From: Moraxella catarrhalis
GTDB taxonomy: Bacteria > Pseudomonadota > Gammaproteobacteria > Pseudomonadales > Moraxellaceae
DNA: 64,000 bases
Direction of reading: 5' to 3'
NCBI RefSeq assembly: GCF_001656295.1
Contig: NZ_LXHE01000014.1
Coordinates: 1 to 64,000 of the forward strand
Shown in pieces: positions 1 to 64,000 of this stretch. The notes beneath the pieces were generated by a model that was not told the DNA's origin, searched no databases, and saw nothing but the letters and a program-made list of their open reading frames with translations. The position numbers were made by a program, and so were the translations under genes. Numbering within the stretch: the first letter of the stretch is position 1; the number at the start of each line of letters is the position of its first letter.

Positions 1-1
1 C

Positions 2-1339
2 ATCAAAACCGATACCGAATCTACGCAGCACTGGGGACGCGATTGGACAGTACACTTTAGCACCGATTGCCAGGCGGTGCTATTTCCAAAGAGTACCGAA
101 GAGGTGGCAACCATTGTCCGATTGGCTAATGAGCATGGCACGCCCCTGGTCCCTAGCGGTGGTCGCACAGGTCTGTCGGCTGCGGCGGTGGCATCAAAAG
201 GTGAAGTGGTGGTTAGTTTTGATAAGATGAATCACATTGGGCAGTTTTATGATGCCGATCGTATGGTAGAAGTCGAAGCAGGTGTCGTGACCAAGGCTTT
301 GCAAGAGTTTGCCGCAAGTAAAGATCTGTACTATGCGGTGGATTTTGCGTCATCTGGCTCAAGTCAAATTGGCGGCAATATTGGCACCAATGCTGGCGGC
401 ATCAAAGTCATTCGCTATGGCATGACGCGCAATCAAATTTTGGGCTTGACCGTCGTCACTGGCAAGGGTGATATTTTAGAATTAAACGGCGGTATGCTTA
501 AAAACGCCACAGGCTATGATCTTCGCCATCTGTTCATCGGTGCCGAAGGGACGCTCGGCTTTGTCACCAAAGCTTTGATCAAGCTTGAAAAACAGCCAGT
601 AAACTTGACCGCCATGGTGCTGGGCGTGCCTGAGTTTAATAGCGTTGTGGCGCTGCTGGATCGTTTTGGGAAGGCGCTGAGCTTAACCGCTTTTGAATTT
701 TTTGATCAAATTGCCGTTGATAAAGTCATCGCAGCAGGTCACACCAAAGCACCTTTTGACAGCCAAGCACCCTTTTATGTATTGCTAGAATTTGAAGCGA
801 TGACAGAAGAAGTGCTGGATTTGGCGATGAGCGTATTTGAGCAATGCGCCGAAGATGGCTTGATCATTGATGGCGTGATGAGCCAAAGTGTCGGTCAGCT
901 TCAGGAGCTTTGGAAATTGCGTGAAAGCATTTCTGAAACCATTTCAGTGTTCACCCCTTATAAAAATGATGTGTCAGTACTGATCAGCCATTTGGCAAAC
1001 TTCATCAGTGATATCGAACAGATCGTCAAAGACAATTATCCAGATTTTGAGATCTGCTGGTTTGGACACATTGGTGATGGGAATCTGCATTTAAATATCC
1101 TAAAGCCTGCCAATTTAAGCAAAGATGAGTTCTTTGAAAAATGTCAAACGGTCAATACCTATGTGTTTGATACCGTCAAAAAATACAAAGGTTCCATCTC
1201 GGCTGAACATGGTGTGGGCATGACCAAAAAACCTTATCTGACCTACACACGCACCCAGACTGAGATTGACTATATGAAAGCCATCAAAGCCGTCTTTGAC
1301 CCCAATGGCATCATCAATCCTGGGAAGATTTTTGATTGA
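2..1339 (+). CDS. FAD-linked oxidase of the GlcD / D-2-hydroxyacid dehydrogenase family, 5' end outside window
   Basis: Flavin-dependent dehydrogenase that oxidises a D-2-hydroxyacid (D-lactate, glycolate or D-2-hydroxyglutarate type). The reading frame is open from base 2, so the start lies outside the window; a GTG at 77 is internal. The N-terminal part has the PCMH-type FAD-binding signature (PSGGRTGLSAAAV, then GGNIGTNAGG). The C-terminal FAD-oxidase domain shows GHIGDGNLHLN, the AEHGVGMTKK segment and the closing FDPNGIINPGKIF, all typical of this family. The exact substrate cannot be told from sequence. It stands alone, followed by about 350 bases without a gene and then the prophage. 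Confidence 0.9.
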   Translation: MKTDTESTQHWGRDWTVHFSTDCQAVLFPKSTEEVATIVRLANEHGTPLVPSGGRTGLSAAAVASKGEVVVSFDKMNHIGQFYDADRMVEVEAGVVTKALQEFAASKDLYYAVDFASSGSSQIGGNIGTNAGGIKVIRYGMTRNQILGLTVVTGKGDILELNGGMLKNATGYDLRHLFIGAEGTLGFVTKALIKLEKQPVNLTAMVLGVPEFNSVVALLDRFGKALSLTAFEFFDQIAVDKVIAAGHTKAPFDSQAPFYVLLEFEAMTEEVLDLAMSVFEQCAEDGLIIDGVMSQSVGQLQELWKLRESISETISVFTPYKNDVSVLISHLANFISDIEQIVKDNYPDFEICWFGHIGDGNLHLNILKPANLSKDEFFEKCQTVNTYVFDTVKKYKGSISAEHGVGMTKKPYLTYTRTQTEIDYMKAIKAVFDPNGIINPGKIFD

Positions 1340-1687
1340 GTTAATATCCTACTCATGTCAGATTGGGGAAATAGGTAAAACAGCTATAACCACCTATAAA
1401 CCAAAAAATTTATCAAATGATTGTATGTCGTCATTCACGCCGATAAGATACACTTAATATCAATTGCAATGGTTTCTATGCTATCTTTGAATAAGAAATT
1501 CAAGACATTCAATATAGCCAGAAGTAATTATAATATAGCAAAAAAATTAAGTTAGGTGAAAACTATATATCGAATAAAATAGCATAAACATTCATTCTGT
1601 GTGTGAAAAATTAGGTAATGAAAAAACCCTAAGCCTTTGATTTGCTTAGGGTTTATGTTAATGTGTGGTTATGCTTGGTAATAGGTA
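1340..1687. other. Non-coding chromosomal stretch left of the prophage
   Basis: AT-rich sequence between the oxidase gene and the left attachment site. I see no convincing gene. The only clear element is the hairpin at 1624-1654, listed separately. Before integration this stretch would have been directly downstream of ssrA, which now lies 35 kb away at 36722-37080. Confidence 0.6.
1621..1654 (-). terminator. Leftward rho-independent terminator, probably the displaced ssrA terminator
   Basis: Ten-base arms AAACCCTAAG (1624-1633) and CTTAGGGTTT (1645-1654) form a hairpin. On the minus strand it is followed by a run of six T. It lies just left of the att core, so in the uninfected chromosome it would follow the 3' end of ssrA. 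It can now stop leftward transcription leaving the portal operon. Confidence 0.75.
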
Positions 1688-1706
1688 TGGTGGAGATGGC
1701 GGGAGT
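1688..1706. repeat. attL: attL, 19-bp direct repeat of the ssrA 3' end
   Basis: These 19 bases (TGGTGGAGATGGCGGGAGT) are identical to 36722-36740, the 3' end of ssrA read on the opposite strand. The match stops at both ends. It marks the left end of the prophage; the integrase gene lies next to the other copy. Integration into ssrA 3' ends is common for tyrosine-integrase elements. Confidence 0.9.
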
Positions 1707-1767
1707 TTAAGTAATCTTTTAACACATTGATTTTTAATAAAATATTTCTAAATTCAAGAAATAAATG

Positions 1768-1783
1768 TACCGAAAATGTAACT
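1768..1783. repeat. Possible integrase arm site, left
   Basis: GTACCGAAAATGTAAC at 1768-1783 matches GTACCAAAAATGTAAC at 36560-36575 in 15 of 16 bases. Each copy lies within about 200 bases of one prophage end. This is what arm-type integrase or excisionase sites would look like; the role is inferred from position only. Confidence 0.4.
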
Positions 1784-1817
1784 AATTATCATAGATCGCG
1801 GTACAAGATCAGTCTGT

Positions 1818-2813
1818 TTAACCACTGTGCTCGAGAAGATCATAATCTTTAAAGCGCACCAACTCTTCGCCTGTCAGTTCGTTTAGTGCAGATATTCTAC
1901 GCTGCATCGGCAATATCTCATTATACCAAAACATCTCTGAGGCGTCCTTAATCGAACCAAATCCACCACTATTGACGGGTACAATCCCCATCAGCTGGGG
2001 CGGAATGCGCAAGCTGCTTAACACATCATCACGTGTTATATTCTTGATTGTGCCAAAATCATCTTTGGCAGCAATCTCAGAGACAGGGATAATCTGAATG
2101 CCATCTTTTTTACCGTTAGGACTGTAAAAGAATAAATTGCGAAAATTGCCTGGCCCTTTGGATTCTTTGAGTGCCTTGCGTAGTGCATCGATGTCGTTTG
2201 GATCGTTGGCAGGATCATTCACATATAAGATAAAACCTGCATGACTACCATTGTTGTAGTATTTGCGTCGAAATAAAGTTGCTGATTCATTTAGCCATGC
2301 GCTTTGCAAGGTCGCAAAGTACTCAGGTGCGCCATATACTTCTTGGTTTATGTCGCATTCTTTGACATGATGCACACGGTTTTTAAATTTGTACTCATTT
2401 TTGCCAAGTTCGTCATTGTAGAGCATCCAAAACTCACCGTCACGACCACGGCGCGTATATTTTGCAAGTGCTGGACGGTATTCTATGACACCACCACCGA
2501 CGCTGCGAATCTCTTCAAGATAGGCATTACCACACCATGTAAAATCAAGCGCAATTTGTTCGAATGACTTGCGACTCAAGCGTTTTGATGGGATAAATAA
2601 ATTCGCTAAAAAATTGCGCTTAAAAACAATCCCGCTTGACAGATACGGCATTGACTTGTAACAGCGCGAGAGCGCATGCAGATTCGTCGGCGGCTCATAC
2701 CATCTACCATTATAATAACATTCTACATAGTCGAAAATCTCACGCCCTGAGAGTGGCTCAGGGTCGCCAAAAGTAAATGCTTGGGCGTGTGGGGTGATTG
2801 TCATATTCATCAT
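1818..2813 (-). CDS. Q: Phage portal protein (P2 gpQ family)
   Basis: Portal protein, which forms the dodecameric ring at the capsid vertex for DNA entry and exit. The product is 331 aa, close to P2 gpQ (344 aa), and belongs to the PBSX/P2 portal family. Recognisable segments are the N-terminal FGDPEP and PLSGREIFDYVECY, PPTNLHALSRCYKSMPYLSS, and the C-terminal LRIPPQLMGIVPVNSGGFG. It is the distal gene of the leftward terminase-portal operon, which probably starts at the palindromic late promoter near 4768. A small broken reading frame lies between it and the terminase gene. Confidence 0.93.
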   Translation of the reverse strand: MMNMTITPHAQAFTFGDPEPLSGREIFDYVECYYNGRWYEPPTNLHALSRCYKSMPYLSSGIVFKRNFLANLFIPSKRLSRKSFEQIALDFTWCGNAYLEEIRSVGGGVIEYRPALAKYTRRGRDGEFWMLYNDELGKNEYKFKNRVHHVKECDINQEVYGAPEYFATLQSAWLNESATLFRRKYYNNGSHAGFILYVNDPANDPNDIDALRKALKESKGPGNFRNLFFYSPNGKKDGIQIIPVSEIAAKDDFGTIKNITRDDVLSSLRIPPQLMGIVPVNSGGFGSIKDASEMFWYNEILPMQRRISALNELTGEELVRFKDYDLLEHSG

Positions 2814-2815
2814 TC

Positions 2816-2929
2816 CTATGCTAAATTCTTAATAATCTCTCGTTCGCGCTCGGACAGCTGCCATTCAATAATATCTATTTTATCTATTTGAGCTTGTTTG
2901 GCTTTGGTTTATTGTTGGCTTGTTTTCAT
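2816..2929 (-). pseudogene. Small gene between terminase and portal, interrupted by an in-frame TAA
   Basis: An ATG at 2929 overlaps the terminase stop as TGATG, the usual sign of coupled translation. The frame reads MKTSQQ, then a TAA at codon 7, then a further 30 codons (TKAKQAQIDKI... ending EREREIIKNLA) to a TAG just before the portal gene. The tail is charged, helical and protein-like. A single CAA-to-TAA change would explain it. No good restart codon follows the stop. The function is unknown. Confidence 0.5.
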
Positions 2930-4692
2930 CAGCTTATCTCCATAAATCCGGTGTTGTTCGTTGTTTGGCCAGCAAGCGGCTCATGGTGCAGTGCGTGCAT
3001 CAGCGCCCAAGCTAGGTCAGCATGTCCGATATCTTCTGAACGTGCAGACACAAAAGTCATCTGTCTTTGGCTGGCGGTTAATGTTTTTTTGATACTCATC
3101 AGGCTTTGGGCGAGGTCTGTATGACCTGCGTCAAACTCAAGTCGCCCATTTTTGACCACATCCCACGCCTTGAGCACTAACTGTGTCTTGACCTCGGGCG
3201 AATAGTTAAAAGTGGTCAGCGCTGGGTAGAACTCTCGTACGAGCTGCGCGACACCTGTTCCCATCCCAGTGCTGTCAATACCAATATAAGCAACATTGTA
3301 GCGATGGGTGACGCCTTGGATGACTGCAGCTTGGGCTGCGAAGTCCATGCCCTTAAATTGTTGGCGCTCAAGCACTCGAAACTTGCCATTTACCACCGCT
3401 GGCGGTGCAACGACCACAAGCCCTGCACTATCCCCTGATTCTGCAGGATCATAGCCAACCCATACAGGTTTATTGCCAAATGGGCGTGCATGCAGAGGCT
3501 TGAAATCTTCGCTCCACATCTCCCAGCTATCGACCATACATGGCTGCAACATGTTTAGCGGAAATACGCTTTCACCGTCATCAACGAATTCACACATCAA
3601 AAGATTGGCAAAATCCGCCGCTGAGTATTCAAACTTCAGCTCGTCAATGTCAAATAAATCACAGCCACCATTTTGAGCATCCATGATGGTGACAATCTGA
3701 CGCCATAGCTTGTCTTCACAGTGCTTGCCATTCTTGAGTGCGTCATGACTAATGTCAATTTTTAGGTGCTTTTCTTTTGGCTTACCCTTGTTAAACCTTG
3801 AACCCGTCCAGAATGTATAAGCTTCGTGCGTGATGGTTGAAGGTGTAGAAAAATAAGTTTTGCGCCATTTTTTGTGCATCGCCATACCTGATGCCACTTT
3901 GTTCAGCTCATTAAAGCCATACACCCAGAAGAATTCATCAAAATAGAAATTGCCGTGATGACCCTGTGCCGTGCGCGCGTTCGTGCCTAAGAATGTCAAA
4001 CTTGCGCCATTGGATAGTACGATTGGATCACCTGAGAGCTCTACCCCACAGGCTTCGTGAGCAAACTGCTTGATATATTCTTTGAAAATGTGCGCTTGGG
4101 CTTTTGACGCTGATAAAAATATCTGATTGCGTCCCGTCGTGACAGCATCGATCAATGCCTCACGAGCAAAATACCACGTCGCCCCAATCTGACGAGACTT
4201 GAGAATGACGCGCGTGCGTTCGCCGCCCGCCTGATACCAAGTTCGCTGATAATCAAATAATGATTCTTCAAAGGCGATAATAAGCTTCTCTACTGCTTCG
4301 TCATCGAAGGTGTTCGCCTTACGTTTTTTTGCCTTGCCACGCTCTGATAGCTTGGGGTTGAGATCTGCCTCATTGCCATCGGCTCGATAACGCTCTAGGC
4401 GTGCAAATTCTTTATAATTTTTGAATAACTCGGCAAGCTCTTTATAGTCGCCTGACGTCTTTTTTTCTTTCATAATCAGGGTCATCAAACGCATCTGTAA
4501 CGCCTGTTCGACGCGGTTCGTGCCATGAATTTCGTCCCACTTATCGCGGTGCTTCCAGCTTGCGATGGTGTTCTCATTCTCACCAATGGCGGCGGCTATG
4601 TCTGCGTTGCGCCAACCCATCCACCCTAAGAATTTGGCTTTTAGGCGGTTATCAAGTATCAGCTCAAGATTAGCAACATCAGACATTGGCAT
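2929..4692 (-). CDS. P: Terminase large (ATPase) subunit, P2 gpP family
   Basis: Motor and nuclease that packages DNA into the procapsid. At 587 aa it almost equals P2 gpP (590 aa). Order of parts: N-terminal helix-turn-helix (LGWMGWRNADIAAAIGENE), a long helical linker, an ATPase domain with Walker-A-like KSRQIGATW and Walker-B-like FYFDEFF, and a C-terminal RNase-H-like nuclease starting at GYDPAESGDSAG. It is the first gene of the leftward operon, divergent from the scaffold gene, with the shared palindrome at 4756-4780 between them. Confidence 0.95.
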   Translation of the reverse strand: MPMSDVANLELILDNRLKAKFLGWMGWRNADIAAAIGENENTIASWKHRDKWDEIHGTNRVEQALQMRLMTLIMKEKKTSGDYKELAELFKNYKEFARLERYRADGNEADLNPKLSERGKAKKRKANTFDDEAVEKLIIAFEESLFDYQRTWYQAGGERTRVILKSRQIGATWYFAREALIDAVTTGRNQIFLSASKAQAHIFKEYIKQFAHEACGVELSGDPIVLSNGASLTFLGTNARTAQGHHGNFYFDEFFWVYGFNELNKVASGMAMHKKWRKTYFSTPSTITHEAYTFWTGSRFNKGKPKEKHLKIDISHDALKNGKHCEDKLWRQIVTIMDAQNGGCDLFDIDELKFEYSAADFANLLMCEFVDDGESVFPLNMLQPCMVDSWEMWSEDFKPLHARPFGNKPVWVGYDPAESGDSAGLVVVAPPAVVNGKFRVLERQQFKGMDFAAQAAVIQGVTHRYNVAYIGIDSTGMGTGVAQLVREFYPALTTFNYSPEVKTQLVLKAWDVVKNGRLEFDAGHTDLAQSLMSIKKTLTASQRQMTFVSARSEDIGHADLAWALMHALHHEPLAGQTTNNTGFMEIS

Positions 4693-4718
4693 AAGAAAAA
4701 TTTATCAAAATATACTGC

Positions 4719-4724
4719 ATTATG
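4719..4724 (-). promoter_or_regulatory. Candidate -10 of the leftward terminase/portal promoter
   Basis: CATAAT is read on the minus strand about 45-50 bases from the centre of the palindrome at 4756-4780, which would put that palindrome near -55, the position known for P2 Ogr sites. There is no good -35, as expected for an activator-dependent late promoter. Confidence 0.45.
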
Positions 4725-4755
4725 CCAAAGCCTATCGTTAGCTTGGCGCTTACAT

Positions 4756-4780
4756 TGTTGTAAGAGCAGGTCTTACAACA
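4756..4780. promoter_or_regulatory. Late-gene activator palindrome serving divergent P and O promoters
   Basis: Perfect 10-bp inverted arms TGTTGTAAGA and TCTTACAACA are separated by GCAGG. The centre lies 76-78 bases from both flanking start codons. A near copy is at 16902-16926 between V and FI. P2 Ogr/Delta activators bind dyads with TGT...ACA ends near -55, and this prophage has an Ogr-type gene at 25539, so this is probably its binding site. Confidence 0.75.
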
Positions 4781-4845
4781 TGACGCTATTGTCGCAGAGG
4801 ATAATCAAGGGGTAAATTAAGCCAAACCCTGCAATTGGAGATATT

Positions 4846-5676
4846 ATGAAATGGTATAGAGTGGCCGTCGCCGGCCAAACGACCGATGGGCGTGAGATCG
4901 CCGCCGAGTGGATTGAACAGATGGCGGCAAGCTATGATCCGAATGTCTATGGCGCACGTATTAATGTCGAGCATTTTCGTGGCTTTATGCCAGACGGTGA
5001 TTTTGGTGCTTATGGCGATGTGCTGGCGCTCAAAGCTGAAACGATTAAAGTCGGTAATGAAGATAAATTAGCACTATTTGCTCAAATCCTTCCAAATGAC
5101 AAGCTCAAAGAATTAAACGCCAAAAATCAAAAAATCTACACATCAGTGGAGATTGATACAAACTTTGCTAAGACTGGCAAAGCATACTTGGTGGGCTTGG
5201 CAGTCACGGACAGCCCCGCAAGCCTAGGTACCGAGATGCTTAAGTTCGCTGCAAATGCGCAAGTCAATCCGCTGGCACATAAGAAACAGTCAGCAGACAA
5301 CTTATTCACCGCTGCCATCGACATTGAATTTGATTTTTCAGAGCGTAATGCAAGTCTGGCTGACAGCATCGTTGCCAAGCTCAAAGAATTCTTCAGTGAA
5401 AAAGAGCAGGTAACACCACCTGAAGACACACAAGTGGACACCGAAGATACAGAAAGCGAAGCGCAGGCACACTTTGACAACATTGAAGCGACCGCCACCG
5501 CAGTTGCCGCTGTGATGTATGAGATGCAGGCAGATTATCGTGCGGATGTTGAGCGTCAATTTGCCACACTGACATCTCAGATCGAGAAGCTAAACGCGCA
5601 GTTGGATATTATCCCACAGCACCCTGCCCGACCTGATGCGGTATCTACTGAAAACACCATGATTATTGATTGCTAA
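4846..5676 (+). CDS. O: Capsid scaffold and maturation protease, P2 gpO family
   Basis: Scaffold with an N-terminal serine protease that cleaves the capsid protein and itself. The product is 276 aa (P2 gpO 284 aa). A candidate catalytic triad D14, H43 (NVEHFRG) and S100 (IYTSVEID) has the same spacing as D19, H48 and S107 of P2. The C-terminal half is an acidic helical scaffold region. A good ribosome site (GGAG) precedes the ATG at 4846. It is first in the rightward head operon. Confidence 0.92.
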   Translation: MKWYRVAVAGQTTDGREIAAEWIEQMAASYDPNVYGARINVEHFRGFMPDGDFGAYGDVLALKAETIKVGNEDKLALFAQILPNDKLKELNAKNQKIYTSVEIDTNFAKTGKAYLVGLAVTDSPASLGTEMLKFAANAQVNPLAHKKQSADNLFTAAIDIEFDFSERNASLADSIVAKLKEFFSEKEQVTPPEDTQVDTEDTESEAQAHFDNIEATATAVAAVMYEMQADYRADVERQFATLTSQIEKLNAQLDIIPQHPARPDAVSTENTMIIDC

Positions 5677-5687
5677 GGAGCAATAAG

Positions 5688-6695
5688 ATGCAAAATACTA
5701 CACGTGAAATTTTCAATGCCGCTATGAGTCAGCTGGCTGCGATTAATAAAGTGGCAACCGTCAGTCAACAGTTCACCGTCGAACCCTCTGTGCAGCAGAC
5801 TTTAGAGACCAAGATTCAGCAATCCAGCGAGTTTTTGTCAAAAATCAACATCTATCTGGTGCGAGATATGAAAGGCAAGGCGGTAGGTATGGGCATTGCG
5901 CGCCCTATCGCATCGCGCACAAATACGGACTCTGAAGAGCGCACACCGACTGACCCAACAGCACTAGATGAGCGTCAATACGAATGTCATAAGACAGACT
6001 TTGACACCGCCATCAAGTACGCAAAGCTTGACCAATGGGCAAAATTCCCCTACTTCTATAACCGCTTTCGTAATACGATCATTCATCGCCAAGCGCTTGA
6101 TCGCATCATGATCGGCTTTAATGGTAAATCTGTCGCTTCCAAAACCAACTTAGACAGCAATCCGAAGCTTCAGGATGTCAACAAAGGCTGGTTACAAAAG
6201 CAGCGTGAAGAAAATAGCGCCCGCGTACTAAAAGAAGGTAGCGAATCTGGCAAAATCAGAATCGGCAATGGTGGCGACTATCACAATCTGGATGCGCTGG
6301 TTATGAATTTGGTTGATGAGATGATTGATGAAGTCCACCAGTCAAACCCTGACTTGGTTGTCATGACAGGTCGCAAGATGGCGGCGGATAAATATTTTCC
6401 GCTAGTAAATAAGGAGCAGCCAAACTCTGAAGCATTGGCGGCTGATCTCATTATCAGTCAAAAACGCATGGGCAATCTACCTGTGTATACCGTACCATTC
6501 ATGCCAGACGGTGTGATTCTTGTCACCACTTTTGACAACCTGTCAATCTACGTACAAGAAGGCGCACGTCGCCGCACTGTAATTGACAATCCACGCCGCG
6601 ATCAAATTGAGAATTTTGAGAGCAGCAATGAAGGATACTTTATCGAGGACCTAGGTCTGTGTGCGATGGCTGAGAACATTGAGCTGGTCGCATAA
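5688..6695 (+). CDS. N: Major capsid protein, P2 gpN family
   Basis: Main shell protein, 335 aa (P2 gpN 357 aa). I chose the ATG at 5688 because AAGGAG lies eight bases before it; the frame is open a few codons further upstream but without a ribosome site. Family-like parts include QQFTVEPSVQQTLE near the N terminus, the RPIASRTNTD segment, FNGKSVA, and the C-terminal YFIEDLGLCAMAENIELV. It follows the scaffold gene, as in P2. Confidence 0.95.
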   Translation: MQNTTREIFNAAMSQLAAINKVATVSQQFTVEPSVQQTLETKIQQSSEFLSKINIYLVRDMKGKAVGMGIARPIASRTNTDSEERTPTDPTALDERQYECHKTDFDTAIKYAKLDQWAKFPYFYNRFRNTIIHRQALDRIMIGFNGKSVASKTNLDSNPKLQDVNKGWLQKQREENSARVLKEGSESGKIRIGNGGDYHNLDALVMNLVDEMIDEVHQSNPDLVVMTGRKMAADKYFPLVNKEQPNSEALAADLIISQKRMGNLPVYTVPFMPDGVILVTTFDNLSIYVQEGARRRTVIDNPRRDQIENFESSNEGYFIEDLGLCAMAENIELVA

Positions 6696-6706
6696 GGAGG
6701 TTGCTG

Positions 6707-7384
6707 ATGAATTTGGCCCGTGCGCACTTTCTTAAGCATGCCGCTACTCAAGCCGCTACCAAAGCGGCTGAGTATGGCGAGATGCAACACGCCACTGTCT
6801 ATGAGCTGATGCTCAGACAGCTGGCAAATGATAAGCACAGACTCAAACAAGTACAAAGCACTGAGCTAAAAATCGCGCTCAAATCACAGATTATCGCTGA
6901 CTATCTGAGTTATGCTCAAGGTGTCGTAGCGTCTGATTCTGGCGTGCAAGATGAGGTATTGATGTATACGCTGGTATGGCTGATTGACCTGCGTCAGTAC
7001 AGCGACGCCCTGCCAATTGCATACTATGCCATCAAACACAATTTGATCATGCCTGATGCATTCAAGCGTACAATAACGACGCTGATTGTAGAAGAAATCG
7101 CAGACAATGAGCTGAAACTTATCAAAAGCGGTCAGCCTGTCGACATTCAGACACTAGAGAGTCTGCATGAGTTTATCTCAGGTACAGATGCCGTCATTGA
7201 TATGCCTGATCCAGTTCGTGCCAAACTTTATTTAGCCATCGGTAAGCACTATCTTGCGCGCGCCAAAGACGGTGATGCCGTCTCTGCATCCTCTGCGGTC
7301 GATGCATTAAGCCTAGCGCTATCATACGATGACCGATGTGGTGGCAAAGCAGACCTAGCAGCCGCCAAGAAATTAGCCGCCTAG
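6707..7384 (+). CDS. M: Terminase small/endonuclease subunit, P2 gpM family
   Basis: Partner of gpP that recognises and cuts cos DNA. The product is 225 aa from the ATG at 6707, which has AAGGAGG six bases upstream; an in-frame TTG at 6701 abuts the ribosome site and is unlikely. The mostly helical sequence (LARAHFLKHAATQAAT at the N terminus, DALPIAYYAIKHNLIMPD in the middle) and its place directly after the capsid gene match gpM. Confidence 0.9.
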   Translation: MNLARAHFLKHAATQAATKAAEYGEMQHATVYELMLRQLANDKHRLKQVQSTELKIALKSQIIADYLSYAQGVVASDSGVQDEVLMYTLVWLIDLRQYSDALPIAYYAIKHNLIMPDAFKRTITTLIVEEIADNELKLIKSGQPVDIQTLESLHEFISGTDAVIDMPDPVRAKLYLAIGKHYLARAKDGDAVSASSAVDALSLALSYDDRCGGKADLAAAKKLAA

Positions 7385-7496
7385 CGGCACTAGCGTGCCT
7401 CGCACCACACGGGTCTGCTGATGGTTTGATTTATGATTTATCAATAGATCACTGCCTGTCAGCCGTTCCCGTGTTTTTTATTTTATGGGGTGAGAT

Positions 7497-7910
7497 ATGA
7501 GCCTAATTGCCAATGGCAAGATTGAAAATACAACGGTGGTTATTGCTGATAAGCTTTTTCCACCTTTAAGCGTCAAGCGTGTGCGTGATTTTCTGCGTAC
7601 AGACAGCTCTGTGACAGATACTCGACTGATGCAACTCATTGGCGAAGAGCTGCTTGATGTGCAGCATATTCTTTTATCACGACTCGATAAGTTTACACTA
7701 AGCGAAGCGCAGGAGGTTTGGTACTTCTCAGCAGTGGCCAATGGCGTCGGTGCCAAGGTCTGCGAGATATACCGCAACTATGATAGCACAAACAAAGGCG
7801 ATGCCAGAGCGCGCGATATGAGCGCAACGATTGATGAATATCGCCGAAACAAACAGTGGGCACTATCTAAGCTGATTGGCCGTAACCAGACTGTGGCGGA
7901 GCTTATCTGA
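7497..7910 (+). CDS. L: Head completion/stabilisation protein, P2 gpL family
   Basis: Closes the head after packaging. The product is 137 aa, a little shorter than P2 gpL (169 aa). The segment FPPLSVKRVRDFLRTDSSVTDTRL and later KGDARARDMSATIDEYRRNKQWA are typical. A gap of about 110 bases separates it from M. The next gene starts in its stop codon (TGATG). Confidence 0.88.
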   Translation: MSLIANGKIENTTVVIADKLFPPLSVKRVRDFLRTDSSVTDTRLMQLIGEELLDVQHILLSRLDKFTLSEAQEVWYFSAVANGVGAKVCEIYRNYDSTNKGDARARDMSATIDEYRRNKQWALSKLIGRNQTVAELI

Positions 7911-8116
7911 TGCAACGCGTGATATATAGCAGGCTTCATGACAGCATCGATGCAATCAGCTACCGCTATTATGGCTCATCACGAGTAGAGTTAATACTGT
8001 CAGCCAATCCACGCATTCATGAACATGGTGCGATATTACCTATTGGCACGCCAGTCATCATACCACCGATGATTGTTGATGCGCCAAAAAAACAAACAAT
8101 TCAATTATGGGATTAA
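7910..8116 (+). CDS. X: Tail protein X (LysM-like), P2 gpX family
   Basis: Small tail protein of 68 aa, the same size as P2 gpX (67 aa). The fold resembles a LysM module: HDSIDAISYRYYGSS, then VELILSANPRI, then LPIGTPVIIP. The start overlaps the stop of L. In P2-type phages it always lies between the head completion and lysis genes. Confidence 0.9.
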   Translation: MQRVIYSRLHDSIDAISYRYYGSSRVELILSANPRIHEHGAILPIGTPVIIPPMIVDAPKKQTIQLWD

Positions 8117-8126
8117 GGAGACAACG

Positions 8127-8480
8127 ATGGCCGAACCATCTACTACGAGCGCAGCAAGCGTCGCTGCCATCATGAGCGCAACAGCATTTTTGCCGTTTGT
8201 GAATGGTGATGCGCTCTTAGGCTCTGTGCTTGGTGCGGCATTATTCGCCACCACCAAGAAAGACCTAAAACCGCTATCACGCCTTGGCACACTATTACTA
8301 TCCACAGGGTGCGGCTACTATATTGGACCTGAAGTGATTGAGCATAGCTTTATTGATGGGGAGGCGTTGGCGTCAATGGTGGCTGCAATGTTTAGCTTAC
8401 CAATTTCACTAAAGATGATGGGGTGGGTCGAGGTTGCTGCGCTGACTGACATCATCAAACGACTAAAAGGAGGGATGTGA
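8127..8480 (+). CDS. Putative holin (P2 gpY position)
   Basis: Small hydrophobic protein of 117 aa. The ATG at 8127 follows AAGGAG at good spacing; an upstream in-frame ATG would overlap gene X deeply and is less likely. Three hydrophobic segments are visible: about 10-40, 50-72 and 80-105. It resembles putative holins of P2-like phages of related bacteria, but the family match is from memory. Its stop overlaps the next membrane gene. Confidence 0.65.
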   Translation: MAEPSTTSAASVAAIMSATAFLPFVNGDALLGSVLGAALFATTKKDLKPLSRLGTLLLSTGCGYYIGPEVIEHSFIDGEALASMVAAMFSLPISLKMMGWVEVAALTDIIKRLKGGM

Positions 8481-8734
8481 TGTTTGAATTTATCGCCATT
8501 TTGTTAAATGTCGCTATCGGTGCGCGCTTGACTTGGTTTGAACGCGGTGAGAAGCGTCACAGTCGGCGTCATGCGCTGCTTGCGGCGCTGATGATTGCTG
8601 CAAGCCTTGCACACGCAGTATATATTGGCTTTATTTCGCATTCTGTCACCTTATTTGAGTTGGTTTTTTCAGCCATTTTTGCTTATTTAGTATGGCAGTC
8701 TAAAGGTAATGTGGCACGACTTTGGGAGGTATAA
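8477..8734 (+). CDS. Phage holin, superfamily III type
   Basis: Membrane protein of 85 aa with three likely transmembrane helices (3-20, 33-53, 58-76) separated by a basic loop (ERGEKRHSRRH). Size, layout and place immediately before the endolysin fit a superfamily III holin. Together with the previous gene this makes two holin-like proteins. One may act as holin and the other as antiholin, which cannot be decided from sequence. Confidence 0.7.
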   Translation: MMFEFIAILLNVAIGARLTWFERGEKRHSRRHALLAALMIAASLAHAVYIGFISHSVTLFELVFSAIFAYLVWQSKGNVARLWEV

Positions 8735-9547
8735 ATGCTTTTAAAATATGGTAAAAAAGGCGAAAAAGTCGCCCACTTGCAGAAGCTACTCAATGACCAC
8801 GGAGCAAGCCTGGCCATTGATGGTGATTTTGGTGCTAAGACCGAAAGATCTGTACTGGCATTTCAAAAGTCGCACAATCTGGTCGCTGATGGTATCGTCG
8901 GGGACAAGACTTGGTCAATGCTACATGGCCGGAGCAGCCCAGTCCGCCAACTATTATCATCTGCAGACTATGAGGCAGCAGCTGCGCGACTCGGTGTCAC
9001 CATCCCTGTCATTCAGGCATTTGCTGCTGTAGAGAGCGCAGGGGCAGGTTTTGATACTCATGGCAAACCAAAAATCCTATTCGAGCGTCATAAGATGTAT
9101 GCTCACCTAAAAGCGAAATACGGACAAGTGGTGGCAGATAAACATAAGACATTGCGCCCTAATATCGTGAACACCGCAACAGGTGGTTACAAAGGTGGCG
9201 TAGCGGAACATGTGCGTCTAAATATCGCGGTCACCATTGATGCAGATTGCGCAAATATGTCTGCAAGCTGGGGGCAATTCCAGATCATGGGTGAAAATTG
9301 GCAGTCGCTCGGCTATGCTTCCATCAGCGAATTTGTGATGAAGATGCACGAGTCAGAAGCAGCTCAACTTGATGCGTTCGTGCGGTTCATCGAGCATAAA
9401 AAGGGGCTATTAGCTGCTCTACAAAAAGGCGAATGGAGCAAAGTGTTCTTGTACTATAACGGCCGAAACTATAAGAAGCTCGGCTATGATGTGAAGTTTA
9501 CGCGTGAACTGCGGCGCTTAGAGATGCTACACAATGAAAAAACCTAA
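8735..9547 (+). CDS. Endolysin: peptidoglycan-binding domain plus N-acetylmuramidase (DUF3380)
   Basis: Cell-wall lytic enzyme of 270 aa. Residues 1-62 are a PG_binding_1 repeat (KKGEKVAHLQKLLNDHG, DGDFGAKTERSVLAFQ, DGIVGDKTW). Residues about 75-265 are the DUF3380 N-acetylmuramidase, with the likely catalytic Glu100 in AFAAVESAGAGF and the conserved ILFERHKMY and SASWGQFQIMG. It follows the holins directly. There are no Rz/Rz1 spanin genes before the tail gene R, unlike P2. Confidence 0.93.
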   Translation: MLLKYGKKGEKVAHLQKLLNDHGASLAIDGDFGAKTERSVLAFQKSHNLVADGIVGDKTWSMLHGRSSPVRQLLSSADYEAAAARLGVTIPVIQAFAAVESAGAGFDTHGKPKILFERHKMYAHLKAKYGQVVADKHKTLRPNIVNTATGGYKGGVAEHVRLNIAVTIDADCANMSASWGQFQIMGENWQSLGYASISEFVMKMHESEAAQLDAFVRFIEHKKGLLAALQKGEWSKVFLYYNGRNYKKLGYDVKFTRELRRLEMLHNEKT

Positions 9548-10064
9548 CGACCTACGCGATCATCTGCTATCATCCTTGCCAGTGCTCGCTGACAACCCCG
9601 ACCGCCTATTGATATTCGTCGATGAGGGGCGCATGGTGAACACGCACGCCAATGGGCTATCTTTTGAATATCGCTATACACTTAATATCATTATTACTGA
9701 TTTTTCAGAAGATATGGCGGTGCTGACTCTTGCGATATATGCGTGGCTGCGTCTAAATCAGCCTGAGCTACTCGCAAACTTAAACAAGGCTGCCGATAAC
9801 GTTAAATTTATCGCTGACATCTTGGATAACAGCCGCGCCGATCTATCTATCACCATTCCGCTGACTGAGCGTGTGATCGCTAAGGTTAATGACGGCGAAC
9901 AGCTAACTATCGACTACCCGCCTGAGCCCCACGCTACACGCCCATCAGAGTCGCGTCTGATGCGCATCGTGGACGCCAAGACGGGTGATGTTCTTGGACA
10001 ATTCCCCACTGGTACAGAAGAACAGCACTGGATGATGGAAATGCCATTGGTAGATCTGCGATAA
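9534..10064 (+). CDS. R: Tail completion protein, P2 gpR family
   Basis: Needed to finish the tail and join it to the head. The product is 176 aa (P2 gpR 155 aa). It starts inside the end of the endolysin gene (14-base overlap). Typical parts: LRDHLLSSLPVLADNPDRL, FEYRYTLNIIITDF and VLTLAIYAWLRLNQPELLAN. Followed by S. Confidence 0.88.
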   Translation: MKKPNDLRDHLLSSLPVLADNPDRLLIFVDEGRMVNTHANGLSFEYRYTLNIIITDFSEDMAVLTLAIYAWLRLNQPELLANLNKAADNVKFIADILDNSRADLSITIPLTERVIAKVNDGEQLTIDYPPEPHATRPSESRLMRIVDAKTGDVLGQFPTGTEEQHWMMEMPLVDLR

Positions 10065-10072
10065 GGTTAGAT

Positions 10073-10537
10073 ATGAGTGACATTGAAGTACTAAGCGAAC
10101 ACTTACAGCGAATGGTTGAGAACTTGTCGCCTGCAGAGATAGACAAGTTAAAAAAACGTCTCGCGATGAAATTGCGTCGCTCACAGTCTAAACGAATCGG
10201 CGCGAATCAGAATCCTGACGGCTCATCCTACGCACCACGAAAGCCGAGAACCTATCGAAACGGCAAGCCAAGAAAGCAAGTGCGCAGTAAAATGATGAAA
10301 AGAATCAGGCTGGTAGCCAATATGTGGACGGAACACACCGCCGATGGTTTCTATATCGAGCCTAAAAATCGCGTGGCAGGTATCGCAGCAGTGCATCATT
10401 TCGGCTTATCTGCGCGCATCGGTGGCGGTAAAACGGTATCACACGCACAATTCCCATCGCGCAAGCTGCTTGGATTTAGCCAAGAAGATAGGCAGATGAT
10501 ACAAGAAGAGCTGATGGATTACATAGAAAAATTGTGA
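10073..10537 (+). CDS. S: Tail completion / virion morphogenesis protein, P2 gpS family
   Basis: The product is 154 aa, close to P2 gpS (150 aa). The pattern LKKRLAMKLRRSQSKRIGA, NPDGSSYAPRKPR and AAVHHFGLSARI is characteristic of the phage virion morphogenesis family. It is the last gene of the rightward head-lysis-tail-completion operon; a bidirectional terminator follows. Confidence 0.9.
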   Translation: MSDIEVLSEHLQRMVENLSPAEIDKLKKRLAMKLRRSQSKRIGANQNPDGSSYAPRKPRTYRNGKPRKQVRSKMMKRIRLVANMWTEHTADGFYIEPKNRVAGIAAVHHFGLSARIGGGKTVSHAQFPSRKLLGFSQEDRQMIQEELMDYIEKL

Positions 10538-10572
10538 CTTACTTCACAGATAACAAGCTCCGATTTTATAAT

Positions 10573-10601
10573 AAAACCTGCCACTACGGCAGGTTTTTTT
10601 T
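10573..10601. terminator. Bidirectional terminator between convergent operons
   Basis: Arms AAACCTGCC (10574-10582) and GGCAGGTTT (10588-10596) with a five-base loop. They are flanked by T-runs in both reading directions. It separates the rightward operon ending in S from the leftward tail/fibre operon ending at 10605. Confidence 0.88.
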
Positions 10602-10604
10602 GCA

Positions 10605-11081
10605 TTAATGCAAGCCTTTTAAATACACGGTTTTACCACCTTTTTTTACGGCGGTAAGTAGCTGTCCGCGTTGGCGTCCGTCGGGGTGCTTGTATCCCAG
10701 ATGTATCCAGCTACGCAGTGCATCTGGATGCTCCAAAATCAGCTGATCAAAGCGAATGCCACGCCGTGGCAGCTCTGACGCAAGAAATTTAGCAATCTGC
10801 CGTGTGTTACCAAACTTCGGTGCGACGAAGTCAATCGCAAGACCGTGACTATGCGCAGATGTTTGCGAGCCATTCACTGCGCGATTGAGCGCATGGCTAC
10901 GATAGCCGCTATTGACACGCATGGCGACGCCAAGTAGATCACGTACTGGCTGCCAGAGGCGGTGCGTGGCTTCAACCAAGTTTGCCTTGTGCTGCGTGCT
11001 CGGTGTGTTCTTGATACCGCGCTCGATCGCTGTATCAGAATGAATCAGCTCAAGCAAGTGAAAGTTTTTTGATATTTGCAT
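10605..11081 (-). CDS. Peptidase M15 family peptidoglycan endopeptidase
   Basis: Zinc peptidase of 158 aa that cleaves peptide bonds in peptidoglycan (D-Ala-D-Ala or L-Ala-D-Glu type). Metal and catalytic residues are visible: H77 and D84 in SAHSHGLAIDF, and H127 in WIHLGY; VNSGYRSHALN is the usual substrate loop. It is a second lytic enzyme besides the muramidase at 8735, and it sits at the end of the tail-fibre operon. It could act in lysis or as a virion-associated enzyme during entry. Confidence 0.85.
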   Translation of the reverse strand: MQISKNFHLLELIHSDTAIERGIKNTPSTQHKANLVEATHRLWQPVRDLLGVAMRVNSGYRSHALNRAVNGSQTSAHSHGLAIDFVAPKFGNTRQIAKFLASELPRRGIRFDQLILEHPDALRSWIHLGYKHPDGRQRGQLLTAVKKGGKTVYLKGLH

Positions 11082-11082
11082 T

Positions 11083-11526
11083 TTACCCCCTTTCGTCTTT
11101 AGTTATCTCATATAAATCATTTGGGCTAAACCGCCAACCGCCTGTCTTACCAAAGATGGCGTTATAGCACCACTCGCTACAAAAATACTTACTTGTATGC
11201 TGCCTTAGCCCAAAAACCACACCAAGCGCACCAAGCAGGTCATAGCCCGATCCTGTAGTCGCGCCAAAATATTGTTTTACTTGCGCAGGCGGTATATCTA
11301 TGGGCAAGATATCCCATTTATCATCAAGTAGCATCGTCTTACGCCGCACGCCACCATCACGAATGCTTGATGAGTAACAGTGATAAATATTACCCTGCAC
11401 CTTAATAGCGATCTCACAATGGCTATATTTGCCTTTGGTTATAAAGCGCGTGATGCCATCACACAAACGATGACCCACTTTATCCGCGCGCCCGTGATAG
11501 CACGCCAAATAGACTTTATTGTCCAT
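11083..11526 (-). CDS. Papain-like (YiiX/YebB, C92-type) cysteine hydrolase
   Basis: Product of 147 aa from the ATG at 11526, which has GGATGGAG upstream; an ATG ten codons earlier lies deeper inside the preceding gene. The permuted papain-like pattern is present: H36 in GKYSHCEIAI and C116 in YFCSEWCYNA, plus a central GSGYDLLGALG. This pattern is shared with NlpC/P60-related amidases that act on cell-wall peptides or lipids. It lies between fibre assembly and the M15 peptidase. The role in the phage is not known. Confidence 0.65.
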   Translation of the reverse strand: MDNKVYLACYHGRADKVGHRLCDGITRFITKGKYSHCEIAIKVQGNIYHCYSSSIRDGGVRRKTMLLDDKWDILPIDIPPAQVKQYFGATTGSGYDLLGALGVVFGLRQHTSKYFCSEWCYNAIFGKTGGWRFSPNDLYEITKDERG

Positions 11527-12046
11527 GCGTCCGACTCCATCCTGTGCTATAGTCATAATCTAGCGGATCATCCACCTGCATCATCGCCAAGCGGTGGCGT
11601 TCAGCGTTGGCGAAGTCGCTTTGTTCTTCAGCAAGCATCGTCATCGCAATCTCATTGAGCAAATCTTTGGTCATCGGCACAAATTCGTTATCCATCGTTT
11701 TCCACATCAGATTATCAGGCAGGTTTGGCAAGACTTGCAGGGCGAGATACTGCGTGCGAGAGCTGTCATCGTTATGAAACCATTTGCCCACGGATTTGAT
11801 ATATACGCCCCCGCGGGTGTTGGCATGGCGTTTTTGTTTGATGGCTTCCCAAACTTGAGCTTGTTTACTTTCTATAGACTGCACCGCTTCAATGACTTTG
11901 ATTTCTCCATTAGTAAATTGAAGTTCGCCATGAAAACTGTCGTGATATTCAATCGCAAATTCGCCACGACTTACCAGATCTTCACGATCAGGCTCAAAAT
12001 CACAACTTGCGATGTTTTTTCCAGAAGCATTAAAGATATAGAACAT
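11516..12046 (-). CDS. Tail fibre assembly protein with DUF4376 domain
   Basis: Product of 176 aa in the place of P2 gpG, directly after the fibre gene with a one-base overlap. The C-terminal half has the DUF4376 pattern (GKWFHNDDSSRTQYLAL, then MWKTMDNEFVPMT), common in fibre-associated chaperones and fibre tips. It probably helps fold or attach the fibre at 12046-14433. Confidence 0.75.
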   Translation of the reverse strand: MFYIFNASGKNIASCDFEPDREDLVSRGEFAIEYHDSFHGELQFTNGEIKVIEAVQSIESKQAQVWEAIKQKRHANTRGGVYIKSVGKWFHNDDSSRTQYLALQVLPNLPDNLMWKTMDNEFVPMTKDLLNEIAMTMLAEEQSDFANAERHRLAMMQVDDPLDYDYSTGWSRTHGQ

Positions 12047-14433
12047 TACCTCACTCCGATAACGATATAATTAGCAACCCCTGCCACAAAGTTAGTTCTA
12101 CTGCCATAATTCCCAAGATAAGCACCGACATGAACAACTCGCCCATTAGCCCAACACTCAAAGCCATAGTGAAAATGCCAACCATTTTCATTAATATCCC
12201 AAGCGGCTTTATCGGGATTATCTTTATTGACTGATACCATGAAGCGGCACTGTGACTCACTATATCCAGAGGGTAGTGGCAATGTGCCACCATGATTAAT
12301 CGTCCCAGTGAGCACACTGATTTGAGATTTGACAAACGCTGTGGTTGCCACCGTAGTATCATTAGTTGCAAAATGAGGGGTAGGTGCTTTGGGCGAAGCA
12401 TCAAAAGTTTTAACGCCATAAATAGTCTCACTGCCATTTCTAGAGACCCTCCTATTGGCATTATTATCAGCGGCAAAGGCCAGATCATAGGCACTTTTAA
12501 GAGCATTTGCAGTCGCTGCTTGGGTGGTGGATGTGCTATCAGTGGAGTTATTGAGCTGCACAATACCCGCAACCGATGTTGTGGCTGTGCGAATAGTACT
12601 GTAAAGACTGATATTTGATGAACCGTCAAAGCTTGCTGAGCCCGATAGCGCCCCAGTCAATGAAATGGTGCGGGCATTTTGTAAGCGAGTTGCACTACTG
12701 ACATTATCGGTGGTGGCAGCCAATTTTTTCCATTCATCCCAGTATGAATTGTAAGTGCGTATCCAAACATTGGCATTATGGGCTTCTTTAAATGTTTGTA
12801 TGACACCATCAGTTTGTGTAATCTCCAATGAAAACGCACGATTGACAGGTGTATTTCGAATATTGGTAGCGTGCGAGCCTGAGCTGCAATAATAATATCC
12901 AGGCCGTGTATAATTATTTAGATCACCAGTGGTGATTTGTGAAGCATTTGTAATGACATTGGTTTTATCAAGCTTGTTGTCGTTTAGTAACTTAACCGTA
13001 TTGGCAGTCGCTGCTTGGGTGGTGCTTGAGTTGCTCAAAGAGTTACTCAATAATACAACGCCTGAACTTGACGTGCTGGCACTTGGAACCCCAGTGATTT
13101 GGCTCCAAGGGTGAGTGTGATGGCTTGGATTGAATGAGCTTGGCTTATTTGTAATGTCATTCCAATGATGAATATGATTGGCATTAGCTTTGTTGTTGAG
13201 CTCCGACTGCAGCCCACTGATTTGACTGATAGTATGGGTATGGCTAGACGGGGGAAATAATGAAGGTTTACCTGTGATACTGTCCCAGGTCAAACTGATG
13301 CCATTTGCAGATGCTTGCGCCTGGTTGGCAAGGCGTCGTACTTCGCCAAGTGCATATTCAGAAGCAGCCTTTGATTTGTCTGTACCGTCGGTTAGGTGAG
13401 AAAGCATGACGACGCCTGAACTTGACGTGCTGGCACTTGGAACCCCAGTGATTTGGCTCCAAGGGTGAGTGTGATGGCTTGGATTGAATGAGCTTGGTTT
13501 ACCTGTGATACTGTCCCAAGAATGCGTGTGAGTAGCAGGTGGATAAGTAGCAGGTTTATTTTCAATATTAGACCAAGTTAGCGCAATACCATCAATAGAC
13601 ACTTGCGCCTGGTTGGCAAGGCGTCGTACTTCGCCAAGTGCATATTCAGAAGCAGCCTTTGATTTGTCTGTACCGTCGGTTAGGTGAGAAAGCATGACGA
13701 CGCCAGCTTGGGCATCTGTTGCTTTATCGATGGCATGGGTGTGACTGGTGGCCGTTACTGCATTGGTGCTGGTTGCGGTGATTTGCGACGGTGTGCCCAG
13801 TGTCAGTGTGCGGTTAGCTTGTAGCGTGCCACCGCCTGTTAGGCCGTTGCCTGCTGTGATATTTGTGGTTTTTTCCGCCTTATTATCCTGCAAAGCCTTG
13901 CCCTGTGCCGCCGATAATGGCTTGTTAGTATCGGTGGCGGAGAGTGTATTAATGACTTCATTATGATTAACAAAATTATCCTCTGCCCATTTTCTTGTAA
14001 CATATACTAGCGAATTATCGAGCGTGACATTGATTACACTGGCGTTCTCGACAGCAATCACTACCCTAATACTCATTTCACGAGCACTACCTTCGGTCGC
14101 AGAGGGTTTATAAGTGGCAGGAAAAGATCCGATCGCAATCAATGTATTGCCTGCATACAAGCCAATTTCTCGTACGGTGTAACCGCCTGATCCAGAGGGA
14201 ATGATAGCGTGAATTTCAATCCAGTTTCTATTGGTATGATGTGGTTCAACTTGATTGACATTCACGCGCACCTTTTCGGCAATTAAAGCGGTGCGGTCGG
14301 CACTGGGTGTAGGTATCACACCGCCGCCATCGCCTAAAGCAAGATGGGTGATGGTGACTTTGGTCGCGTTTTGACTTGCGGTAGCAAACTGTTCTTTGCC
14401 GATATTGGTGATAATTGTGTAATAGGTGCTCAT
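12046..14433 (-). CDS. H: Tail fibre protein (P2 gpH-like) with internal duplications
   Basis: Receptor-binding fibre, 795 aa. Residues 1-150 form the phage tail-collar (DUF3751-like) attachment domain. The middle carries repeated blocks (VMLSHLTDGTDKSKAASEYA, GVPSASTSSSGVV, SSFNPSHHTHPWSQI) encoded by perfect 103-bp and 86-bp DNA repeats. Residues about 505-575 look like a pyocin-knob domain (ending YWDEWKKL). The end (about 690-795) is a separate tip domain. Located after gene I as in P2, but on the minus strand with the rest of the baseplate block. Confidence 0.9.
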   Translation of the reverse strand: MSTYYTIITNIGKEQFATASQNATKVTITHLALGDGGGVIPTPSADRTALIAEKVRVNVNQVEPHHTNRNWIEIHAIIPSGSGGYTVREIGLYAGNTLIAIGSFPATYKPSATEGSAREMSIRVVIAVENASVINVTLDNSLVYVTRKWAEDNFVNHNEVINTLSATDTNKPLSAAQGKALQDNKAEKTTNITAGNGLTGGGTLQANRTLTLGTPSQITATSTNAVTATSHTHAIDKATDAQAGVVMLSHLTDGTDKSKAASEYALGEVRRLANQAQVSIDGIALTWSNIENKPATYPPATHTHSWDSITGKPSSFNPSHHTHPWSQITGVPSASTSSSGVVMLSHLTDGTDKSKAASEYALGEVRRLANQAQASANGISLTWDSITGKPSLFPPSSHTHTISQISGLQSELNNKANANHIHHWNDITNKPSSFNPSHHTHPWSQITGVPSASTSSSGVVLLSNSLSNSSTTQAATANTVKLLNDNKLDKTNVITNASQITTGDLNNYTRPGYYYCSSGSHATNIRNTPVNRAFSLEITQTDGVIQTFKEAHNANVWIRTYNSYWDEWKKLAATTDNVSSATRLQNARTISLTGALSGSASFDGSSNISLYSTIRTATTSVAGIVQLNNSTDSTSTTQAATANALKSAYDLAFAADNNANRRVSRNGSETIYGVKTFDASPKAPTPHFATNDTTVATTAFVKSQISVLTGTINHGGTLPLPSGYSESQCRFMVSVNKDNPDKAAWDINENGWHFHYGFECWANGRVVHVGAYLGNYGSRTNFVAGVANYIVIGVR
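13058..13143 (-). repeat. 86-bp perfect repeat in the fibre gene, copy 1
   Basis: Identical to 13412-13497. It encodes the segment SSFNPSHHTHPWSQITGVPS plus flanks. Lies within the fibre gene. Confidence 0.9.
13314..13416 (-). repeat. 103-bp perfect repeat in the fibre gene, copy 1
   Basis: Identical to 13602-13704. It encodes the segment LSHLTDGTDKSKAASEYALG plus flanks. It overlaps the start of the second 86-bp copy by a few bases. Confidence 0.9.
13412..13497 (-). repeat. 86-bp perfect repeat in the fibre gene, copy 2
   Basis: Second copy of the 13058-13143 repeat; see that entry. Confidence 0.9.
13602..13704 (-). repeat. 103-bp perfect repeat in the fibre gene, copy 2
   Basis: Second copy of the 13314-13416 repeat; see that entry. 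Confidence 0.9.
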
Positions 14434-14978
14434 ATGGCCTCTTTGGGATAAATAATGGTCTCATCACCCATATGTAGTGCCACACCTAAATAGATGATGG
14501 CCTTTGGTGTTAAAGTGATTTGTAAATTTTTTAGATGGCGACTGACTGGTTTGGCATCATTAATCAGCCGATTTATCTCTTGATAAACAGACTCGCTCAA
14601 TTCACGACCCGCTGTAGATAGCTCAAGTGTAAATGAACCAGCAGGCAAAGGTGGCTTGGTTTGCCACCACTCGGTAAATTTTGCCTCATAGCCAAACTTA
14701 CTCAGAATCTCACGAATGGCTGTAATGGTACCTTTGATTTGATGACCGCGAAACGATTGCCCAATCAAAGCACGCTGTAAGCTTGGCTGCCAAGCGACAT
14801 CCCACGAATCCACTGAATATTGCCAAGCTAGAAAAGACAAAAATTCAGCTGGTGCATCATTTGGGCTTGAAAGCGTATCAATTGGCGCTGCCAGTTCTGT
14901 GTTATTTGCCATCTCAAGCGTGACCCGATGTTCGAAGTCAGTCGAATTCGGCGGCAATAAATCATTAATAATGACCAC
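14430..14978 (-). CDS. I: Baseplate/tail protein I, P2 gpI family
   Basis: Product of 182 aa (P2 gpI 176 aa). The start is a GTG at 14978 directly after the stop of J, with AGGGGGA as ribosome site; no ATG is well placed. Family-like parts: LLPPNSTDFEH, FLSFLAWQYSVDSWD and GTITAIREILSKFGYEA. It links the baseplate wedge to the fibre. Confidence 0.9.
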   Translation of the reverse strand: MVIINDLLPPNSTDFEHRVTLEMANNTELAAPIDTLSSPNDAPAEFLSFLAWQYSVDSWDVAWQPSLQRALIGQSFRGHQIKGTITAIREILSKFGYEAKFTEWWQTKPPLPAGSFTLELSTAGRELSESVYQEINRLINDAKPVSRHLKNLQITLTPKAIIYLGVALHMGDETIIYPKEAI

Positions 14979-15866
14979 CTATCCCCCTAGTGATATTTCA
15001 ATATTGGTGCAATACGCCGCCTGTGATGAGCTGATCTCGATGTCGGCAGCTGGCTGTATCAACTCAACTCTCGCTACACCGTCAATATGCAGACAGGCAT
15101 ACAATGCCGAGAGCCTGACTGATCGTCCAATGCGTGCGCGCGCATAGACATATTCACGCACTAGATTTTGAGCAGTGGTAAGTGCTGTGGCAGACTCAGG
15201 ATTATTATTCGTATGAATTTTGGCGACGACAGCATAGTCAATAATCTGAGCGCTCTGTACCGTAACACGGTCGCCAATGGGTCGTACCGATTCGGCGCTA
15301 ACTGCCTGAGTGACGATATCCACGAGCTCCTGGCTTGCTGCACCATTTTCGCTATCCCCTTGTAAAATTGTGATGGTCACTACCGCAGGTGACGGGCTAA
15401 CCACCGTAACATCAGCGACACGTCCATCAGCCGATAAACAATGATATTTATATGCCGCTTCAGGGCCAGCCACCGACAGCCGATCAAAAGCGCGCTGCAC
15501 ACGCAGACGAAAAACTTCATCAGATTCATAAACGGCAGGTTCTTTATCTGTCGCAGGTTTTGTAATCAGCCGGACAACATTAAAATTGGCTGCCACATTA
15601 TCCAAGTCCGATCCTTTTGCATAAGCCAGCAATGTAGACTTAGCTACTTGATTAATACGATGACGTAAGATCATCTCACGATAACAGTTTTCCTCGATAA
15701 ACTTGGTCAGAGGCTCGCTTTCTCGGTCGAGTAGCGCCCGGATGGCTGGTTGTTCATGCGCATCGAATCTTGAAATCAGCGCGTCTTTTCTAACTTGCAA
15801 CAGCGATTCATACTCTAAAGCCTCAATCATTTGAGGTGGAGGTAGCTGCTTGAAATCAATACTCAT
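14979..15866 (-). CDS. J: Baseplate wedge protein J, P2 gpJ family
   Basis: Product of 295 aa (P2 gpJ 302 aa). The sequence LLAYAKGSDLDNVAANFNV, SDEVFRLRVQRAFDRLSVAG and RPIGDRVTVQSA is typical of the baseplate J family. One base separates it from gene W upstream. In the leftward baseplate-fibre operon. Confidence 0.92.
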   Translation of the reverse strand: MSIDFKQLPPPQMIEALEYESLLQVRKDALISRFDAHEQPAIRALLDRESEPLTKFIEENCYREMILRHRINQVAKSTLLAYAKGSDLDNVAANFNVVRLITKPATDKEPAVYESDEVFRLRVQRAFDRLSVAGPEAAYKYHCLSADGRVADVTVVSPSPAVVTITILQGDSENGAASQELVDIVTQAVSAESVRPIGDRVTVQSAQIIDYAVVAKIHTNNNPESATALTTAQNLVREYVYARARIGRSVRLSALYACLHIDGVARVELIQPAADIEISSSQAAYCTNIEISLGG

Positions 15867-15867
15867 A

Positions 15868-16200
15868 TCATCTTCCTAGGTCTACCGATAACGTCACAGC
15901 TTCTCCTGAGTCACTAAATGACGCGTCAATATTGACAACAACTTGCCCATGACTCATGCGCTCAATGCCCACCTGCTCAATGACGATGCGGTCCTCCCAA
16001 TCATGTAAAGCGCTATAAATGGCGCTGTAGCACATCAAAATCACAGCATCATTAAATGGCTGATCAATCAGCTCTGGCAACAGTGAGCCGTACTCACGCC
16101 GCATCACTCGGCTACCAATCGGCGTAGTCAAAATATCGGTGATTGATTGGCGGATCTGATCGACATAGTCGATTTTTTCGCCGTTATTTCTGCTTATCAT
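15868..16200 (-). CDS. W: Baseplate wedge protein W (gp25-like), P2 gpW family
   Basis: Product of 110 aa (P2 gpW 115 aa). It shows the gp25-like pattern: VDQIRQSITDILTTPIGSRV, MRREYGSLLPELIDQP and WEDRIVIEQV. It starts in the stop region of V (four-base overlap). Confidence 0.92.
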   Translation of the reverse strand: MISRNNGEKIDYVDQIRQSITDILTTPIGSRVMRREYGSLLPELIDQPFNDAVILMCYSAIYSALHDWEDRIVIEQVGIERMSHGQVVVNIDASFSDSGEAVTLSVDLGR

Positions 16201-16838
16201 GCTATCGCCGCCGATGTTGGTTTACCATCACCTTGTTCGATGTGCTTGTGGTTTTGGACGCTGATGCTACCTGCCACGATATCGCCTGTTGCCTTGATGG
16301 TGCCATTGATGGTCGCACCGCCACCGCCACCTGTGCCACCAGCCAATGATCCTGATATGTTCAGATTGCCGTTGATTTTGGTGTTGCCATTGATGGTCGC
16401 ACCGCCTGACGCATTGATAGTGATTCCGCCTGATGCGTTAATGGTGGTGCCACCATTTGCTGTAATGACAGCCGTGCCACCTGATGGCAAGATCGCCGTC
16501 AGAGCATGGGCAGCGGTGTCGTAGGTGATGGTCGCGCCATCCTCAAAATGTCTGGTCTTGATGTGGGCTTGGGCAGCTGGTGCTGGTGCTTGGGTCTGAT
16601 ACAGCCCCATGATGACCACAGCTTGCATCATTTCACCACCAGGAGCGAGCACCACCACCTGCTCACCTGCAGTTGGGGCGTCCCAAGTGCGGTCGGTACC
16701 GGCTCGCAGTGTCAGCCACGGCAGGGGTGCGGTGACGATGCCGCCACAGTCCACAATACAGCGTGCTGCAGCATGGTCGACACTGGCGACAGTGCCAATA
16801 CGGATCAGGTTCTCTAGCCTTCTGATAATATCGCTCAT
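16197..16838 (-). CDS. V: Baseplate spike protein V, P2 gpV family
   Basis: Membrane-piercing spike and baseplate hub, 213 aa (P2 gpV 211 aa). The N-terminal OB-like part contains TVASVDHAAARCIVDCGGIV and PTAGEQVVVLAPGGEM. The C-terminal half is a glycine-rich beta-helix (repeats of TINASGGITI type) ending in an HKH-containing tip, HKHIEQGDGKP, as in gpV where histidines bind metal. It is the first gene of the leftward block, divergent from FI. Confidence 0.93.
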   Translation of the reverse strand: MSDIIRRLENLIRIGTVASVDHAAARCIVDCGGIVTAPLPWLTLRAGTDRTWDAPTAGEQVVVLAPGGEMMQAVVIMGLYQTQAPAPAAQAHIKTRHFEDGATITYDTAAHALTAILPSGGTAVITANGGTTINASGGITINASGGATINGNTKINGNLNISGSLAGGTGGGGGATINGTIKATGDIVAGSISVQNHKHIEQGDGKPTSAAIA

Positions 16839-16867
16839 GGTTATATCCGTTTGTCTTTTTCGCCATT

Positions 16868-16873
16868 TTTATA
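16868..16873 (-). promoter_or_regulatory. Candidate -10 of the leftward baseplate promoter
   Basis: TATAAA on the minus strand lies about 44 bases from the centre of the palindrome at 16902-16926. This is the same geometry as at the P/O divergent promoter pair. Confidence 0.45.
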
Positions 16874-16901
16874 AAAAATTAAACGCTATTAAAGTTCGGT
16901 T

Positions 16902-16926
16902 TGTTGTGAGTTGGCGTCTTACAACA
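16902..16926. promoter_or_regulatory. Late-gene activator palindrome serving divergent V and FI promoters
   Basis: TGTTGTGAG and TCTTACAACA arms with the same overall 25-base length as the site at 4756-4780; they share TGTTGT near one end and CTTACAACA at the other. It is centred 76-79 bases from the V and FI start codons. Probably bound by the Ogr-type activator encoded at 25539. Confidence 0.75.
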
Positions 16927-16992
16927 AAGCACGATAGCGAAAGGCGGTGCTGTTAATTATTCTAATTAGCAACCTAACACCAGGAGAGAGCT

Positions 16993-18159
16993 ATGACAGA
17001 TTATCATCACGGCGTCAAAGTCTTAGAGATTAATGAAGGCACTCGTCCGATTCGGACCGTGGCCACAGCAGTAATCGGACTGATTGCCACTGCGGATGAT
17101 GCAGATACAACCACTTTTCCGCTTGACACAGCGGTACTGCTGACAAATGTACAGGCCGCCGTTGGCAAGGCGGGCAAAAAAGGCACACTCGCCAAGTCAC
17201 TACAAGCCATTGCAGATCAAACCAATGCCATCACCGTGGTGGTGCGTGTGGCAGCCAGTGACGAAGAAGAAGCCCAAACGGCGGCCGTCGTCGGCGGTGT
17301 TGAAGAAGGTAAATACAAGGGTATTAAGGCGCTTTTGACTGCCGAAGCCAAATTTGGTGTCAAGCCCCGTATCTTAGGTGCGCCAGGTCTAGACACTGCC
17401 GCTGTTGCGACTGCACTGGGCGCTGCTGCCCAGCAGCTGCGCGCATTTTGTTATGTTTCGGCACACGGCTGTAAGACCAAAGAGGAGGCTACCGCGTTTC
17501 GTGATGCACTGGGTGGGCGTGAGATTATGGTGATTTGGCCTGATTTCTTGGCATTTGATACCACATCGAAAAAAACCCAGTCAGCACCCGCGGTTGCCTA
17601 TGCTTTGGGACTGCGTGCCAAAATTGATCAAGAGCAAGGCTGGCACAAAACCCTATCCAATGTCGTGGTTAATGGCGTTGTGGGTATTGATAAAGATGTC
17701 TACTGGCAGCTACAGAGCTCCGCTACCGATGCTGGCTATTTAAACGAAAAAGAAGTCACTACCTTGATTCAGCGTGACGGCTTTAGATTCTGGGGTTCTC
17801 GTACTTGTACCAAAGATCCATTATTTGCATTTGAGAATTACACGCGCACCGCGCAGGTCTTGGCAGACACCATCGCCGAGGCGCATCTTTGGGCAGTGGA
17901 TAAGCCAATGCACCCAAGCCTAATCCGCGACATCATCGAGGGCATCAATGCCAAATTCCGTGACCTAAAGGCTCAAGGCTATATCATCGACGCTAATTGC
18001 TGGTACGATCCAGAGCTCAACACCAAAGAGACGCTTAAAGATGGGCAGCTACGCCTGGATTATGACTACACGCCGGTACCACCGCTTGAGAACTTGACAC
18101 TTCGTCAGCGTATCACTGACAGCTATCTGGCTGAGTTTGCAAGCCGAATCACGGCATAA
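16993..18159 (+). CDS. FI: Tail sheath protein FI, P2 family
   Basis: Contractile sheath subunit of 388 aa (P2 gpFI 396 aa). The pattern HHGVKVLEINEGTRPIRTV, FRFWGSRTCTKDPLFAFENY and YWQLQSSATDAGYLNE is characteristic. CAGGAGAGAG precedes the ATG. It starts the second rightward late operon. A strong terminator follows, unusual because in P2 FI and FII are contiguous. Confidence 0.95.
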   Translation: MTDYHHGVKVLEINEGTRPIRTVATAVIGLIATADDADTTTFPLDTAVLLTNVQAAVGKAGKKGTLAKSLQAIADQTNAITVVVRVAASDEEEAQTAAVVGGVEEGKYKGIKALLTAEAKFGVKPRILGAPGLDTAAVATALGAAAQQLRAFCYVSAHGCKTKEEATAFRDALGGREIMVIWPDFLAFDTTSKKTQSAPAVAYALGLRAKIDQEQGWHKTLSNVVVNGVVGIDKDVYWQLQSSATDAGYLNEKEVTTLIQRDGFRFWGSRTCTKDPLFAFENYTRTAQVLADTIAEAHLWAVDKPMHPSLIRDIIEGINAKFRDLKAQGYIIDANCWYDPELNTKETLKDGQLRLDYDYTPVPPLENLTLRQRITDSYLAEFASRITA

Positions 18160-18161
18160 AT

Positions 18162-18197
18162 AAAAAACCGCCAAGTTGTGCGGCTTGGCGGTTTTTT
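18162..18197. terminator. Bidirectional terminator shared by FI and the minus-strand crRNA unit
   Basis: Fourteen-base perfect arms (18162-18175 and 18184-18197) of the form A6-CCGCCAAG / CTTGGCGG-T6 with an eight-base loop. On the plus strand it ends the FI transcript. On the minus strand it starts one base after the last CRISPR-like repeat and would end the short crRNA precursor. Confidence 0.9.
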
Positions 18198-18198
18198 G

Positions 18199-18286
18199 GA
18201 TTTAAGCTATCTGTGTGATAGAGAACATGAGCCTATTCAATGAAGGTGGATCATACATTTTCTAAGCTACCTATGCGGTAGGAAGT
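18199..18286 (-). CRISPR. Minimal repeat-spacer-repeat array, type I-F-like, no cas genes
   Basis: Read on the minus strand, two 28-nt repeats flank one 32-nt spacer. Repeat 1 is 18286-18259, the spacer 18258-18227 and repeat 2 18226-18199. Repeat length, spacer length, a 5-bp stem with a 5-nt loop at repeat positions 6-20, and the 8-nt 3' handle of repeat 1 (CTTAGAAA) all match type I-F. The stems covary: CTACC/GGTAG in repeat 1 and CTATC/GATAG in repeat 2, against CTGCC/GGCAG in classic I-F repeats. From memory, repeat 1 matches a known I-F repeat in about 21 of 28 bases and repeat 2 in about 16. Cas6f cutting after each stem would give a standard 60-nt crRNA. No cas gene is in the window, so a host Csy complex would be needed. 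The spacer resembles the start of an FII tail-tube gene. Confidence 0.87.
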
Positions 18287-18289
18287 AGC

Positions 18290-18295
18290 ATTATA
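18290..18295 (-). promoter_or_regulatory. -10 box of the crRNA unit
   Basis: Perfect TATAAT on the minus strand. The expected start site, about 18283, falls two bases before the first repeat hairpin, so the transcript would begin with the stem. No clear -35 is visible, so the promoter may be weak, activated or of another type. Confidence 0.55.
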
Positions 18296-18361
18296 AAGCA
18301 AAATCCATAGGAGTGGTAGCACTTCTATGCACCCTAAGTAATCATAAATCAGGAGCTGATC

Positions 18362-18877
18362 ATGGCTTTACCAAAAAAATTAAAACTGATGAATTTGTTC
18401 AATGAGGGCAATTCATACATGGGGCAAACAGGCGAAGTCACTTTACCAAAGCTCGCCCGTAAATTCGAGGATTGGCGTGGTGGCGGCATGAACGGCACCG
18501 TCAAGGTTGATCTAGGCTTATCAGACGATACCAACGAATTTGAGTGGAAATTGGGCGGTATTGATAGCCAAGTGCTTGAGCAGTTCGCCACGCCGACTGT
18601 GTCAGGGGTGGGTTTGCGTTTTGCAGGCTCTTATCAGCAGGACGACACGGGCGAAACCACAGCGGTGGAGATCGTCGTACGTGGTCGCCATGAAGAGATT
18701 AACCTCGGCTCTGCCCAATCGGGTGAAGACACAGAAGTCAGCATCAAGACCATTTGGAGCTATTACAAACTGACTATCAATGGCAAGGTGGTCATTGAAA
18801 TTGACATCCCGAACCTTGTCGAAAACGTCAACGGCAAAGATATGCTGGCAGAGCATCGCAAGAATATCGGTGCTTAA
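18362..18877 (+). CDS. FII: Tail tube protein FII, P2 family
   Basis: Tail tube subunit, 171 aa (P2 gpFII 172 aa). The opening MALPKKLKLMNLFNEGNSY, the RGGGMNGTVKVDLGL segment, RFAGSYQQDDTGETTAVEIV and the closing EHRKNIGA all match the family. AGGAG lies before the ATG. Bases 18389-18420 inside it are the partial match to the spacer of the crRNA unit just upstream. It is cut off from FI by a terminator and about 200 bases, so it may need its own promoter or read-through. Confidence 0.95.
   Translation: MALPKKLKLMNLFNEGNSYMGQTGEVTLPKLARKFEDWRGGGMNGTVKVDLGLSDDTNEFEWKLGGIDSQVLEQFATPTVSGVGLRFAGSYQQDDTGETTAVEIVVRGRHEEINLGSAQSGEDTEVSIKTIWSYYKLTINGKVVIEIDIPNLVENVNGKDMLAEHRKNIGA
18389..18420 (-). 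other. Protospacer-like site in FII matching the upstream spacer
   Basis: These 32 bases align without gaps to the spacer at 18227-18258 with 23 identities. On the minus strand the site is preceded by CCCC, so it has the CC PAM used by type I-F. The eight PAM-proximal bases match exactly. The mismatches, counted from the PAM, are at 9-12, 15, 24 and 26-28. Most are transitions at codon third positions. Confidence 0.8.
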
Positions 18878-18883
18878 TATGCA

Positions 18884-18916
18884 AAAAAGCCCAAGCGGAC
18901 AGGCTTAGGCTTTTTC
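18884..18916 (+). terminator. Possible weak terminator after FII
   Basis: Hairpin GCCCAAGC...GCTTAGGC with one mismatch, flanked by A-run and T-run. It may attenuate rather than stop transcription towards E and T. Confidence 0.5.
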
Positions 18917-18949
18917 TAGATTATCCTTTCGATGCAAGGACAACCATAG

Positions 18950-19105
18950 ATGAATTTTAACATAAAAAGCAGTAACAATGTCAATATAGGTGGAAAAATG
19001 AGCGAACAAGGTGCAGATAAGGCAGGTTTAATCCAAGCGATGGCTTGGCTGATTTTCGCAGTATGTGCAGGTCTCGGCGTGCTTATTTTTGCCATCAAAT
19101 TTTAA
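18950..19105 (+). CDS. Small single-pass membrane protein between FII and E
   Basis: A frame of 51 aa with a polar N terminus (MNFNIKSSNNVNIGGK) and one transmembrane helix (about 31-50, AMAWLIFAVCAGLGVLIF). Two starts are possible: ATG 18950 with AAGGA nine bases before it, or the internal ATG 18998 with AGGTGG five bases before it (35 aa). The stop is followed by the ribosome site of E. There is no counterpart in P2. I do not recognise it. Confidence 0.6.
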   Translation: MNFNIKSSNNVNIGGKMSEQGADKAGLIQAMAWLIFAVCAGLGVLIFAIKF

Positions 19106-19115
19106 GGAGCTAATC

Positions 19116-19421
19116 ATGACAGCGCTTGTCACCCCCTCAACCAAAACCATCACCCTTGAACATGGAGTGAAGCTTGGCGATAACATCATCACCCAGATCA
19201 CTATCACCAAGCCATTGGTGAGCCATCTAAAAGGTGTCAGTCTCACCAAGCTCATCGATATGCAGCTTGATGAAGTCGCAAAAATCATTCCACGCGTCAC
19301 CAGCCCGATGATTCCACAGCAAGCCTTTGACACGATCGAGTTTACCGACTTTTTACACCTGTGCGGTGAGATCTTGGGTTTTTTGACGAATGCGGCGACC
19401 GAGGCTACCCCAGACGAGTAG
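19116..19421 (+). CDS. E: Tail assembly chaperone E, P2 gpE family
   Basis: Zero-frame product of 101 aa (P2 gpE 91 aa) that helps the tape measure protein assemble. AAGGAG precedes the ATG at 19116. It has the slippery site T-TTT-TTG at 19379-19385, the same heptamer used in P2 for the -1 shift to E'. Confidence 0.88.
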   Translation: MTALVTPSTKTITLEHGVKLGDNIITQITITKPLVSHLKGVSLTKLIDMQLDEVAKIIPRVTSPMIPQQAFDTIEFTDFLHLCGEILGFLTNAATEATPDE

Positions 19422-19546
19422 AAGAAGTGATTGCCAATTTGGCGGTGGTCTTTGGCTGGACGCCTGCCGACTGTGGGGAAATGACGGTGGGCGAGCTGAT
19501 GATGTGGCATGAGCTCGCCATTGAGCGGCAAGAAGCCAAACTTTAA
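19116..19546 (+). CDS. E': E+E' tail assembly fusion made by -1 ribosomal frameshift
   Basis: After slipping at T-TTT-TTG (19379-19385) the ribosome reads on in the -1 frame (DECGDRGYPRRVEEVIANLA...) to a stop at 19546. The fusion is about 143 aa, against 142 aa for P2 E+E'. The -1 frame is protein-like (WTPADCGEMTVGELMMWHEL) and has no start codon of its own near the junction. Long-tailed phages need both forms in a set ratio for tape measure assembly. Confidence 0.85.
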
Positions 19547-19552
19547 AACGCA

Positions 19553-19576
19553 AAATGCCCAAGTCAGCGATGGCTT
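19553..19576 (-). terminator. Hairpin at the end of E', better as leftward terminator
   Basis: Arms ATGCCCAAG and CTTGGGCAT. T-run only on the minus strand, so it probably ends the small leftward gene at 19689-19910 rather than the late operon. Confidence 0.5.
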
Positions 19577-19688
19577 GGGCATGATTATGATGGATGTCGC
19601 TTGATCATGAGCAGGTCTGGCAAAACACTCAGCGCAATCAATAAAATTTTTGATAAATCAAATAGGCGAACCTTGGTGATTAATTAAG

Positions 19689-19910
19689 TTATAAGAATAT
19701 AGCAGCAGCCAAAACAATCAAAGCAAGCATCATAAAGATGGTGCAAGCCATTACCACAAGCGAACCAAACAACCCTAGGGAGCGGCGGGGCGATGGAGTG
19801 GATAGGCGCACAGCTCGCTCGGCGTTGCTTTTTTGTAGTCTATCAAGCTCGTCAAATGATTTCATCAGCGCATCGTGCTGGCGTCGCATTTCGTTGATAT
19901 CTAGCCCCAT
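19689..19910 (-). CDS. Small membrane protein encoded against the late operon
   Basis: Product of 73 aa with a charged, helical N-terminal half (MRRQHDALMKSFDELDRLQK) and a C-terminal transmembrane helix (about 48-72). AAGGAA lies before the ATG. It is antisense to the E'-T region and so probably not a late gene. It looks like an inserted accessory gene that could be expressed from the prophage. No function recognised; a role at the host membrane, such as exclusion, would be speculation. Confidence 0.6.
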   Translation of the reverse strand: MGLDINEMRRQHDALMKSFDELDRLQKSNAERAVRLSTPSPRRSLGLFGSLVVMACTIFMMLALIVLAAAIFL

Positions 19911-19958
19911 AGCATTTGTTCCTTTTCTATTCTGTTAGCATAAACCATAGGTGGCTAT

Positions 19959-22900
19959 ATGTCAAAGCTTCAATTATCCGTTGATTTATCACTTAATGAC
20001 AAGTTATCACAGGCGCTAGAAAAAGCCATTAAGCCTGCCCAAGAGCTGAGCGACCAATTTGATGACCTAAAAAAATCGGTAGAAAAATTCAAATTGCCCG
20101 ATATTGACACCAGTGCTTTTGACAAGCTCAAAGACGAAGCCCAAGGCGTCATCAAAGAAACAGAGCGTCTAAGCGATGAACTAAAAAAATTAGACAGTCT
20201 TAAGCTAAAACTAGATCGCTTCGAGAAAATTAAAAAAGACACCCTTGATGCCAGTACTGCGCTTACCCAACACAAAAAATCGATTGAAGCACTTAAGGCT
20301 CAAATGGCAAGCGGCAATGCTGATAGTGCAATCAAAAAACAACTCTCTGAGCTAGAAAAAGAAGCCAAAAAGCTTCAAAACACGGTGGAGAAAAATACGC
20401 CGATGCTCAAGAAAATGCGCCAAGAGCTTAATAATGTGGGACTTGGTGGCATGAAGCTGTCCGAAGCTCAAGCCAAGGTGGCAGCAGACATCAAAAAGAC
20501 CGAAGTCGCCATCGAGTCACAGCAAGGCACGCTTAACCGTATCAATAACGCCTATGGTAACCATGCCACCGCTGTGGCAAAAGCCAAAACCGCCCAAGAA
20601 AAGCTTGAAAAGCAAATAGAACAAACGGGCAAAAAGATTGAGCGGCAAAAAGCCATCATCGAAAAAGCCCAAAAAGCCCGTGAATATGGCATGGAAGCCT
20701 TGCGTGTAGCTGGCTCAGTGGCAGGTAGTGCAGGCTTAGCGGTCAAGGCATATGCCGATAGCCAAGATGCCGAGACCACGCTTAGAATCTCCATGATGAG
20801 TGACGATGGCACCGTCGCCAAAGAATATAAAAACATCGTAAAGCTTGCCGAGAAAATGGGTAACAGACTGCCCGGTACAACGGCAGACTTTAAGCAAATG
20901 ATGGCAGTTCTAGTGCAGCAGGGCATCAGCTTTCAGTCGATTTTGGACGGTGTGGGTGAGTCTGCAGGTAATTTGGCGGTACTGCTCAAGATGCCTTTTG
21001 ACCAAGCGGCGGAGTTTGCTGCCAAACTACAAGATGCTACCAAGACGACCGAAAAAGATATGATGAGCCTGATGGATACCGTCCAAAAAATGTACTATCT
21101 TGGCGCGGATTCAACCAATATCTTGGGCGGCTTTAAGAATTTATCATCAAGCATGAGCGTGATCGGCAAGCAGGGCAAAGAGTTTGTCGATACTGTCGCA
21201 CCGCTCATCGTCATGGCAGACCAAGCAGGGATGAATGGCGACAGTGCAGGGAACGCATACCGTAAAATTTTTCAAAAAATGATGGACACCGATATCTTTA
21301 ACGAGGCGTTCAAAAATGCAGGTGTTAATATAAAGTTCGACTTTACCGATGGCAAAGGGGAGTTTGGTGGCTTTGAGAAGATGTTTGCTCAGCTCTCTCA
21401 GCTAAAAGGGATTGATACCGAAAGACGTATCCAGATATTGTCAGATGCTTTTGGCAATGACGCTGAGGTCGCCCAAGCTCTAAATATCATGATTGAAAAG
21501 GGTCAAGCGGGCTATGATGAAGTGGTCGCCAAGATGGCACGCCAAGCAGACATTAATCAGCGTGTGCAAGCACAGCTTGGTACGCTGCGTAACTTATGGG
21601 ATGCTGCTGGCGGTACCGCCACGAGTTTGATGGCTCGCGCAGGTGAAGCACTCGCCCCTTGGGTTGAGTCATTGACAAAGTGGCTCACCTCGCTTGGTGA
21701 GAAGATGGGCGATTGGATTGACCGCCATCCAAAGTTGTTTGATGGAATTGTGAAATTTGGTGCAGTACTGGCAGGCGTTATTACTGTCATAGCGGCTTTG
21801 GTCGTGATTATCTCATCGGTGGTTATACCAATTGCCGCGCTTAAAATGTCATTTTTGACGCTTGGCGGTTCGCTTGGCGGTATCGGCAAGGCAGTTGCAG
21901 TATTTGGCGGTGCTATCGCCAAGATAATACCCCTATTGGCGGGCGGCCTGGGTAAGGGTCTTATGCTGGTTTTGACAAGCTTCGGCAAATTGGGCGGTTT
22001 GATGCTAACGGCCTTTAAAGGCTTTCTACCACTGGCTGCACCATTACTGCTCAAAATCGCATTGATCGCCGGTGCTGCCTTTTTGATTTATAAATTTTGG
22101 AAGCCGATCAAGGCATTTTTTGCAGGAGTTTGGGATGGTATCAAGGCGGCGGCTGAGCCTATCATGCCGATTTTTGAAACCATTGGTAATGCCATTCAGC
22201 CTGTGCTCGATTGGCTTGGACAGTTCTTTAACCTCACTCAGGTCGGCGAGGGTAGCGCGCGCAGTCTGGGTCAGACTGTAGGCGGATTTTTGGCTAAGTC
22301 ATTTATGATCGCAACCCTGCCACTGCGCACACTTTGGGCAGTAGGCAAGTGGGTGTGGGATAAGCTAACAGGCTTATTTAGTGGCACACTATCAATCGGC
22401 GATATTTTCGCCCCACTTCGTGAGAAGTGGGATGGCTTAATGTCTAAAATCACCGAGTATAAAGACAAAGCCAAGAGTTTGTGGGAAGAGTTCAAAGGCT
22501 TATTTACCATCGGTGGCGATACAGGTGCCGGCGGTAGCACTTCAAGTGATAGCGGTGGTTTCTTCTCATCTTTAGCATCAGGTTTTGAGGCGGCGCGCCA
22601 GAGCATCAGTGAAAAAGCTGGCAGCATGTGGGAATCAGCTAAAGCGAAGTTTGATGAGGCGAGGCAATCACTACCCGCCAAGGCTTCAGAGATCTGGAAC
22701 TCAATTACATCTAGCTTATCGGGAGCTAATGGCATCAACGTCATTGCAACCATTGGCACAACAATGCAGGGAGTAATCGCTGTCGTCTCCACTGCCGCCC
22801 AAGGTGTGATAAATATTTTTGGCGTGATGGTTACAGGGATAGGGACAATACTTGCCACAGTGCCGATGATAATCAGCACGGCATTCATGGGGATTGACGC

Positions 22901-23690
22901 TGTTGTTGCTGCATCGGTGGCCGCCCTACCAGCTGTAATCGCTGTAACTCTAGCCGGATTACCTGTGATGATGGCAGGTATATTTATCGCATTGGCAGCA
23001 ACGACAGCGTCTGGCATGGCTGTTATTGCACGCACTATCACCGCTCGCATGGCAACAGTCATCAATACCATGCGCTCAGGGTTCACTAGACTGCGCAGTG
23101 TGACCGCTCAAGGTTGGCGCAGCCTGGGTAGTGCCATGAGCGGCAATCCAATTCTGTCACGACTGCAGTCAGCCATGAGTGCGGCATTAAGCTACCTGAA
23201 TGGCGTCAAGGGACGATTTTTCGTCATTGGTCAAGATATTGGCAATGGTTTAGCATCAGGTATTGAGTCAAGTATTGGACGCGTCCTTGCTGCAGGTGCC
23301 CGGCTAGCGGCTGCAGCAGAGCGTTCCGCTCGCATTGAGTCTGATACGCACAGCCCCTCACGCAAGATGGCGGCGGTCGGTTCTGACATGGCAGCAGGTC
23401 TAGACATGGGCCTAACACGTGGATTCATGCCATTACTTGGCAATTTCACTCGAAATATTGGACTATTACAACAACCTGTCAACACTCAAAGAATTGTACC
23501 AGTTAAGACTCTAGCACCTGCATCAAAAGGTAATGCAGTCAGTCATTATGCTGGTGACACTATCACGATTAATATCAATGCACCAAGCGGTGATGCACGA
23601 GATATCGCTGACCAAGTTCGTGCTGTCATCGAAGAATACGAGCGCAAAAAAGCCAAGCGCACACGCCAATCATTCACTGATAGATATTAG
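19959..23690 (+). CDS. T: Tail tape measure protein, P2 gpT family
   Basis: Sets tail length; 1243 aa against 815 aa in P2, so a clearly longer tail or an enlarged protein. The N-terminal 240 residues are coiled coil. A lyase-like/TP901 core follows (about 260-560, LRISMMSDDGTVAKEY...), then several hydrophobic helices (about 600-720 and 930-1030) and a C-terminal tail with SPSRKMAAVGSDMAAGL. AGGTGG lies before the ATG. Followed by U. Confidence 0.93.
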   Translation: MSKLQLSVDLSLNDKLSQALEKAIKPAQELSDQFDDLKKSVEKFKLPDIDTSAFDKLKDEAQGVIKETERLSDELKKLDSLKLKLDRFEKIKKDTLDASTALTQHKKSIEALKAQMASGNADSAIKKQLSELEKEAKKLQNTVEKNTPMLKKMRQELNNVGLGGMKLSEAQAKVAADIKKTEVAIESQQGTLNRINNAYGNHATAVAKAKTAQEKLEKQIEQTGKKIERQKAIIEKAQKAREYGMEALRVAGSVAGSAGLAVKAYADSQDAETTLRISMMSDDGTVAKEYKNIVKLAEKMGNRLPGTTADFKQMMAVLVQQGISFQSILDGVGESAGNLAVLLKMPFDQAAEFAAKLQDATKTTEKDMMSLMDTVQKMYYLGADSTNILGGFKNLSSSMSVIGKQGKEFVDTVAPLIVMADQAGMNGDSAGNAYRKIFQKMMDTDIFNEAFKNAGVNIKFDFTDGKGEFGGFEKMFAQLSQLKGIDTERRIQILSDAFGNDAEVAQALNIMIEKGQAGYDEVVAKMARQADINQRVQAQLGTLRNLWDAAGGTATSLMARAGEALAPWVESLTKWLTSLGEKMGDWIDRHPKLFDGIVKFGAVLAGVITVIAALVVIISSVVIPIAALKMSFLTLGGSLGGIGKAVAVFGGAIAKIIPLLAGGLGKGLMLVLTSFGKLGGLMLTAFKGFLPLAAPLLLKIALIAGAAFLIYKFWKPIKAFFAGVWDGIKAAAEPIMPIFETIGNAIQPVLDWLGQFFNLTQVGEGSARSLGQTVGGFLAKSFMIATLPLRTLWAVGKWVWDKLTGLFSGTLSIGDIFAPLREKWDGLMSKITEYKDKAKSLWEEFKGLFTIGGDTGAGGSTSSDSGGFFSSLASGFEAARQSISEKAGSMWESAKAKFDEARQSLPAKASEIWNSITSSLSGANGINVIATIGTTMQGVIAVVSTAAQGVINIFGVMVTGIGTILATVPMIISTAFMGIDAVVAASVAALPAVIAVTLAGLPVMMAGIFIALAATTASGMAVIARTITARMATVINTMRSGFTRLRSVTAQGWRSLGSAMSGNPILSRLQSAMSAALSYLNGVKGRFFVIGQDIGNGLASGIESSIGRVLAAGARLAAAAERSARIESDTHSPSRKMAAVGSDMAAGLDMGLTRGFMPLLGNFTRNIGLLQQPVNTQRIVPVKTLAPASKGNAVSHYAGDTITININAPSGDARDIADQVRAVIEEYERKKAKRTRQSFTDRY

Positions 23691-23701
23691 GAGTACATAT
23701 T

Positions 23702-24250
23702 ATGATGATGATCCTTGGAATGTTTGTATTTTCACTCAACAAAGTGAGCTACCAAAACCTAAGTCATAAGACCAGCTGGCGACATACGTCGAATAGCCGC
23801 ATAGGCACCCTACCCGCTTACCAGTTTCTTGGGCGTGGAGATAATACATTAACATTGTCAGGCTCAATCATGCCAGGCTTTAAGGGCTCACCTAAGAGCC
23901 TGGTCGAACTGTCAAACATGGCAGATAAAGGCAAAGCCTACCCTCTCATCAGCGGAAATCGCCGCGTCTGGGGGCAATATGTAATAGAAGAAATTGAAGA
24001 GACTCAAACCATATTCTTTAAAGATGGTACACCTCGTAAGATTGAATTCACGATTGAACTGCGTCAGATCAGCACACCTAAGACGCTCAAAAATAACACC
24101 ATCAAGGCGGTAGGTGCCGCTCTCACTGAGACGCTGCAGAGCTATGGGGTTGATGATGTCTGGGTAGGCGCTGCACAGACGGCATTTGGAGCAGCCAATG
24201 GTGAAAGCGTGGACTATGGCCAGACAGGAGGTTATGCAAATGGATTATGA
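23702..24250 (+). CDS. U: Tail protein U, P2 gpU family
   Basis: Product of 182 aa. The opening (MMILGMFVFSLN), WRHTSNSRIGTLPAYQFLG and FFKDGTPRKIEFTIEL are nearly diagnostic of gpU. The first of three tandem ATG codons is taken as start because GGAG lies at suitable distance. Overlaps the next gene. Confidence 0.93.
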   Translation: MMMILGMFVFSLNKVSYQNLSHKTSWRHTSNSRIGTLPAYQFLGRGDNTLTLSGSIMPGFKGSPKSLVELSNMADKGKAYPLISGNRRVWGQYVIEEIEETQTIFFKDGTPRKIEFTIELRQISTPKTLKNNTIKAVGAALTETLQSYGVDDVWVGAAQTAFGAANGESVDYGQTGGYANGL

Positions 24251-25484
24251 GCGCATCACACAACTGCAGGCGCAGGGTAAGACAATGCTGTATGCCGGTC
24301 TGGATTTTGTCAGCGTTGCAACTGGGCGCATCAAAGATGAGCTTGAAAGAGCTTATCCACACCCCAGGTGGCAACTGGTTATTAATGGTATCGATGTTAG
24401 CACCGGTGTTAATAGCAGGCTTATCAGTCTGACACTTACAGACAACCGAGGGCTTGAGGCTGATACGCTAGAAGTCTCATTATCAGATCATGATGGTGCT
24501 CTTGAGATACCGCCAAAAGGGGCGGTAATTGAACTATATCTAGGCTGGCATACTACAGGACTTGTCTATAAAGGCATGTATATTGTCAATGAAATTGAGC
24601 ACTCAGGCGCACCAGATGTACTATCTATTACAGCCATGAGTGCAGACCTAAAGACCAGCCTCACCACCAAAAAAGAACGATCTTTTGATCAGAAAACGCT
24701 AGGCGACATCATAAGCCAGATTGCTCATGAGCACAGTCTAGAGATGCGCATAGCAGATGAGCTGTCAGAAAAATTCATCTATCATGTAGATCAAAACGAA
24801 AGCGACATCAATCTACTAACACGGCTTGCTGAAGAATTTGATGCCACTGCCAGCATCAAGGATGATATTTTATTATTCACGCCCATTGGCAAGCACAAGA
24901 CCGTCAGCGGCAAAGATTTACCCCATGTCATCATCAATCGCAAGTTGGGCGATAGGCATCGCTACAGCGAGACGCATGAAGTCATTACAGGAGTGCGCAC
25001 TTATTTTTATGATACCGCCAAAAAAGAAAAAGTCCCTATACTGGCAGGAGATGAGACCGATACCGTCCGAGAGATTCGCTATGTGCATCGTGACCAAGCA
25101 TCGGCTACCGATACCGCCGTATCAGCATATCGCAAGGCACAGCGTGCGATAGCTCACCTATCATACTCTTTGGCGATGGGTGATGCCTTGCTTATCCCTG
25201 AAATGCCTGTACTAGTCTATGGACTTAAGCCCACCATTGACGCTATGGATTGGACGCTAACTAATGTTGTACATAATCTGGACGACAATGGTTACACCAC
25301 CGACATCGAGCTTGAGCGTACGCTCGGTGAGATTAGCGAGATTATGCCGCCCATCCGTATCGGCGAGCCCAAGGATAAGCCGGAAGCCAAGCCTACGGAC
25401 AGCGCCGAGGCATCCGGTCCAAAAGCCAAGTCCGCCAAAGCCCGACAAGTTAGGCAGGTTAAAAAACAGAGCCGCAAAAAGTGA
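24240..25484 (+). CDS. D: Tail hub / late control protein D, P2 gpD family
   Basis: Product of 414 aa (P2 gpD 387 aa), a T4 gp27-like hub of the tail tip. AGGAGG at 24226-24231 favours the ATG at 24240 over those further upstream. Typical parts: LTDNRGLEADTLEVSLSDHD, YHVDQNESDINLLTRLAEEF and LKPTIDAMDWTLTNVVHNLD. The C terminus is a lysine/proline-rich tail. It overlaps U by 11 bases. Confidence 0.93.
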   Translation: MDYERITQLQAQGKTMLYAGLDFVSVATGRIKDELERAYPHPRWQLVINGIDVSTGVNSRLISLTLTDNRGLEADTLEVSLSDHDGALEIPPKGAVIELYLGWHTTGLVYKGMYIVNEIEHSGAPDVLSITAMSADLKTSLTTKKERSFDQKTLGDIISQIAHEHSLEMRIADELSEKFIYHVDQNESDINLLTRLAEEFDATASIKDDILLFTPIGKHKTVSGKDLPHVIINRKLGDRHRYSETHEVITGVRTYFYDTAKKEKVPILAGDETDTVREIRYVHRDQASATDTAVSAYRKAQRAIAHLSYSLAMGDALLIPEMPVLVYGLKPTIDAMDWTLTNVVHNLDDNGYTTDIELERTLGEISEIMPPIRIGEPKDKPEAKPTDSAEASGPKAKSAKARQVRQVKKQSRKK

Positions 25485-25538
25485 AGCACATTTGTAATTC
25501 ACGTGTTAATCTTCGCACAAACAATAAAGGAGGAGACA

Positions 25539-25766
25539 ATGCGCTGGATCTGTCCGCACTGTAAGAAAAATAGCGTACGCATACGCTCAAGTCGTCAAGA
25601 GCACGCGCTGCTAAGACGTATGTGGGTACAATGTACCAACTTGTCATGCAGCTGGTCTGGTACTATGTCGTGCGAGTATGATGGTGAGATGTCGCCATCT
25701 GGTATCCCAGACTCTAACATCAAACTACCTCAGAGGCACAGAGGCCGCAAGGAAGTCCATTTATAA
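25539..25766 (+). CDS. ogr: Ogr/Delta-type zinc-finger activator of late genes
   Basis: Product of 75 aa. Zinc ligands CPHC and CTNLSC give the C-X2-C-X23-C-X4-C pattern; P2 Ogr has the same with X22. AAAGGAGGAG precedes the ATG at 25539. In P2, Ogr binds dyads near -55 of late promoters and contacts RNA polymerase alpha. The palindromes at 4756 and 16902 are the likely targets here. It lies after D, as in P2. Confidence 0.92.
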   Translation: MRWICPHCKKNSVRIRSSRQEHALLRRMWVQCTNLSCSWSGTMSCEYDGEMSPSGIPDSNIKLPQRHRGRKEVHL

Positions 25767-25770
25767 TCAA

Positions 25771-25797
25771 TAAAGCCCGTGTAAATACGGGCTTTAT
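25771..25797 (+). terminator. Terminator after ogr
   Basis: Arms AAAGCCCGT and ACGGGCTTT with a six-base loop and a short T stretch. End of the late operon. Confidence 0.75.
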
Positions 25798-25862
25798 GTT
25801 GCCAACATGTTGCTTTGATGATATGTTATGTTTATTTCACTGAACTTAACATGGATTGAGCA

Positions 25863-26744
25863 ATGTCTAGTTTCTTTAACTTTCTCTTCTTTGGGTGGTG
25901 GATTTTATCGTTTTGGTGGTTAATTGCACCGCGATTTTTTCCGTTTTCCAATCCCAAGAATGCCGCCAGCAGCAATCCTTACGGCAATTTCACCCGACCA
26001 CAGGTACTGCTTTACACCGCATTAGGGTGGATTATTATTTTTGCCATAGCAAGCTTTTTGATGCCTGACGGCGGTATTGTTGAACCATCAGCCATTGATA
26101 TCATTGGAATGCTTGCAGGTGTTGGCGCGGTAATCTGGCTAATTATCCGTAGCGCAAAGATCGGAAAAGCGCGCAAGGCATCGCCTGTCATTGATAGCAC
26201 AACCGATCAGCCGCCAATAATTTTGCAAACTGCAGAAGAGTCTATACCTGAATTCAAAGAGGCGGACGCTGAAGCTCATATGCTTATCGAGCAAGAGGCA
26301 AAAATTAGAGCAGAACAAGATCAGACTTTTGCTAAAGAACAACAGGCGATCAATGATAGGATTGCTGCACTTGAGGCAGAATTACTAAGCACAAGAATGG
26401 ACTTGTCACAGACTCGAGAGCAGCTGGACGACATTAAGCCAAAACCAAAGCCTCAGCCGCCGAAACCTGAGGCCAAAGCCGATCTTGAACTTGGCGAAGA
26501 CAAAGTATGCTTGATGGAATATAGGGATTCAAAAGGTGCGGTATCGACGCGCCCTATCATTCCACGCGCCCTAAAAGCCAATCAATCAGGCAATTGGGTG
26601 GTGAGTGCGGTAGATATCAACGCAAATCGGGTTAAATCTTTTCGAGTTGATCGTATCGAATGTTTAGCTCATAACGGACAAGCTTGGACAGATCAAGATG
26701 ATATTTTAGGTGTGATTCGCACCCTTGAAACCGTCATAGATTAA
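25863..26744 (+). CDS. Membrane-anchored protein with coiled coil and WYL-like C-terminal domain
   Basis: Product of 293 aa with no P2 counterpart. The N terminus holds three hydrophobic helices (about 4-26, 47-67 and 78-95). A charged coiled coil follows (about 120-190), then a proline/lysine linker. The C-terminal 75 residues (CLMEYRDSKGAVSTRPIIP, GNWVVSAVD, RVKSFRVDRIECL) look like the SH3-like barrel of WYL domains and match the end of the protein at 31622-32311. WYL domains sense ligands, often nucleic acid, in defence regulators. The link is by pattern only. Confidence 0.6.
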   Translation: MSSFFNFLFFGWWILSFWWLIAPRFFPFSNPKNAASSNPYGNFTRPQVLLYTALGWIIIFAIASFLMPDGGIVEPSAIDIIGMLAGVGAVIWLIIRSAKIGKARKASPVIDSTTDQPPIILQTAEESIPEFKEADAEAHMLIEQEAKIRAEQDQTFAKEQQAINDRIAALEAELLSTRMDLSQTREQLDDIKPKPKPQPPKPEAKADLELGEDKVCLMEYRDSKGAVSTRPIIPRALKANQSGNWVVSAVDINANRVKSFRVDRIECLAHNGQAWTDQDDILGVIRTLETVID

Positions 26745-26747
26745 CCA

Positions 26748-26775
26748 AAAGCCCATCGCTCTGATGGGCTTTTTT
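26748..26775 (+). terminator. Terminator after the 25863 gene
   Basis: AAAGCCCATC-GCTCT-GATGGGCTTT followed by TTT. Almost identical to the hairpin at 27279-27303. Confidence 0.85.
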
Positions 26776-26786
26776 ATGCTCAAAAC

Positions 26787-26820
26787 TTGACTTATATTAT
26801 ATACTAGTATATAATATAAG
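26787..26820 (+). promoter_or_regulatory. Strong promoter covered by a perfect 30-bp palindrome
   Basis: TTGACT (26787-26792), a 17-base spacer and TATAAT (26810-26815). Bases 26791-26820 are a perfect palindrome with its centre at ACTAGT. A dimeric repressor here would block the promoter completely. The RHH gene at 27073, the second gene of the unit, is the obvious candidate repressor. Confidence 0.75.
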
Positions 26821-26823
26821 TAT

Positions 26824-26850
26824 CAAGGCAAGGGAGTAAGCCTTGCCTTG
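26824..26850 (+). ncRNA. 5' untranslated hairpin of the 26904 peptide mRNA
   Basis: Perfect 10-bp stem CAAGGCAAGG / CCTTGCCTTG with a seven-base loop, starting almost at the predicted transcript start. A second, imperfect hairpin (26853-26886) ends just before the ribosome site. Such structured leaders are usual for type I toxin mRNAs. Confidence 0.5.
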
Positions 26851-26903
26851 TAGGTTACCGCCACCGACCTGTGTAAGTGGTGGCAACTGCAGGAGTAAAA
26901 ACA

Positions 26904-26969
26904 ATGACAACGCTTATTAAGATCATCGTTATCATTGTGTTGGCGCTCATAAGCAATCACGCTTACTAA
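26904..26969 (+). CDS. Hydrophobic 21-aa peptide, Ibs-like toxin candidate
   Basis: The ATG at 26904 has CAGGAG eight bases before it. The peptide has two polar residues, one lysine and an isoleucine/leucine/valine-rich core, and it ends ALISNHAY. Layout and ending recall the Ibs family of type I toxins, which end in LLISFSAY and insert into the inner membrane. A strong minus-strand promoter at 27045-27072 would produce RNA antisense to it. A leader peptide for the RHH gene is the alternative. Confidence 0.5.
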   Translation: MTTLIKIIVIIVLALISNHAY

Positions 26970-27044
26970 GCCAACAGCCCGACAAGTAGTAGCAGCTACT
27001 TTGGGGCTTGAGTTAGGGGCTAACCCTAACCGCTCCTTTTGATT

Positions 27045-27072
27045 ATCATAGCACACTTCGGGAGTTTGTCAA
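27045..27072 (-). promoter_or_regulatory. Minus-strand promoter giving RNA antisense to the 26904 peptide
   Basis: TTGACA (27072-27067), 16-base spacer, TATGAT (27050-27045) on the minus strand. Transcription would start near 27038 and run over the peptide gene. There is no convincing minus-strand gene, so the product is probably an antisense RNA. The -35 abuts the RHH start codon. Confidence 0.55.
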
Positions 27073-27270
27073 ATGTCTGTCAGTCCAGCGCACCAAAAAG
27101 CCACCAACACATACAGAGCCAAAGCCCTAGCCAATATCGCTTTAGTTATCAGCCACACCGAGCCTGAAGTCTTAGAGGCTTTGGAAGCCATCATGGCACA
27201 TCATGACACATCCAAAGCAGGGGCAATTAAAATGGCATTGCTTGAATACGCCAAGACTATCAAATCCTGA
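27073..27270 (+). CDS. Ribbon-helix-helix (RHH) regulator candidate
   Basis: Product of 65 aa, mostly helical, with the spacing of RHH repressors (EVLEALEAIMAHHDTSKAGAIKMALLEYAKTI). GGGAG lies before the ATG. It follows the hydrophobic peptide on the same transcript. It could bind the palindromic promoter at 26787-26820 and so control both. The arrangement resembles autoregulated accessory units such as acr-aca or toxin-antitoxin pairs. Confidence 0.65.
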   Translation: MSVSPAHQKATNTYRAKALANIALVISHTEPEVLEALEAIMAHHDTSKAGAIKMALLEYAKTIKS

Positions 27271-27278
27271 TACTATCC

Positions 27279-27303
27279 AAAGCCCATCGCTCCGATGGGC
27301 TTT
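27279..27303 (+). terminator. Terminator after the RHH gene
   Basis: AAAGCCCATC-GCTCC-GATGGGCTTT. It differs from the hairpin at 26748 only in the last loop base, so the peptide-RHH unit is flanked by near-identical terminators. Confidence 0.8.
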
Positions 27304-27600
27304 ATTTATGCTCTAATTGCCCACCATTTGCCCCACAATCGCTTTTTTGATGAGTTGTGTATCTTTTAACCTGCACTAGCTCAATATCGATCCTGCGCGC
27401 TCTAAACGCCAAATAGCACTACCGCGACAGCGATGCCGCGCAATCGCCTCGCCCGCCTGGGGGCTTTTAATCTGTCTGTTTGATTGCATTTGGTGGGCGT
27501 GCGCGCGCCGTAGGCTATCTTCTGCGATCCTTTTGGTATCTAGGGTGCTGAGCGCATTTTGAGCGATTGTGGGGCATTTGCGCTTCATTGCAGAGGTGCA
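27304..27600. other. Stretch with one doubtful minus-strand frame
   Basis: A 70-codon frame (27588-27376, minus) is open but has no ribosome site and an odd, arginine-rich composition, so I do not call it a gene. A 15-bp inverted repeat, TGCCCCACAATCGCT, occurs near 27320 and (inverted) near 27565. Otherwise nothing recognised. Confidence 0.4.
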
Positions 27601-27635
27601 AAAGCGCCATTTTTGCTTGCTTAGGCAAAAAATGG
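27601..27635 (-). terminator. Probable terminator of the leftward early operon
   Basis: Inverted repeat GCCATTTTTGC / GCAAAAAATGGC around the stop codon of the 27621 gene, followed on the minus strand by four T. Confidence 0.5.
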
Positions 27636-27884
27636 CTGAATTTGCTCAATTTGACCAGCTGGTAGGGCGTAGTCCTTTGGGCTTTTGGTGTAGTGCTGAA
27701 TGAAAGCTGATAAGTCCATTAAAAACGACACATCAAGCGCATCGACATACTGCAGATATACGCGCGTATCGCCCACATTAGCGACCACGACGGCATTGGC
27801 GGCGGCATCTTTGGGCTGCCAGACTTGACCACGGCGTGGCATGATGGGCGTTTTTTGCTTTGGGTGGTGGGTGATGATTTTCAT
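27621..27884 (-). CDS. Unknown small protein, last gene of the leftward early operon
   Basis: Product of 87 aa from the ATG at 27884 (AAGGA seven bases upstream); the open frame extends upstream but overlaps the previous gene. Contains RRGQVWQPKDAAANAVVVAN and VYLQYVDALDVSFLMDLSAF, suggesting a small beta-rich fold. The repeated theme of regulated phage small proteins is present, but I do not recognise a family. Confidence 0.65.
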   Translation of the reverse strand: MKIITHHPKQKTPIMPRRGQVWQPKDAAANAVVVANVGDTRVYLQYVDALDVSFLMDLSAFIQHYTKSPKDYALPAGQIEQIQPFFA

Positions 27885-27894
27885 GATATTTTCC

Positions 27895-28062
27895 TTAAAA
27901 TCTGCTGGGTTTGAATGTTGCCATCGAACAAAACTGCTGTAAAAACTCATGCCATGGCATCTTTTGCTTGATCTGATCAATCACGACGGTGGCGATATCG
28001 TGAGCATCAATGCTGAGTACTTGAGCGATTTGTCCGCTGCTTGGGTCGTGGTAGTAAGTCAT
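27895..28062 (-). CDS. Unknown 55-aa protein coupled to the P-like gene
   Basis: The ATG overlaps the stop of the 28059 gene as ATGA, so it is very likely translated. The sequence starts MTYYHDPSSGQIAQVLSIDA and ends MATFKPSRF. No family recognised. Confidence 0.6.
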   Translation of the reverse strand: MTYYHDPSSGQIAQVLSIDAHDIATVVIDQIKQKMPWHEFLQQFCSMATFKPSRF

Positions 28063-28730
28063 GCGTGATTCGCCTTTTTGCCGACGATGGCCATCAGTTT
28101 ATCCATGATGCCTGACACCGTTTCTGCTGACGCGCTGGGTGTTTTTAGCTCAATTTGAGCATATTTGGGTATGCTAAATACTTGACCGTCATCCGCTTCT
28201 TGGCAAACCTTGGCATAGATCTTATGCCATCTGTCAGATACTTTGGGGTCTGTCAAAAGCGCATAACTACCGATACGCCGAGCTGTCTCATACACCACGC
28301 TATGGCGCCACTTGGTGAGGCTTGGCTCATAGCCCAGCTGATGAGCGGCATCGAGTGCGATATTCAGGGCTTGGGCAGGGTCAGGATATTTTGCCATGCG
28401 TGCCATCTGCAAAAACTCACGCGCGTTATTGGGCGGAAAATCACAGTCAAATGAGGCGTTCTTTGCCAACATAAATTCACGCTTGGTGATAGATTTGGCG
28501 GTCAAATACTGCGCCCACAGTGCGACGGTCTCACTGCCCCAGTCATCGCCACGCATCTTGTTTTTGAACCACGCTTTCCAAGCGATGAACATCTTACCAA
28601 TCTCCGCCATTAGTGCCTCGCTTGGGTTCGCTGATGAGTCCTTGGCTTGCCATGTCTCGTGCAAGTTTTGCGGCATATCCTGCCGTGGTACGCGTGTCAA
28701 AATTTGGCTGATGTGGCTGTTGGTTGTCAT
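28059..28730 (-). CDS. Replication protein P-like helicase loader
   Basis: Product of 223 aa resembling lambda P, which brings the host DnaB helicase to the initiator at the origin. Family-like parts are EIGKMFIAWKAWFKNKMRGD, WAQYLTAKSITKREFMLAKN, and the middle NNAREFLQMA; the C-terminal part has the WRHSVVYETARRIGSYAL segment. It follows the O-like gene, overlapping it by about 140 bases if its first ATG is used, so an internal start is possible. Confidence 0.75.
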   Translation of the reverse strand: MTTNSHISQILTRVPRQDMPQNLHETWQAKDSSANPSEALMAEIGKMFIAWKAWFKNKMRGDDWGSETVALWAQYLTAKSITKREFMLAKNASFDCDFPPNNAREFLQMARMAKYPDPAQALNIALDAAHQLGYEPSLTKWRHSVVYETARRIGSYALLTDPKVSDRWHKIYAKVCQEADDGQVFSIPKYAQIELKTPSASAETVSGIMDKLMAIVGKKANHA

Positions 28731-29628
28731 ATCTGAATCCTTTGTTTATCTGCGTTTGCGGTTGATTTTGATATTTTTTGGCATTTCTAATCCAGCTTGA
28801 AAATGCCCTCTCCCAGTTAACAAATCCGTTACCTCTGGATATGTGCCAATCCAAAAATTTAACAAGCTCATCGTTTGGATCTAATCCCATCTGTCTGCAG
28901 CGTTCGACCTGATCAGCTGTGGCTTTGAATCCCTGTGGCGGTTCATATGTGGTTTTTGATTTGTGGGTTTTTTGGGTTTTGGGTTTCTGCGAAATTTGCG
29001 CAGCTTGGTTTTGAATTTCAGCATCGCTAACAATCTGTTGTATGTATTCTCTTGGTATTCTATTGGTATTCTCTTGTTGTGGGGCATTTTGCACTGATGA
29101 CATCGGGGCATTTTGCACTGATGACATCGGTGCATTTTGCACTGATGGATCGGTGCATTTTGCACTGATGGATGAGTGCATTTTGCCCTGATGACATCGT
29201 GGCATTTTGCACTGATGGATGAGTGCATTTTGCCCTGATGGATCGGGGTAGTTTTCCTGATCTACCTGCTCATTTTGGAGCTTGGTTTTTTCGATTTCGG
29301 TGGATAATTCACCTAATTTTTGGTAATTAATCGTGTAAAAATTGGTTTTATTGCGCAATTTTTTTTGTAGCTGTTCGAACTGCACCAAGCCTTGATTTTT
29401 TAGACTGGCAAAGGCGCGTTTGACGGTATCGATGCTCCAAAACGGAAAGTGCTGCTTCTGCCAATACTCATAGCTGTTATACACCCATTTTCTCCCCCCT
29501 GCGGTCGTAGTCGAGAATGCCAGCAAGTAGTGCAGCTGTTGAAGCACCATAGCTTCATTCAGACCTATTGCGACTGCAAGCGATGGTAGCACCTGCAGGG
29601 GTGGCTCATTAATCAGTAGTGTGCTCAT
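28594..29628 (-). CDS. Replication initiator, lambda O-like, with iterons inside the gene
   Basis: Product of 344 aa. Residues 1-115 are a winged-helix domain (LAVAIGLNEAMVLQQLHYLL, YWQKQHFPFWSIDTVKRAF). The middle (about 130-185) is low-complexity peptide repeats (SVQNAPMSSVQNAP) encoded by DNA iterons. The end (about 225-300, VKFLDWHISRG, FVNWERAFSSWIRNAKKY) is DnaT/DnaD-like. In lambda, the origin likewise lies inside O. It starts in the stop of the 29625 gene. Confidence 0.82.
   Translation of the reverse strand: MSTLLINEPPLQVLPSLAVAIGLNEAMVLQQLHYLLAFSTTTAGGRKWVYNSYEYWQKQHFPFWSIDTVKRAFASLKNQGLVQFEQLQKKLRNKTNFYTINYQKLGELSTEIEKTKLQNEQVDQENYPDPSGQNALIHQCKMPRCHQGKMHSSISAKCTDPSVQNAPMSSVQNAPMSSVQNAPQQENTNRIPREYIQQIVSDAEIQNQAAQISQKPKTQKTHKSKTTYEPPQGFKATADQVERCRQMGLDPNDELVKFLDWHISRGNGFVNWERAFSSWIRNAKKYQNQPQTQINKGFRYDNQQPHQPNFDTRTTAGYAAKLARDMASQGLISEPKRGTNGGDW
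29081..29244 (-). repeat. ori: Seven iterons, candidate replication origin
   Basis: Seven direct repeats of 23-24 bp begin at 29081, 29105, 29129, 29152, 29175, 29199 and 29222. Their core is GCATTTTGC(A/C)CTGATG. They lie inside the initiator gene, as the lambda O-binding sites do. A decayed eighth copy may follow. The initiator would bind here to open the origin. Confidence 0.82.
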
Positions 29629-30047
29629 GATGCCCTCTGTATCGTGTAGGCACGCACCTTTCGCCCTGACTTGGAGATGGCGATGGTGGTGGTAATTGGT
29701 TGTTCTGGATGTAGAAAATTAATATCAGCCATCAGTGACGCAGGTCTACGGATGCCATAGACATTCTTGGCGTCACACTCTGCGATGACCGCACCTTGCT
29801 TGAGTGCGTCATACCAAATGCGCTCAGCTGTGCTGAGGGTATAGCTACCCCTCGCTCTGCCGTCATACTTCCTGCGATAGGACGGCGCAGTGTCGTAGCC
29901 CATGGCAGACGGTGGCTTGACTGTATGCGCAGGTCGAGGCTTTGGGGCGTGTGACTGATAGATGGTGACGCAGTCGGGATGTGCTGCCATCCAGGCGCTC
30001 ACCTCATCAATCTGTGCTTGGGTCTGGCGTGGTCTGCTGAATGTCAT
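29625..30047 (-). CDS. Unknown phage protein upstream of the initiator
   Basis: Product of 140 aa with overlapping ATGA junctions on both sides, so a firm member of the early operon. Contains AYDTAPSYRRKY-like and TLSTAERIWYDALKQGAVIA segments and a basic C terminus (SKSGRKVRAYTIQ). No family recognised. Confidence 0.75.
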   Translation of the reverse strand: MTFSRPRQTQAQIDEVSAWMAAHPDCVTIYQSHAPKPRPAHTVKPPSAMGYDTAPSYRRKYDGRARGSYTLSTAERIWYDALKQGAVIAECDAKNVYGIRRPASLMADINFLHPEQPITTTIAISKSGRKVRAYTIQRAS

Positions 30048-30268
30048 GTCGCCCCCATGCGATAGACTTTGTAACGTGCGCCCTTTGGGCTTGTCTGATA
30101 GGTATCTGTGATGGCATAGCCCATCGCGCGTAGCTCACTGATACGCGCCAAAAACCCTGTGATGTTATACATCTTAACAGCTTCAAGGTGTGTGATGGGT
30201 GCTGATTTTAGGTGCTCAAGCAATATGCCGCACTGACCTTTGGGTATTGGTGTGGGTGTCTGAATCAT
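30044..30268 (-). CDS. Small helix-turn-helix protein (HTH_39-like)
   Basis: Product of 74 aa. GILLEHLKSAPITHLEAVKM, FLARISELRAMGYAI and ARYKVYRM fit the small winged-helix family common in phage early operons. Overlaps the next gene by ATGA. Probably DNA-binding; target unknown. Confidence 0.7.
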   Translation of the reverse strand: MIQTPTPIPKGQCGILLEHLKSAPITHLEAVKMYNITGFLARISELRAMGYAITDTYQTSPKGARYKVYRMGAT

Positions 30269-30293
30269 AAAAAATCCTTAAGATCTATTCGCT

Positions 30294-30518
30294 CTATCCG
30301 TGCTCTTTGTTCCAATCTTTCTGATAGTTCTGATAGTTTTGTAGTGGCGCTAATAAACTCATGGCATCATGAGCTTGACAGTAGCGGCGATGTAAGTCTG
30401 ATTCGATCAGCTGACGCAACCATTCAGACTTCGACAAATTCGACAAATCTGCCAATGCACCAACGACTTCGGCACATTCTTCGGACAAATGGACGGTGAT
30501 TTGATGAGTTTTTTTCAT
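30294..30518 (-). CDS. CopG/RHH-type DNA-binding protein
   Basis: Product of 74 aa. HQITVHLSEECAEVV gives the beta strand and first helix, and LSNLSKSEWLRQLIESDL the turn and second helix, of a ribbon-helix-helix protein. Starts in the stop of the Cro-like gene. Confidence 0.75.
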   Translation of the reverse strand: MKKTHQITVHLSEECAEVVGALADLSNLSKSEWLRQLIESDLHRRYCQAHDAMSLLAPLQNYQNYQKDWNKEHG

Positions 30519-30709
30519 GTTTGTGACCCTAGCGGAGGAACTTTGGCTTGTAATCTGCCTTCGGTCTGTACCTGTAACATGGCTTGTTTTTCGGATGGAA
30601 TACCCTGAGCTCGCCAGTTGCTAATGGTACCTTTGGATACACCAAGCTTACTTGTCAGCTCGCTGTCGTAAATCACTTGGAAGAATTCTTTTAAATCGTC
30701 AACAGTCAT
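30515..30709 (-). CDS. Cro-like (YdaS-type) helix-turn-helix repressor
   Basis: About 64 aa from the ATG at 30709; a TTG at 30721 is also possible. The helix-turn-helix is SELTSKLGVSKGTISNWRAQ. First gene of the leftward early operon, divergent from the CI-like gene with shared operators between them: the classic CI/Cro switch layout. Confidence 0.8.
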   Translation of the reverse strand: MTVDDLKEFFQVIYDSELTSKLGVSKGTISNWRAQGIPSEKQAMLQVQTEGRLQAKVPPLGSQT

Positions 30710-30721
30710 AAGTTTATCCAA

Positions 30722-30804
30722 TTAAACAAATTAGGTTAAAAGGTACAACATATTAAACCATATGTTTAGGCGGAAATCAATCCAATCCATTAAAATTTGT
30801 TTAA
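30722..30804. promoter_or_regulatory. CI/Cro operator region with TTAAAC half-sites
   Basis: Three dyads lie between the divergent genes: TTAAAC...GGTTAA (30722-30739), TTAAAC-CATAT-GTTTAG (30753-30769) and TTAAAA...GTTTAA (30790-30804). The same half-site recurs at 32370-32409, so one repressor probably controls both regions. Confidence 0.7.
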
Positions 30805-30826
30805 TGATTTAAACCAAGGTGTGATT

Positions 30827-31588
30827 ATGAAAGACTTAGACACATTCCAAAGTCGCTTAGTACATGCGATGAAGGCAAAAGGCATTAAGCAGGTCGATCT
30901 TGTTAATGATGTAAAGGCTAGCAAGGGGACGGTGTCGAACTGGGTGAGTGGTAAAACCGAGCCAGATTCGGTGGTGACAATGGAGCGCTTGGCGGAACGA
31001 CTTGGGGTAACATTACAATGGTTGGCAACAGGTAAGGAGGTTGTACCAAGCGTGATGATAACAGATGGCACAGTACCAATCACTGAAACAGTATCAAATG
31101 TTGGTCATTTTATGCCGATCACAACTTGGGATGATGAAACGCAATTTGATGGTGAGGTTGTTGCTGTGCCTTTTTTCAAGGATTTAGCTTTCGCTTGTGG
31201 TAATGGTGCAATTGGTGAAGCAATGCAGAACGAATCACGAAAATTAATGATTAGCCGCCTAACCATTGAACGCATCCGCTCAACACCTGATATGGTGTTT
31301 GCTGCCACAGCATTTGATAACTCTATGAGCCCTGTGATTAATGACGGCGATACAATATGGGTGGATCGTACCAAACAGACCATCAAAAATGACCGCATTT
31401 TTGTCTTTGAGTATGGTGGCTTATTCTTATGTAAATATCTATATAAGGAGCCAAATAATGCCATCCGTATAGTTAGCGCAAACAAAGATGATTACCCAGA
31501 GCGTATTATCAGCTATCAAGATCAGATTGATAATAATTTTGTATTGATTGGCTGGGTGTGGAATATCCAAAGTATGTTGAATTGGTAA
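30827..31588 (+). CDS. CI-like repressor with S24 autoprotease domain
   Basis: Lysogeny repressor of 253 aa. N-terminal helix-turn-helix (KQVDLVNDVKASKGTVSNWV). C-terminal LexA/S24 protease: cleavage site C124-G125 in FACGNG, Ser166 in DNSMSP and Lys203 in FLCKYLY. The ATG at 30827 has AAGGTG upstream; the longer frame would overlap the operators. Cleavage during the SOS response would induce the phage. This differs from P2, whose C repressor lacks the protease and is not SOS-inducible. Confidence 0.9.
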   Translation: MKDLDTFQSRLVHAMKAKGIKQVDLVNDVKASKGTVSNWVSGKTEPDSVVTMERLAERLGVTLQWLATGKEVVPSVMITDGTVPITETVSNVGHFMPITTWDDETQFDGEVVAVPFFKDLAFACGNGAIGEAMQNESRKLMISRLTIERIRSTPDMVFAATAFDNSMSPVINDGDTIWVDRTKQTIKNDRIFVFEYGGLFLCKYLYKEPNNAIRIVSANKDDYPERIISYQDQIDNNFVLIGWVWNIQSMLNW

Positions 31589-31624
31589 AACAAAGGGCTT
31601 GAGTGATTCAAGCCCTTTGTTTTA
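31587..31624. terminator. Bidirectional terminator between CI and the 31622 gene
   Basis: Long arms ACAAAGGGCTTGA / TCAAGCCCTTTGT with A- and T-runs, shared by two convergent genes. Confidence 0.88.
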
Positions 31625-32311
31625 TGTGATACTTTTTAAAAATTTTAATATTTCGTCAAAATCTGTGTATAAATCATCTTTGTGTTCCAAATAGACAATT
31701 CTGTCAATTCTAAAAGTTCTTGATTCCGAGACGCTGTGGTCAAAAGCAAATACCGTCCAATTTCCTGCTTTATTTAATCTAACATTAATCGGCTTAATAT
31801 GGCGGGCGCTGGATTCGCCAATTTCATTTGTGTAACGGATGAAGCAGGTGAGTTCATCGTCGATTTCATCATCCCAAGGGTCGTAATATTTGGTACGGCT
31901 GTCGGCTTTTTTCTTTTCATTCACTGCCCTGAGCGCTCGGCGAGCCGATTCACTTCTTTCCAGTTCTCTCTCAGCTGCCGTTTTGCGCTCAATCTCTGCC
32001 TGTTTTTCATCAGCCTGCTGGCGTTCCATCTCGTACAGTGCGCGTTGAATTGAGCCAATCTGTGGCAAATCACCGCTTAATTCTGGTGCGGTGTTTCTAG
32101 ATAAAGCAACCCCAGTTCTAGCGCTTACAGCTCTGCGAATTTTGTCATGATAGGCTTGCTCTTCTTCCAATTCCTGCTCTGGGGTTTTGATTTGCTTTGG
32201 TACAGGTAGCTCCACAGGCTTGCTTTCTTGGCGATGTTTTTTGGCTTTGTGCAGTGCATAAGCCTTGTAAAGACAAAATCCGATAAAGGCGATAATAATC
32301 AACTTAAACAT
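31622..32311 (-). CDS. Membrane-anchored protein with coiled coil and WYL-like C-terminal domain
   Basis: Product of 229 aa. One N-terminal transmembrane helix (2-17), a long charged coiled coil (about 45-150), and a C-terminal domain (CFIRYTNEIGESSARHIKP, GNWTVFAFD, RTFRIDRIVYLEHK) that matches the end of the protein at 25863-26744. Same layout: anchor, coil, WYL-like barrel. Placed next to the CI gene, so possibly expressed in the lysogen. Function unknown. Confidence 0.6.
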   Translation of the reverse strand: MFKLIIIAFIGFCLYKAYALHKAKKHRQESKPVELPVPKQIKTPEQELEEEQAYHDKIRRAVSARTGVALSRNTAPELSGDLPQIGSIQRALYEMERQQADEKQAEIERKTAAERELERSESARRALRAVNEKKKADSRTKYYDPWDDEIDDELTCFIRYTNEIGESSARHIKPINVRLNKAGNWTVFAFDHSVSESRTFRIDRIVYLEHKDDLYTDFDEILKFLKSIT

Positions 32312-32369
32312 TACAAATACCTTGGCTGGTCAGCTTTGTTTAATGCTAGCAGAAAAAAAGTTCATTATC

Positions 32370-32416
32370 TTAAACTTTTTTATTGACACAAAAGTTTAAT
32401 GTGTTAAACTTATAAC
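32370..32416 (+). promoter_or_regulatory. Early rightward promoter with CI-type operators
   Basis: TTGACA at 32383-32388, with TAAACT (32405-32410) as a fair -10. Half-sites TTAAAC (32370), GTTTAA (32394) and TTAAAC (32404) surround it. AGTTTAA-TGTG-TTAAACT is a perfect dyad over the spacer and -10. Probably repressed by the CI-like protein. Confidence 0.65.
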
Positions 32417-32451
32417 CATCAAAATAATCAACCCAAACGATGGAGAATCTT

Positions 32452-32646
32452 ATGAATACGATCATCATCAAACCGCTATTGATGGTTAGCTTAGCGATTG
32501 CTTTAGTACTTGTCACCAAACTAACGGTACAAGGCATTGACAGATCCATTACACGATACAACGAAGCTCAAGACGCACTGATCCAAGAGTGGCGCAATGC
32601 AGAGCTAATGTCGATGGATGAGCAAGCCCTATGGGGGTCAAGATGA
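32452..32646 (+). CDS. Small membrane protein, first gene of the rightward early operon
   Basis: Product of 64 aa from the ATG at 32452 (GGAG six bases upstream). One transmembrane helix (about 8-28, PLLMVSLAIALVLVTKL) and an acidic cytoplasmic tail. Overlaps the next gene (ATGA). No family recognised. Confidence 0.65.
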   Translation: MNTIIIKPLLMVSLAIALVLVTKLTVQGIDRSITRYNEAQDALIQEWRNAELMSMDEQALWGSR

Positions 32647-32975
32647 GCTACATTTCAGTCAATACTTATGTAGATATCGATATTGAAGATATCGCAAGCA
32701 GCTTGAGCGATGAAAATGTGATAAAACTTATTGACTGTCTTCCAATCGAAAACAAAATTAATGTCTTAAAAGGCGTTACTGGCGAAGATGGCGATATCGA
32801 GAAATTGGTTAAAACACTAGATAGGCACGGTCTGGTCGCCATGCTTGAAGAACTTGCAGATGCTGCAAGGGATTTCGGTAAGGAGTATGTGGTGTTAAAA
32901 GCAATCAAGGAGCTGGAGGATGAAAAACCTAAGCCAAAACCAACACCACGTCAAGTCATCGAAAACAAACTATAG
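32643..32975 (+). CDS. Unknown acidic protein, possibly cut short by an amber stop
   Basis: Product of 110 aa; helical and acidic with a proline/lysine linker at its end (EDEKPKPKPTPRQVIENKL). The TAG stop at 32973-32975 is followed in the same frame by 60 more protein-like codons ending at 33158. The linker motif KPTP recurs in the 33370 gene, where a C-terminal domain follows it. The original gene was therefore probably longer. Confidence 0.65.
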   Translation: MSYISVNTYVDIDIEDIASSLSDENVIKLIDCLPIENKINVLKGVTGEDGDIEKLVKTLDRHGLVAMLEELADAARDFGKEYVVLKAIKELEDEKPKPKPTPRQVIENKL

Positions 32976-33158
32976 ACCGCCAAATTTGCGCCTTGCCTAG
33001 TTGGTGATCGCTACGATTGGGACGCCATGGCGCTGATTGTCTGCATCAAAGATGATAAAGACGGCAATGTGCAGTACATCGACGGTGTTGGCAATGTTTG
33101 GCACGGCGCACAGCTAATTGATGACAATGAAAATGAAATCACGGAGATTGAAGAATGA
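32976..33158 (+). pseudogene. Separated C-terminal part of the 32643 gene
   Basis: Same frame as the preceding gene, directly after its TAG. It reads KFAPCLVGDRYDWDAMALIV... to EITEIEE and a TGA that overlaps the next start. An internal ATG at 33027 could give a 43-aa product but has no clear ribosome site. Read-through of the TAG or a simple nonsense mutation are both possible. Confidence 0.55.
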
Positions 33159-33373
33159 TGAAAAAATACTCAGATGGTACAAGAGTCGTCAAAGCACGTC
33201 CAATGCTTGATACTGAATATTTTAGAGATTTTGATTTTGATTCTAGCTACCAAAACAGCGAACCGCAAATTGGGATGTTTGTTGTCTTCGCGGATGACGG
33301 TGTGCGTATGAGTTACGCCTTTTACCCAAGCCAAGAGAAGTTTTTTGAAAGATTTAGTGAGATTGAAGAATGA
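33155..33373 (+). CDS. Unknown small phage protein
   Basis: Product of 72 aa; contains GMFVVFADDGVRMSYAFYP and ends FSEIEE. It starts and stops inside the repeated 15-base junction GAGATTGAAGAATGA. No family recognised. Confidence 0.7.
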   Translation: MMKKYSDGTRVVKARPMLDTEYFRDFDFDSSYQNSEPQIGMFVVFADDGVRMSYAFYPSQEKFFERFSEIEE

Positions 33374-33852
33374 ACAATCAATTATTTAAAGAAGGAGATA
33401 GAGTTTACTATCCCCTTATGTCAGATAAAATTCTAACAGTAAAAAGACATGGTAAAAATACTATTTATGTAGATATAGAGTTATTTGGTCCTGTTGTATT
33501 TGAGCTAAATGGTAAGCGAGCGGACATACATGTGACTGAGAGTCTCTTCCATGCAACTCAGGTTAAGTATGAGCTTTTAACGAATTTATATCCACATATA
33601 CAGTTTGAAGAACCAAAACCAACGCCTGCTGCAATCGTTAAAAAGATGCTTGATGATGGCTATACTTATGTTATCTGTAACATCTTACTGCCTAATAATG
33701 TAGTTAAAGATATTGTCAGAGGTTATGATGACAATTTACTCTTTGGTGAGTACGGTAACTACGACTATGATCAGGTAATACCTTTAGATAACTACACAGG
33801 CAAAATCATTGTAGATTATAGAGAGGGTAAATTGGAACTAGAAGATGAGTAA
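33370..33852 (+). CDS. Unknown early phage protein with two parts
   Basis: Product of 160 aa. The first part (EGDRVYYPLMSDKILTVKRH) is beta-rich; a PKPTP linker near residue 80 is followed by a second part (AIVKKMLDDGYTYVICNILL, DYREGKLELEDE). The AT-rich codon use differs from the late genes and suggests separate origin. No family recognised. Confidence 0.7.
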   Translation: MNNQLFKEGDRVYYPLMSDKILTVKRHGKNTIYVDIELFGPVVFELNGKRADIHVTESLFHATQVKYELLTNLYPHIQFEEPKPTPAAIVKKMLDDGYTYVICNILLPNNVVKDIVRGYDDNLLFGEYGNYDYDQVIPLDNYTGKIIVDYREGKLELEDE

Positions 33853-33857
33853 GTAAT

Positions 33858-34034
33858 ATGCGATTTAATGTTTCAAATTTTACTAGTGCCTTACTGCATT
33901 CACTCTTGGGTGCATTAGGTATGCTGACTATGTCAGCTTTATCTGTGTACCTTGTAGGTACATTTATTCTCGCTCCTATATGTCTCATCATATGCTCTGG
34001 CTTTGCTATTGCTAATGGTTTTTTGAAGAGTTAA
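33858..34034 (+). CDS. Small two-helix membrane protein
   Basis: Product of 58 aa with two hydrophobic segments (about 10-35 and 36-54). The ATG at 33858 lies six bases after the previous stop; the ribosome site is weak. Unknown function. Confidence 0.5.
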   Translation: MRFNVSNFTSALLHSLLGALGMLTMSALSVYLVGTFILAPICLIICSGFAIANGFLKS

Positions 34035-34062
34035 ATGAGCATAACACTAAAGGAAACTAACA

Positions 34063-34458
34063 ATGAACAAACGAAAACTGATTAGTGAACTCAAAACCCA
34101 CCATATGTATATCTCAGCTATGGATACTAAGAAAAGTGAATCAGTGGCTGCTGGTATTGCTATTGCTATTAATATTATTAAAAAGCATGAAGATACGGGC
34201 TGGATCAGTGTTAAAGATGAGTTACCAACCTTTGACGAAAGAGTACTTGTAGCTGTTGATTTAACCGGTAGGGGTGATCTGAATTTAATGCTTGCGTATC
34301 TCATCTCAGACGAAGCACCTTATACAGATGACGAGGGCAATAGCTATAGCGCATCAATCGCTTTGTTTGATGAGCATGAAGATATGATAGGTGCTGAATT
34401 TGAAGACGTTAAATACTGGTTACCGATCCCTCGCCTGCCAAAGGAGATTGAAGAATGA
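34063..34458 (+). CDS. Unknown protein with DUF551-like C-terminal part
   Basis: Product of 131 aa. The segment WISVKDELPTFDERVLVAVD and the closing YWLPIPRLPKEIEE are typical of DUF551, a small domain of unknown function common in phage early regions. Ends in the 15-base junction repeat. Confidence 0.75.
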   Translation: MNKRKLISELKTHHMYISAMDTKKSESVAAGIAIAINIIKKHEDTGWISVKDELPTFDERVLVAVDLTGRGDLNLMLAYLISDEAPYTDDEGNSYSASIALFDEHEDMIGAEFEDVKYWLPIPRLPKEIEE

Positions 34459-35012
34459 ATACAACTAGAGAAAAGTTTTATTACTACAAAATCGAAGATG
34501 AGCAAGTCTTAGAGAAATTTCAGAGCTTATTAGCTAAAAGACAGGCAGTACTTAACAGAGCCAACAATCTTGCTAAAGATTTAGGTTTTGAAAAATGCAT
34601 CGGTCATAATTCTAGAACTTATGGTATAAATCTTGAAGCATTCGCAAACCCAACGACGGCTAATTTGCAGTTTTACAAGACCAAAATTGGCAAAGATGGA
34701 GAAATTCAATACATTCCCAAAAAGTCATGTCGTGCATTTTATAAGAATATCAAGGAAGAATTTGAATTCTTGAATGGTTATGGAAAATTGCAGGTACCAT
34801 TTTCTTATGATGAATTCGACACCCTGATTATAAAAAATAATCACGGCTGGAACTCTGTCAGACCATGTATAGATTTTTCGGACGATGTAATTATTTTTAA
34901 AGTCGAAAACAGACCTGTGGAAATTTACGAACACACAGAAGAAATCAAAGCAAGCGATTATTATCGCATTCTTGAAGAAATTGAAGAGAGTTATGATGGC
35001 AAGAATAAATAA
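34455..35012 (+). CDS. Unknown early phage protein
   Basis: Product of 185 aa. N-terminal helical part with FQSLLAKRQAVLNRANNLAK; aromatic-rich middle. Ends RILEEIEESYDG. AT-rich like its neighbours. No family recognised. Confidence 0.7.
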   Translation: MNTTREKFYYYKIEDEQVLEKFQSLLAKRQAVLNRANNLAKDLGFEKCIGHNSRTYGINLEAFANPTTANLQFYKTKIGKDGEIQYIPKKSCRAFYKNIKEEFEFLNGYGKLQVPFSYDEFDTLIIKNNHGWNSVRPCIDFSDDVIIFKVENRPVEIYEHTEEIKASDYYRILEEIEESYDGKNK

Positions 35013-35139
35013 ACCATATATGGCTGGCGTCTTTATTTCACTATTCGCCAATGACTTTGAGAAAAGAAATTTTAAAATCCCAAGCAATAACGTAAGACAT
35101 AACCCGCGTAATAACAAGCGGACGAAAGCAAAGAAATAG
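34996..35139 (+). CDS. Small basic protein
   Basis: Product of 47 aa with a very basic C terminus (NNVRHNPRNNKRTKAKK). It begins inside the end of the 34455 gene with GAGAG upstream, in line with the coupled genes before it. Possibly nucleic-acid binding. Confidence 0.5.
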   Translation: MARINKPYMAGVFISLFANDFEKRNFKIPSNNVRHNPRNNKRTKAKK

Positions 35140-35148
35140 GGGTATGAT

Positions 35149-35331
35149 ATGACAGAACAACCACAAGTCCGTTGGTACTCGCTACGCCAGCTCGCAAAAG
35201 AGCTTGGCATGAGTGTGAACACATTTAAAAAACACTACATGAAGCGGTTTCCGCCTGACCGTGAGACAAGCCACTACAAAGGCTACACTCACAAGAGCCT
35301 AACCACAATCAAGCAAGAGTTATCTTTATAA
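35149..35331 (+). CDS. Excisionase-like DNA-binding protein
   Basis: Product of 60 aa. YSLRQLAKELGMSVNTFKKHY is a winged-helix of the AlpA/Xis type. It lies next to, and convergent with, the integrase gene. It would steer the integrase towards excision. Confidence 0.75.
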   Translation: MTEQPQVRWYSLRQLAKELGMSVNTFKKHYMKRFPPDRETSHYKGYTHKSLTTIKQELSL

Positions 35332-35334
35332 TAT

Positions 35335-35360
35335 AAGCCCCGAATGATCGGGGCTTTATT
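35335..35360. terminator. Terminator between excisionase and integrase genes
   Basis: AAGCCCCGA-ATGA-TCGGGGCTT then TATTTT; ends the rightward early operon. Confidence 0.85.
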
Positions 35361-35367
35361 TTGCGCA

Positions 35368-36528
35368 TCAATCCCAAAAATCGCCAAGCCAAGCGGTGAC
35401 TTCCTCACTATACCAGTCCATCAGCTCAACACGCTCATCCCAATATTCGGCACGATTATAAATCTTGCTGGTGGCATCTGCTTTGGTGGACTTGTTAACA
35501 TGTGCGATCTGGAAGTCAATAACCTCTGTGCGAAAACGCCTACTATTATTTGCGTGGGTGGAAAAAAGTGTGCGAAAGCCGTGCGTGACCATCTCGCCCT
35601 CATACCCAAGGCGCTTGATGATTTGTAATACTGCGTTTGATGTCATGGCACGGCGTGGGTCATTACGATTCTTGAATAAATAGCCATCGTCGATGCGGGT
35701 ATCATACAGCGTCTTAAAAATGGCTAATACATCATCAGACAGCGGTACAAGCAAGTCTTTACGTTTCTTCATACGAAACGCTGGGATAGTCCAAATCTTA
35801 TTGTCAAAATCAAATTCGCCTGTGTCAAATCGTGCGTTCAATAGCTCACTGATACGCACACCTGTGTAGCACGCCAAGATGAGAGCCGTTTTGGTGGATG
35901 GATGCGCACTGTAAAATTTAAGTCGCCGAAAGAATTCAGGCATCTCTTCCACTGGTAGGCTTGGATAATGCTGCACATCGTGTGGTGGTATGATCTCATT
36001 TACCAAGATGCAGGGGTTTTTGTCTGTGTAATCGCTAGAAATCGCAAAATTAAAAACAGAATTTAGTAGACGCAACGCACGCGTAGCAGTCTCAAGTGTG
36101 CCTTTGGCTACGATAGCCTTAACGCTCGCTGAGACATCTTGACGTGTGATGTCATCTAGCAGTCTATCGCCGAAGTTTGCGCTGATATAATTCAAACGAT
36201 AAATGACGGTGTCTCGGTACTTGTCGCTAGTCCAATAAGGCGTCTGTAGCGCAAGCCATTCGTCGATAACTTCTTTGAGCGTTTTTTGTTTTATGGCTTT
36301 GCCTGTGAGTTCTTTTTTGACTTCGCGGGCAATGCGACGCGCATCCTTGCAGCCAATGTCTGGATAATCACCAATGCGCTTACGGCTTTGCTTGCCGTGA
36401 GCACGATATGACAGCGTCCATTTTTTCTTGCCATTTGGTAGCACATCAATAGATAGCCCTTCGCCATCGGCTAGACTGTACATCTTGTCCTTAGGTTTGA
36501 GTGCCTTAACTTGTGAATCTGTTAGCAT
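35368..36528 (-). CDS. int: Tyrosine integrase (P4-like, DUF4102 N-terminus)
   Basis: Site-specific recombinase of 386 aa. N-terminal arm-binding domain (LTDSQVKALKP, LSYRAHGKQSRKRIGDYP). Catalytic residues R225 (YTGVRISEL), H316 and R319 (HGFR), H343 (IAHVNKS) and Y357 (IYNRAEY). Reads away from attR, which lies about 190 bases upstream of its start. Expected to recombine the 19-bp core in ssrA. Confidence 0.93.
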   Translation of the reverse strand: MLTDSQVKALKPKDKMYSLADGEGLSIDVLPNGKKKWTLSYRAHGKQSRKRIGDYPDIGCKDARRIAREVKKELTGKAIKQKTLKEVIDEWLALQTPYWTSDKYRDTVIYRLNYISANFGDRLLDDITRQDVSASVKAIVAKGTLETATRALRLLNSVFNFAISSDYTDKNPCILVNEIIPPHDVQHYPSLPVEEMPEFFRRLKFYSAHPSTKTALILACYTGVRISELLNARFDTGEFDFDNKIWTIPAFRMKKRKDLLVPLSDDVLAIFKTLYDTRIDDGYLFKNRNDPRRAMTSNAVLQIIKRLGYEGEMVTHGFRTLFSTHANNSRRFRTEVIDFQIAHVNKSTKADATSKIYNRAEYWDERVELMDWYSEEVTAWLGDFWD

Positions 36529-36548
36529 GGTCTTAGTCTGTTTATGTG

Positions 36549-36620
36549 TTACATTTAATGTACCAAAAATGTAACGTTTTTATTTGATTAACCTTGATTA
36601 AGATTGATTTTACATGATTA
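36549..36620. promoter_or_regulatory. Right attachment arm with repeats
   Basis: Holds the inverted pair GTTACATTT / AAATGTAAC (36549-36575), the copy of the left arm motif (36560-36575) and several TTGATTAA-like words up to 36710. Likely binding sites for integrase or excisionase; they also cover the integrase promoter. Confidence 0.45.
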
Positions 36621-36647
36621 AGTTATGCCAAGATTGTACATTAAAAA

Positions 36648-36680
36648 ACCCCTGAAATCTAGTAATTTCAAGGGTTTTTA
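36648..36680. terminator. Phage-borne terminator downstream of ssrA
   Basis: CCCCTGAAAT / ATTTCAAGGG hairpin with A- and T-runs on both sides. In the lysogen it takes over from the native ssrA terminator, now at 1621-1654. Confidence 0.75.
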
Positions 36681-36721
36681 ACTAAGTTTGATTAACTTTG
36701 ATTTTCTTTAATTTTTTTATT

Positions 36722-36740
36722 TGGTGGAGATGGCGGGAGT
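36722..36740. repeat. attR: attR, 19-bp core forming the ssrA 3' end
   Basis: Identical to 1688-1706. Includes the encoded CCA end of tmRNA, so ssrA stays complete after integration. Confidence 0.9.
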
Positions 36741-37080
36741 CGAACCCGCGTCCGCCAGCACTACATCTATGAATCTACATGCTTAGATTCTGTCTATGGC
36801 TTTAATCCGCACCGAACCGACAGTCAGGATGGATTGGACGATTTGCTAAGAATTTCGCCAAAATCATCGCAACGCTAATTTTGGCTATCCTTTGTGCGTT
36901 CGCATCTGGGTGAGCAACCAGACCAAAGGCAATCTGTGCCGACCCAAGCAGCCCTTAGGCTGCTAGTGCGTAAGTTTCGTCGTTTGCGACTATTTTAAAT
37001 GTATGTTGATTTACAAGAGTCACACGCTCTTGACATGCATCATTAGGTTTCGCTACCAGCGTCGAAGCCAGAACATCCCC
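36722..37080 (-). rRNA. ssrA: tmRNA (ssrA); listed under RNA because no tmRNA type exists
   Basis: Transfer-messenger RNA of 359 nt that rescues stalled ribosomes. The 5' end GGGGATGTTCTGGCTTCGAC and 3' end TCCCGCCATCTCCACCA are classic. The tag frame (36987-36955, minus) encodes ANDETYALAA and TAA. Its last 19 bases are the phage attachment core. Confidence 0.95.
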
Positions 37081-37090
37081 TAGATTCTTC

Positions 37091-37119
37091 ACTATATCAG
37101 CTAAAGACTTATTTGTCAA
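37091..37119 (-). promoter_or_regulatory. ssrA promoter
   Basis: TTGACA (37119-37114), 17-base spacer, TATAGT (37096-37091) on the minus strand, ten bases before the mature tmRNA end. It overlaps the end of the WG-repeat gene. Confidence 0.85.
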
Positions 37120-37951
37120 GAGAGCTGTCTATCTTAGGATCAATATACCGTGGTATGACAGTTTGGTTGCCAGATTTATCAATATAATACGCCTCATCTC
37201 CGTCAACCACATAAGCAGCACCTGACAAAAAATCGTAGGCTAAATCGTATTTAATATCAATCACCACCTTACCCGTCTTATCAATGAAGCCGTACTTATG
37301 CAGCGGCTCGCCATATTCATCAGTTTGACCAGACTTCATCGTCACCGCTGCCAGACCTTCTGAAAAGTCTTTGGCAGAATCAAACTGTGGACGGATGGCG
37401 ACTTTGCCGGATTTGTCTAAAAATCCGTATTTATCTTTTTGTTTAAATAGCACCAAACCTTCTTCAAACCAATCGCCAATGACCTCATATTTTGGACGTA
37501 TCACGATGTTACCAGAAGTATCAATGAAGCCATATTTCCCGTCCTGTTCGATCTTAGCACGCCCTTCCCAAAATCCCCAAGCGTCGGTAAACCGCGGGTG
37601 GATGGCGACTTTGCCAGATTTATTTAGGTAGCCATATTTATCACGGTGACGGTATAGCGCCAAACCATCACTAAAAGGATAAGCCTCTTGATAGATCGCA
37701 GGAATCACGACCTTACCTGTTGAATCGACATAGCCATATTTACCCGCCTTGACGATGGGTGCAAGCCCTTCAGAATAGCCACAATCAGAATCAATGGTGG
37801 CAAATTCAGTATCCTCTGGCAGCGGCGTGGCAGCACAAGCCGGCAAATCATCGTCATCAAAGCTGTGCGTGCTGATGGTATTTGCCAATGTAGGCACAGC
37901 CATCATCAAAGCGATGATCGGTAGTATGGTTATGGTAGGTTTGATATTCAT
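37109..37951 (-). CDS. Exported WG-repeat protein
   Basis: Product of 280 aa with a signal peptide (about 1-23, IIALMMAVPTLA). At least six WG-type repeats follow, of the form KYGYVDSTGKVVIP / KYGFIDTSGNIVIRP. Such repeats build beta-propeller-like surfaces; function in bacteria is mostly unknown. Stands alone between ssrA and glnD. Confidence 0.85.
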   Translation of the reverse strand: MNIKPTITILPIIALMMAVPTLANTISTHSFDDDDLPACAATPLPEDTEFATIDSDCGYSEGLAPIVKAGKYGYVDSTGKVVIPAIYQEAYPFSDGLALYRHRDKYGYLNKSGKVAIHPRFTDAWGFWEGRAKIEQDGKYGFIDTSGNIVIRPKYEVIGDWFEEGLVLFKQKDKYGFLDKSGKVAIRPQFDSAKDFSEGLAAVTMKSGQTDEYGEPLHKYGFIDKTGKVVIDIKYDLAYDFLSGAAYVVDGDEAYYIDKSGNQTVIPRYIDPKIDSSLDK

Positions 37952-38068
37952 GACGATAATCTCAATCTGAGCGCAAATTTTTAAACAGCTATTTTGGCAT
38001 AAAAACCATCAAATTACCATCACCATGATTGAGTTTGATGATATGAAAATGCATAGCATCATCTTGCT

Positions 38069-40819
38069 TTAGCTAAGCGCCTGAATGATGGCAGATTTTA
38101 GCTGATTTAACGCATCATCATTCAAAGATACGCCATGCAAACCACTTAAATAAAAGATATCTTCCGCTCGCTCGCCCAAAGTGGTAATGCGTGCGCCATG
38201 TACTTGAATATTTAGCTCGCTAAATACTGCACCGACTTTGGCAAGTAATGATGGTCGATCTTTGGTGATCAGGTGCATTTTATGATGCCCTTGGTGTGCC
38301 AATGATGTCGCTTCTGAAAAGTAGACTTGGGTCGGTACGATAAAATGTTTAAGCTTACCATCCACTTCAAAAACTCTCGAAGGTACTGGCACGCCACCAG
38401 TTTTGAGACCTTGTTCAAGCCCTGATATCATCTGATTGGTGCGTTCAGGGCTTAATAATAATGGTATACTACTGTCCGTTGGCAACAATCGATCAATAAT
38501 GACATAAGAGTCCACTGCTGTACTCGTGCCGTCAATATCGGCTGATAAAATTGTCGCATCAAGTACCGATAGACCCAACTGATCCAAAATACAAACCGTC
38601 GTGGCAAATAAATTATCCTGATCAGGTGCACAAATCAACAGCTGCATCCCTCGCAAGGACACATCGCTATGCTCTCGGATGGCGATGATTGGCTTGCCTT
38701 GTTTTAGCCGATGTTCTGCCGCCAAGATTTCGGCTGATTGCCAAGCAATATCTCTATGCTTTTGCTTTAAAAAATACTCTTCCCCAAAACCATCCCACAG
38801 GGCTTTTAGTCGGTGATTATCCACCATTGGCAATAAGTCTTGTGCTTTATTTTTTCTATCATCAATCACACGATCTTTGTCAACAACATGGACGCCCAAA
38901 CTGTGTACTTGGTGGACGCTGGTGTACAGCTGCTTAAGCAGTGTCGCTCGCCAAGTATTCCAAAGTTGGCCGTTGGTCGCATTCATATCCGCCACAGTCA
39001 AGACATACAAATGATTTAGCCGAGTGATGGAACTGGTAAATTCGGCAAATTTAGCAATAACCTCAGGATCGCTGATGTCTTGCTTTTGGGCAATCAGCGA
39101 CATCGTCAAATGCTCTAATACCAACCACCGCACAAGCTTACTGTCTGTCTCACTCATGCCATGAGTCAAACAAAATTCGTAAGCATCAGCCGCCCCAAGC
39201 TTAGAATGATCGCCCCCTCGACCTTTGGCGATATCATGGAAAATCGCTGCAATGACCAAAATGTCCTTGCGGGTAATTCTTTGATAAATCTCAGCTACCA
39301 GCCCGTATTTATCTTGATTATTAAGACGATCATCACCAAAGCGATGCAGAATACGCACCAATAATAAGGTATGTGCATCCACCGTGTAGCGGTGAAACAA
39401 ATCATACTGCATCAGCCCCATAATTTTACCGAAGGCGGGTAGATAATTACCCAAGACCCCAAAACGCTTCATCAGACGCAAGCGATGAAACAGATAATTT
39501 AACTCTTGTAAATTGGCTAAAAATAATTGGCGATGTACAGGATTTTTGCGGTATTCTTCATCAATCAAATCACTTGAAGCGTAAATTGCCCGCAGTGTAC
39601 TTGCTGCGATCTGACGAATACCCTTCTGACCCATGACCAAAAAAATTTTTAATAAATTGGCTGGATCTGCCGAAAAAGCATCTGGGCGACGGATAGCAAT
39701 TTTAGCAGGTCTAGATTGATGGTCAGAGCCAGACTGTATCAAATAAAATGTCTCATCAATATCAATCAGGCGTGCAGCAGCTGACAAATAATTTTCATAA
39801 AAATATTTGCACAACACCTCTGAAAACGCTGCAATTTTCATGGCATGCTGATAATACACACGCATCATTATCTCTAGAGCTTGTGTGACATCTTGATGAG
39901 TGGTATCTAAAGTGCGTGTATAATAGCCAAATCGCTCAGCGATGGCTTTTTGATAATCAAATAACAATCGATCTTCGCCACGACCCGCCAGTGTATGCAG
40001 ATGATGGCGAATGCACCATAGATATCGCTGACCTGCCTGCAAGATGGTACATTCGTTTTCGTTGATAAAATCAGTGGTTGCAAGCACTTTGATATCTGAG
40101 CTACCAAAATAAAATCGCCCAAGCCATCCAATCATGTGGATATCTCTAAGCCCGCCAGGTGCGTTTTTGATGTTTGGTTCAAGATTATATTCTGTCGCAT
40201 TATGTGCCAAATAGCGTGCTTTTGATTCTGCCATTTTGGCATCATAAAAAGACCCTATATCCCAAACCTCTTTAACCGCCTGAATTGGTTGCCAAGATAA
40301 ATCTTCATTACCTGCCAAAACTCTTGCCTCAAGCATGGCAGAAGCAATGGTTTGGTCACTGACGGCAACACGCAGCTCATCGACACTTCGCACCGAAAAA
40401 GCAGGCGTGATACCAATATCCCAAAGCATCGCCACAAAAGATTCAATCGGCTTGGTGGCTTTGCCAATCTCATCACCAATCAATAAAATATCCACATCTG
40501 AAGCTGGCAAAAGCTCGCTACGACCATAGCCGCCCACCGCAAATAACGCAAAATCTTTAGGAAATTGATAAAAATCAAACAACTGCCTTAAGATGATATC
40601 AATGGCAAGTGTACGCACTTTGAGCAGATTGGCGATATGATGAACCGCATGCATGCCATAAGCGACGACTTGATCATCAATGGCTTGATTTAATTTCTTA
40701 AGATAGGCTTGAATCAGCTCGCTGCTTATGAATGTATCTTGAATGGTTGGCGGCAACGCAATATTTAGGTGGCAGGTTTTGGCTAAGTGCTTAAATTTTT
40801 GGGCGGTAGAATTTGGCAT
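38069..40819 (-). CDS. glnD: Bifunctional uridylyltransferase/uridylyl-removing enzyme GlnD
   Basis: Nitrogen sensor of 916 aa that adds UMP to PII protein when glutamine is low and removes it when glutamine is high. Nucleotidyltransferase motif GGYGRSELLPASDVD (96-110), HD domain around residue 525 (FHDIAKGRGGDHSKLG), and two C-terminal ACT domains (about 715-790 and 840-916) that bind glutamine. A PII substrate with Tyr51 is encoded at 55065. Confidence 0.97.
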   Translation of the reverse strand: MPNSTAQKFKHLAKTCHLNIALPPTIQDTFISSELIQAYLKKLNQAIDDQVVAYGMHAVHHIANLLKVRTLAIDIILRQLFDFYQFPKDFALFAVGGYGRSELLPASDVDILLIGDEIGKATKPIESFVAMLWDIGITPAFSVRSVDELRVAVSDQTIASAMLEARVLAGNEDLSWQPIQAVKEVWDIGSFYDAKMAESKARYLAHNATEYNLEPNIKNAPGGLRDIHMIGWLGRFYFGSSDIKVLATTDFINENECTILQAGQRYLWCIRHHLHTLAGRGEDRLLFDYQKAIAERFGYYTRTLDTTHQDVTQALEIMMRVYYQHAMKIAAFSEVLCKYFYENYLSAAARLIDIDETFYLIQSGSDHQSRPAKIAIRRPDAFSADPANLLKIFLVMGQKGIRQIAASTLRAIYASSDLIDEEYRKNPVHRQLFLANLQELNYLFHRLRLMKRFGVLGNYLPAFGKIMGLMQYDLFHRYTVDAHTLLLVRILHRFGDDRLNNQDKYGLVAEIYQRITRKDILVIAAIFHDIAKGRGGDHSKLGAADAYEFCLTHGMSETDSKLVRWLVLEHLTMSLIAQKQDISDPEVIAKFAEFTSSITRLNHLYVLTVADMNATNGQLWNTWRATLLKQLYTSVHQVHSLGVHVVDKDRVIDDRKNKAQDLLPMVDNHRLKALWDGFGEEYFLKQKHRDIAWQSAEILAAEHRLKQGKPIIAIREHSDVSLRGMQLLICAPDQDNLFATTVCILDQLGLSVLDATILSADIDGTSTAVDSYVIIDRLLPTDSSIPLLLSPERTNQMISGLEQGLKTGGVPVPSRVFEVDGKLKHFIVPTQVYFSEATSLAHQGHHKMHLITKDRPSLLAKVGAVFSELNIQVHGARITTLGERAEDIFYLSGLHGVSLNDDALNQLKSAIIQALS

Positions 40820-40938
40820 GATAAATCCAGCGTATCAAATATCCGTCATCCTAGCACAAACCCATCATTACTCACAAGAAAAATCAAGGCAGCCCCAAGC
40901 TGCCTTAATAAAGATGAATAGACCATAAATGATTGTAA

Positions 40939-41730
40939 TCAACTGCTTAAAAAGCTTAAATCCTCATCAGGGCGTGCTGTTGTTACAAGGCAGCCATTAT
41001 CTGTGACAATCAATGTGTGTTCCCATTGAGCAGATAGCTTACGGTCTTTGGTGATAGCCGTCCAACCATCTTTCATGATTTTGGTCTGCCACACGCCTTG
41101 ATTAATCATCGGCTCAATGGTAAATGCCATGCCTGTTTTAAGTTCAATGCCTGTACCCGCCTTGCCATAATGTAAAACTTGGGGCTCGGCATGGAAGGTC
41201 TGACCGATGCCATGCCCACAAAACTCACGCACAATGCTAAAACGCTCAGGCTCAACCACCGCTTGAATAGCAGCACCAATATCACCCAAATGAGCACCAT
41301 TTTTAACCACTTTCATGCCTGCATACAACGCTTCTTGTGCCACTCGGCAAATGCGCTCAGCCATGACCGAACCTTGACCGACGATCCACATCTTAGAAGT
41401 ATCGCCATAGTAGCCATCTTTAATGACCGTAATATCAATATTAATGATATCACCTTCTTTTAACAAACGCTCGTGATCAGGGATACCGTGGCAGACCACA
41501 TGATTGATTGAAGTACAGATCGACTTGGGGAAACCGTTATAATTCAGTGGGGCAGGAATAGCACCGTGATCAAGAATATATTGGTGTGCGATGTCATCAA
41601 GAGCGCCAGTGCTGACGCCAACTTTGACGTGCTCATCTAGCATCACCAAGACATCAGCAGCCAGTTTGCCGGCAATTTTCATTTTCTCAATGGCAGCATC
41701 ATCTAAAATCGGGATATTTTTATTCATCAT
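40939..41730 (-). CDS. map: Methionine aminopeptidase, type I
   Basis: Removes the N-terminal methionine from new proteins. Product of 263 aa. H81 (NHVVCHGIPD) and metal ligands D99 (INIDI), D110 (YYGDTSK), the FCGHGIGQTFH histidine and two C-terminal glutamates (TIEPM and QWEHT) are present. Confidence 0.95.
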   Translation of the reverse strand: MMNKNIPILDDAAIEKMKIAGKLAADVLVMLDEHVKVGVSTGALDDIAHQYILDHGAIPAPLNYNGFPKSICTSINHVVCHGIPDHERLLKEGDIINIDITVIKDGYYGDTSKMWIVGQGSVMAERICRVAQEALYAGMKVVKNGAHLGDIGAAIQAVVEPERFSIVREFCGHGIGQTFHAEPQVLHYGKAGTGIELKTGMAFTIEPMINQGVWQTKIMKDGWTAITKDRKLSAQWEHTLIVTDNGCLVTTARPDEDLSFLSS

Positions 41731-41875
41731 AGTTAGCTTTAGTATCTTAATGGGTTCGTCATCTATTTTACCGCAAAAGTCATTTGGATGCCATCTTTGG
41801 TATGATCAGCTATGGCTGCGCCAATGAAAAAACCCAGTCGCACAATCAGACTGGGCTTAGAATCAGATGTCAGGA

Positions 41876-42205
41876 TCAGTCAAGCAAATCATGCTCACGC
41901 GCTGCTTGCAAAATCACACTTGAGCGGTTGCCCGTACGGCAAAAAATATGAAGCGGACGCTGACTTTGATTATAAAAATCTGCAAACTCTTGCACATGAT
42001 GCATCTCAAGCATCCCGCCTGAAAATGGAATCTGGCGATACTCAATGCCATGCTCTTTGGCAGCCTTGGCGATCTCGTCCGATAAAGGCTGATTGGGTTC
42101 TTCGTTATCTGGACGGTTGTTTACCAGCGTTTTATAGCCTTGATCTGCCAACGCTTTGACATCATCGGGGGTGATTTGACCTGAAATGGTGATCGGCTCG
42201 CTCAT
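41876..42205 (-). CDS. DUF442 / TIGR01244-type phosphatase-like protein
   Basis: Product of 109 aa. The HIFCRTGNRSS loop is the phosphatase P-loop (C-X5-R). The family is related to the phosphatase-like half of BLH sulfide-metabolism proteins. Substrate unknown; possibly sulfur metabolism. Confidence 0.8.
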   Translation of the reverse strand: MSEPITISGQITPDDVKALADQGYKTLVNNRPDNEEPNQPLSDEIAKAAKEHGIEYRQIPFSGGMLEMHHVQEFADFYNQSQRPLHIFCRTGNRSSVILQAAREHDLLD

Positions 42206-42460
42206 AATTTTTCCTTAAAATTTTAACCAAATTTAATATTAGCTTACTCTGATTTGGATGATTTGGCAAATCATTTCACTGTTTACGCCATAGGATCGAG
42301 CAGGTGCGGATGACCCATGAGTCAAATGCCAAAAATCCTGTTTGATTGTCTTAAAAATATGCTAAAATTTGGGGGATATTATTATCATTACAAATCACTT
42401 TTTGTAAATTTAGCAAGTCTCGCTGCCCATCTGTCAGCGGGATGACAAGCCACAGGATAG

Positions 42461-44620
<2,160 letters not shown>

Positions 44621-44650
44621 AATCCTTATCTTTCAATCATTTAACATATT

Positions 44651-44686
44651 AAAATCTCCCAAAGCTTTATAGCTTGGGAGATTTTA
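44651..44686. terminator. Bidirectional terminator between the fadH-like gene and comM
   Basis: AAAATCTCCCAA and its complement around a short loop; T-runs both ways. Confidence 0.85.
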
Positions 44687-44721
44687 TCAGGCAGCATGTC
44701 AGCGTGATTATTTGAATTTAA

Positions 44722-46236
44722 TTATCGATAGCTTAAGGCTTCTGCCACATGCGCTGTTTTGATGTGCTCGCTGGCGGCTAAATCTGCAATGGTACGCGCG
44801 ACGCGCAAGATGCGGTGGTAACTGCGAGCAGACAAGTTGAGCTTGGATTGAGCCATCTTGAGCATTTGCTGTTCTTTTTGACCCAATATAGCGACTTGAT
44901 CAAGTTCACTGGCTGTCAGCTCATAATTGGCTTTGCCTTGACGAGCCACTGCCATATCACGTGCTGCCACAACTCTTTGACGGACCTCATCTGATGACTC
45001 ACCCTTTGGCGCGCTTTGTAAATCCTCGATGGGCAAAGCAGGTACGGTAATGTGTAAATCGATGCGATCTAGCAAAGGTCCTGACAGTTTATCTTGATAT
45101 TTTTTAATTTGCTCAGGTCGGCAGCGGCAGCGGTTCGTGGTGTCGCCGTGATACCCACAAGGGCAAGGGTTCATGGCAGCGATCAGCTGAAAATCAGCAG
45201 GAAATGATACCTGGGCATTAGCGCGAGAGATGGTAATCTGCTTGGACTCGATGGGCTGGCGCAAGGTTTCGAGTGTTTTACGATCAAATTCTGGAATCTC
45301 ATCAAGGAAAATCGCGCCTTTGTGGGCTAGGCTAATCTCACCAGGTTTGGGTTTTGAGCCGCCACCAACCAAAGCGGTCGCAGAGATGGTGTGGTGGATG
45401 GCACGAAAAGGTCGCTCGCCAAAGGCATACTCCGCGCCTGCAATCGAGTAGATGCTCGCCACCTCTAAGGCTTCTGCCTCGGTCAGGGGCGGCAAAATAC
45501 TGGGCAGGCGCGATGCCATCAGAGTCTTGCCTGATCCAGGTGACCCTGTAAATAGTATCGAGTGACCGCCAGCCGCTGCAATCTCAAGCGCTCGGCGTGC
45601 GTGATGCTGCCCTTTGACATCTGCCAAATCATACGCGTACTGCGTCACTTGGGGCTGATGTGGCAAAGTCGCTGTCGGCAAGATATCCGCTTGATTTTGG
45701 CTGATGCCGCTCACCACATCCAAATGACGACAAACCGCCGCCAGATGATCGGCAGCAAGCACCGTCATATCGCCCACCTTCACCGCTTCACAGGCGTTCA
45801 TACTTGGCATAATCAGCGTGCGAGATTTGTCATCATGACGGGCAGACTTAATGGCGCGAGCAATAGCAAGTGCGCCAGAAACAGGTCTAAGCTCGCCATT
45901 GAGCGCAAGCTCTCCCACAAATTCAAAATCTGCCAAGACCTTATCATCAATCTGACCGCTGGCCGCCAAAATACCCATCGCAATCGGCAGATCCAGCCTC
46001 GCCCCATCCTTTGGCAGATCGGCAGGCGCAAGATTGATCGTCAAGCGGCGATTGGGAAATTCATATCCTGAGTTAATCAGTGCTGAGCGTACCCGATCTT
46101 TACTCTCGCGTACCGAAGCTTCAGGCAACCCGACGATGGTTAAGGCTGGCAACCCTTGGGAGAGATGAACTTCAACAAATACTTGCGGCGCCTGCAATCC
46201 AACAACCGAACGCGTAAAAACTTTGGCAAATGACAT
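44722..46236 (-). CDS. comM: ComM/YifB AAA+ helicase
   Basis: Product of 504 aa. Residues 1-170 are the N-terminal Lon-protease-like domain, followed by the Mg-chelatase-type ATPase: Walker A GSPGSGKT (231-238) and Walker B AIFLDEIPEF. Zinc-like CPCGYHGDTTNRCRC. ComM extends branch migration during natural transformation, fitting a competent Moraxella-like host. Confidence 0.93.
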   Translation of the reverse strand: MSFAKVFTRSVVGLQAPQVFVEVHLSQGLPALTIVGLPEASVRESKDRVRSALINSGYEFPNRRLTINLAPADLPKDGARLDLPIAMGILAASGQIDDKVLADFEFVGELALNGELRPVSGALAIARAIKSARHDDKSRTLIMPSMNACEAVKVGDMTVLAADHLAAVCRHLDVVSGISQNQADILPTATLPHQPQVTQYAYDLADVKGQHHARRALEIAAAGGHSILFTGSPGSGKTLMASRLPSILPPLTEAEALEVASIYSIAGAEYAFGERPFRAIHHTISATALVGGGSKPKPGEISLAHKGAIFLDEIPEFDRKTLETLRQPIESKQITISRANAQVSFPADFQLIAAMNPCPCGYHGDTTNRCRCRPEQIKKYQDKLSGPLLDRIDLHITVPALPIEDLQSAPKGESSDEVRQRVVAARDMAVARQGKANYELTASELDQVAILGQKEQQMLKMAQSKLNLSARSYHRILRVARTIADLAASEHIKTAHVAEALSYR

Positions 46237-46267
46237 AAAAATAAGCGCTTAATAATAAAAGAATAAG

Positions 46268-46299
46268 CCCAAAAGCCGCCGATCAGTGCGGCTTTTGGG
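46268..46299 (-). terminator. Hairpin between rapA and comM
   Basis: CCCAAAAGCCGC / GCGGCTTTTGGG stem; T-run weak on the minus strand. Confidence 0.6.
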
Positions 46300-46322
46300 A
46301 GGAAAAATGCATACTGCCAAAC

Positions 46323-49187
46323 TCAGTCAGGCGCAACCGTCACCAACACTCGAATGCTGTCAGGCACAAGCGATAAATTATCAAGCGCCTGCAAACCTTG
46401 AGCTTTGAGCTTTTCAAGTGCTAAAATCTCATCATCGCGGACATTAGGATTGATCGCCTGAAGGCGAACCAATCGCCCAATTTCTTTGTTCATATAATCG
46501 CCAAAAGCAGTTTTGGCTTGGGCGCTGATTTGATCAAGCTGCGCGCCTGCAATGCGTTTGGCATCTTGGGTTCTGGCGTCGATGACGGCTGCACGCGCCT
46601 TGGCAACTTGGCGAGCGCGCCCCTTATCCAAGCGGTCAATGAGTGGTAGAATTTTTTCACTGGTGGCGACTTGACTTAGATCATCACCTCGTTCACTCAA
46701 AAATACGCGCAAGCTTTGCTTGGGCAAATAAGCCGATAAATTCAATGACTTGGCGGAGATCGCCTCAATACGAAACTGATTTTCGATCATCAGCATCCCT
46801 TTTGGTAGCGCCGCTGATTTGAGCAGCCCAACTTGCGTATTACCAAAAGTACCTGTCAAAATCATCTCAAGGATGGCTTGGATCAGTGGATGCTCATAGG
46901 TCATATAATGCATGTCCTCACGAGCAAGCGCCTGCTGTCGGCTGAAGGTCAAAGTCATGCCATCTTCATCCAAAGGCAGGCTTTCGATGCCTTCCACATC
47001 AACTTCAGAGGCATCAATCGGATGGATAATCCATGAGCCATCACGCTGCACACTATAATCCATGCCCACCGCCGTCAAATAACGATCCAAAAACAGTGGC
47101 AGCAATTTGTTATCATCAAGCTCACGCATGGCGACCTCAATGCGCGCTGCGACATTCGGGCGGCATGAGTTGTACTCAAGCAATCTGTCACGACCTGCTT
47201 GTAGCGCTTCTTCTAGCTCTTGGCGATAGACAGACGCTTGAGCGATGAGTGTGGCTAAATTTTCACGATTTTGGGGCGTGTCAGCACCTTCAAGCAGCGG
47301 CTTTAGCTCTGCGATAAAAGCGTCTTGGACAGATTGAGCCGTTGGGCTGATTTGATTAAAGATATTCAGTGCGCCATCATACCAATTATACAGACGCTCT
47401 TGGGCAGTACCCATCACAAAAGGCACATGAAGCTGAATCTGTGCAATCTGACCGATACGATCAAGGCGACCAATGCGCTGCTCAAGCGTATCAGGATTGG
47501 CAGGTAAATCAAATAATACCAAATCTTGAGCAAACTGAAAATTACGCCCCTCCGAGCCAATCTCAGAACATAATAGAATCTGTGCACCAGCATCATCAGC
47601 AAAATATGCCGCCGCTTGGTCACGCTCAAGTAAACTCATCTGCTCTGTAAAAATTGCCGTCTTGATGCCTGCATGTAACCGAAGCACTGCCTCCAAGCTT
47701 TCAATGGTAGCGCCGCTGCGAGCGATGAGTAATACTTTTTTATGCTTAAGCTCATGGCGTAGTAAATCAATCAGCCAAGCCACTTTAGGGTCATGCTCAA
47801 GCCATGCACCATCTGGATATTGCTCCTCACCCCACAACTGCTCACGCAATTTGCCTTGGGTGTAGTGTGTATTTTGCCATGCCGTTGGCAAAGGCAGCGG
47901 ATAAGGGATACTGGTTCGCCCAAAAAACCCTTGAACGCTATCACGCGTATTACGAAATAAAATACGCCCTGTGCCATGACGATCCAAAAGCTCATTAATC
48001 ACATGCGTGCGCAGGCGTTCATTGGCATTAATATCAGCCAACTCCACTTCTTCAAAGCCCAAAAGTCCTGCTACTGCACGGATTTGCTTGGCACTCAAAT
48101 CCTGACCATCAATCAACAAAGACGCCACCATCGCCACATCTTCAAAGGCATCTTGAGCGGCAATAAAATCATCCAAATCATCAAAACGGTGCGGATCAAG
48201 CAGGCGCAGACGCGCAAAATGACTCTCTACACCCAACTGCTCAGGTGTCGCGGTCAATAGCAGCACACCTGCGATACTGGCAGCAAAATCAGCGACCAAG
48301 TCATACTTATCATTACCGCCTTGTTCGGCGTCCCAATGCAGGTGATGCGCCTCATCGACCACAAGTAAATCAAACCCCGCTGCATATGCTTGCTCATACA
48401 AATCATGATGGTCAAGCAATAAATCAATGCCTGCGATGATAAATTGCTCGGTCAAAAAGACATTTTGATCAGGATTATGCTCTTTGATGGCGGCGGTGCG
48501 CACCAAATCAAATAACGCAAAATCTAAGTTAAAGCGGCGCTTAAGCTCAATCATCCATTGATATTGCAAGCTGTCAGGCACAAGCACAAGCACACGATTC
48601 ACCTTGCCTGTCAAGATTTGCTGATGTATAATCAGACCTGCCTCAATGGTCTTACCCAGCCCCACCTCATCTGCCAGTAGTACGCGGGGTGAAAGCCGCT
48701 TACCCACCTCATGGGCGATATACAACTGATGGGCAATGATATCAACTCTAGCTCCAATTAGCCCACGCAGTGGATGACGCGCAAGCATCGCCTGAATACG
48801 CAGTGCATCTTGGCGCAGCTCATACCAATCCGCTCCTTCAATACGTCCCGCCAGCAGACGCTCAAGTGGTTTTGATAAAGTAATATTTGCCGCAAGCCGT
48901 GTCTCCATCAAGCTTTTGCCACATGCCAAATGATAACGCATCACCCCTGAAATCTCTTCACAGCGTGCCACTTGATACAAGTTACCCTCTTGGTCGGTAA
49001 TATCATCACCCACCGAAAACACCACTCGTGACAGCAGTGCAGATGCCTTGGCATAGACGCGTGTTTCTTCGCTTTGGGGAAATAAGATATGGACACAGCG
49101 GTCATCAACATCAATCACCACACCAAGCCCTAGGCTTGATTCACTGTCGGATAAATAACGCTGGCCGATGGCAAAATTATCGCTCAT
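46323..49187 (-). CDS. rapA: RNA polymerase-associated SWI2/SNF2 ATPase RapA
   Basis: Product of 954 aa (E. coli 968). It recycles RNA polymerase. N-terminal Tudor-like domains (1-110), Walker A LADEVGLGKT (171-180), DEAH (278-281), helicase C-terminal motifs ILLCSEIGSEGRNFQFAQ and RIGRLDRIGQ, then the RapA-specific C-terminal domain. Confidence 0.95.
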   Translation of the reverse strand: MSDNFAIGQRYLSDSESSLGLGVVIDVDDRCVHILFPQSEETRVYAKASALLSRVVFSVGDDITDQEGNLYQVARCEEISGVMRYHLACGKSLMETRLAANITLSKPLERLLAGRIEGADWYELRQDALRIQAMLARHPLRGLIGARVDIIAHQLYIAHEVGKRLSPRVLLADEVGLGKTIEAGLIIHQQILTGKVNRVLVLVPDSLQYQWMIELKRRFNLDFALFDLVRTAAIKEHNPDQNVFLTEQFIIAGIDLLLDHHDLYEQAYAAGFDLLVVDEAHHLHWDAEQGGNDKYDLVADFAASIAGVLLLTATPEQLGVESHFARLRLLDPHRFDDLDDFIAAQDAFEDVAMVASLLIDGQDLSAKQIRAVAGLLGFEEVELADINANERLRTHVINELLDRHGTGRILFRNTRDSVQGFFGRTSIPYPLPLPTAWQNTHYTQGKLREQLWGEEQYPDGAWLEHDPKVAWLIDLLRHELKHKKVLLIARSGATIESLEAVLRLHAGIKTAIFTEQMSLLERDQAAAYFADDAGAQILLCSEIGSEGRNFQFAQDLVLFDLPANPDTLEQRIGRLDRIGQIAQIQLHVPFVMGTAQERLYNWYDGALNIFNQISPTAQSVQDAFIAELKPLLEGADTPQNRENLATLIAQASVYRQELEEALQAGRDRLLEYNSCRPNVAARIEVAMRELDDNKLLPLFLDRYLTAVGMDYSVQRDGSWIIHPIDASEVDVEGIESLPLDEDGMTLTFSRQQALAREDMHYMTYEHPLIQAILEMILTGTFGNTQVGLLKSAALPKGMLMIENQFRIEAISAKSLNLSAYLPKQSLRVFLSERGDDLSQVATSEKILPLIDRLDKGRARQVAKARAAVIDARTQDAKRIAGAQLDQISAQAKTAFGDYMNKEIGRLVRLQAINPNVRDDEILALEKLKAQGLQALDNLSLVPDSIRVLVTVAPD

Positions 49188-49396
49188 AAAATACTCAGTT
49201 AATGTGTTGTTTTCAAAATTGCTTGCTTTTTGGCAAACTTACTATTTTACTTGAAATAAGCAGAATTTACATTAATTTTCTTTATGGCTCTTTTGGGCAA
49301 TATTTTCAAGATTTAAAAAGCATGACACATGATATAATTACGCATGATATGATTAAAAATCAACACATGAATAAAATCAATCAACGGAGATGACAC

Positions 49397-50353
49397 ATGA
49401 AAGCTGTTTTTTTGGATGCTGGCACATTCTCTAAGCAAGCGTGCCTACCCACGCCCAAAGGTGTGACAGAATATCAAACCTATTCACAAACCCCACAAGA
49501 TGACGAGATTATCATTCAGCGTTGCTGCGATGCTCAGATTGTGATTACTAATAAAGTGGTCATCACACGCAATATTTTAAAAGCCCTGCCAAAGCTTAGG
49601 CTGATTCAGCTGACTGCCACTGGTATGGATAATGTGGATAAACAAGCCTGCCAAGACTTGGGCATAACACTTAAAAATGTCGCAGGCTATTCGGTCAATA
49701 GCGTACCTGAACACACCTTGATGATGATGCTTGCGATTATGCGTGGTGCCAAATACTATCATCAGCGTGCAACCGATGGCACTTGGCAGGCAGATGGGCG
49801 ATTTTGTTTATTAAATGAGCCGCTGTTTGATTTGTATGGACAAACCTTAGGCATCATCGGTGCAGGCAATATTGGGCGGCGTGTGGGCGAATTGGCAAAA
49901 GCTTTTGGCATGCATGTTTTATACGCCGAACATCAAGGCAAAACCCCGCGTAGTTCAGAATATACCGATTTTGAAACTGTGCTAAACAGTAGCAATGTCA
50001 TCAGTTTACATTGCCCATTAACTGACGCTACCAAGCACCTAATCAATACCGACACGCTCGCCAAAATGCACAAAAAACCACTCATTATCAATGTCGCTCG
50101 TGGCGGCGTAGTATGCGGAGCGAACATTGTTGATGCACTCATCAATGATCACATCTTAGGTTATGCATCCGATGTGTTTGAGTCTGAACCATTTGCCAAA
50201 AATGACCCGCTGCTTGGTATCGCTGATCATCCACGCGTACTGTTTACACCGCATAACGCTTGGGGCAGTCTTGCTGCTCAAGAAAAACTTTGGGAAATTT
50301 TAGCCAATCAAATCACCGATTTTATCAACAATCATTCAACCCACACGCCCTAA
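49397..50353 (+). CDS. D-2-hydroxyacid dehydrogenase (glycerate/hydroxypyruvate type)
   Basis: Product of 318 aa. NAD-binding GIIGAGNIGRRVG (about 152-164), catalytic Arg in NVARGGVV, Glu in FESEPF and His in TPHNAWGS. Close to HprA-type glycerate dehydrogenases. The exact substrate is not certain. Confidence 0.88.
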   Translation: MKAVFLDAGTFSKQACLPTPKGVTEYQTYSQTPQDDEIIIQRCCDAQIVITNKVVITRNILKALPKLRLIQLTATGMDNVDKQACQDLGITLKNVAGYSVNSVPEHTLMMMLAIMRGAKYYHQRATDGTWQADGRFCLLNEPLFDLYGQTLGIIGAGNIGRRVGELAKAFGMHVLYAEHQGKTPRSSEYTDFETVLNSSNVISLHCPLTDATKHLINTDTLAKMHKKPLIINVARGGVVCGANIVDALINDHILGYASDVFESEPFAKNDPLLGIADHPRVLFTPHNAWGSLAAQEKLWEILANQITDFINNHSTHTP

Positions 50354-50370
50354 ATTATCTGATCGCATTA

Positions 50371-50402
50371 AAAAAGCCTTTCGAGTTATCGAAAGGCTTT
50401 TA
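50371..50402. terminator. Bidirectional terminator
   Basis: AAAAGCCTTTCGA-GTTA-TCGAAAGGCTTTT, between the dehydrogenase gene and tRNA-Phe, usable on both strands. Confidence 0.88.
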
Positions 50403-50406
50403 AAAA

Positions 50407-50482
50407 TGGTGGCGAGAGGCAGGATCGAACTGCCGACACACGGATTTTCAATCCGTTGCTCTACCGACTGAGCTATCACGCC
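50407..50482 (-). tRNA. tRNA-Phe (anticodon GAA), CCA encoded
   Basis: 76 nt. Minus strand: acceptor GGCGTGA pairs with TCTCGCC (one mismatch). D-arm GCTCAGTCGGTAGAGC, anticodon arm ACGGATTGAAAATCCGT with GAA, and T-arm GGCAGTTCGATCCTGCC are clear. Confidence 0.95.
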
Positions 50483-50689
50483 AAAGTGGGCGTATTAAAC
50501 CAAAAAAAGCGGCAGTGGTCAAGTGTTTTTCATTAAAATGACAGATTTTTCTTAAAAATAGGGAATTTTTATCAAATTTTCAGATTTTTTAGGCAATTTC
50601 TCCACCAAAATCATACCAAAATTTAACAATTTAAGGTATGATAAAGCACTTATCGGTCGCCCATTTATCATAAAATATCTAAATTTATC

Positions 50690-51679
50690 ATGTCTAACGA
50701 TTTCATATTTGATTTTAGCACGCCTCACACCACTGCCTTCATCCAAAATGCCAAGCATCTTGATCAGGTGCGTCAGTGGCAAACCGAACACCTGCCCAAG
50801 TTATTAGACTTGATTCTAACGCAGGCAAGCCTGCCTGAGCCACTGAACGCAGCCTGCCGCTATGCGATGAGTAATGGTGGCAAGCGTGTGCGTCCGCTCT
50901 TGGCATTATCGACTTTTTTGATGCTCATTCAAACAGGCGATCATAAAAATCATAAAAATAATTTGACCAAAAAATTACAAATGGTATGTCGCGCCATGAT
51001 GGCAGTTGAGCTGATTCACAGCTATTCTTTGATTCATGATGATTTGCCTTGTATGGATGATGATGCGCTGCGCCGCGGGCAGCCGACTTGTCATATTGTG
51101 TATGGTGAAGATATCGCCCTACTTGCAGGCGATGCGCTTCAGTCCATCGCTTTTGAGGTGCTGTCTGAATATTATGAAGAGGCACCTGCCGATGAAGCTG
51201 TGGCATACAGGCTCACTCAAATCTTAAGCACTCGCGCTCGGCGCATGGTATCAGGGCAAATGCTTGATATCAAAGGGGAGAATCAAATACTTACCCAAGA
51301 TGAGCTAGAAGCCATCCATCGTGACAAAACAGGCGCGCTCATCGAAGCATCAGTGATGATGGGTGCGATTTGTGCAGGCGCCGCACAAACAGCAGCTTTA
51401 AGTGATCTTAAGCTCTATGCTCGCACGATTGGGCTGGCGTTTCAGGTGCAAGATGATGTGCTGGATATCACCGCCGATACGATAACTTTAGGCAAGCCAG
51501 CTGGCAGTGATGAAAAACTTGAAAAATCCACTTATGTCAAATTACTGGGTGTAGACGGTGCTCAAGATTACGCCAATGAGCTGTTTGAGGAAGCCAGAGC
51601 ACAGGTTAAGATTAAGCATTGGGGCAATAACAACCTACTGCTTCAAATCACAGATTGGCTCCAAACAAGAAAATTTTGA
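50690..51679 (+). CDS. ispA: Farnesyl/geranyl diphosphate synthase IspA
   Basis: Product of 329 aa (E. coli 299; there is an insertion around 80-100, QTGDHKNHKNNLTKK). First Asp-rich motif DDLPCMDDD (117-125), second FQVQDDVLD, GKRVRP for diphosphate binding. Makes the C15 precursor for quinones and undecaprenyl lipids. Confidence 0.93.
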   Translation: MSNDFIFDFSTPHTTAFIQNAKHLDQVRQWQTEHLPKLLDLILTQASLPEPLNAACRYAMSNGGKRVRPLLALSTFLMLIQTGDHKNHKNNLTKKLQMVCRAMMAVELIHSYSLIHDDLPCMDDDALRRGQPTCHIVYGEDIALLAGDALQSIAFEVLSEYYEEAPADEAVAYRLTQILSTRARRMVSGQMLDIKGENQILTQDELEAIHRDKTGALIEASVMMGAICAGAAQTAALSDLKLYARTIGLAFQVQDDVLDITADTITLGKPAGSDEKLEKSTYVKLLGVDGAQDYANELFEEARAQVKIKHWGNNNLLLQITDWLQTRKF

Positions 51680-51709
51680 TGCGTTATTGCAACAGCCCAA
51701 ATCAGCCGC

Positions 51710-52942
51710 TTAGGCGGAGCTATTGCTAAGCGTCAAAAGCTTATGCATGGCAGCAGGTAACGGTAAATCATGGGGCACATCTGTCCATAAATAGTCGATG
51801 CCCAAAGCAGTAAGCGTTTGATTAATTTGGTTAAATTGACTATGATTAAGACACAGTGACATTTCATAAAGGTGCCAATGAACATGCGTGAGCGTATGGC
51901 GTAAATAGACTGTTGAGGTTTGGGTGGGCATGGGCAAAATCTCAATGAGCTGGCTGTGCGCCAAATCATGCGCTTTATCATCGCTTTGCCACGCCTTGAA
52001 AATGGCATGACTTAAGGTTTTGTTATCAAGCTTTTGATTATCATCCAAAGGCAACATAAAAATCGGTAAACTCCAAAGCCCATCCCAAATACCGCCACCG
52101 TTTTGGCGGTGTAGCCATAAAGTCAGCCCACAATGTGTCAAGGATAATGCAATACTGTGCCGATGCGGCTTGGGTGGTGCTTTTTTCTTGACAGGCATTT
52201 TGCTTTGTGCGCCCAGCGCATAAGCGATACAGTCGTCCGACACAGGGCATAGATCGCATTTGGGCTGGGTACGCGTACAAATCGTTGCACCCAAATCCAT
52301 CATCGCTTGGGCATAGTGTCCGCTGTACTCTTTTGGGGTGAGAGCAGTGGCAATCTCCCAAAGGTGCTTATCGGTCACACTTTTTGTAATATCACCCAAA
52401 ATCCCACGATGGCGTGTCAAAACACGCTTGACATTACCATCACAGATGACGCCGAACTTCTTGACGCCCATCGCAACGATTGCGCCAGCTGTCGATCGCC
52501 CTACCCCTTTGATCGTTTGCCATTCATCGACCGTTTCAGGAAATCTACCGTGAGTCTCAATGAAATCAGCCACCTGCTGCGCGCCTGCGTGCAGATTCCT
52601 TGCCCGAGCATAATAGCCAAGTCCTGCCCAAAAAGATGCTACTTCTTGCCAATCTGCTACAGCAAGCTCTTGGACTGTTGTAAATCGTGCCAAAAACGGC
52701 TCAAAAAATTTCAGCACTGTCACAACTTGTGTTTGCTGTAGCATAATTTCAGATACCCACACAGCATAAATATCCGCCGATGACTGATGATGGTATTGCC
52801 AAGGCAGTCCATGGCGACCATGCCGCTCAAACCATGACAGTAGCCGCTTAGCAAAGTGATGCTGCTGCTCATCAGATGGATAAACGCCCTGCTCGCTCAT
52901 CTGAGCTGCCGCACAAGCGCCTGTCGTTTTGGTTGTTGTCAT
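51710..52942 (-). CDS. mutY: Adenine DNA glycosylase MutY
   Basis: Product of 410 aa. Removes A opposite 8-oxoG. Glu65 (SEIMLQQTQV), the HhH-GPD loop with Asp168 (CDGNV), the 4Fe-4S cluster C222-X6-C229-X2-C232-X5-C238, and the C-terminal NUDIX-like domain for 8-oxoG. About 25 extra residues at the N terminus; the start could be later. Confidence 0.95.
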   Translation of the reverse strand: MTTTKTTGACAAAQMSEQGVYPSDEQQHHFAKRLLSWFERHGRHGLPWQYHHQSSADIYAVWVSEIMLQQTQVVTVLKFFEPFLARFTTVQELAVADWQEVASFWAGLGYYARARNLHAGAQQVADFIETHGRFPETVDEWQTIKGVGRSTAGAIVAMGVKKFGVICDGNVKRVLTRHRGILGDITKSVTDKHLWEIATALTPKEYSGHYAQAMMDLGATICTRTQPKCDLCPVSDDCIAYALGAQSKMPVKKKAPPKPHRHSIALSLTHCGLTLWLHRQNGGGIWDGLWSLPIFMLPLDDNQKLDNKTLSHAIFKAWQSDDKAHDLAHSQLIEILPMPTQTSTVYLRHTLTHVHWHLYEMSLCLNHSQFNQINQTLTALGIDYLWTDVPHDLPLPAAMHKLLTLSNSSA

Positions 52943-53039
52943 ATCAAAAAGCTGTTAAAATCTAAAAACGCCATTATAAAAACCTTATCAATGAATTACA
53001 ATGACTATATCTACCCAAAAGTCATGACACACCAATGCT

Positions 53040-54092
53040 ATGATCCATTTTAAATGCCCAAAGCGTCTGTCGGCTTGGCTACTGATTACTATAATCAGTA
53101 CGACAAGTTCTGCTCATGCCAACGACAGCACCATCAGTTCAGCAGAACAGCTGACAAATCACATTACCACGACCATTAAGCAAACGATCGTCAAAAGCAC
53201 AGACAACGACCGCTTATATCAAGATCCCAATCAGCAAGCTCATGACGATAAGATCTTCAGCGTGCGTTCATTTGATACAAGCTTTAGCGACTGTCAGGAT
53301 CAGTTTGCCAATCGACAAGCGCCAACCCTGATCGGTGAGCAAGGCAAACGACTGTCCGCCATGGCACGCGCTTTATGCTTTGAAGGATTCGCCACCCTAC
53401 ATTCAGGTATCGCACGCACGCCGCTATGGTCAGCATCTCATCTGACCAAGTCGCGCATCAATCAAGCCAGAACCTTAGCGCGTGTTGATAGCTTTCGGGC
53501 AGAACCTAGGCTGCCTGCCGATGAGCGTGCTGAGCTGTCTGACTATCGACGCTCAGGCTATGATCGTGGTCATATCGCCCCAAATGGTGATATGGCAACC
53601 ACCGAATCCCAGTATGACAGCTTTAGCCTAGCCAATATCGCACCCCAAAATGGCGAACACAATCGCCATCTGTGGCGTCATATCGAAACACAGACTCGTC
53701 AACTGGCAATCGAGTATGGGGAAGTTTATGTTGTGACGGGCGTTGCTTTTTTGGGTAAGACTTCTGAGCGTATTGGCGGACGAGTGCTTGTACCCAGTCA
53801 TTTTTTTAAGGCGGTATATATTCCAAGCTTATCGGCGGCTGGTGTCTATTTTTCTTCAAATGATAGTAGTGAAAATTATCAAATCATCAGTCTAGACGAG
53901 CTGACCCGCCTGACGGGTATCAATGCCATGCCATCACTACCTACTAAAATTCGCCAAACTGCCTACGATTTACCCAGACCTAGTAGCAATAAAAACCCAG
54001 AACAAAAGGTACTTGATCATCAGCCAAGCAGCTGGTTTGATTTGGTCATCAGTGCCATGCGTTATGTCTTTGAAACACTAAACCGTGCCTGA
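53040..54092 (+). CDS. Exported DNA/RNA non-specific endonuclease
   Basis: Product of 350 aa with a signal peptide (about 1-27, LLITIISTTSSAHA). The nuclease motif DRGH (175-178, YDRGHIAPNGDM) and the metal-binding NIAPQ...HNRHLW segment are present. Likely periplasmic or secreted; may feed on or process external DNA. Overlaps slightly with the next open frame. Confidence 0.9.
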   Translation: MIHFKCPKRLSAWLLITIISTTSSAHANDSTISSAEQLTNHITTTIKQTIVKSTDNDRLYQDPNQQAHDDKIFSVRSFDTSFSDCQDQFANRQAPTLIGEQGKRLSAMARALCFEGFATLHSGIARTPLWSASHLTKSRINQARTLARVDSFRAEPRLPADERAELSDYRRSGYDRGHIAPNGDMATTESQYDSFSLANIAPQNGEHNRHLWRHIETQTRQLAIEYGEVYVVTGVAFLGKTSERIGGRVLVPSHFFKAVYIPSLSAAGVYFSSNDSSENYQIISLDELTRLTGINAMPSLPTKIRQTAYDLPRPSSNKNPEQKVLDHQPSSWFDLVISAMRYVFETLNRA

Positions 54093-54120
54093 TAAAACAA
54101 AAACCATTGAGGAATACGCC

Positions 54121-54369
54121 ATGATACATCCTTTTAAGAATGATGAGCAAGTACTGACTATTGGAGATCTGACCATCGAAAATCATTTTGATGTTGTGCA
54201 AATCTTCGGTGAGCTTTCTATCGCCAAATGTCAAGATGGTCTAACTCAAGCGATGGCTTTACAAGAGTTTACTAATCGGTTAGTAGCGGCACTTGAAAAC
54301 GAGCCCTTAGATCAGATACAAGCTCATGATACGCTACCACCTGAACAAGTTGATAATCCTTTTGCTTAG
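54121..54369 (+). CDS. Unknown 82-aa protein
   Basis: Start ATG 54121 chosen because GAGG precedes it; a GTG at 54085 overlaps the nuclease gene. Acidic, with VVQIFGELSIAKCQDGL and TLPPEQVDNPF. No family recognised. Confidence 0.65.
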   Translation: MIHPFKNDEQVLTIGDLTIENHFDVVQIFGELSIAKCQDGLTQAMALQEFTNRLVAALENEPLDQIQAHDTLPPEQVDNPFA

Positions 54370-54568
54370 CATAGGGATTGTCACTCAAATGATTGCGACA
54401 GATAATCACTTTGCCAACTTATGATAAAAATTTCATACTAAGTATTTACAAATGGTCTTAAGCTTCGCTATAATGCAAATTAGTGGTCAATCCAAATTTG
54501 TATAGTCAAAGTCGATCGACCATTCTTCGGAGTTTTGCAATACGGATCAATACATAAAAGGAGCTTAT

Positions 54569-54934
54569 ATGAAACTATCTACCAAACTACTTACCCTAGG
54601 TGCAGGTGCTTTATTGTCAGTCTCAGCATTTGCCAATGATGCCATTGTTGGTAAGTGGAAGATGAGCGAAAAAGGTGAAGAAAAAGCCATCATTACCATC
54701 AGTCAAGCTGGCAACGGCTATCAAGGTGTGATGACACAAGGCTTAACCGATAAAGCCAAAAAGCGTGAAGGTACCATCGTATTGACAAATATCTCAAGCC
54801 AAGGTGAGGGTAAATATAAAGGCAAAGGTGCTCATCCTACCCTACCCATCAAAGGCACTGTTAATATTACTGTTAATGGCAATACTATCACCATTAAAAG
54901 CATCGCTGGCACACAAACAGGTGTAAGACAATAA
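54569..54934 (+). CDS. Exported DUF2147 protein
   Basis: Product of 121 aa. Signal peptide (about 1-22, GALLSVSAFA), then VGKWKMSEKGEEKAIITIS and YQGVM as in DUF2147 lipocalin-like proteins. AAAGGAG precedes the ATG. Function unknown. Confidence 0.8.
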   Translation: MKLSTKLLTLGAGALLSVSAFANDAIVGKWKMSEKGEEKAIITISQAGNGYQGVMTQGLTDKAKKREGTIVLTNISSQGEGKYKGKGAHPTLPIKGTVNITVNGNTITIKSIAGTQTGVRQ

Positions 54935-54962
54935 CCACACCATGTGGTAGCAAAAAACCAAT

Positions 54963-54993
54963 AAAAAAGCACTGAATATCAATCAAGTGCTTT
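54963..54993. terminator. Terminator after the DUF2147 gene
   Basis: AAAAAGCACT / AGTGCTTTTT stem with T-run. Confidence 0.8.
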
Positions 54994-55064
54994 TTTTGGC
55001 TTTCAATTCAATCAACGATTAATTCAGTCAGCGATTGGTCATCAATTCTGCTACAAATTTTACC

Positions 55065-55436
<372 letters not shown>

Positions 55437-55601
55437 TCATAACAAAATCATTATATAAGGCAAGGCAATAATTCACAACATCATTTTGTAACAATTCACC
55501 GCTTTGATATCAGCTAATATAGCACACGACCCTGCTACCACTTACCGCCAATACCTGTTAAAATAGCCCATAGGTCGTGATTATTATTGTGAGAAAATAT
55601 T

Positions 55602-57002
55602 ATGTCAAAAAAATATGCCGTCGTCGGTTTGGGCAGCTCTGGACTGTCAGCTGTGAATTTTTTGGTCAATCACGGTCACAAAGTTAGCATCATCGATGGC
55701 AATCCTAATCCCGCCTTGGCAGATAAACTGCCCACAGGCGTTCATTGTCATTTTGGCAGCTTGGACAGTGAACTCTTAAGCTCAGCCGATCAGATCATCA
55801 TAAGCCCCGGCATCGACCCAAGAACGCCGAGCATTGCCGCCGCCAAAGCTCAAGGCATTCCTGTGGTTAGCGATGTTCAATTGTTCATTGATACACTCAA
55901 AGCACGAGATTTGGCTCAAGCGACAAACACACCAATCATCGCCATCACAGGCTCAAATGCCAAAAGCACTGTTACAACATTGGTGGGCGAGATGGCAAAA
56001 CGGGCAGGTATGATTGTTGGTGTCGGCGGTAATATTGGCACGCCTGCACTTAAATTATTAACCATTCAAAATATGGATTTGGTGGTGCTTGAGCTGTCAA
56101 GTTTTCAGCTTGAGCATATCTCAAATTTAGCAGCTCAAGGGGCAACAATTTTAAATCTCTCCGCTGATCATCTTGATCGGCACGATGGCATGGCGGATTA
56201 TTTGGCACAAAAATTGCGTATTTTTGAAAATTGCCAAACGGCTATCATCTGCCAAGACGATGCCAATTTAGCTAAGCAATGCTTGACCACACTGACAAGC
56301 ATTGCCCCAAATCACACCATCATCACAACAGACAGCTCACTTACCCACCAAACAGCAGATTTTTATTTATTTGATGATGGTGATGGTATAGCACTGTATC
56401 ATCAAAATAATAAACTTTTACCAATTCATCAATTAAAAATCAAAGGCAAGCATAACCTACTTAATGCCTTATCTGCACTTGCCTTAGGCACAGCTGCCAA
56501 TCTCCCCATGGATGCTATGCTTGATACCCTTAAGACTTTCAAAGGTCTACCGCATCGCTGTGAGTATATTGATGATATTGATGGCAAGGCATATTTTAAT
56601 GATTCAAAAGGTACAAACATTGGCTCAACCATGGCAGCAATTGATGGGCTTGGCACGGTTTATGGCACATCATCACTGGCATTAATTTTGGGTGGGCTTG
56701 GTAAAGGTCAAGATTTTAGTGAGTTGTCAGCCTATGTTACACAGTGGGTGGATAGTGTGTATTTAATCGGTCAAGATGCCCCTATAATTGAGCAAGCTTT
56801 ACTCAAAGGTGACGCACATTTGGCATCTAAAATATATCAGGTTGGTACACTTGATCAGGCAGTATTGGCAGCCAGTCAAAGCACCGCTAGGGCTGTGCTT
56901 TTGTCGCCTGCTTGTGCCAGTATGGATCAATTTAAAAATTATAATGAACGGGGCGATAAGTTTGTTAACATGGTTCACGCTTTAGCCCATGCACCCATTT
57001 AG
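55602..57002 (+). CDS. murD: UDP-N-acetylmuramoylalanine--D-glutamate ligase MurD
   Basis: Product of 466 aa. Adds D-Glu in peptidoglycan precursor synthesis. Rossmann start (VVGLGSSGLS), ATP loop ITGSNAKSTVT (115-125; the family usually has GTNGKST/GSNAKST), HRCEYID and FNDSKGTN motifs. Upstream of ftsW, as in the division and cell-wall cluster. Confidence 0.95.
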   Translation: MSKKYAVVGLGSSGLSAVNFLVNHGHKVSIIDGNPNPALADKLPTGVHCHFGSLDSELLSSADQIIISPGIDPRTPSIAAAKAQGIPVVSDVQLFIDTLKARDLAQATNTPIIAITGSNAKSTVTTLVGEMAKRAGMIVGVGGNIGTPALKLLTIQNMDLVVLELSSFQLEHISNLAAQGATILNLSADHLDRHDGMADYLAQKLRIFENCQTAIICQDDANLAKQCLTTLTSIAPNHTIITTDSSLTHQTADFYLFDDGDGIALYHQNNKLLPIHQLKIKGKHNLLNALSALALGTAANLPMDAMLDTLKTFKGLPHRCEYIDDIDGKAYFNDSKGTNIGSTMAAIDGLGTVYGTSSLALILGGLGKGQDFSELSAYVTQWVDSVYLIGQDAPIIEQALLKGDAHLASKIYQVGTLDQAVLAASQSTARAVLLSPACASMDQFKNYNERGDKFVNMVHALAHAPI

Positions 57003-57175
57003 CCCATCCATGCAAACGCCCTGCTTGATTGGGTACATAAATTGTAAGCACCGCTTTTGTCAAGCAGATTACCACAACAGAGCAACCTGACCAAATCACT
57101 TGAAATTTCCACATTTTTAATTCAAAAATCCGTTATAATAAACAGTTTATACAAAACCAACTCACAGCAGCACTC

Positions 57176-58351
57176 ATGTCTCAATTCTCCGATAAATTTC
57201 TTGGTTTTTTTGATAAGCTCAATCCACGAACGGTATTGCTTACCAGTTTGAGCCTGATCATCTGTATCAGCCTTTTGATGATTGCGTCAGCATCCATTCC
57301 GTTTTCTGCTGCTCGTGATTTGGCATCACTGAGGTTTTTTTGGTATCAGTTGGCATATGTCGTCATCGGTACTATGATTGCAATGGTTGTTTATCGCATT
57401 CCTTTGAGATTTTATTATCAACGAACGCATATCAATGTGGTGTTTTTGATGTGGGCAACCGCTTTTGGGCTACTCATACTTACGGCAGTGTTTGGTGATG
57501 TGATTAATGGATCACGGCGATGGCTTGACCTTGGGATATTTAATTTACAGGCTGGTGAAGTTGCCAAAGCTGTCATGGTGTTTGTGACAGCAGATTATGT
57601 CGTGCGTCGATCTGCAGAGCTACGGAGCAATGTTTTTACAGGGGTGCGTCTATTGGTATGGTATTTACCAGTAGGCGGACTGCTGCTATTTCAACCAGAT
57701 TTTGGTACTGTCTTGGTACTATTTGCCACCTTGATTGTCATCATCTTTGTCAGTGGTGCACCTGCACTACAGTACGCTTGGATTTTATTCATGGCGATCG
57801 TTTTGGGAGGCATCGCAGCTTGGCTTGAACCTTACCGCCGTGAACGAATTTTATCTTTTACCGATGCTTTTGATGACATTCAAGGTTCAGATTTTCAGCT
57901 AGCACGCAGTTTGATTGCTTATGGTCGTGGGCAATTAAGCGGTGTTGGTTATGGGGATAGCGTCCAAAAATTATCACACCTACCCGAAGCACACACTGAT
58001 TTTCTGCTTGCTATCACAGGAGAGGAACTTGGCTTTTTGGGTGTGGCAACAGTTTTATTTTTGGAGATGCTGATTATTCTTAGTATTATGGTCATTAGCC
58101 TAAGAGCATTAAAACGCCGACAACTTCGCTTAAGTTATACCATTTTTGGTTTTGCGGTGGTAATATTTGGTCAGGTCATCATCAATGCTGGTATGACCAT
58201 GGGACTTGCGCCCACCAAAGGCTTAACCATGCCGTTTTTTAGCTTTGGTGGCTCTTCTATGGTCGTGCTTTTGATTATGATTGGCTTTGTGCTTCGAGTG
58301 GATAAAGAAAGCCTTGAGATTCACAATCAGCGCCTTAACGACAAATATTGA
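57176..58351 (+). CDS. ftsW: Lipid II polymerase FtsW (SEDS family)
   Basis: Product of 391 aa with about ten membrane helices. SEDS signatures GSRRWLDLG, FQPDFGT, LPEAHTDFLLAITGEELGF and APTKGLTMPFFSFGG. Follows murD, which points to FtsW rather than RodA. Confidence 0.93.
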   Translation: MSQFSDKFLGFFDKLNPRTVLLTSLSLIICISLLMIASASIPFSAARDLASLRFFWYQLAYVVIGTMIAMVVYRIPLRFYYQRTHINVVFLMWATAFGLLILTAVFGDVINGSRRWLDLGIFNLQAGEVAKAVMVFVTADYVVRRSAELRSNVFTGVRLLVWYLPVGGLLLFQPDFGTVLVLFATLIVIIFVSGAPALQYAWILFMAIVLGGIAAWLEPYRRERILSFTDAFDDIQGSDFQLARSLIAYGRGQLSGVGYGDSVQKLSHLPEAHTDFLLAITGEELGFLGVATVLFLEMLIILSIMVISLRALKRRQLRLSYTIFGFAVVIFGQVIINAGMTMGLAPTKGLTMPFFSFGGSSMVVLLIMIGFVLRVDKESLEIHNQRLNDKY

Positions 58352-58477
58352 CCATATACCCTGCCAAGCGTGAGCGATTCGCTGCCTTTGCTTGGCATGT
58401 TATCAATTTGTCATTACGATTTGTTAGCATAATTCATCCTATCTGACGATATTTTTATTTTTTATCGATGTGTCAAT

Positions 58478-59872
58478 ATGTTATTAGACATCAACCGTTT
58501 TCAGTACACCACCTACAAAAAAGAGCTATCTGCCCTGATCCACCTTGGGATGCCGATTTTGCTTGCACAAGTGGCACAGGTAGGTACCAGTTTTATTGAC
58601 ACCGTCATGGCAGGCGGCGCCGGCAAAGGCGATTTGGCGGCAGTGGCGCTTGGTAGCAGTGTGTTTATTACTGTTTATGTCACCTTAATGGGTGTGATGA
58701 CCTCACTCAATCCCATGATTGCACAACTATTTGGTGCCAAAAAGTCGCATGAGATTGGTGAAATGGGACGGCAAGGGCTTTGGTATGGTTTGATCATGGG
58801 CATACTTGGGATGGTGCTCATGTGGCTTGCCATCACACCGTTTCGGCTGTGGCTTGATGTCAGTGAGAGCACTTTTATCATTACTGAGCGTTATTTATGG
58901 TTTATTGGTCTTGCCATGCCTGCGGCAATGGTACATCGTGCTTTGCATGCCTATGCTTCTAGCCTTAATAAGCCAAAAGTCATCATGTGGGTCAGTTGGC
59001 TGTGTTTTTTTATCAATATCCCTTTGAACTGGATTTTTGTGTACGGTAAGTTTGGCATGCCTGCACTTGGCGGCGCAGGCTGCGGACTGGCGACAGCGAT
59101 TGTGTTTTGGATCAATGCGTTCATTTTATGGATTTTGATCGTCAAGGACAAACAGCTTAAACACTTTGGTCTGATGGATAAATTCAGCTTACCCAACCCC
59201 AAAGCCTTGATCGAGATGACACGCTTAGGGATTCCCATTGGTTTATCATTTTTTATTGAAGTTAGTTTATTCACCTGCATCATGTTTTTGGTTGCAAAAC
59301 TTGATGGCAATACCGAAGATTATGTCGCCGCTCAGCAGGTGGTCATTAGCCTGACAAGCTTGATTTTCATGATTCCCCAAAGTTTAGGCAGTGCTGCAAC
59401 TGTGCGCGTTGGATACAGCCTTGGGCGCGAAGAGTTTAGCCGTGCTCGCTATATTTCAGGCGTCTCAATCGTTACCGCCATGGTCGCTTCAGTAGGCACA
59501 GCAATTTTTTTGGTAGTTTTTCGTTATCCTTTGGCGAGCATGTACACCGATGACATGGCGGTCATTGCCTTAGCAGGCGGTATTATTTTGTATGCCGCGG
59601 CTTTTCAGCTGGTCGATGCGGTCCAATGCGTGGCAAGTTATGTGCTGCGCGGATATAAGGTCACCACCATTCCGATGGTGATTCATATCATTGCTTTTTG
59701 GGGCTGCGGCTTGATTCCTGGCTATTTTATGGCATTTCAAGGCGGTATGGGAATCTATGGCTTTTGGGCGGCATTGGTGATTTCGCTTGGGGTGGCGGCA
59801 GTGTTACTGCTTTGGTATCTTGAAATTCACAGTAAAAAAGTCATCGCGCAAGCGCGCATTCGCACCATATAA
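58478..59872 (+). CDS. MATE family multidrug/Na+ antiporter (NorM-like)
   Basis: Product of 464 aa with twelve predicted helices in two halves. MPILLAQVAQVGTSFIDTVMAG and IPIGLSFFIEVSLF mark the start of each half. Probably exports cationic drugs. Confidence 0.9.
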   Translation: MLLDINRFQYTTYKKELSALIHLGMPILLAQVAQVGTSFIDTVMAGGAGKGDLAAVALGSSVFITVYVTLMGVMTSLNPMIAQLFGAKKSHEIGEMGRQGLWYGLIMGILGMVLMWLAITPFRLWLDVSESTFIITERYLWFIGLAMPAAMVHRALHAYASSLNKPKVIMWVSWLCFFINIPLNWIFVYGKFGMPALGGAGCGLATAIVFWINAFILWILIVKDKQLKHFGLMDKFSLPNPKALIEMTRLGIPIGLSFFIEVSLFTCIMFLVAKLDGNTEDYVAAQQVVISLTSLIFMIPQSLGSAATVRVGYSLGREEFSRARYISGVSIVTAMVASVGTAIFLVVFRYPLASMYTDDMAVIALAGGIILYAAAFQLVDAVQCVASYVLRGYKVTTIPMVIHIIAFWGCGLIPGYFMAFQGGMGIYGFWAALVISLGVAAVLLLWYLEIHSKKVIAQARIRTI

Positions 59873-59897
59873 AATAGCCCACTTAGGGCTATTTTTT
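59871..59897. terminator. Bidirectional terminator between the MATE gene and fxsA
   Basis: AAAATAGCCC-ACTTAG-GGGCTATTTT-type stem with T-run. Confidence 0.8.
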
Positions 59898-60483
59898 ATT
59901 CATCATTAGCAGAATTGATACGTTTGACATCTTTATTAATCGTCTTCGCTTCACCATCCACAGTGGTTCCAAAGCCGCTATTTTTGCCAAAAGGGTTTGA
60001 TTTCATCCCGCCTTGACCAAATGGATTTTGACCCATGCCCCCAAAAGGGTTCTTACCGCCCATTTGTCGCGCCATCATCTGCATCATTTTATCTTGATTT
60101 TTGGCGGCATAATTTTTGGCGGCGGCGGTAAGTCTGGTTTGGATAAATGGCACTAATAATACCAAAGCCACAACATCCGTTAAAAGACCTGGAAGTAACA
60201 ACAACAGCCCTGCCACACCCATAGCGATGGATTTAACCAGTGTTGACTCAGCAGGTTGATTGCTCGGATTGGGTATCACACCACGCTGCATGGCTTTCAT
60301 TTGCTGTGCCATTGGGTTAAGCGATTTTGCTGCTTTTTTAATCATCATAATTCCAATGATCGCTGCGATGATGAACCAAAAAAACACATACCAACCACTG
60401 ATAAATTGTGCCACCAAATACCAAAGCAGCATTTCAATGACAAACCAAATCAGGGCAATACCCACCAATGCACCCACGCCCAT
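59896..60483 (-). CDS. fxsA: FxsA-family membrane protein
   Basis: Product of 195 aa. Four hydrophobic helices in the first 130 residues; AAIIGIMMIKKA and SIAMGVAGLLLLLPGLLTDV are the family core. The C-terminal tail is Gly/Asn/Phe-rich (GGMGQNPFGQGGM). In E. coli FxsA lowers F exclusion of phage T7 when overproduced. Confidence 0.85.
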   Translation of the reverse strand: MGVGALVGIALIWFVIEMLLWYLVAQFISGWYVFFWFIIAAIIGIMMIKKAAKSLNPMAQQMKAMQRGVIPNPSNQPAESTLVKSIAMGVAGLLLLLPGLLTDVVALVLLVPFIQTRLTAAAKNYAAKNQDKMMQMMARQMGGKNPFGGMGQNPFGQGGMKSNPFGKNSGFGTTVDGEAKTINKDVKRINSANDE

Positions 60484-60647
60484 CTCCTTTAAATCTAATA
60501 AATAAATGAAAATATATAAATAAAATACGCTATAATATCAATAAATTAGGACATTTGGCAAGTTTTCAAGTATTTTTTATTGTTTATTATTTTTAGTGCT
60601 AATTTTTTTAGTAATAATTTTGATGATAATTTTTTGGTAATCATTGT

Positions 60648-61238
60648 ATGACACTTATTATTGGCATTGACCCTGGTTCACGCTTGACAGGTTATGGTAT
60701 TATCAGTACAAACAATGATCAATTAACCTTTTTAGATGCTGGTACCATCCGAACAAACAGCAGCGACATCACCGAACGCATTGCTCAGATTTTTGCTGGA
60801 GTTTCTCGGATTGTCAATCATTATCAAAAATACAGTAATAAGCCCATACAAGCTGCCATTGAGCAAGTGTTTATGGCGTCCAATCCTGACTCCGCCCTAA
60901 AGCTTGGGCAAGCTCGCGGCGCCGCCATCGCTGCATTGACAGCTCAAGATTTACAGGTCAGCGAATACACCGCCCGTCAAATCAAACAAGCCGTTTGTGG
61001 CTATGGTGCTGCCGATAAAGACCAAGTCACTGCCATGGTCTGTCGTATTTTATCATTGGATATTATCCCACAAGCTGATGCCGCCGATGGTTTGGCGTGT
61101 GCCATCTGCCATGCCCACTCATCACACTCGATGCATAAGTTATTTGGCGCAAGCACCCTAAGCAGCCGTACTGGCAACAAAAAAAAGGGTCGCTGGCGCT
61201 TAGACGAAGAATCACTGCTTAAGCTCAAAAATCGTTAA
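60648..61238 (+). CDS. ruvC: Holliday junction resolvase RuvC
   Basis: Product of 196 aa. Catalytic D8 (IGIDPGS), E72 (AAIEQVF), D144 and D147 (QADAADGLA). Slightly longer than E. coli (173 aa), with a basic C-terminal extension (TGNKKKGRWRLD). Confidence 0.95.
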   Translation: MTLIIGIDPGSRLTGYGIISTNNDQLTFLDAGTIRTNSSDITERIAQIFAGVSRIVNHYQKYSNKPIQAAIEQVFMASNPDSALKLGQARGAAIAALTAQDLQVSEYTARQIKQAVCGYGAADKDQVTAMVCRILSLDIIPQADAADGLACAICHAHSSHSMHKLFGASTLSSRTGNKKKGRWRLDEESLLKLKNR

Positions 61239-61753
61239 TTTAGATGCACCCTAACCAATCCGCCCTGCCACCATGACGCCTGACTTTGGCAATCCAGATC
61301 CTGTAATGAGTCGCCCACCAAATCAAGCAGCATCATTTTACCGTCATCTGTGACAGAGATTTTGGCAAACTGGGCACTGTCATAGCACTCCGCCAACCCT
61401 TCTGCAAACATAAAGCTATCAACGGGCAGCTGCCAGCGTCTCCAGCGATTTTTTAGCCATATTTTTTGATCAGCGCTAGGCTCCCACTGAACACTTGTAA
61501 TCACATTTTGTGGCGACAAAGACGCATAGCCAAGCTTTCTTTCGCCAAAATAGGCATCGCCTTCCTTAGCATTCATCTCATACGCCAGACTCATATAATC
61601 CCCCTGAATCAATGAGCGCGGATCAAGCGGCGCAAGCTTAGCATAAATAATCCGCCCCTGATCAAGCCGCTTTTCATAACCCAGCACCATCACCATCACC
61701 ACAACTAAGGTCAGTCCTGCGATGGCGAGCGGCATCCACTTAAGCTTTTGCAT
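61235..61753 (-). CDS. GDYXXLXY-domain membrane protein
   Basis: Product of 172 aa. One N-terminal helix (8-25), then the family motif LIQGDYMSLAYEMN. Always found with a DUF2157/DUF4401 protein; overlaps it here by 14 bases. Function unknown. Confidence 0.85.
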   Translation of the reverse strand: MQKLKWMPLAIAGLTLVVVMVMVLGYEKRLDQGRIIYAKLAPLDPRSLIQGDYMSLAYEMNAKEGDAYFGERKLGYASLSPQNVITSVQWEPSADQKIWLKNRWRRWQLPVDSFMFAEGLAECYDSAQFAKISVTDDGKMMLLDLVGDSLQDLDCQSQASWWQGGLVRVHLN

Positions 61754-63524
61754 CTTTTACCCCCGCTTGTTCAAGCTCACCATGTTGTGATCGTTCATCT
61801 AACACAGTTGCCACGATCGTCATCAATAGACCACTGCTCAAAATGATGATAAATTTCACCAGAAATGGCACAGAAAGCTGGTAATACATCAGCCATAATA
61901 GCCCAATCCCCACAAGGATGGATAAGATCGTCATTAGGCGATCTTGCCTGCTAAGCGCACTAGCAAACACCAAGATGACCGCCAAAATAGGCGCAAAGCC
62001 AATGCCAGCCAAAAGCCCAAGCACGCTTAATTTTAGGCTCTGTGATGGCGGCAGTCGCATCAATAAAGCACCCAAGATCGCTAACAAGCCCAGTGCCGAC
62101 CAAAACGGTGGTATGCCAATGGGTAATGTGGTCATCACACCAAACCCTACCGCAATTGACAAGATAAAGCCGCTCACCGTGCGCCAATACACGCCTTCAC
62201 GCATCAATAAGACGCATCCCATTAATCCCAAGCCGTACACCATTGCCGACCAAACGCCCCAAGACCCGTATAGCTCACTGGATCTCATCGTATCTAGATA
62301 CAGCGCATAGCCCATGAGTGCGCCATACCACCCCAAGATATGCAGCAGCAAATACAGCCAATGCACACGCAAGCGATACAACACGCCTAGGATGGGTAGC
62401 CAAACCAAGCTTAATATTCCTAAGGCGCTCAATTCAAAAGATTCAGATAGCCCAAGTGTAATCAGGCCCATCCCAATCATCACAGACGAGTAGCCCAAAT
62501 GACGAAAATAAGCCACCTTGCCACGCCATAACACCCCTAAGCCCACGATGGTCGCCAAAGCGCCCCATAAAGCATAGGTATCATCAATCCAAGTTATTAA
62601 TCCAAAAATGACAAATAAACACGATAACCAGCCCCCAATGGCAAGCAGTGGTATGTGCATTGCATACTTGTTCTTATGCGCCCCAAAATAGCGATAAAGC
62701 CCCCAAGCACACAGCCCAAACCACAGCTGTGCAGCCAATGCATACACCCAAAAACTACGCACATTAAAATATGCCAAAACCAATATAAAAAGACTGGTTA
62801 TAACGCCCGTCAAAACAGTTGCCATCAATGGCACCTGCCGCTTTGAGAGCACGAGCACACCCAAAGGCACCATGGCAATGAAAAGCCAAAGCAGCTGCTG
62901 CCCCCATGTGCCTTGATGATGATAGTTTAGTGCAGCAAATAAAGATAAGCCAACCAGTCCAATACTCATCACCCATAATGACGCCTTATCACGACCGAAA
63001 AGCACATATTGAATGATAAAAAGTGCCGCCGATGACAGCGCCAAGGTATGAATTTGATGATTACTTTGATCAAAATATAACCAAAGTGCTGTCTGTGATA
63101 CGGCTGATAATAGCAAATAGACGCCCAAGTTTTTACGGTACAGCCAAGGCACAAGTAGGATAGACCAAATCACAAATAACCAAAAGCTGTCAGCACCTGT
63201 CTGATAGACTTGACCCACCGCAGCAAGTGATAAGCCGCTCATCACGCCTGCAGCAGTATGCAGCACGCTCATCCATAAGCCGCTTGTGTGCAAACTGATC
63301 AGCGCTAATAGCAGCATCAGCACTGGCGCCATGGTAAGCTTAATGATTTTTGGCAAGAATAACCAATTCGCTCCAAACAGATACACCACTGATACCACCA
63401 CCAAAGCCGCACCAAAGAGCTTAAAGGCACCAAGCATCTGAGCTGATACCAGTGCTTGCGATAAGCTATCAAAGGAGGACTGAGACGGTCTTTGAGAGTG
63501 TCGCCATGAATCGAGCTGCGCCAT
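61740..63524 (-). CDS. DUF2157/DUF4401 multi-pass membrane protein
   Basis: Product of 594 aa with about 16-18 helices. DUF2157-like start (SQALVSAQMLGAFKLFGAAL), DUF4401-like end. Forms an operon with the GDYXXLXY gene. Function unknown. Confidence 0.8.
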   Translation of the reverse strand: MAQLDSWRHSQRPSQSSFDSLSQALVSAQMLGAFKLFGAALVVVSVVYLFGANWLFLPKIIKLTMAPVLMLLLALISLHTSGLWMSVLHTAAGVMSGLSLAAVGQVYQTGADSFWLFVIWSILLVPWLYRKNLGVYLLLSAVSQTALWLYFDQSNHQIHTLALSSAALFIIQYVLFGRDKASLWVMSIGLVGLSLFAALNYHHQGTWGQQLLWLFIAMVPLGVLVLSKRQVPLMATVLTGVITSLFILVLAYFNVRSFWVYALAAQLWFGLCAWGLYRYFGAHKNKYAMHIPLLAIGGWLSCLFVIFGLITWIDDTYALWGALATIVGLGVLWRGKVAYFRHLGYSSVMIGMGLITLGLSESFELSALGILSLVWLPILGVLYRLRVHWLYLLLHILGWYGALMGYALYLDTMRSSELYGSWGVWSAMVYGLGLMGCVLLMREGVYWRTVSGFILSIAVGFGVMTTLPIGIPPFWSALGLLAILGALLMRLPPSQSLKLSVLGLLAGIGFAPILAVILVFASALSRQDRLMTILSILVGIGLLWLMYYQLSVPFLVKFIIILSSGLLMTIVATVLDERSQHGELEQAGVKDAKA

Positions 63525-63587
63525 ACCACATCTCCAAAATCAATTGATCAAGATTTATTATAGCAAAAACTAGCAAGCATAAAAAAT

Positions 63588-63620
63588 ACCGCTCTCAACT
63601 GTATGAGTAGCGGTATTTTG
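63588..63620 (-). terminator. Terminator after the cold-shock gene
   Basis: AAAATACCGCT / AGCGGTATTTT stem with T-run on the minus strand. Confidence 0.8.
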
Positions 63621-63634
63621 ATAAAATCGATCGA

Positions 63635-63847
63635 TTAAACTTTTTCGATTTCTTCAGCTTGTGGACCTTTTTTGCCTTCGCCTAAGATGAAAGCAACTTT
63701 TTGGCCTTCTGCTAAGGTTTTGAAACCTGAGCCAGTGATCGCGCTATAATGGGCAAATACATCTTGACCGCCATTATCTTGAGCGATAAAACCAAAACCT
63801 TTTGATTCGTTGAACCATTTTACAGTGCCAAGAACTTTTTGTGACAT
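63635..63847 (-). CDS. Cold-shock protein, CspA family
   Basis: Product of 70 aa. RNA-binding motifs KGFGFI (16-21) and VFAHY (30-34). The remaining 150 bases of the window are its leader; long leaders are usual for csp genes. Confidence 0.95.
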
Positions 63848-64000
63848 AACAATTTTCCTAATTTGGATGAATGAAAAGCGTAAAAACGCAACTTATGCTA
63901 TTCATGCAATAAAACATACAAAAACGATCGGGATAACAGGCGGGTTGCCCCATCTTCATTCAATCTTCCAAATAAGAAACTTACTGGTCTTGCCTAAAGA

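Follow-up and report, generated by a model that had tools for sequence, protein, structure and literature searches.

Mini-arrays carried by viruses and directed against their relatives were described by Medvedeva et al. 2019 (PMC6858448). In the sections of that paper available to us, the carriers' own targets are altered and the targets lie near the array, and the authors call the origin and the consequence unclear. According to the same sections, phage mini-arrays reported by others hit adjacent genes of relatives but not those of the carrier, and lack leaders. We take these arrays, cited there as reference 58, for those of Faure et al. 2019; a 2024 review (PMC11656645) and a model paper (PMC7099407), as far as their available parts go, agree with PMC6858448 on the phage mini-arrays. 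Among the titles and abstract beginnings screened, there was no account of such arrays in this bacterial group or of homing by mini-arrays. Here we analyse a one-spacer array found in a 64-kb stretch of DNA, hereafter the window. It belongs to the already published kind, interviral mini-arrays with neighbouring targets included. The first-pass annotation of this DNA had regarded the placement, with a diverged and covarying I-F pair, as new; however, published phage mini-arrays already include some that target neighbouring genes, as the available parts of PMC6858448 and PMC11656645 attest.

Organization of the array

The array is located between FI and FII of a P2-like prophage, flanked by the genes of the tail sheath and the tail tube. 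FI (16993..18159, plus strand) was assigned as the tail sheath gene by phrog_23 (E 8.1e-139), and FII (18362..18877, plus strand) as the major tail tube gene by TIGR01611 (161.7 bits, cut-off 102.75); the PHROGs label for the FII family is head closure. On the minus strand, TATAAT is the first element of 18162-18295; 4 nt later comes a 27-nt repeat, which a 32-nt spacer separates from one of 28 nt, and a hairpin terminator closes the series. The leader-side repeat (18259..18285, minus strand) contains the 5' handle CTTAGAAA of the crRNA. The spacer (18227..18258, minus strand) reads MSLFNEGGSY on its plus strand and is homologous to the start region of FII. The distal repeat (18199..18226, minus strand) has an intact hairpin and decayed terminal bases (AAATC). 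The first-pass annotation had proposed a type I-F crRNA gene in the FI-FII interval of a P2-like prophage, and both the covariance model described below and the phrog_23 and TIGR01611 neighbours bear this out. Its spacer of exactly 32 nt (18258-18227) stands, as do the retained hairpins and 5' handle, with decay confined to bases unneeded for one crRNA. It had also given two repeats of 28 nt, which is correct for the distal one; the leader-side repeat measures 27 nt, the claimed 28th base being the last base of the leader.

The TATAAT at the leader-repeat junction (18290..18295, minus strand) is a possible -10 box. Its 4-nt distance to the repeat is the same in three genuine arrays that we aligned. 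Beyond the TATAAT the leader is not conserved, a Mu-like mini-array has no TATAAT at all, and a consensus promoter scan reported no promoter at 18290..18295. At the other end, a 14-bp perfect hairpin (18162..18197; -19.3 kcal/mol, z -4.85) was designated as the minus-strand terminator of the array unit. By reading, a T run is also present 3' of this hairpin on the plus strand, at the end of FI, and the terminator scan listed it for the minus strand only. Cas genes are absent from the prophage, as judged from the ORF list, and a phage mini-CRISPR array has one or two spacers on a virus without accompanying cas genes. The annotated absence of cas genes is thus true of the surroundings of the array but not of the genome, which has a full I-F set. 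The spacer-FII match, the CC PAM, the terminator, the leader junction, and the host I-F system had not entered that annotation.

Identity and folding of the repeats

A covariance model was built from ten genuine I-F repeats, aligned with the hairpin 6-10/16-20 imposed. The host and same-genus genomes supplied eight of them, multi-repeat arrays of viral contigs (L166 and L167) supplied the other two, and no repeat from any single-spacer mini-array was taken in. When both strands of the window were searched with the filters off, the two best matches were the two array repeats, the leader-side one with 38.4 bits (E 2.1e-6) and the distal one with 21.7 bits (E 0.015), and the third-best match had an E-value of 3.2; these values are rough, the calibration having been short. 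The two repeats lie on a common strand, 32 nt apart. Such a search had been suggested with the first-pass annotation, and its outcome agrees with the proposal. Against the Rfam family CRISPR-DR4, whose gathering score is 35, the leader-side repeat reached 29.8 bits (E 7e-5 for the 301 bases given) and the distal repeat 17.8 bits (E 0.34), and at the gathering threshold neither was listed. The leader-side repeat is the genuine same-genus repeat CTTCACTACCGCATAGGTAGCTTAGAAA minus one A, and it matches a real-array repeat of another species in the genus (G006) bar one deleted A. The pair has the features of a 28-nt I-F repeat with the hairpin at 6-10/16-20 and a 3' AGAAA, the deviations being the 27-nt length of one repeat and the loss of AGAAA from the distal one. 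The spacer length of 32 nt is that of a type I-F unit.

The compensating base pairs had originally been read as the sign of an unusual, diverged repeat pair. We compared 11 repeats, six from mini-arrays and five from longer arrays. Pair 8 is A-U in 10 of the 11, and a U-A at pair 9 is shared by the distal repeat, one repeat of a Mu-like mini-array, and one genuine array. The proportion of stem cells that are paired (92.7% versus a shuffled mean of 77.7) and the covariation score (0.531 versus a shuffled mean of 0.213) were each equalled by 0 of 500 shuffles. Pairs changed on both sides numbered only 3 (47 of 500 shuffles as high) and further pair types 5 (482 of 500 as high), and 4 of the 11 repeats do not form pair 6-20. 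The covariation is therefore real by two measures and absent by two others. Because the same stem variants also occur in genuine arrays, it is ordinary for this repeat group, and the original reading is not supported. Both array repeats fold at 6-10/16-20, although modestly (16 and 10 of 200 shuffles were equally stable), and the fold of the whole 88 nt is no better than that of shuffles (70 of 200 as good).

The host type I-F system

A search of the genome for a cas locus, likewise suggested at the outset, was successful. The host genome (G000, 26 contigs) has a 25-repeat I-F array together with Cas1f and Cas3f on contig C23, outside the window, and Csy1, Csy2, Csy3, and Cas6f/Csy4 all exceed their NCBIfam cut-offs. 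At the gene level, the host thus possesses a complete CRISPR-Cas system of the type of the mini-array. The I-F genes on C23 are split (L124 10308-11950 and L086 2125-7588), and the interval between cas2/3 and csy1 holds hsdM, of a type I restriction-modification system, and other genes.

The repeats of the mini-array are not identical to those of the host array: the host repeat CTTCACGACCGCACAGGTCGCTTAGAAA differs at stem pair 7, and the identical stem is found in an array of the other species, G006. In the available parts of the reviews, identity with the host repeats is a usual property of mini-arrays; function does not require it. Given the difference at stem pair 7, the probable source of the mini-array is a strain or species whose arrays have the other repeat type. 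When the 24 host spacers were compared with the window, none matched above 22/32, which is the chance level.

The FI-FII junction in related phages

We collected 111 FII loci, comprising 80 viral contigs (the best 80 of 161), 28 named genomes, 2 same-genus genomes, and the window; the loci were not made unique, and some of the 80 viral loci recur among the 28 named-genome loci. The FI-FII gap was measurable in 109 of them, L065 and L080 having given no FI end. It is 30 nt or less in 93 of the 109, 37-57 nt in 13, and more than 100 nt in 3. With the viral loci limited to the best 80 of 161, these three are the window, the identical record L006, and L007, and the gap of L007 contains a hairpin and, by eye, a small frame, and no repeat. 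L113 comes from the contig that also gave L006, and over 9.6 kb it shows zero differences from the window. Therefore, we counted the prophage once, and the second record gives no independent support. L007 is the closest viral-contig relative among the matches listed, and its different cargo at the junction (about 2766-3000) suggests that the FI-FII junction is a cargo site in this phage group.

The spacer and its match to FII

The protospacer of a type I-F system adjoins a 5'-CC PAM. The FII protein starts with MALPKKLKLMNLFNEGNSYMG, and on both strands of the window the top non-self match of the spacer is the carrier's own FII at 18389..18420 (plus strand), with 23/32 identical bases and the CC PAM kept (gg at 18421-18422); the runner-up has 21. 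The mismatches are located at positions 9-12, 15, 24, and 26-28. At the peptide level, own FII is also the best match in the window, with a score of 44 versus 34 for the best of 8 shuffles. Among 107 P2-like loci, of which the viral ones are the best 80 of 161, the top relative is the FII of L018, which matches at 27/32 beside a CC PAM and has an FI-FII junction of 19 nt. The maximum of 40 spacer shuffles over the same 107 loci was 22. When the 15 bases on each side of the spacer were compared with three FII genes, only 3-6 of them matched. Because the similarity to FII is bounded by the repeats, the segment fits a spacer and not a duplicated piece of the gene, and a partial duplication of FII was rejected on this ground. 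Judged from these matches, the spacer represents part of the tail-tube gene adjoining the array, FII.

The best relative is thus matched more closely than the carrier (27/32 versus 23/32), as in arrays that target relatives and whose own site is altered. A CC PAM stands beside both matches, and an exact protospacer was not found. A protospacer with PAM within 3 mismatches was present in 0 of 347 other genomes of the family (one per species), an exact 20-mer of the spacer with PAM in none of the viral contigs, and the search for a perfect target with a 23-mer returned the identical prophage record only. At position 3, within the seed, the L018 site does not match the spacer. Most FII relatives match at 19-25/32, many of them without a CC PAM.

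Other phage arrays

A plain repeat pattern detected five stretches in the viral contigs, namely this prophage, a single repeat (L164), a single-spacer mini-array (L165), four repeats (L166), and a long array (L167). The same-genus search added a mini-array (L126) in a prophage of G010, which is Mu-like by gene content (by reading). By PHROGs, the genes on either side of the L126 array are those of a terminase and a head-tail adaptor. The best match of its spacer is in the adaptor gene of L156, 27/32 with a CC PAM (shuffles up to 23), and the adaptor gene of L126 itself is diverged at the site, with CA in the place of the PAM. The peptide test in the own locus gave no match (best 25; shuffles up to 31), and the best DNA match in the rest of the contig was 19, so that this case rests on the relative L156. 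The L165 array adjoins terL, which was identified by relatives and reading. Of 79 other viral loci (the terL loci being the best 80 of 117), 11 carry a terL that its spacer matches at 27/32 beside a CC PAM (shuffles up to 22), and a seed mismatch at position 3 was seen in all three relatives checked. The own terL of L165 matches at 26/32, with the CC PAM kept and mismatches at 3, 6, and 8. For the spacers of the window, L126, and L165, no perfect target was found.

Canonical gamma-type I-F repeats gave 13 stretches, and the 7 with three or fewer exact matches were inspected. The single spacer of L255 had no neighbour match at the DNA or peptide level, and neither had L253, with four repeats and three spacers. 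The three spacers of L166 had no match in 13.4 kb. L260 has nine repeats, and L251, L254, and L258 have lone repeats. Among the readable single-spacer phage arrays, three of four (the window, L126, and L165, not L255) are therefore located beside a gene whose relatives match. The distance from the array to the own homologous site is 102 nt in the P2-like, about 0.4 kb in the Mu-like, and 716 nt in the terL-linked phage. All three arrays are antisense to the operon of the target gene, and their spacers do not share one orientation relative to the gene: two are antisense, and that of the Mu-like L126 is sense. These numbers are small, and for L126 and L165 it was a comparison of the spacer with its neighbour that first revealed the target; such a directed search does not affect the strengths of the matches, but units without a neighbour match are more easily overlooked.

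Several of these and further units deserve mention in their own right. The L255 mini-array (4888-4975, minus strand), on a 36-kb viral contig, has a second repeat with a decayed end followed by a terminator-like stretch, and its surroundings look, by eye, like a tail gene cluster. The four repeats and three spacers of L166 (5953-6160, minus strand) have a neighbour that resembles, by eye, ribonucleotide reductase. On a 40.8-kb viral contig, L256 (774-887, plus strand) has three I-F-like repeats 12 and 18 nt apart, too tight for spacers; the RNA, with several hairpins, may be a decoy. One I-F-like repeat, ATCCATGACCACATAGGTCGCTTAAAAA, stands by itself in same-genus prophages of G007 and G008 (L122 3050-3077, minus strand; L119 459-486, plus strand); as judged by eye, it falls within the 5' leader of a small gene of the prophage, right after a TTGACA promoter-like stretch, and is a candidate RNA anti-CRISPR. 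The single I-F repeat of the viral contig L164 (2175-2202, minus strand) has promoter-like TTGACA and TATAAT upstream and is enclosed by the inverted repeat TGTGATGCAG...CTGCATCACA, which could close the RNA into a stem (by eye). The unit L125 (2178-2265, minus strand; G006:C1:1268177-1268264) consists of a repeat, a 32-nt spacer, and a decayed second repeat between two large I-F arrays of G006. It was rejected as a phage mini-array, lying in an apparently intergenic region among genes that look chromosomal by eye, and its spacer had no match within its 5 kb.

Function of the array

We favour, with a probability of roughly 0.7, the reading that this is a one-spacer phage mini-CRISPR array that excludes rival phages by means of the host Csy complex. 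The parts of the array, the host genes, the target family, the PAM in relatives, and the mismatched own site are seen in the sequence, and from them we infer how the mini-array may be transcribed and processed, act in interference, and benefit its carrier. A minus-strand transcript of ~120 nt would be cut after each hairpin by the host Cas6f (Csy4), releasing one crRNA that consists of the handle CUUAGAAA and the spacer. Use of the repeats by this Cas6f is a prediction, with stem pair 7 differing from the host array. The crRNA would load the host Csy1-3 complex, which would bind FII of related P2-like phages beside the 5'-CC PAM and recruit Cas2/3 for destruction, so that the lysogen would exclude its rivals. 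The prophage itself would probably escape, since its own FII is mismatched at 9 of 32 positions, including four consecutive ones just past the seed. With the array adjoining FII, the guide and the tolerated target allele would stay together through phage recombination. Escape of the carrier appears best supported for the window and the Mu-like L126. The own terL of L165 (26/32, CC PAM) speaks against it, being by base count hardly further from the spacer than its relatives (27/32). In addition, own FII retains the CC PAM, matches the spacer at all 8 seed bases, and could therefore conceivably provoke primed adaptation.

It seems unlikely that the unit is instead a dead relic, that is, a fragment of some bacterial array, or a partly duplicated FII, trapped in the prophage and devoid of function. 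A relic would explain the one-base deletion in one repeat, the decayed end of the other, the leader gone beyond the TATAAT, the lack of a perfect target, and the poor fold of the whole unit. However, the hairpins, handle, 32-nt spacing, and terminator are intact, the decay lies outside one crRNA, and the FII similarity ends at the spacer boundaries, unlike a duplication. Somewhat more doubtful still is RNA-guided homing, which is compatible with exclusion. The host Cascade-Cas3 would cut the array-less locus of a co-infecting relative, and repair would copy the array together with the tolerated allele. The short distances to the homologous site in three phage kinds and the empty FI-FII junction of nearly all relatives are what homing would produce, but linkage by itself accounts for adjacency, and L255 has none. 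Cas3-type degradation is also expected to leave ends that are poor for repair.

The likeness to single-repeat anti-CRISPRs, which the first-pass annotation had pointed out, is a weaker fit, since the array has a pair of repeats around a 32-nt spacer as well as a target family. A repeat-mimic transcript would tie up Cas6f/Cas7f and shield the prophage, and the spacer would be incidental. A single I-F repeat RNA from a prophage does inhibit type I-F, according to the available parts of PMC10651486, and the present prophage resides in an I-F host whose array repeats differ from those of the mini-array. Nevertheless, Racrs are solitary repeats, whereas two repeats here enclose a segment of exactly 32 nt for which a relative has a matching site, beside a CC PAM, in a phage gene, and an anti-CRISPR needs no spacer. 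Because no host spacer exceeds 22/32 in the window, a need for inhibition is not seen, and we consider this function distinctly improbable. Self-regulation, in which the crRNA would attach to own FII through the perfectly matched seed, leave the gene uncut, and damp it, is more improbable again. It draws on the CC PAM and the 8 matching seed bases of own FII, followed by mismatches at 9-12. In the parallel cases, however, the own terL is mismatched at 3, 6, and 8 and the own site of the Mu-like phage is diverged with CA for a PAM; self-regulation is less likely because these cases do not combine a self-binding seed with a PAM, and the mixed spacer orientation also speaks against it. We discarded antisense regulation of FII mRNA as a general rule, given the sense orientation of the Mu-like spacer to its gene, and the mixed orientation also makes an antisense RNA less likely.

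Comparison with known systems

As a mini-array for the exclusion of rivals, the locus is most readily compared with those of Faure et al. 2019, which, in the sections available to us of PMC6858448, PMC7099407, and PMC11656645, likewise have one or two spacers against related viruses, no cas genes, and temperate phages as carriers. Some of them also target adjacent genes of relatives while sparing the carrier. In these accounts, their repeats are called identical to those of the host and the host leader is absent or different, whereas the repeats here differ from the host array and the TATAAT junction alone is kept. The mini-arrays of the Portoglobovirus SPV1 and SPV2 share the targeting of relatives, the altered own target, and targets near the array. 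They belong to an archaeal virus, have a host-like leader, and are thought able to gain spacers, as stated in the available sections of PMC6858448. The present array, in contrast, belongs to type I-F, has one spacer, and retains none of the leader past the junction. RacrIF1 is also an I-F repeat RNA encoded by a prophage, but it is a solitary repeat without spacer or target, as far as the available parts of PMC10651486 go.

The locus is a clean bacterial case in which a temperate phage seems to borrow the host CRISPR against competitors, with a complete I-F system in the same genome. Three arrays with related repeats, in P2-like, Mu-like, and terL-linked phages, make the question of adjacency testable, that is, guide-allele linkage versus homing. 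In the intronless homing and marker exclusion of phage homing endonucleases, the gene of the cutter adjoins the site that is cut in relatives lacking it. The cutter is a protein nuclease in that case, whereas here it would be a guide for the host nuclease, and its spread is a proposal. If homing is true, mini-arrays beside their target genes would be natural RNA-guided homing elements, with an anatomy common to three kinds of phage.
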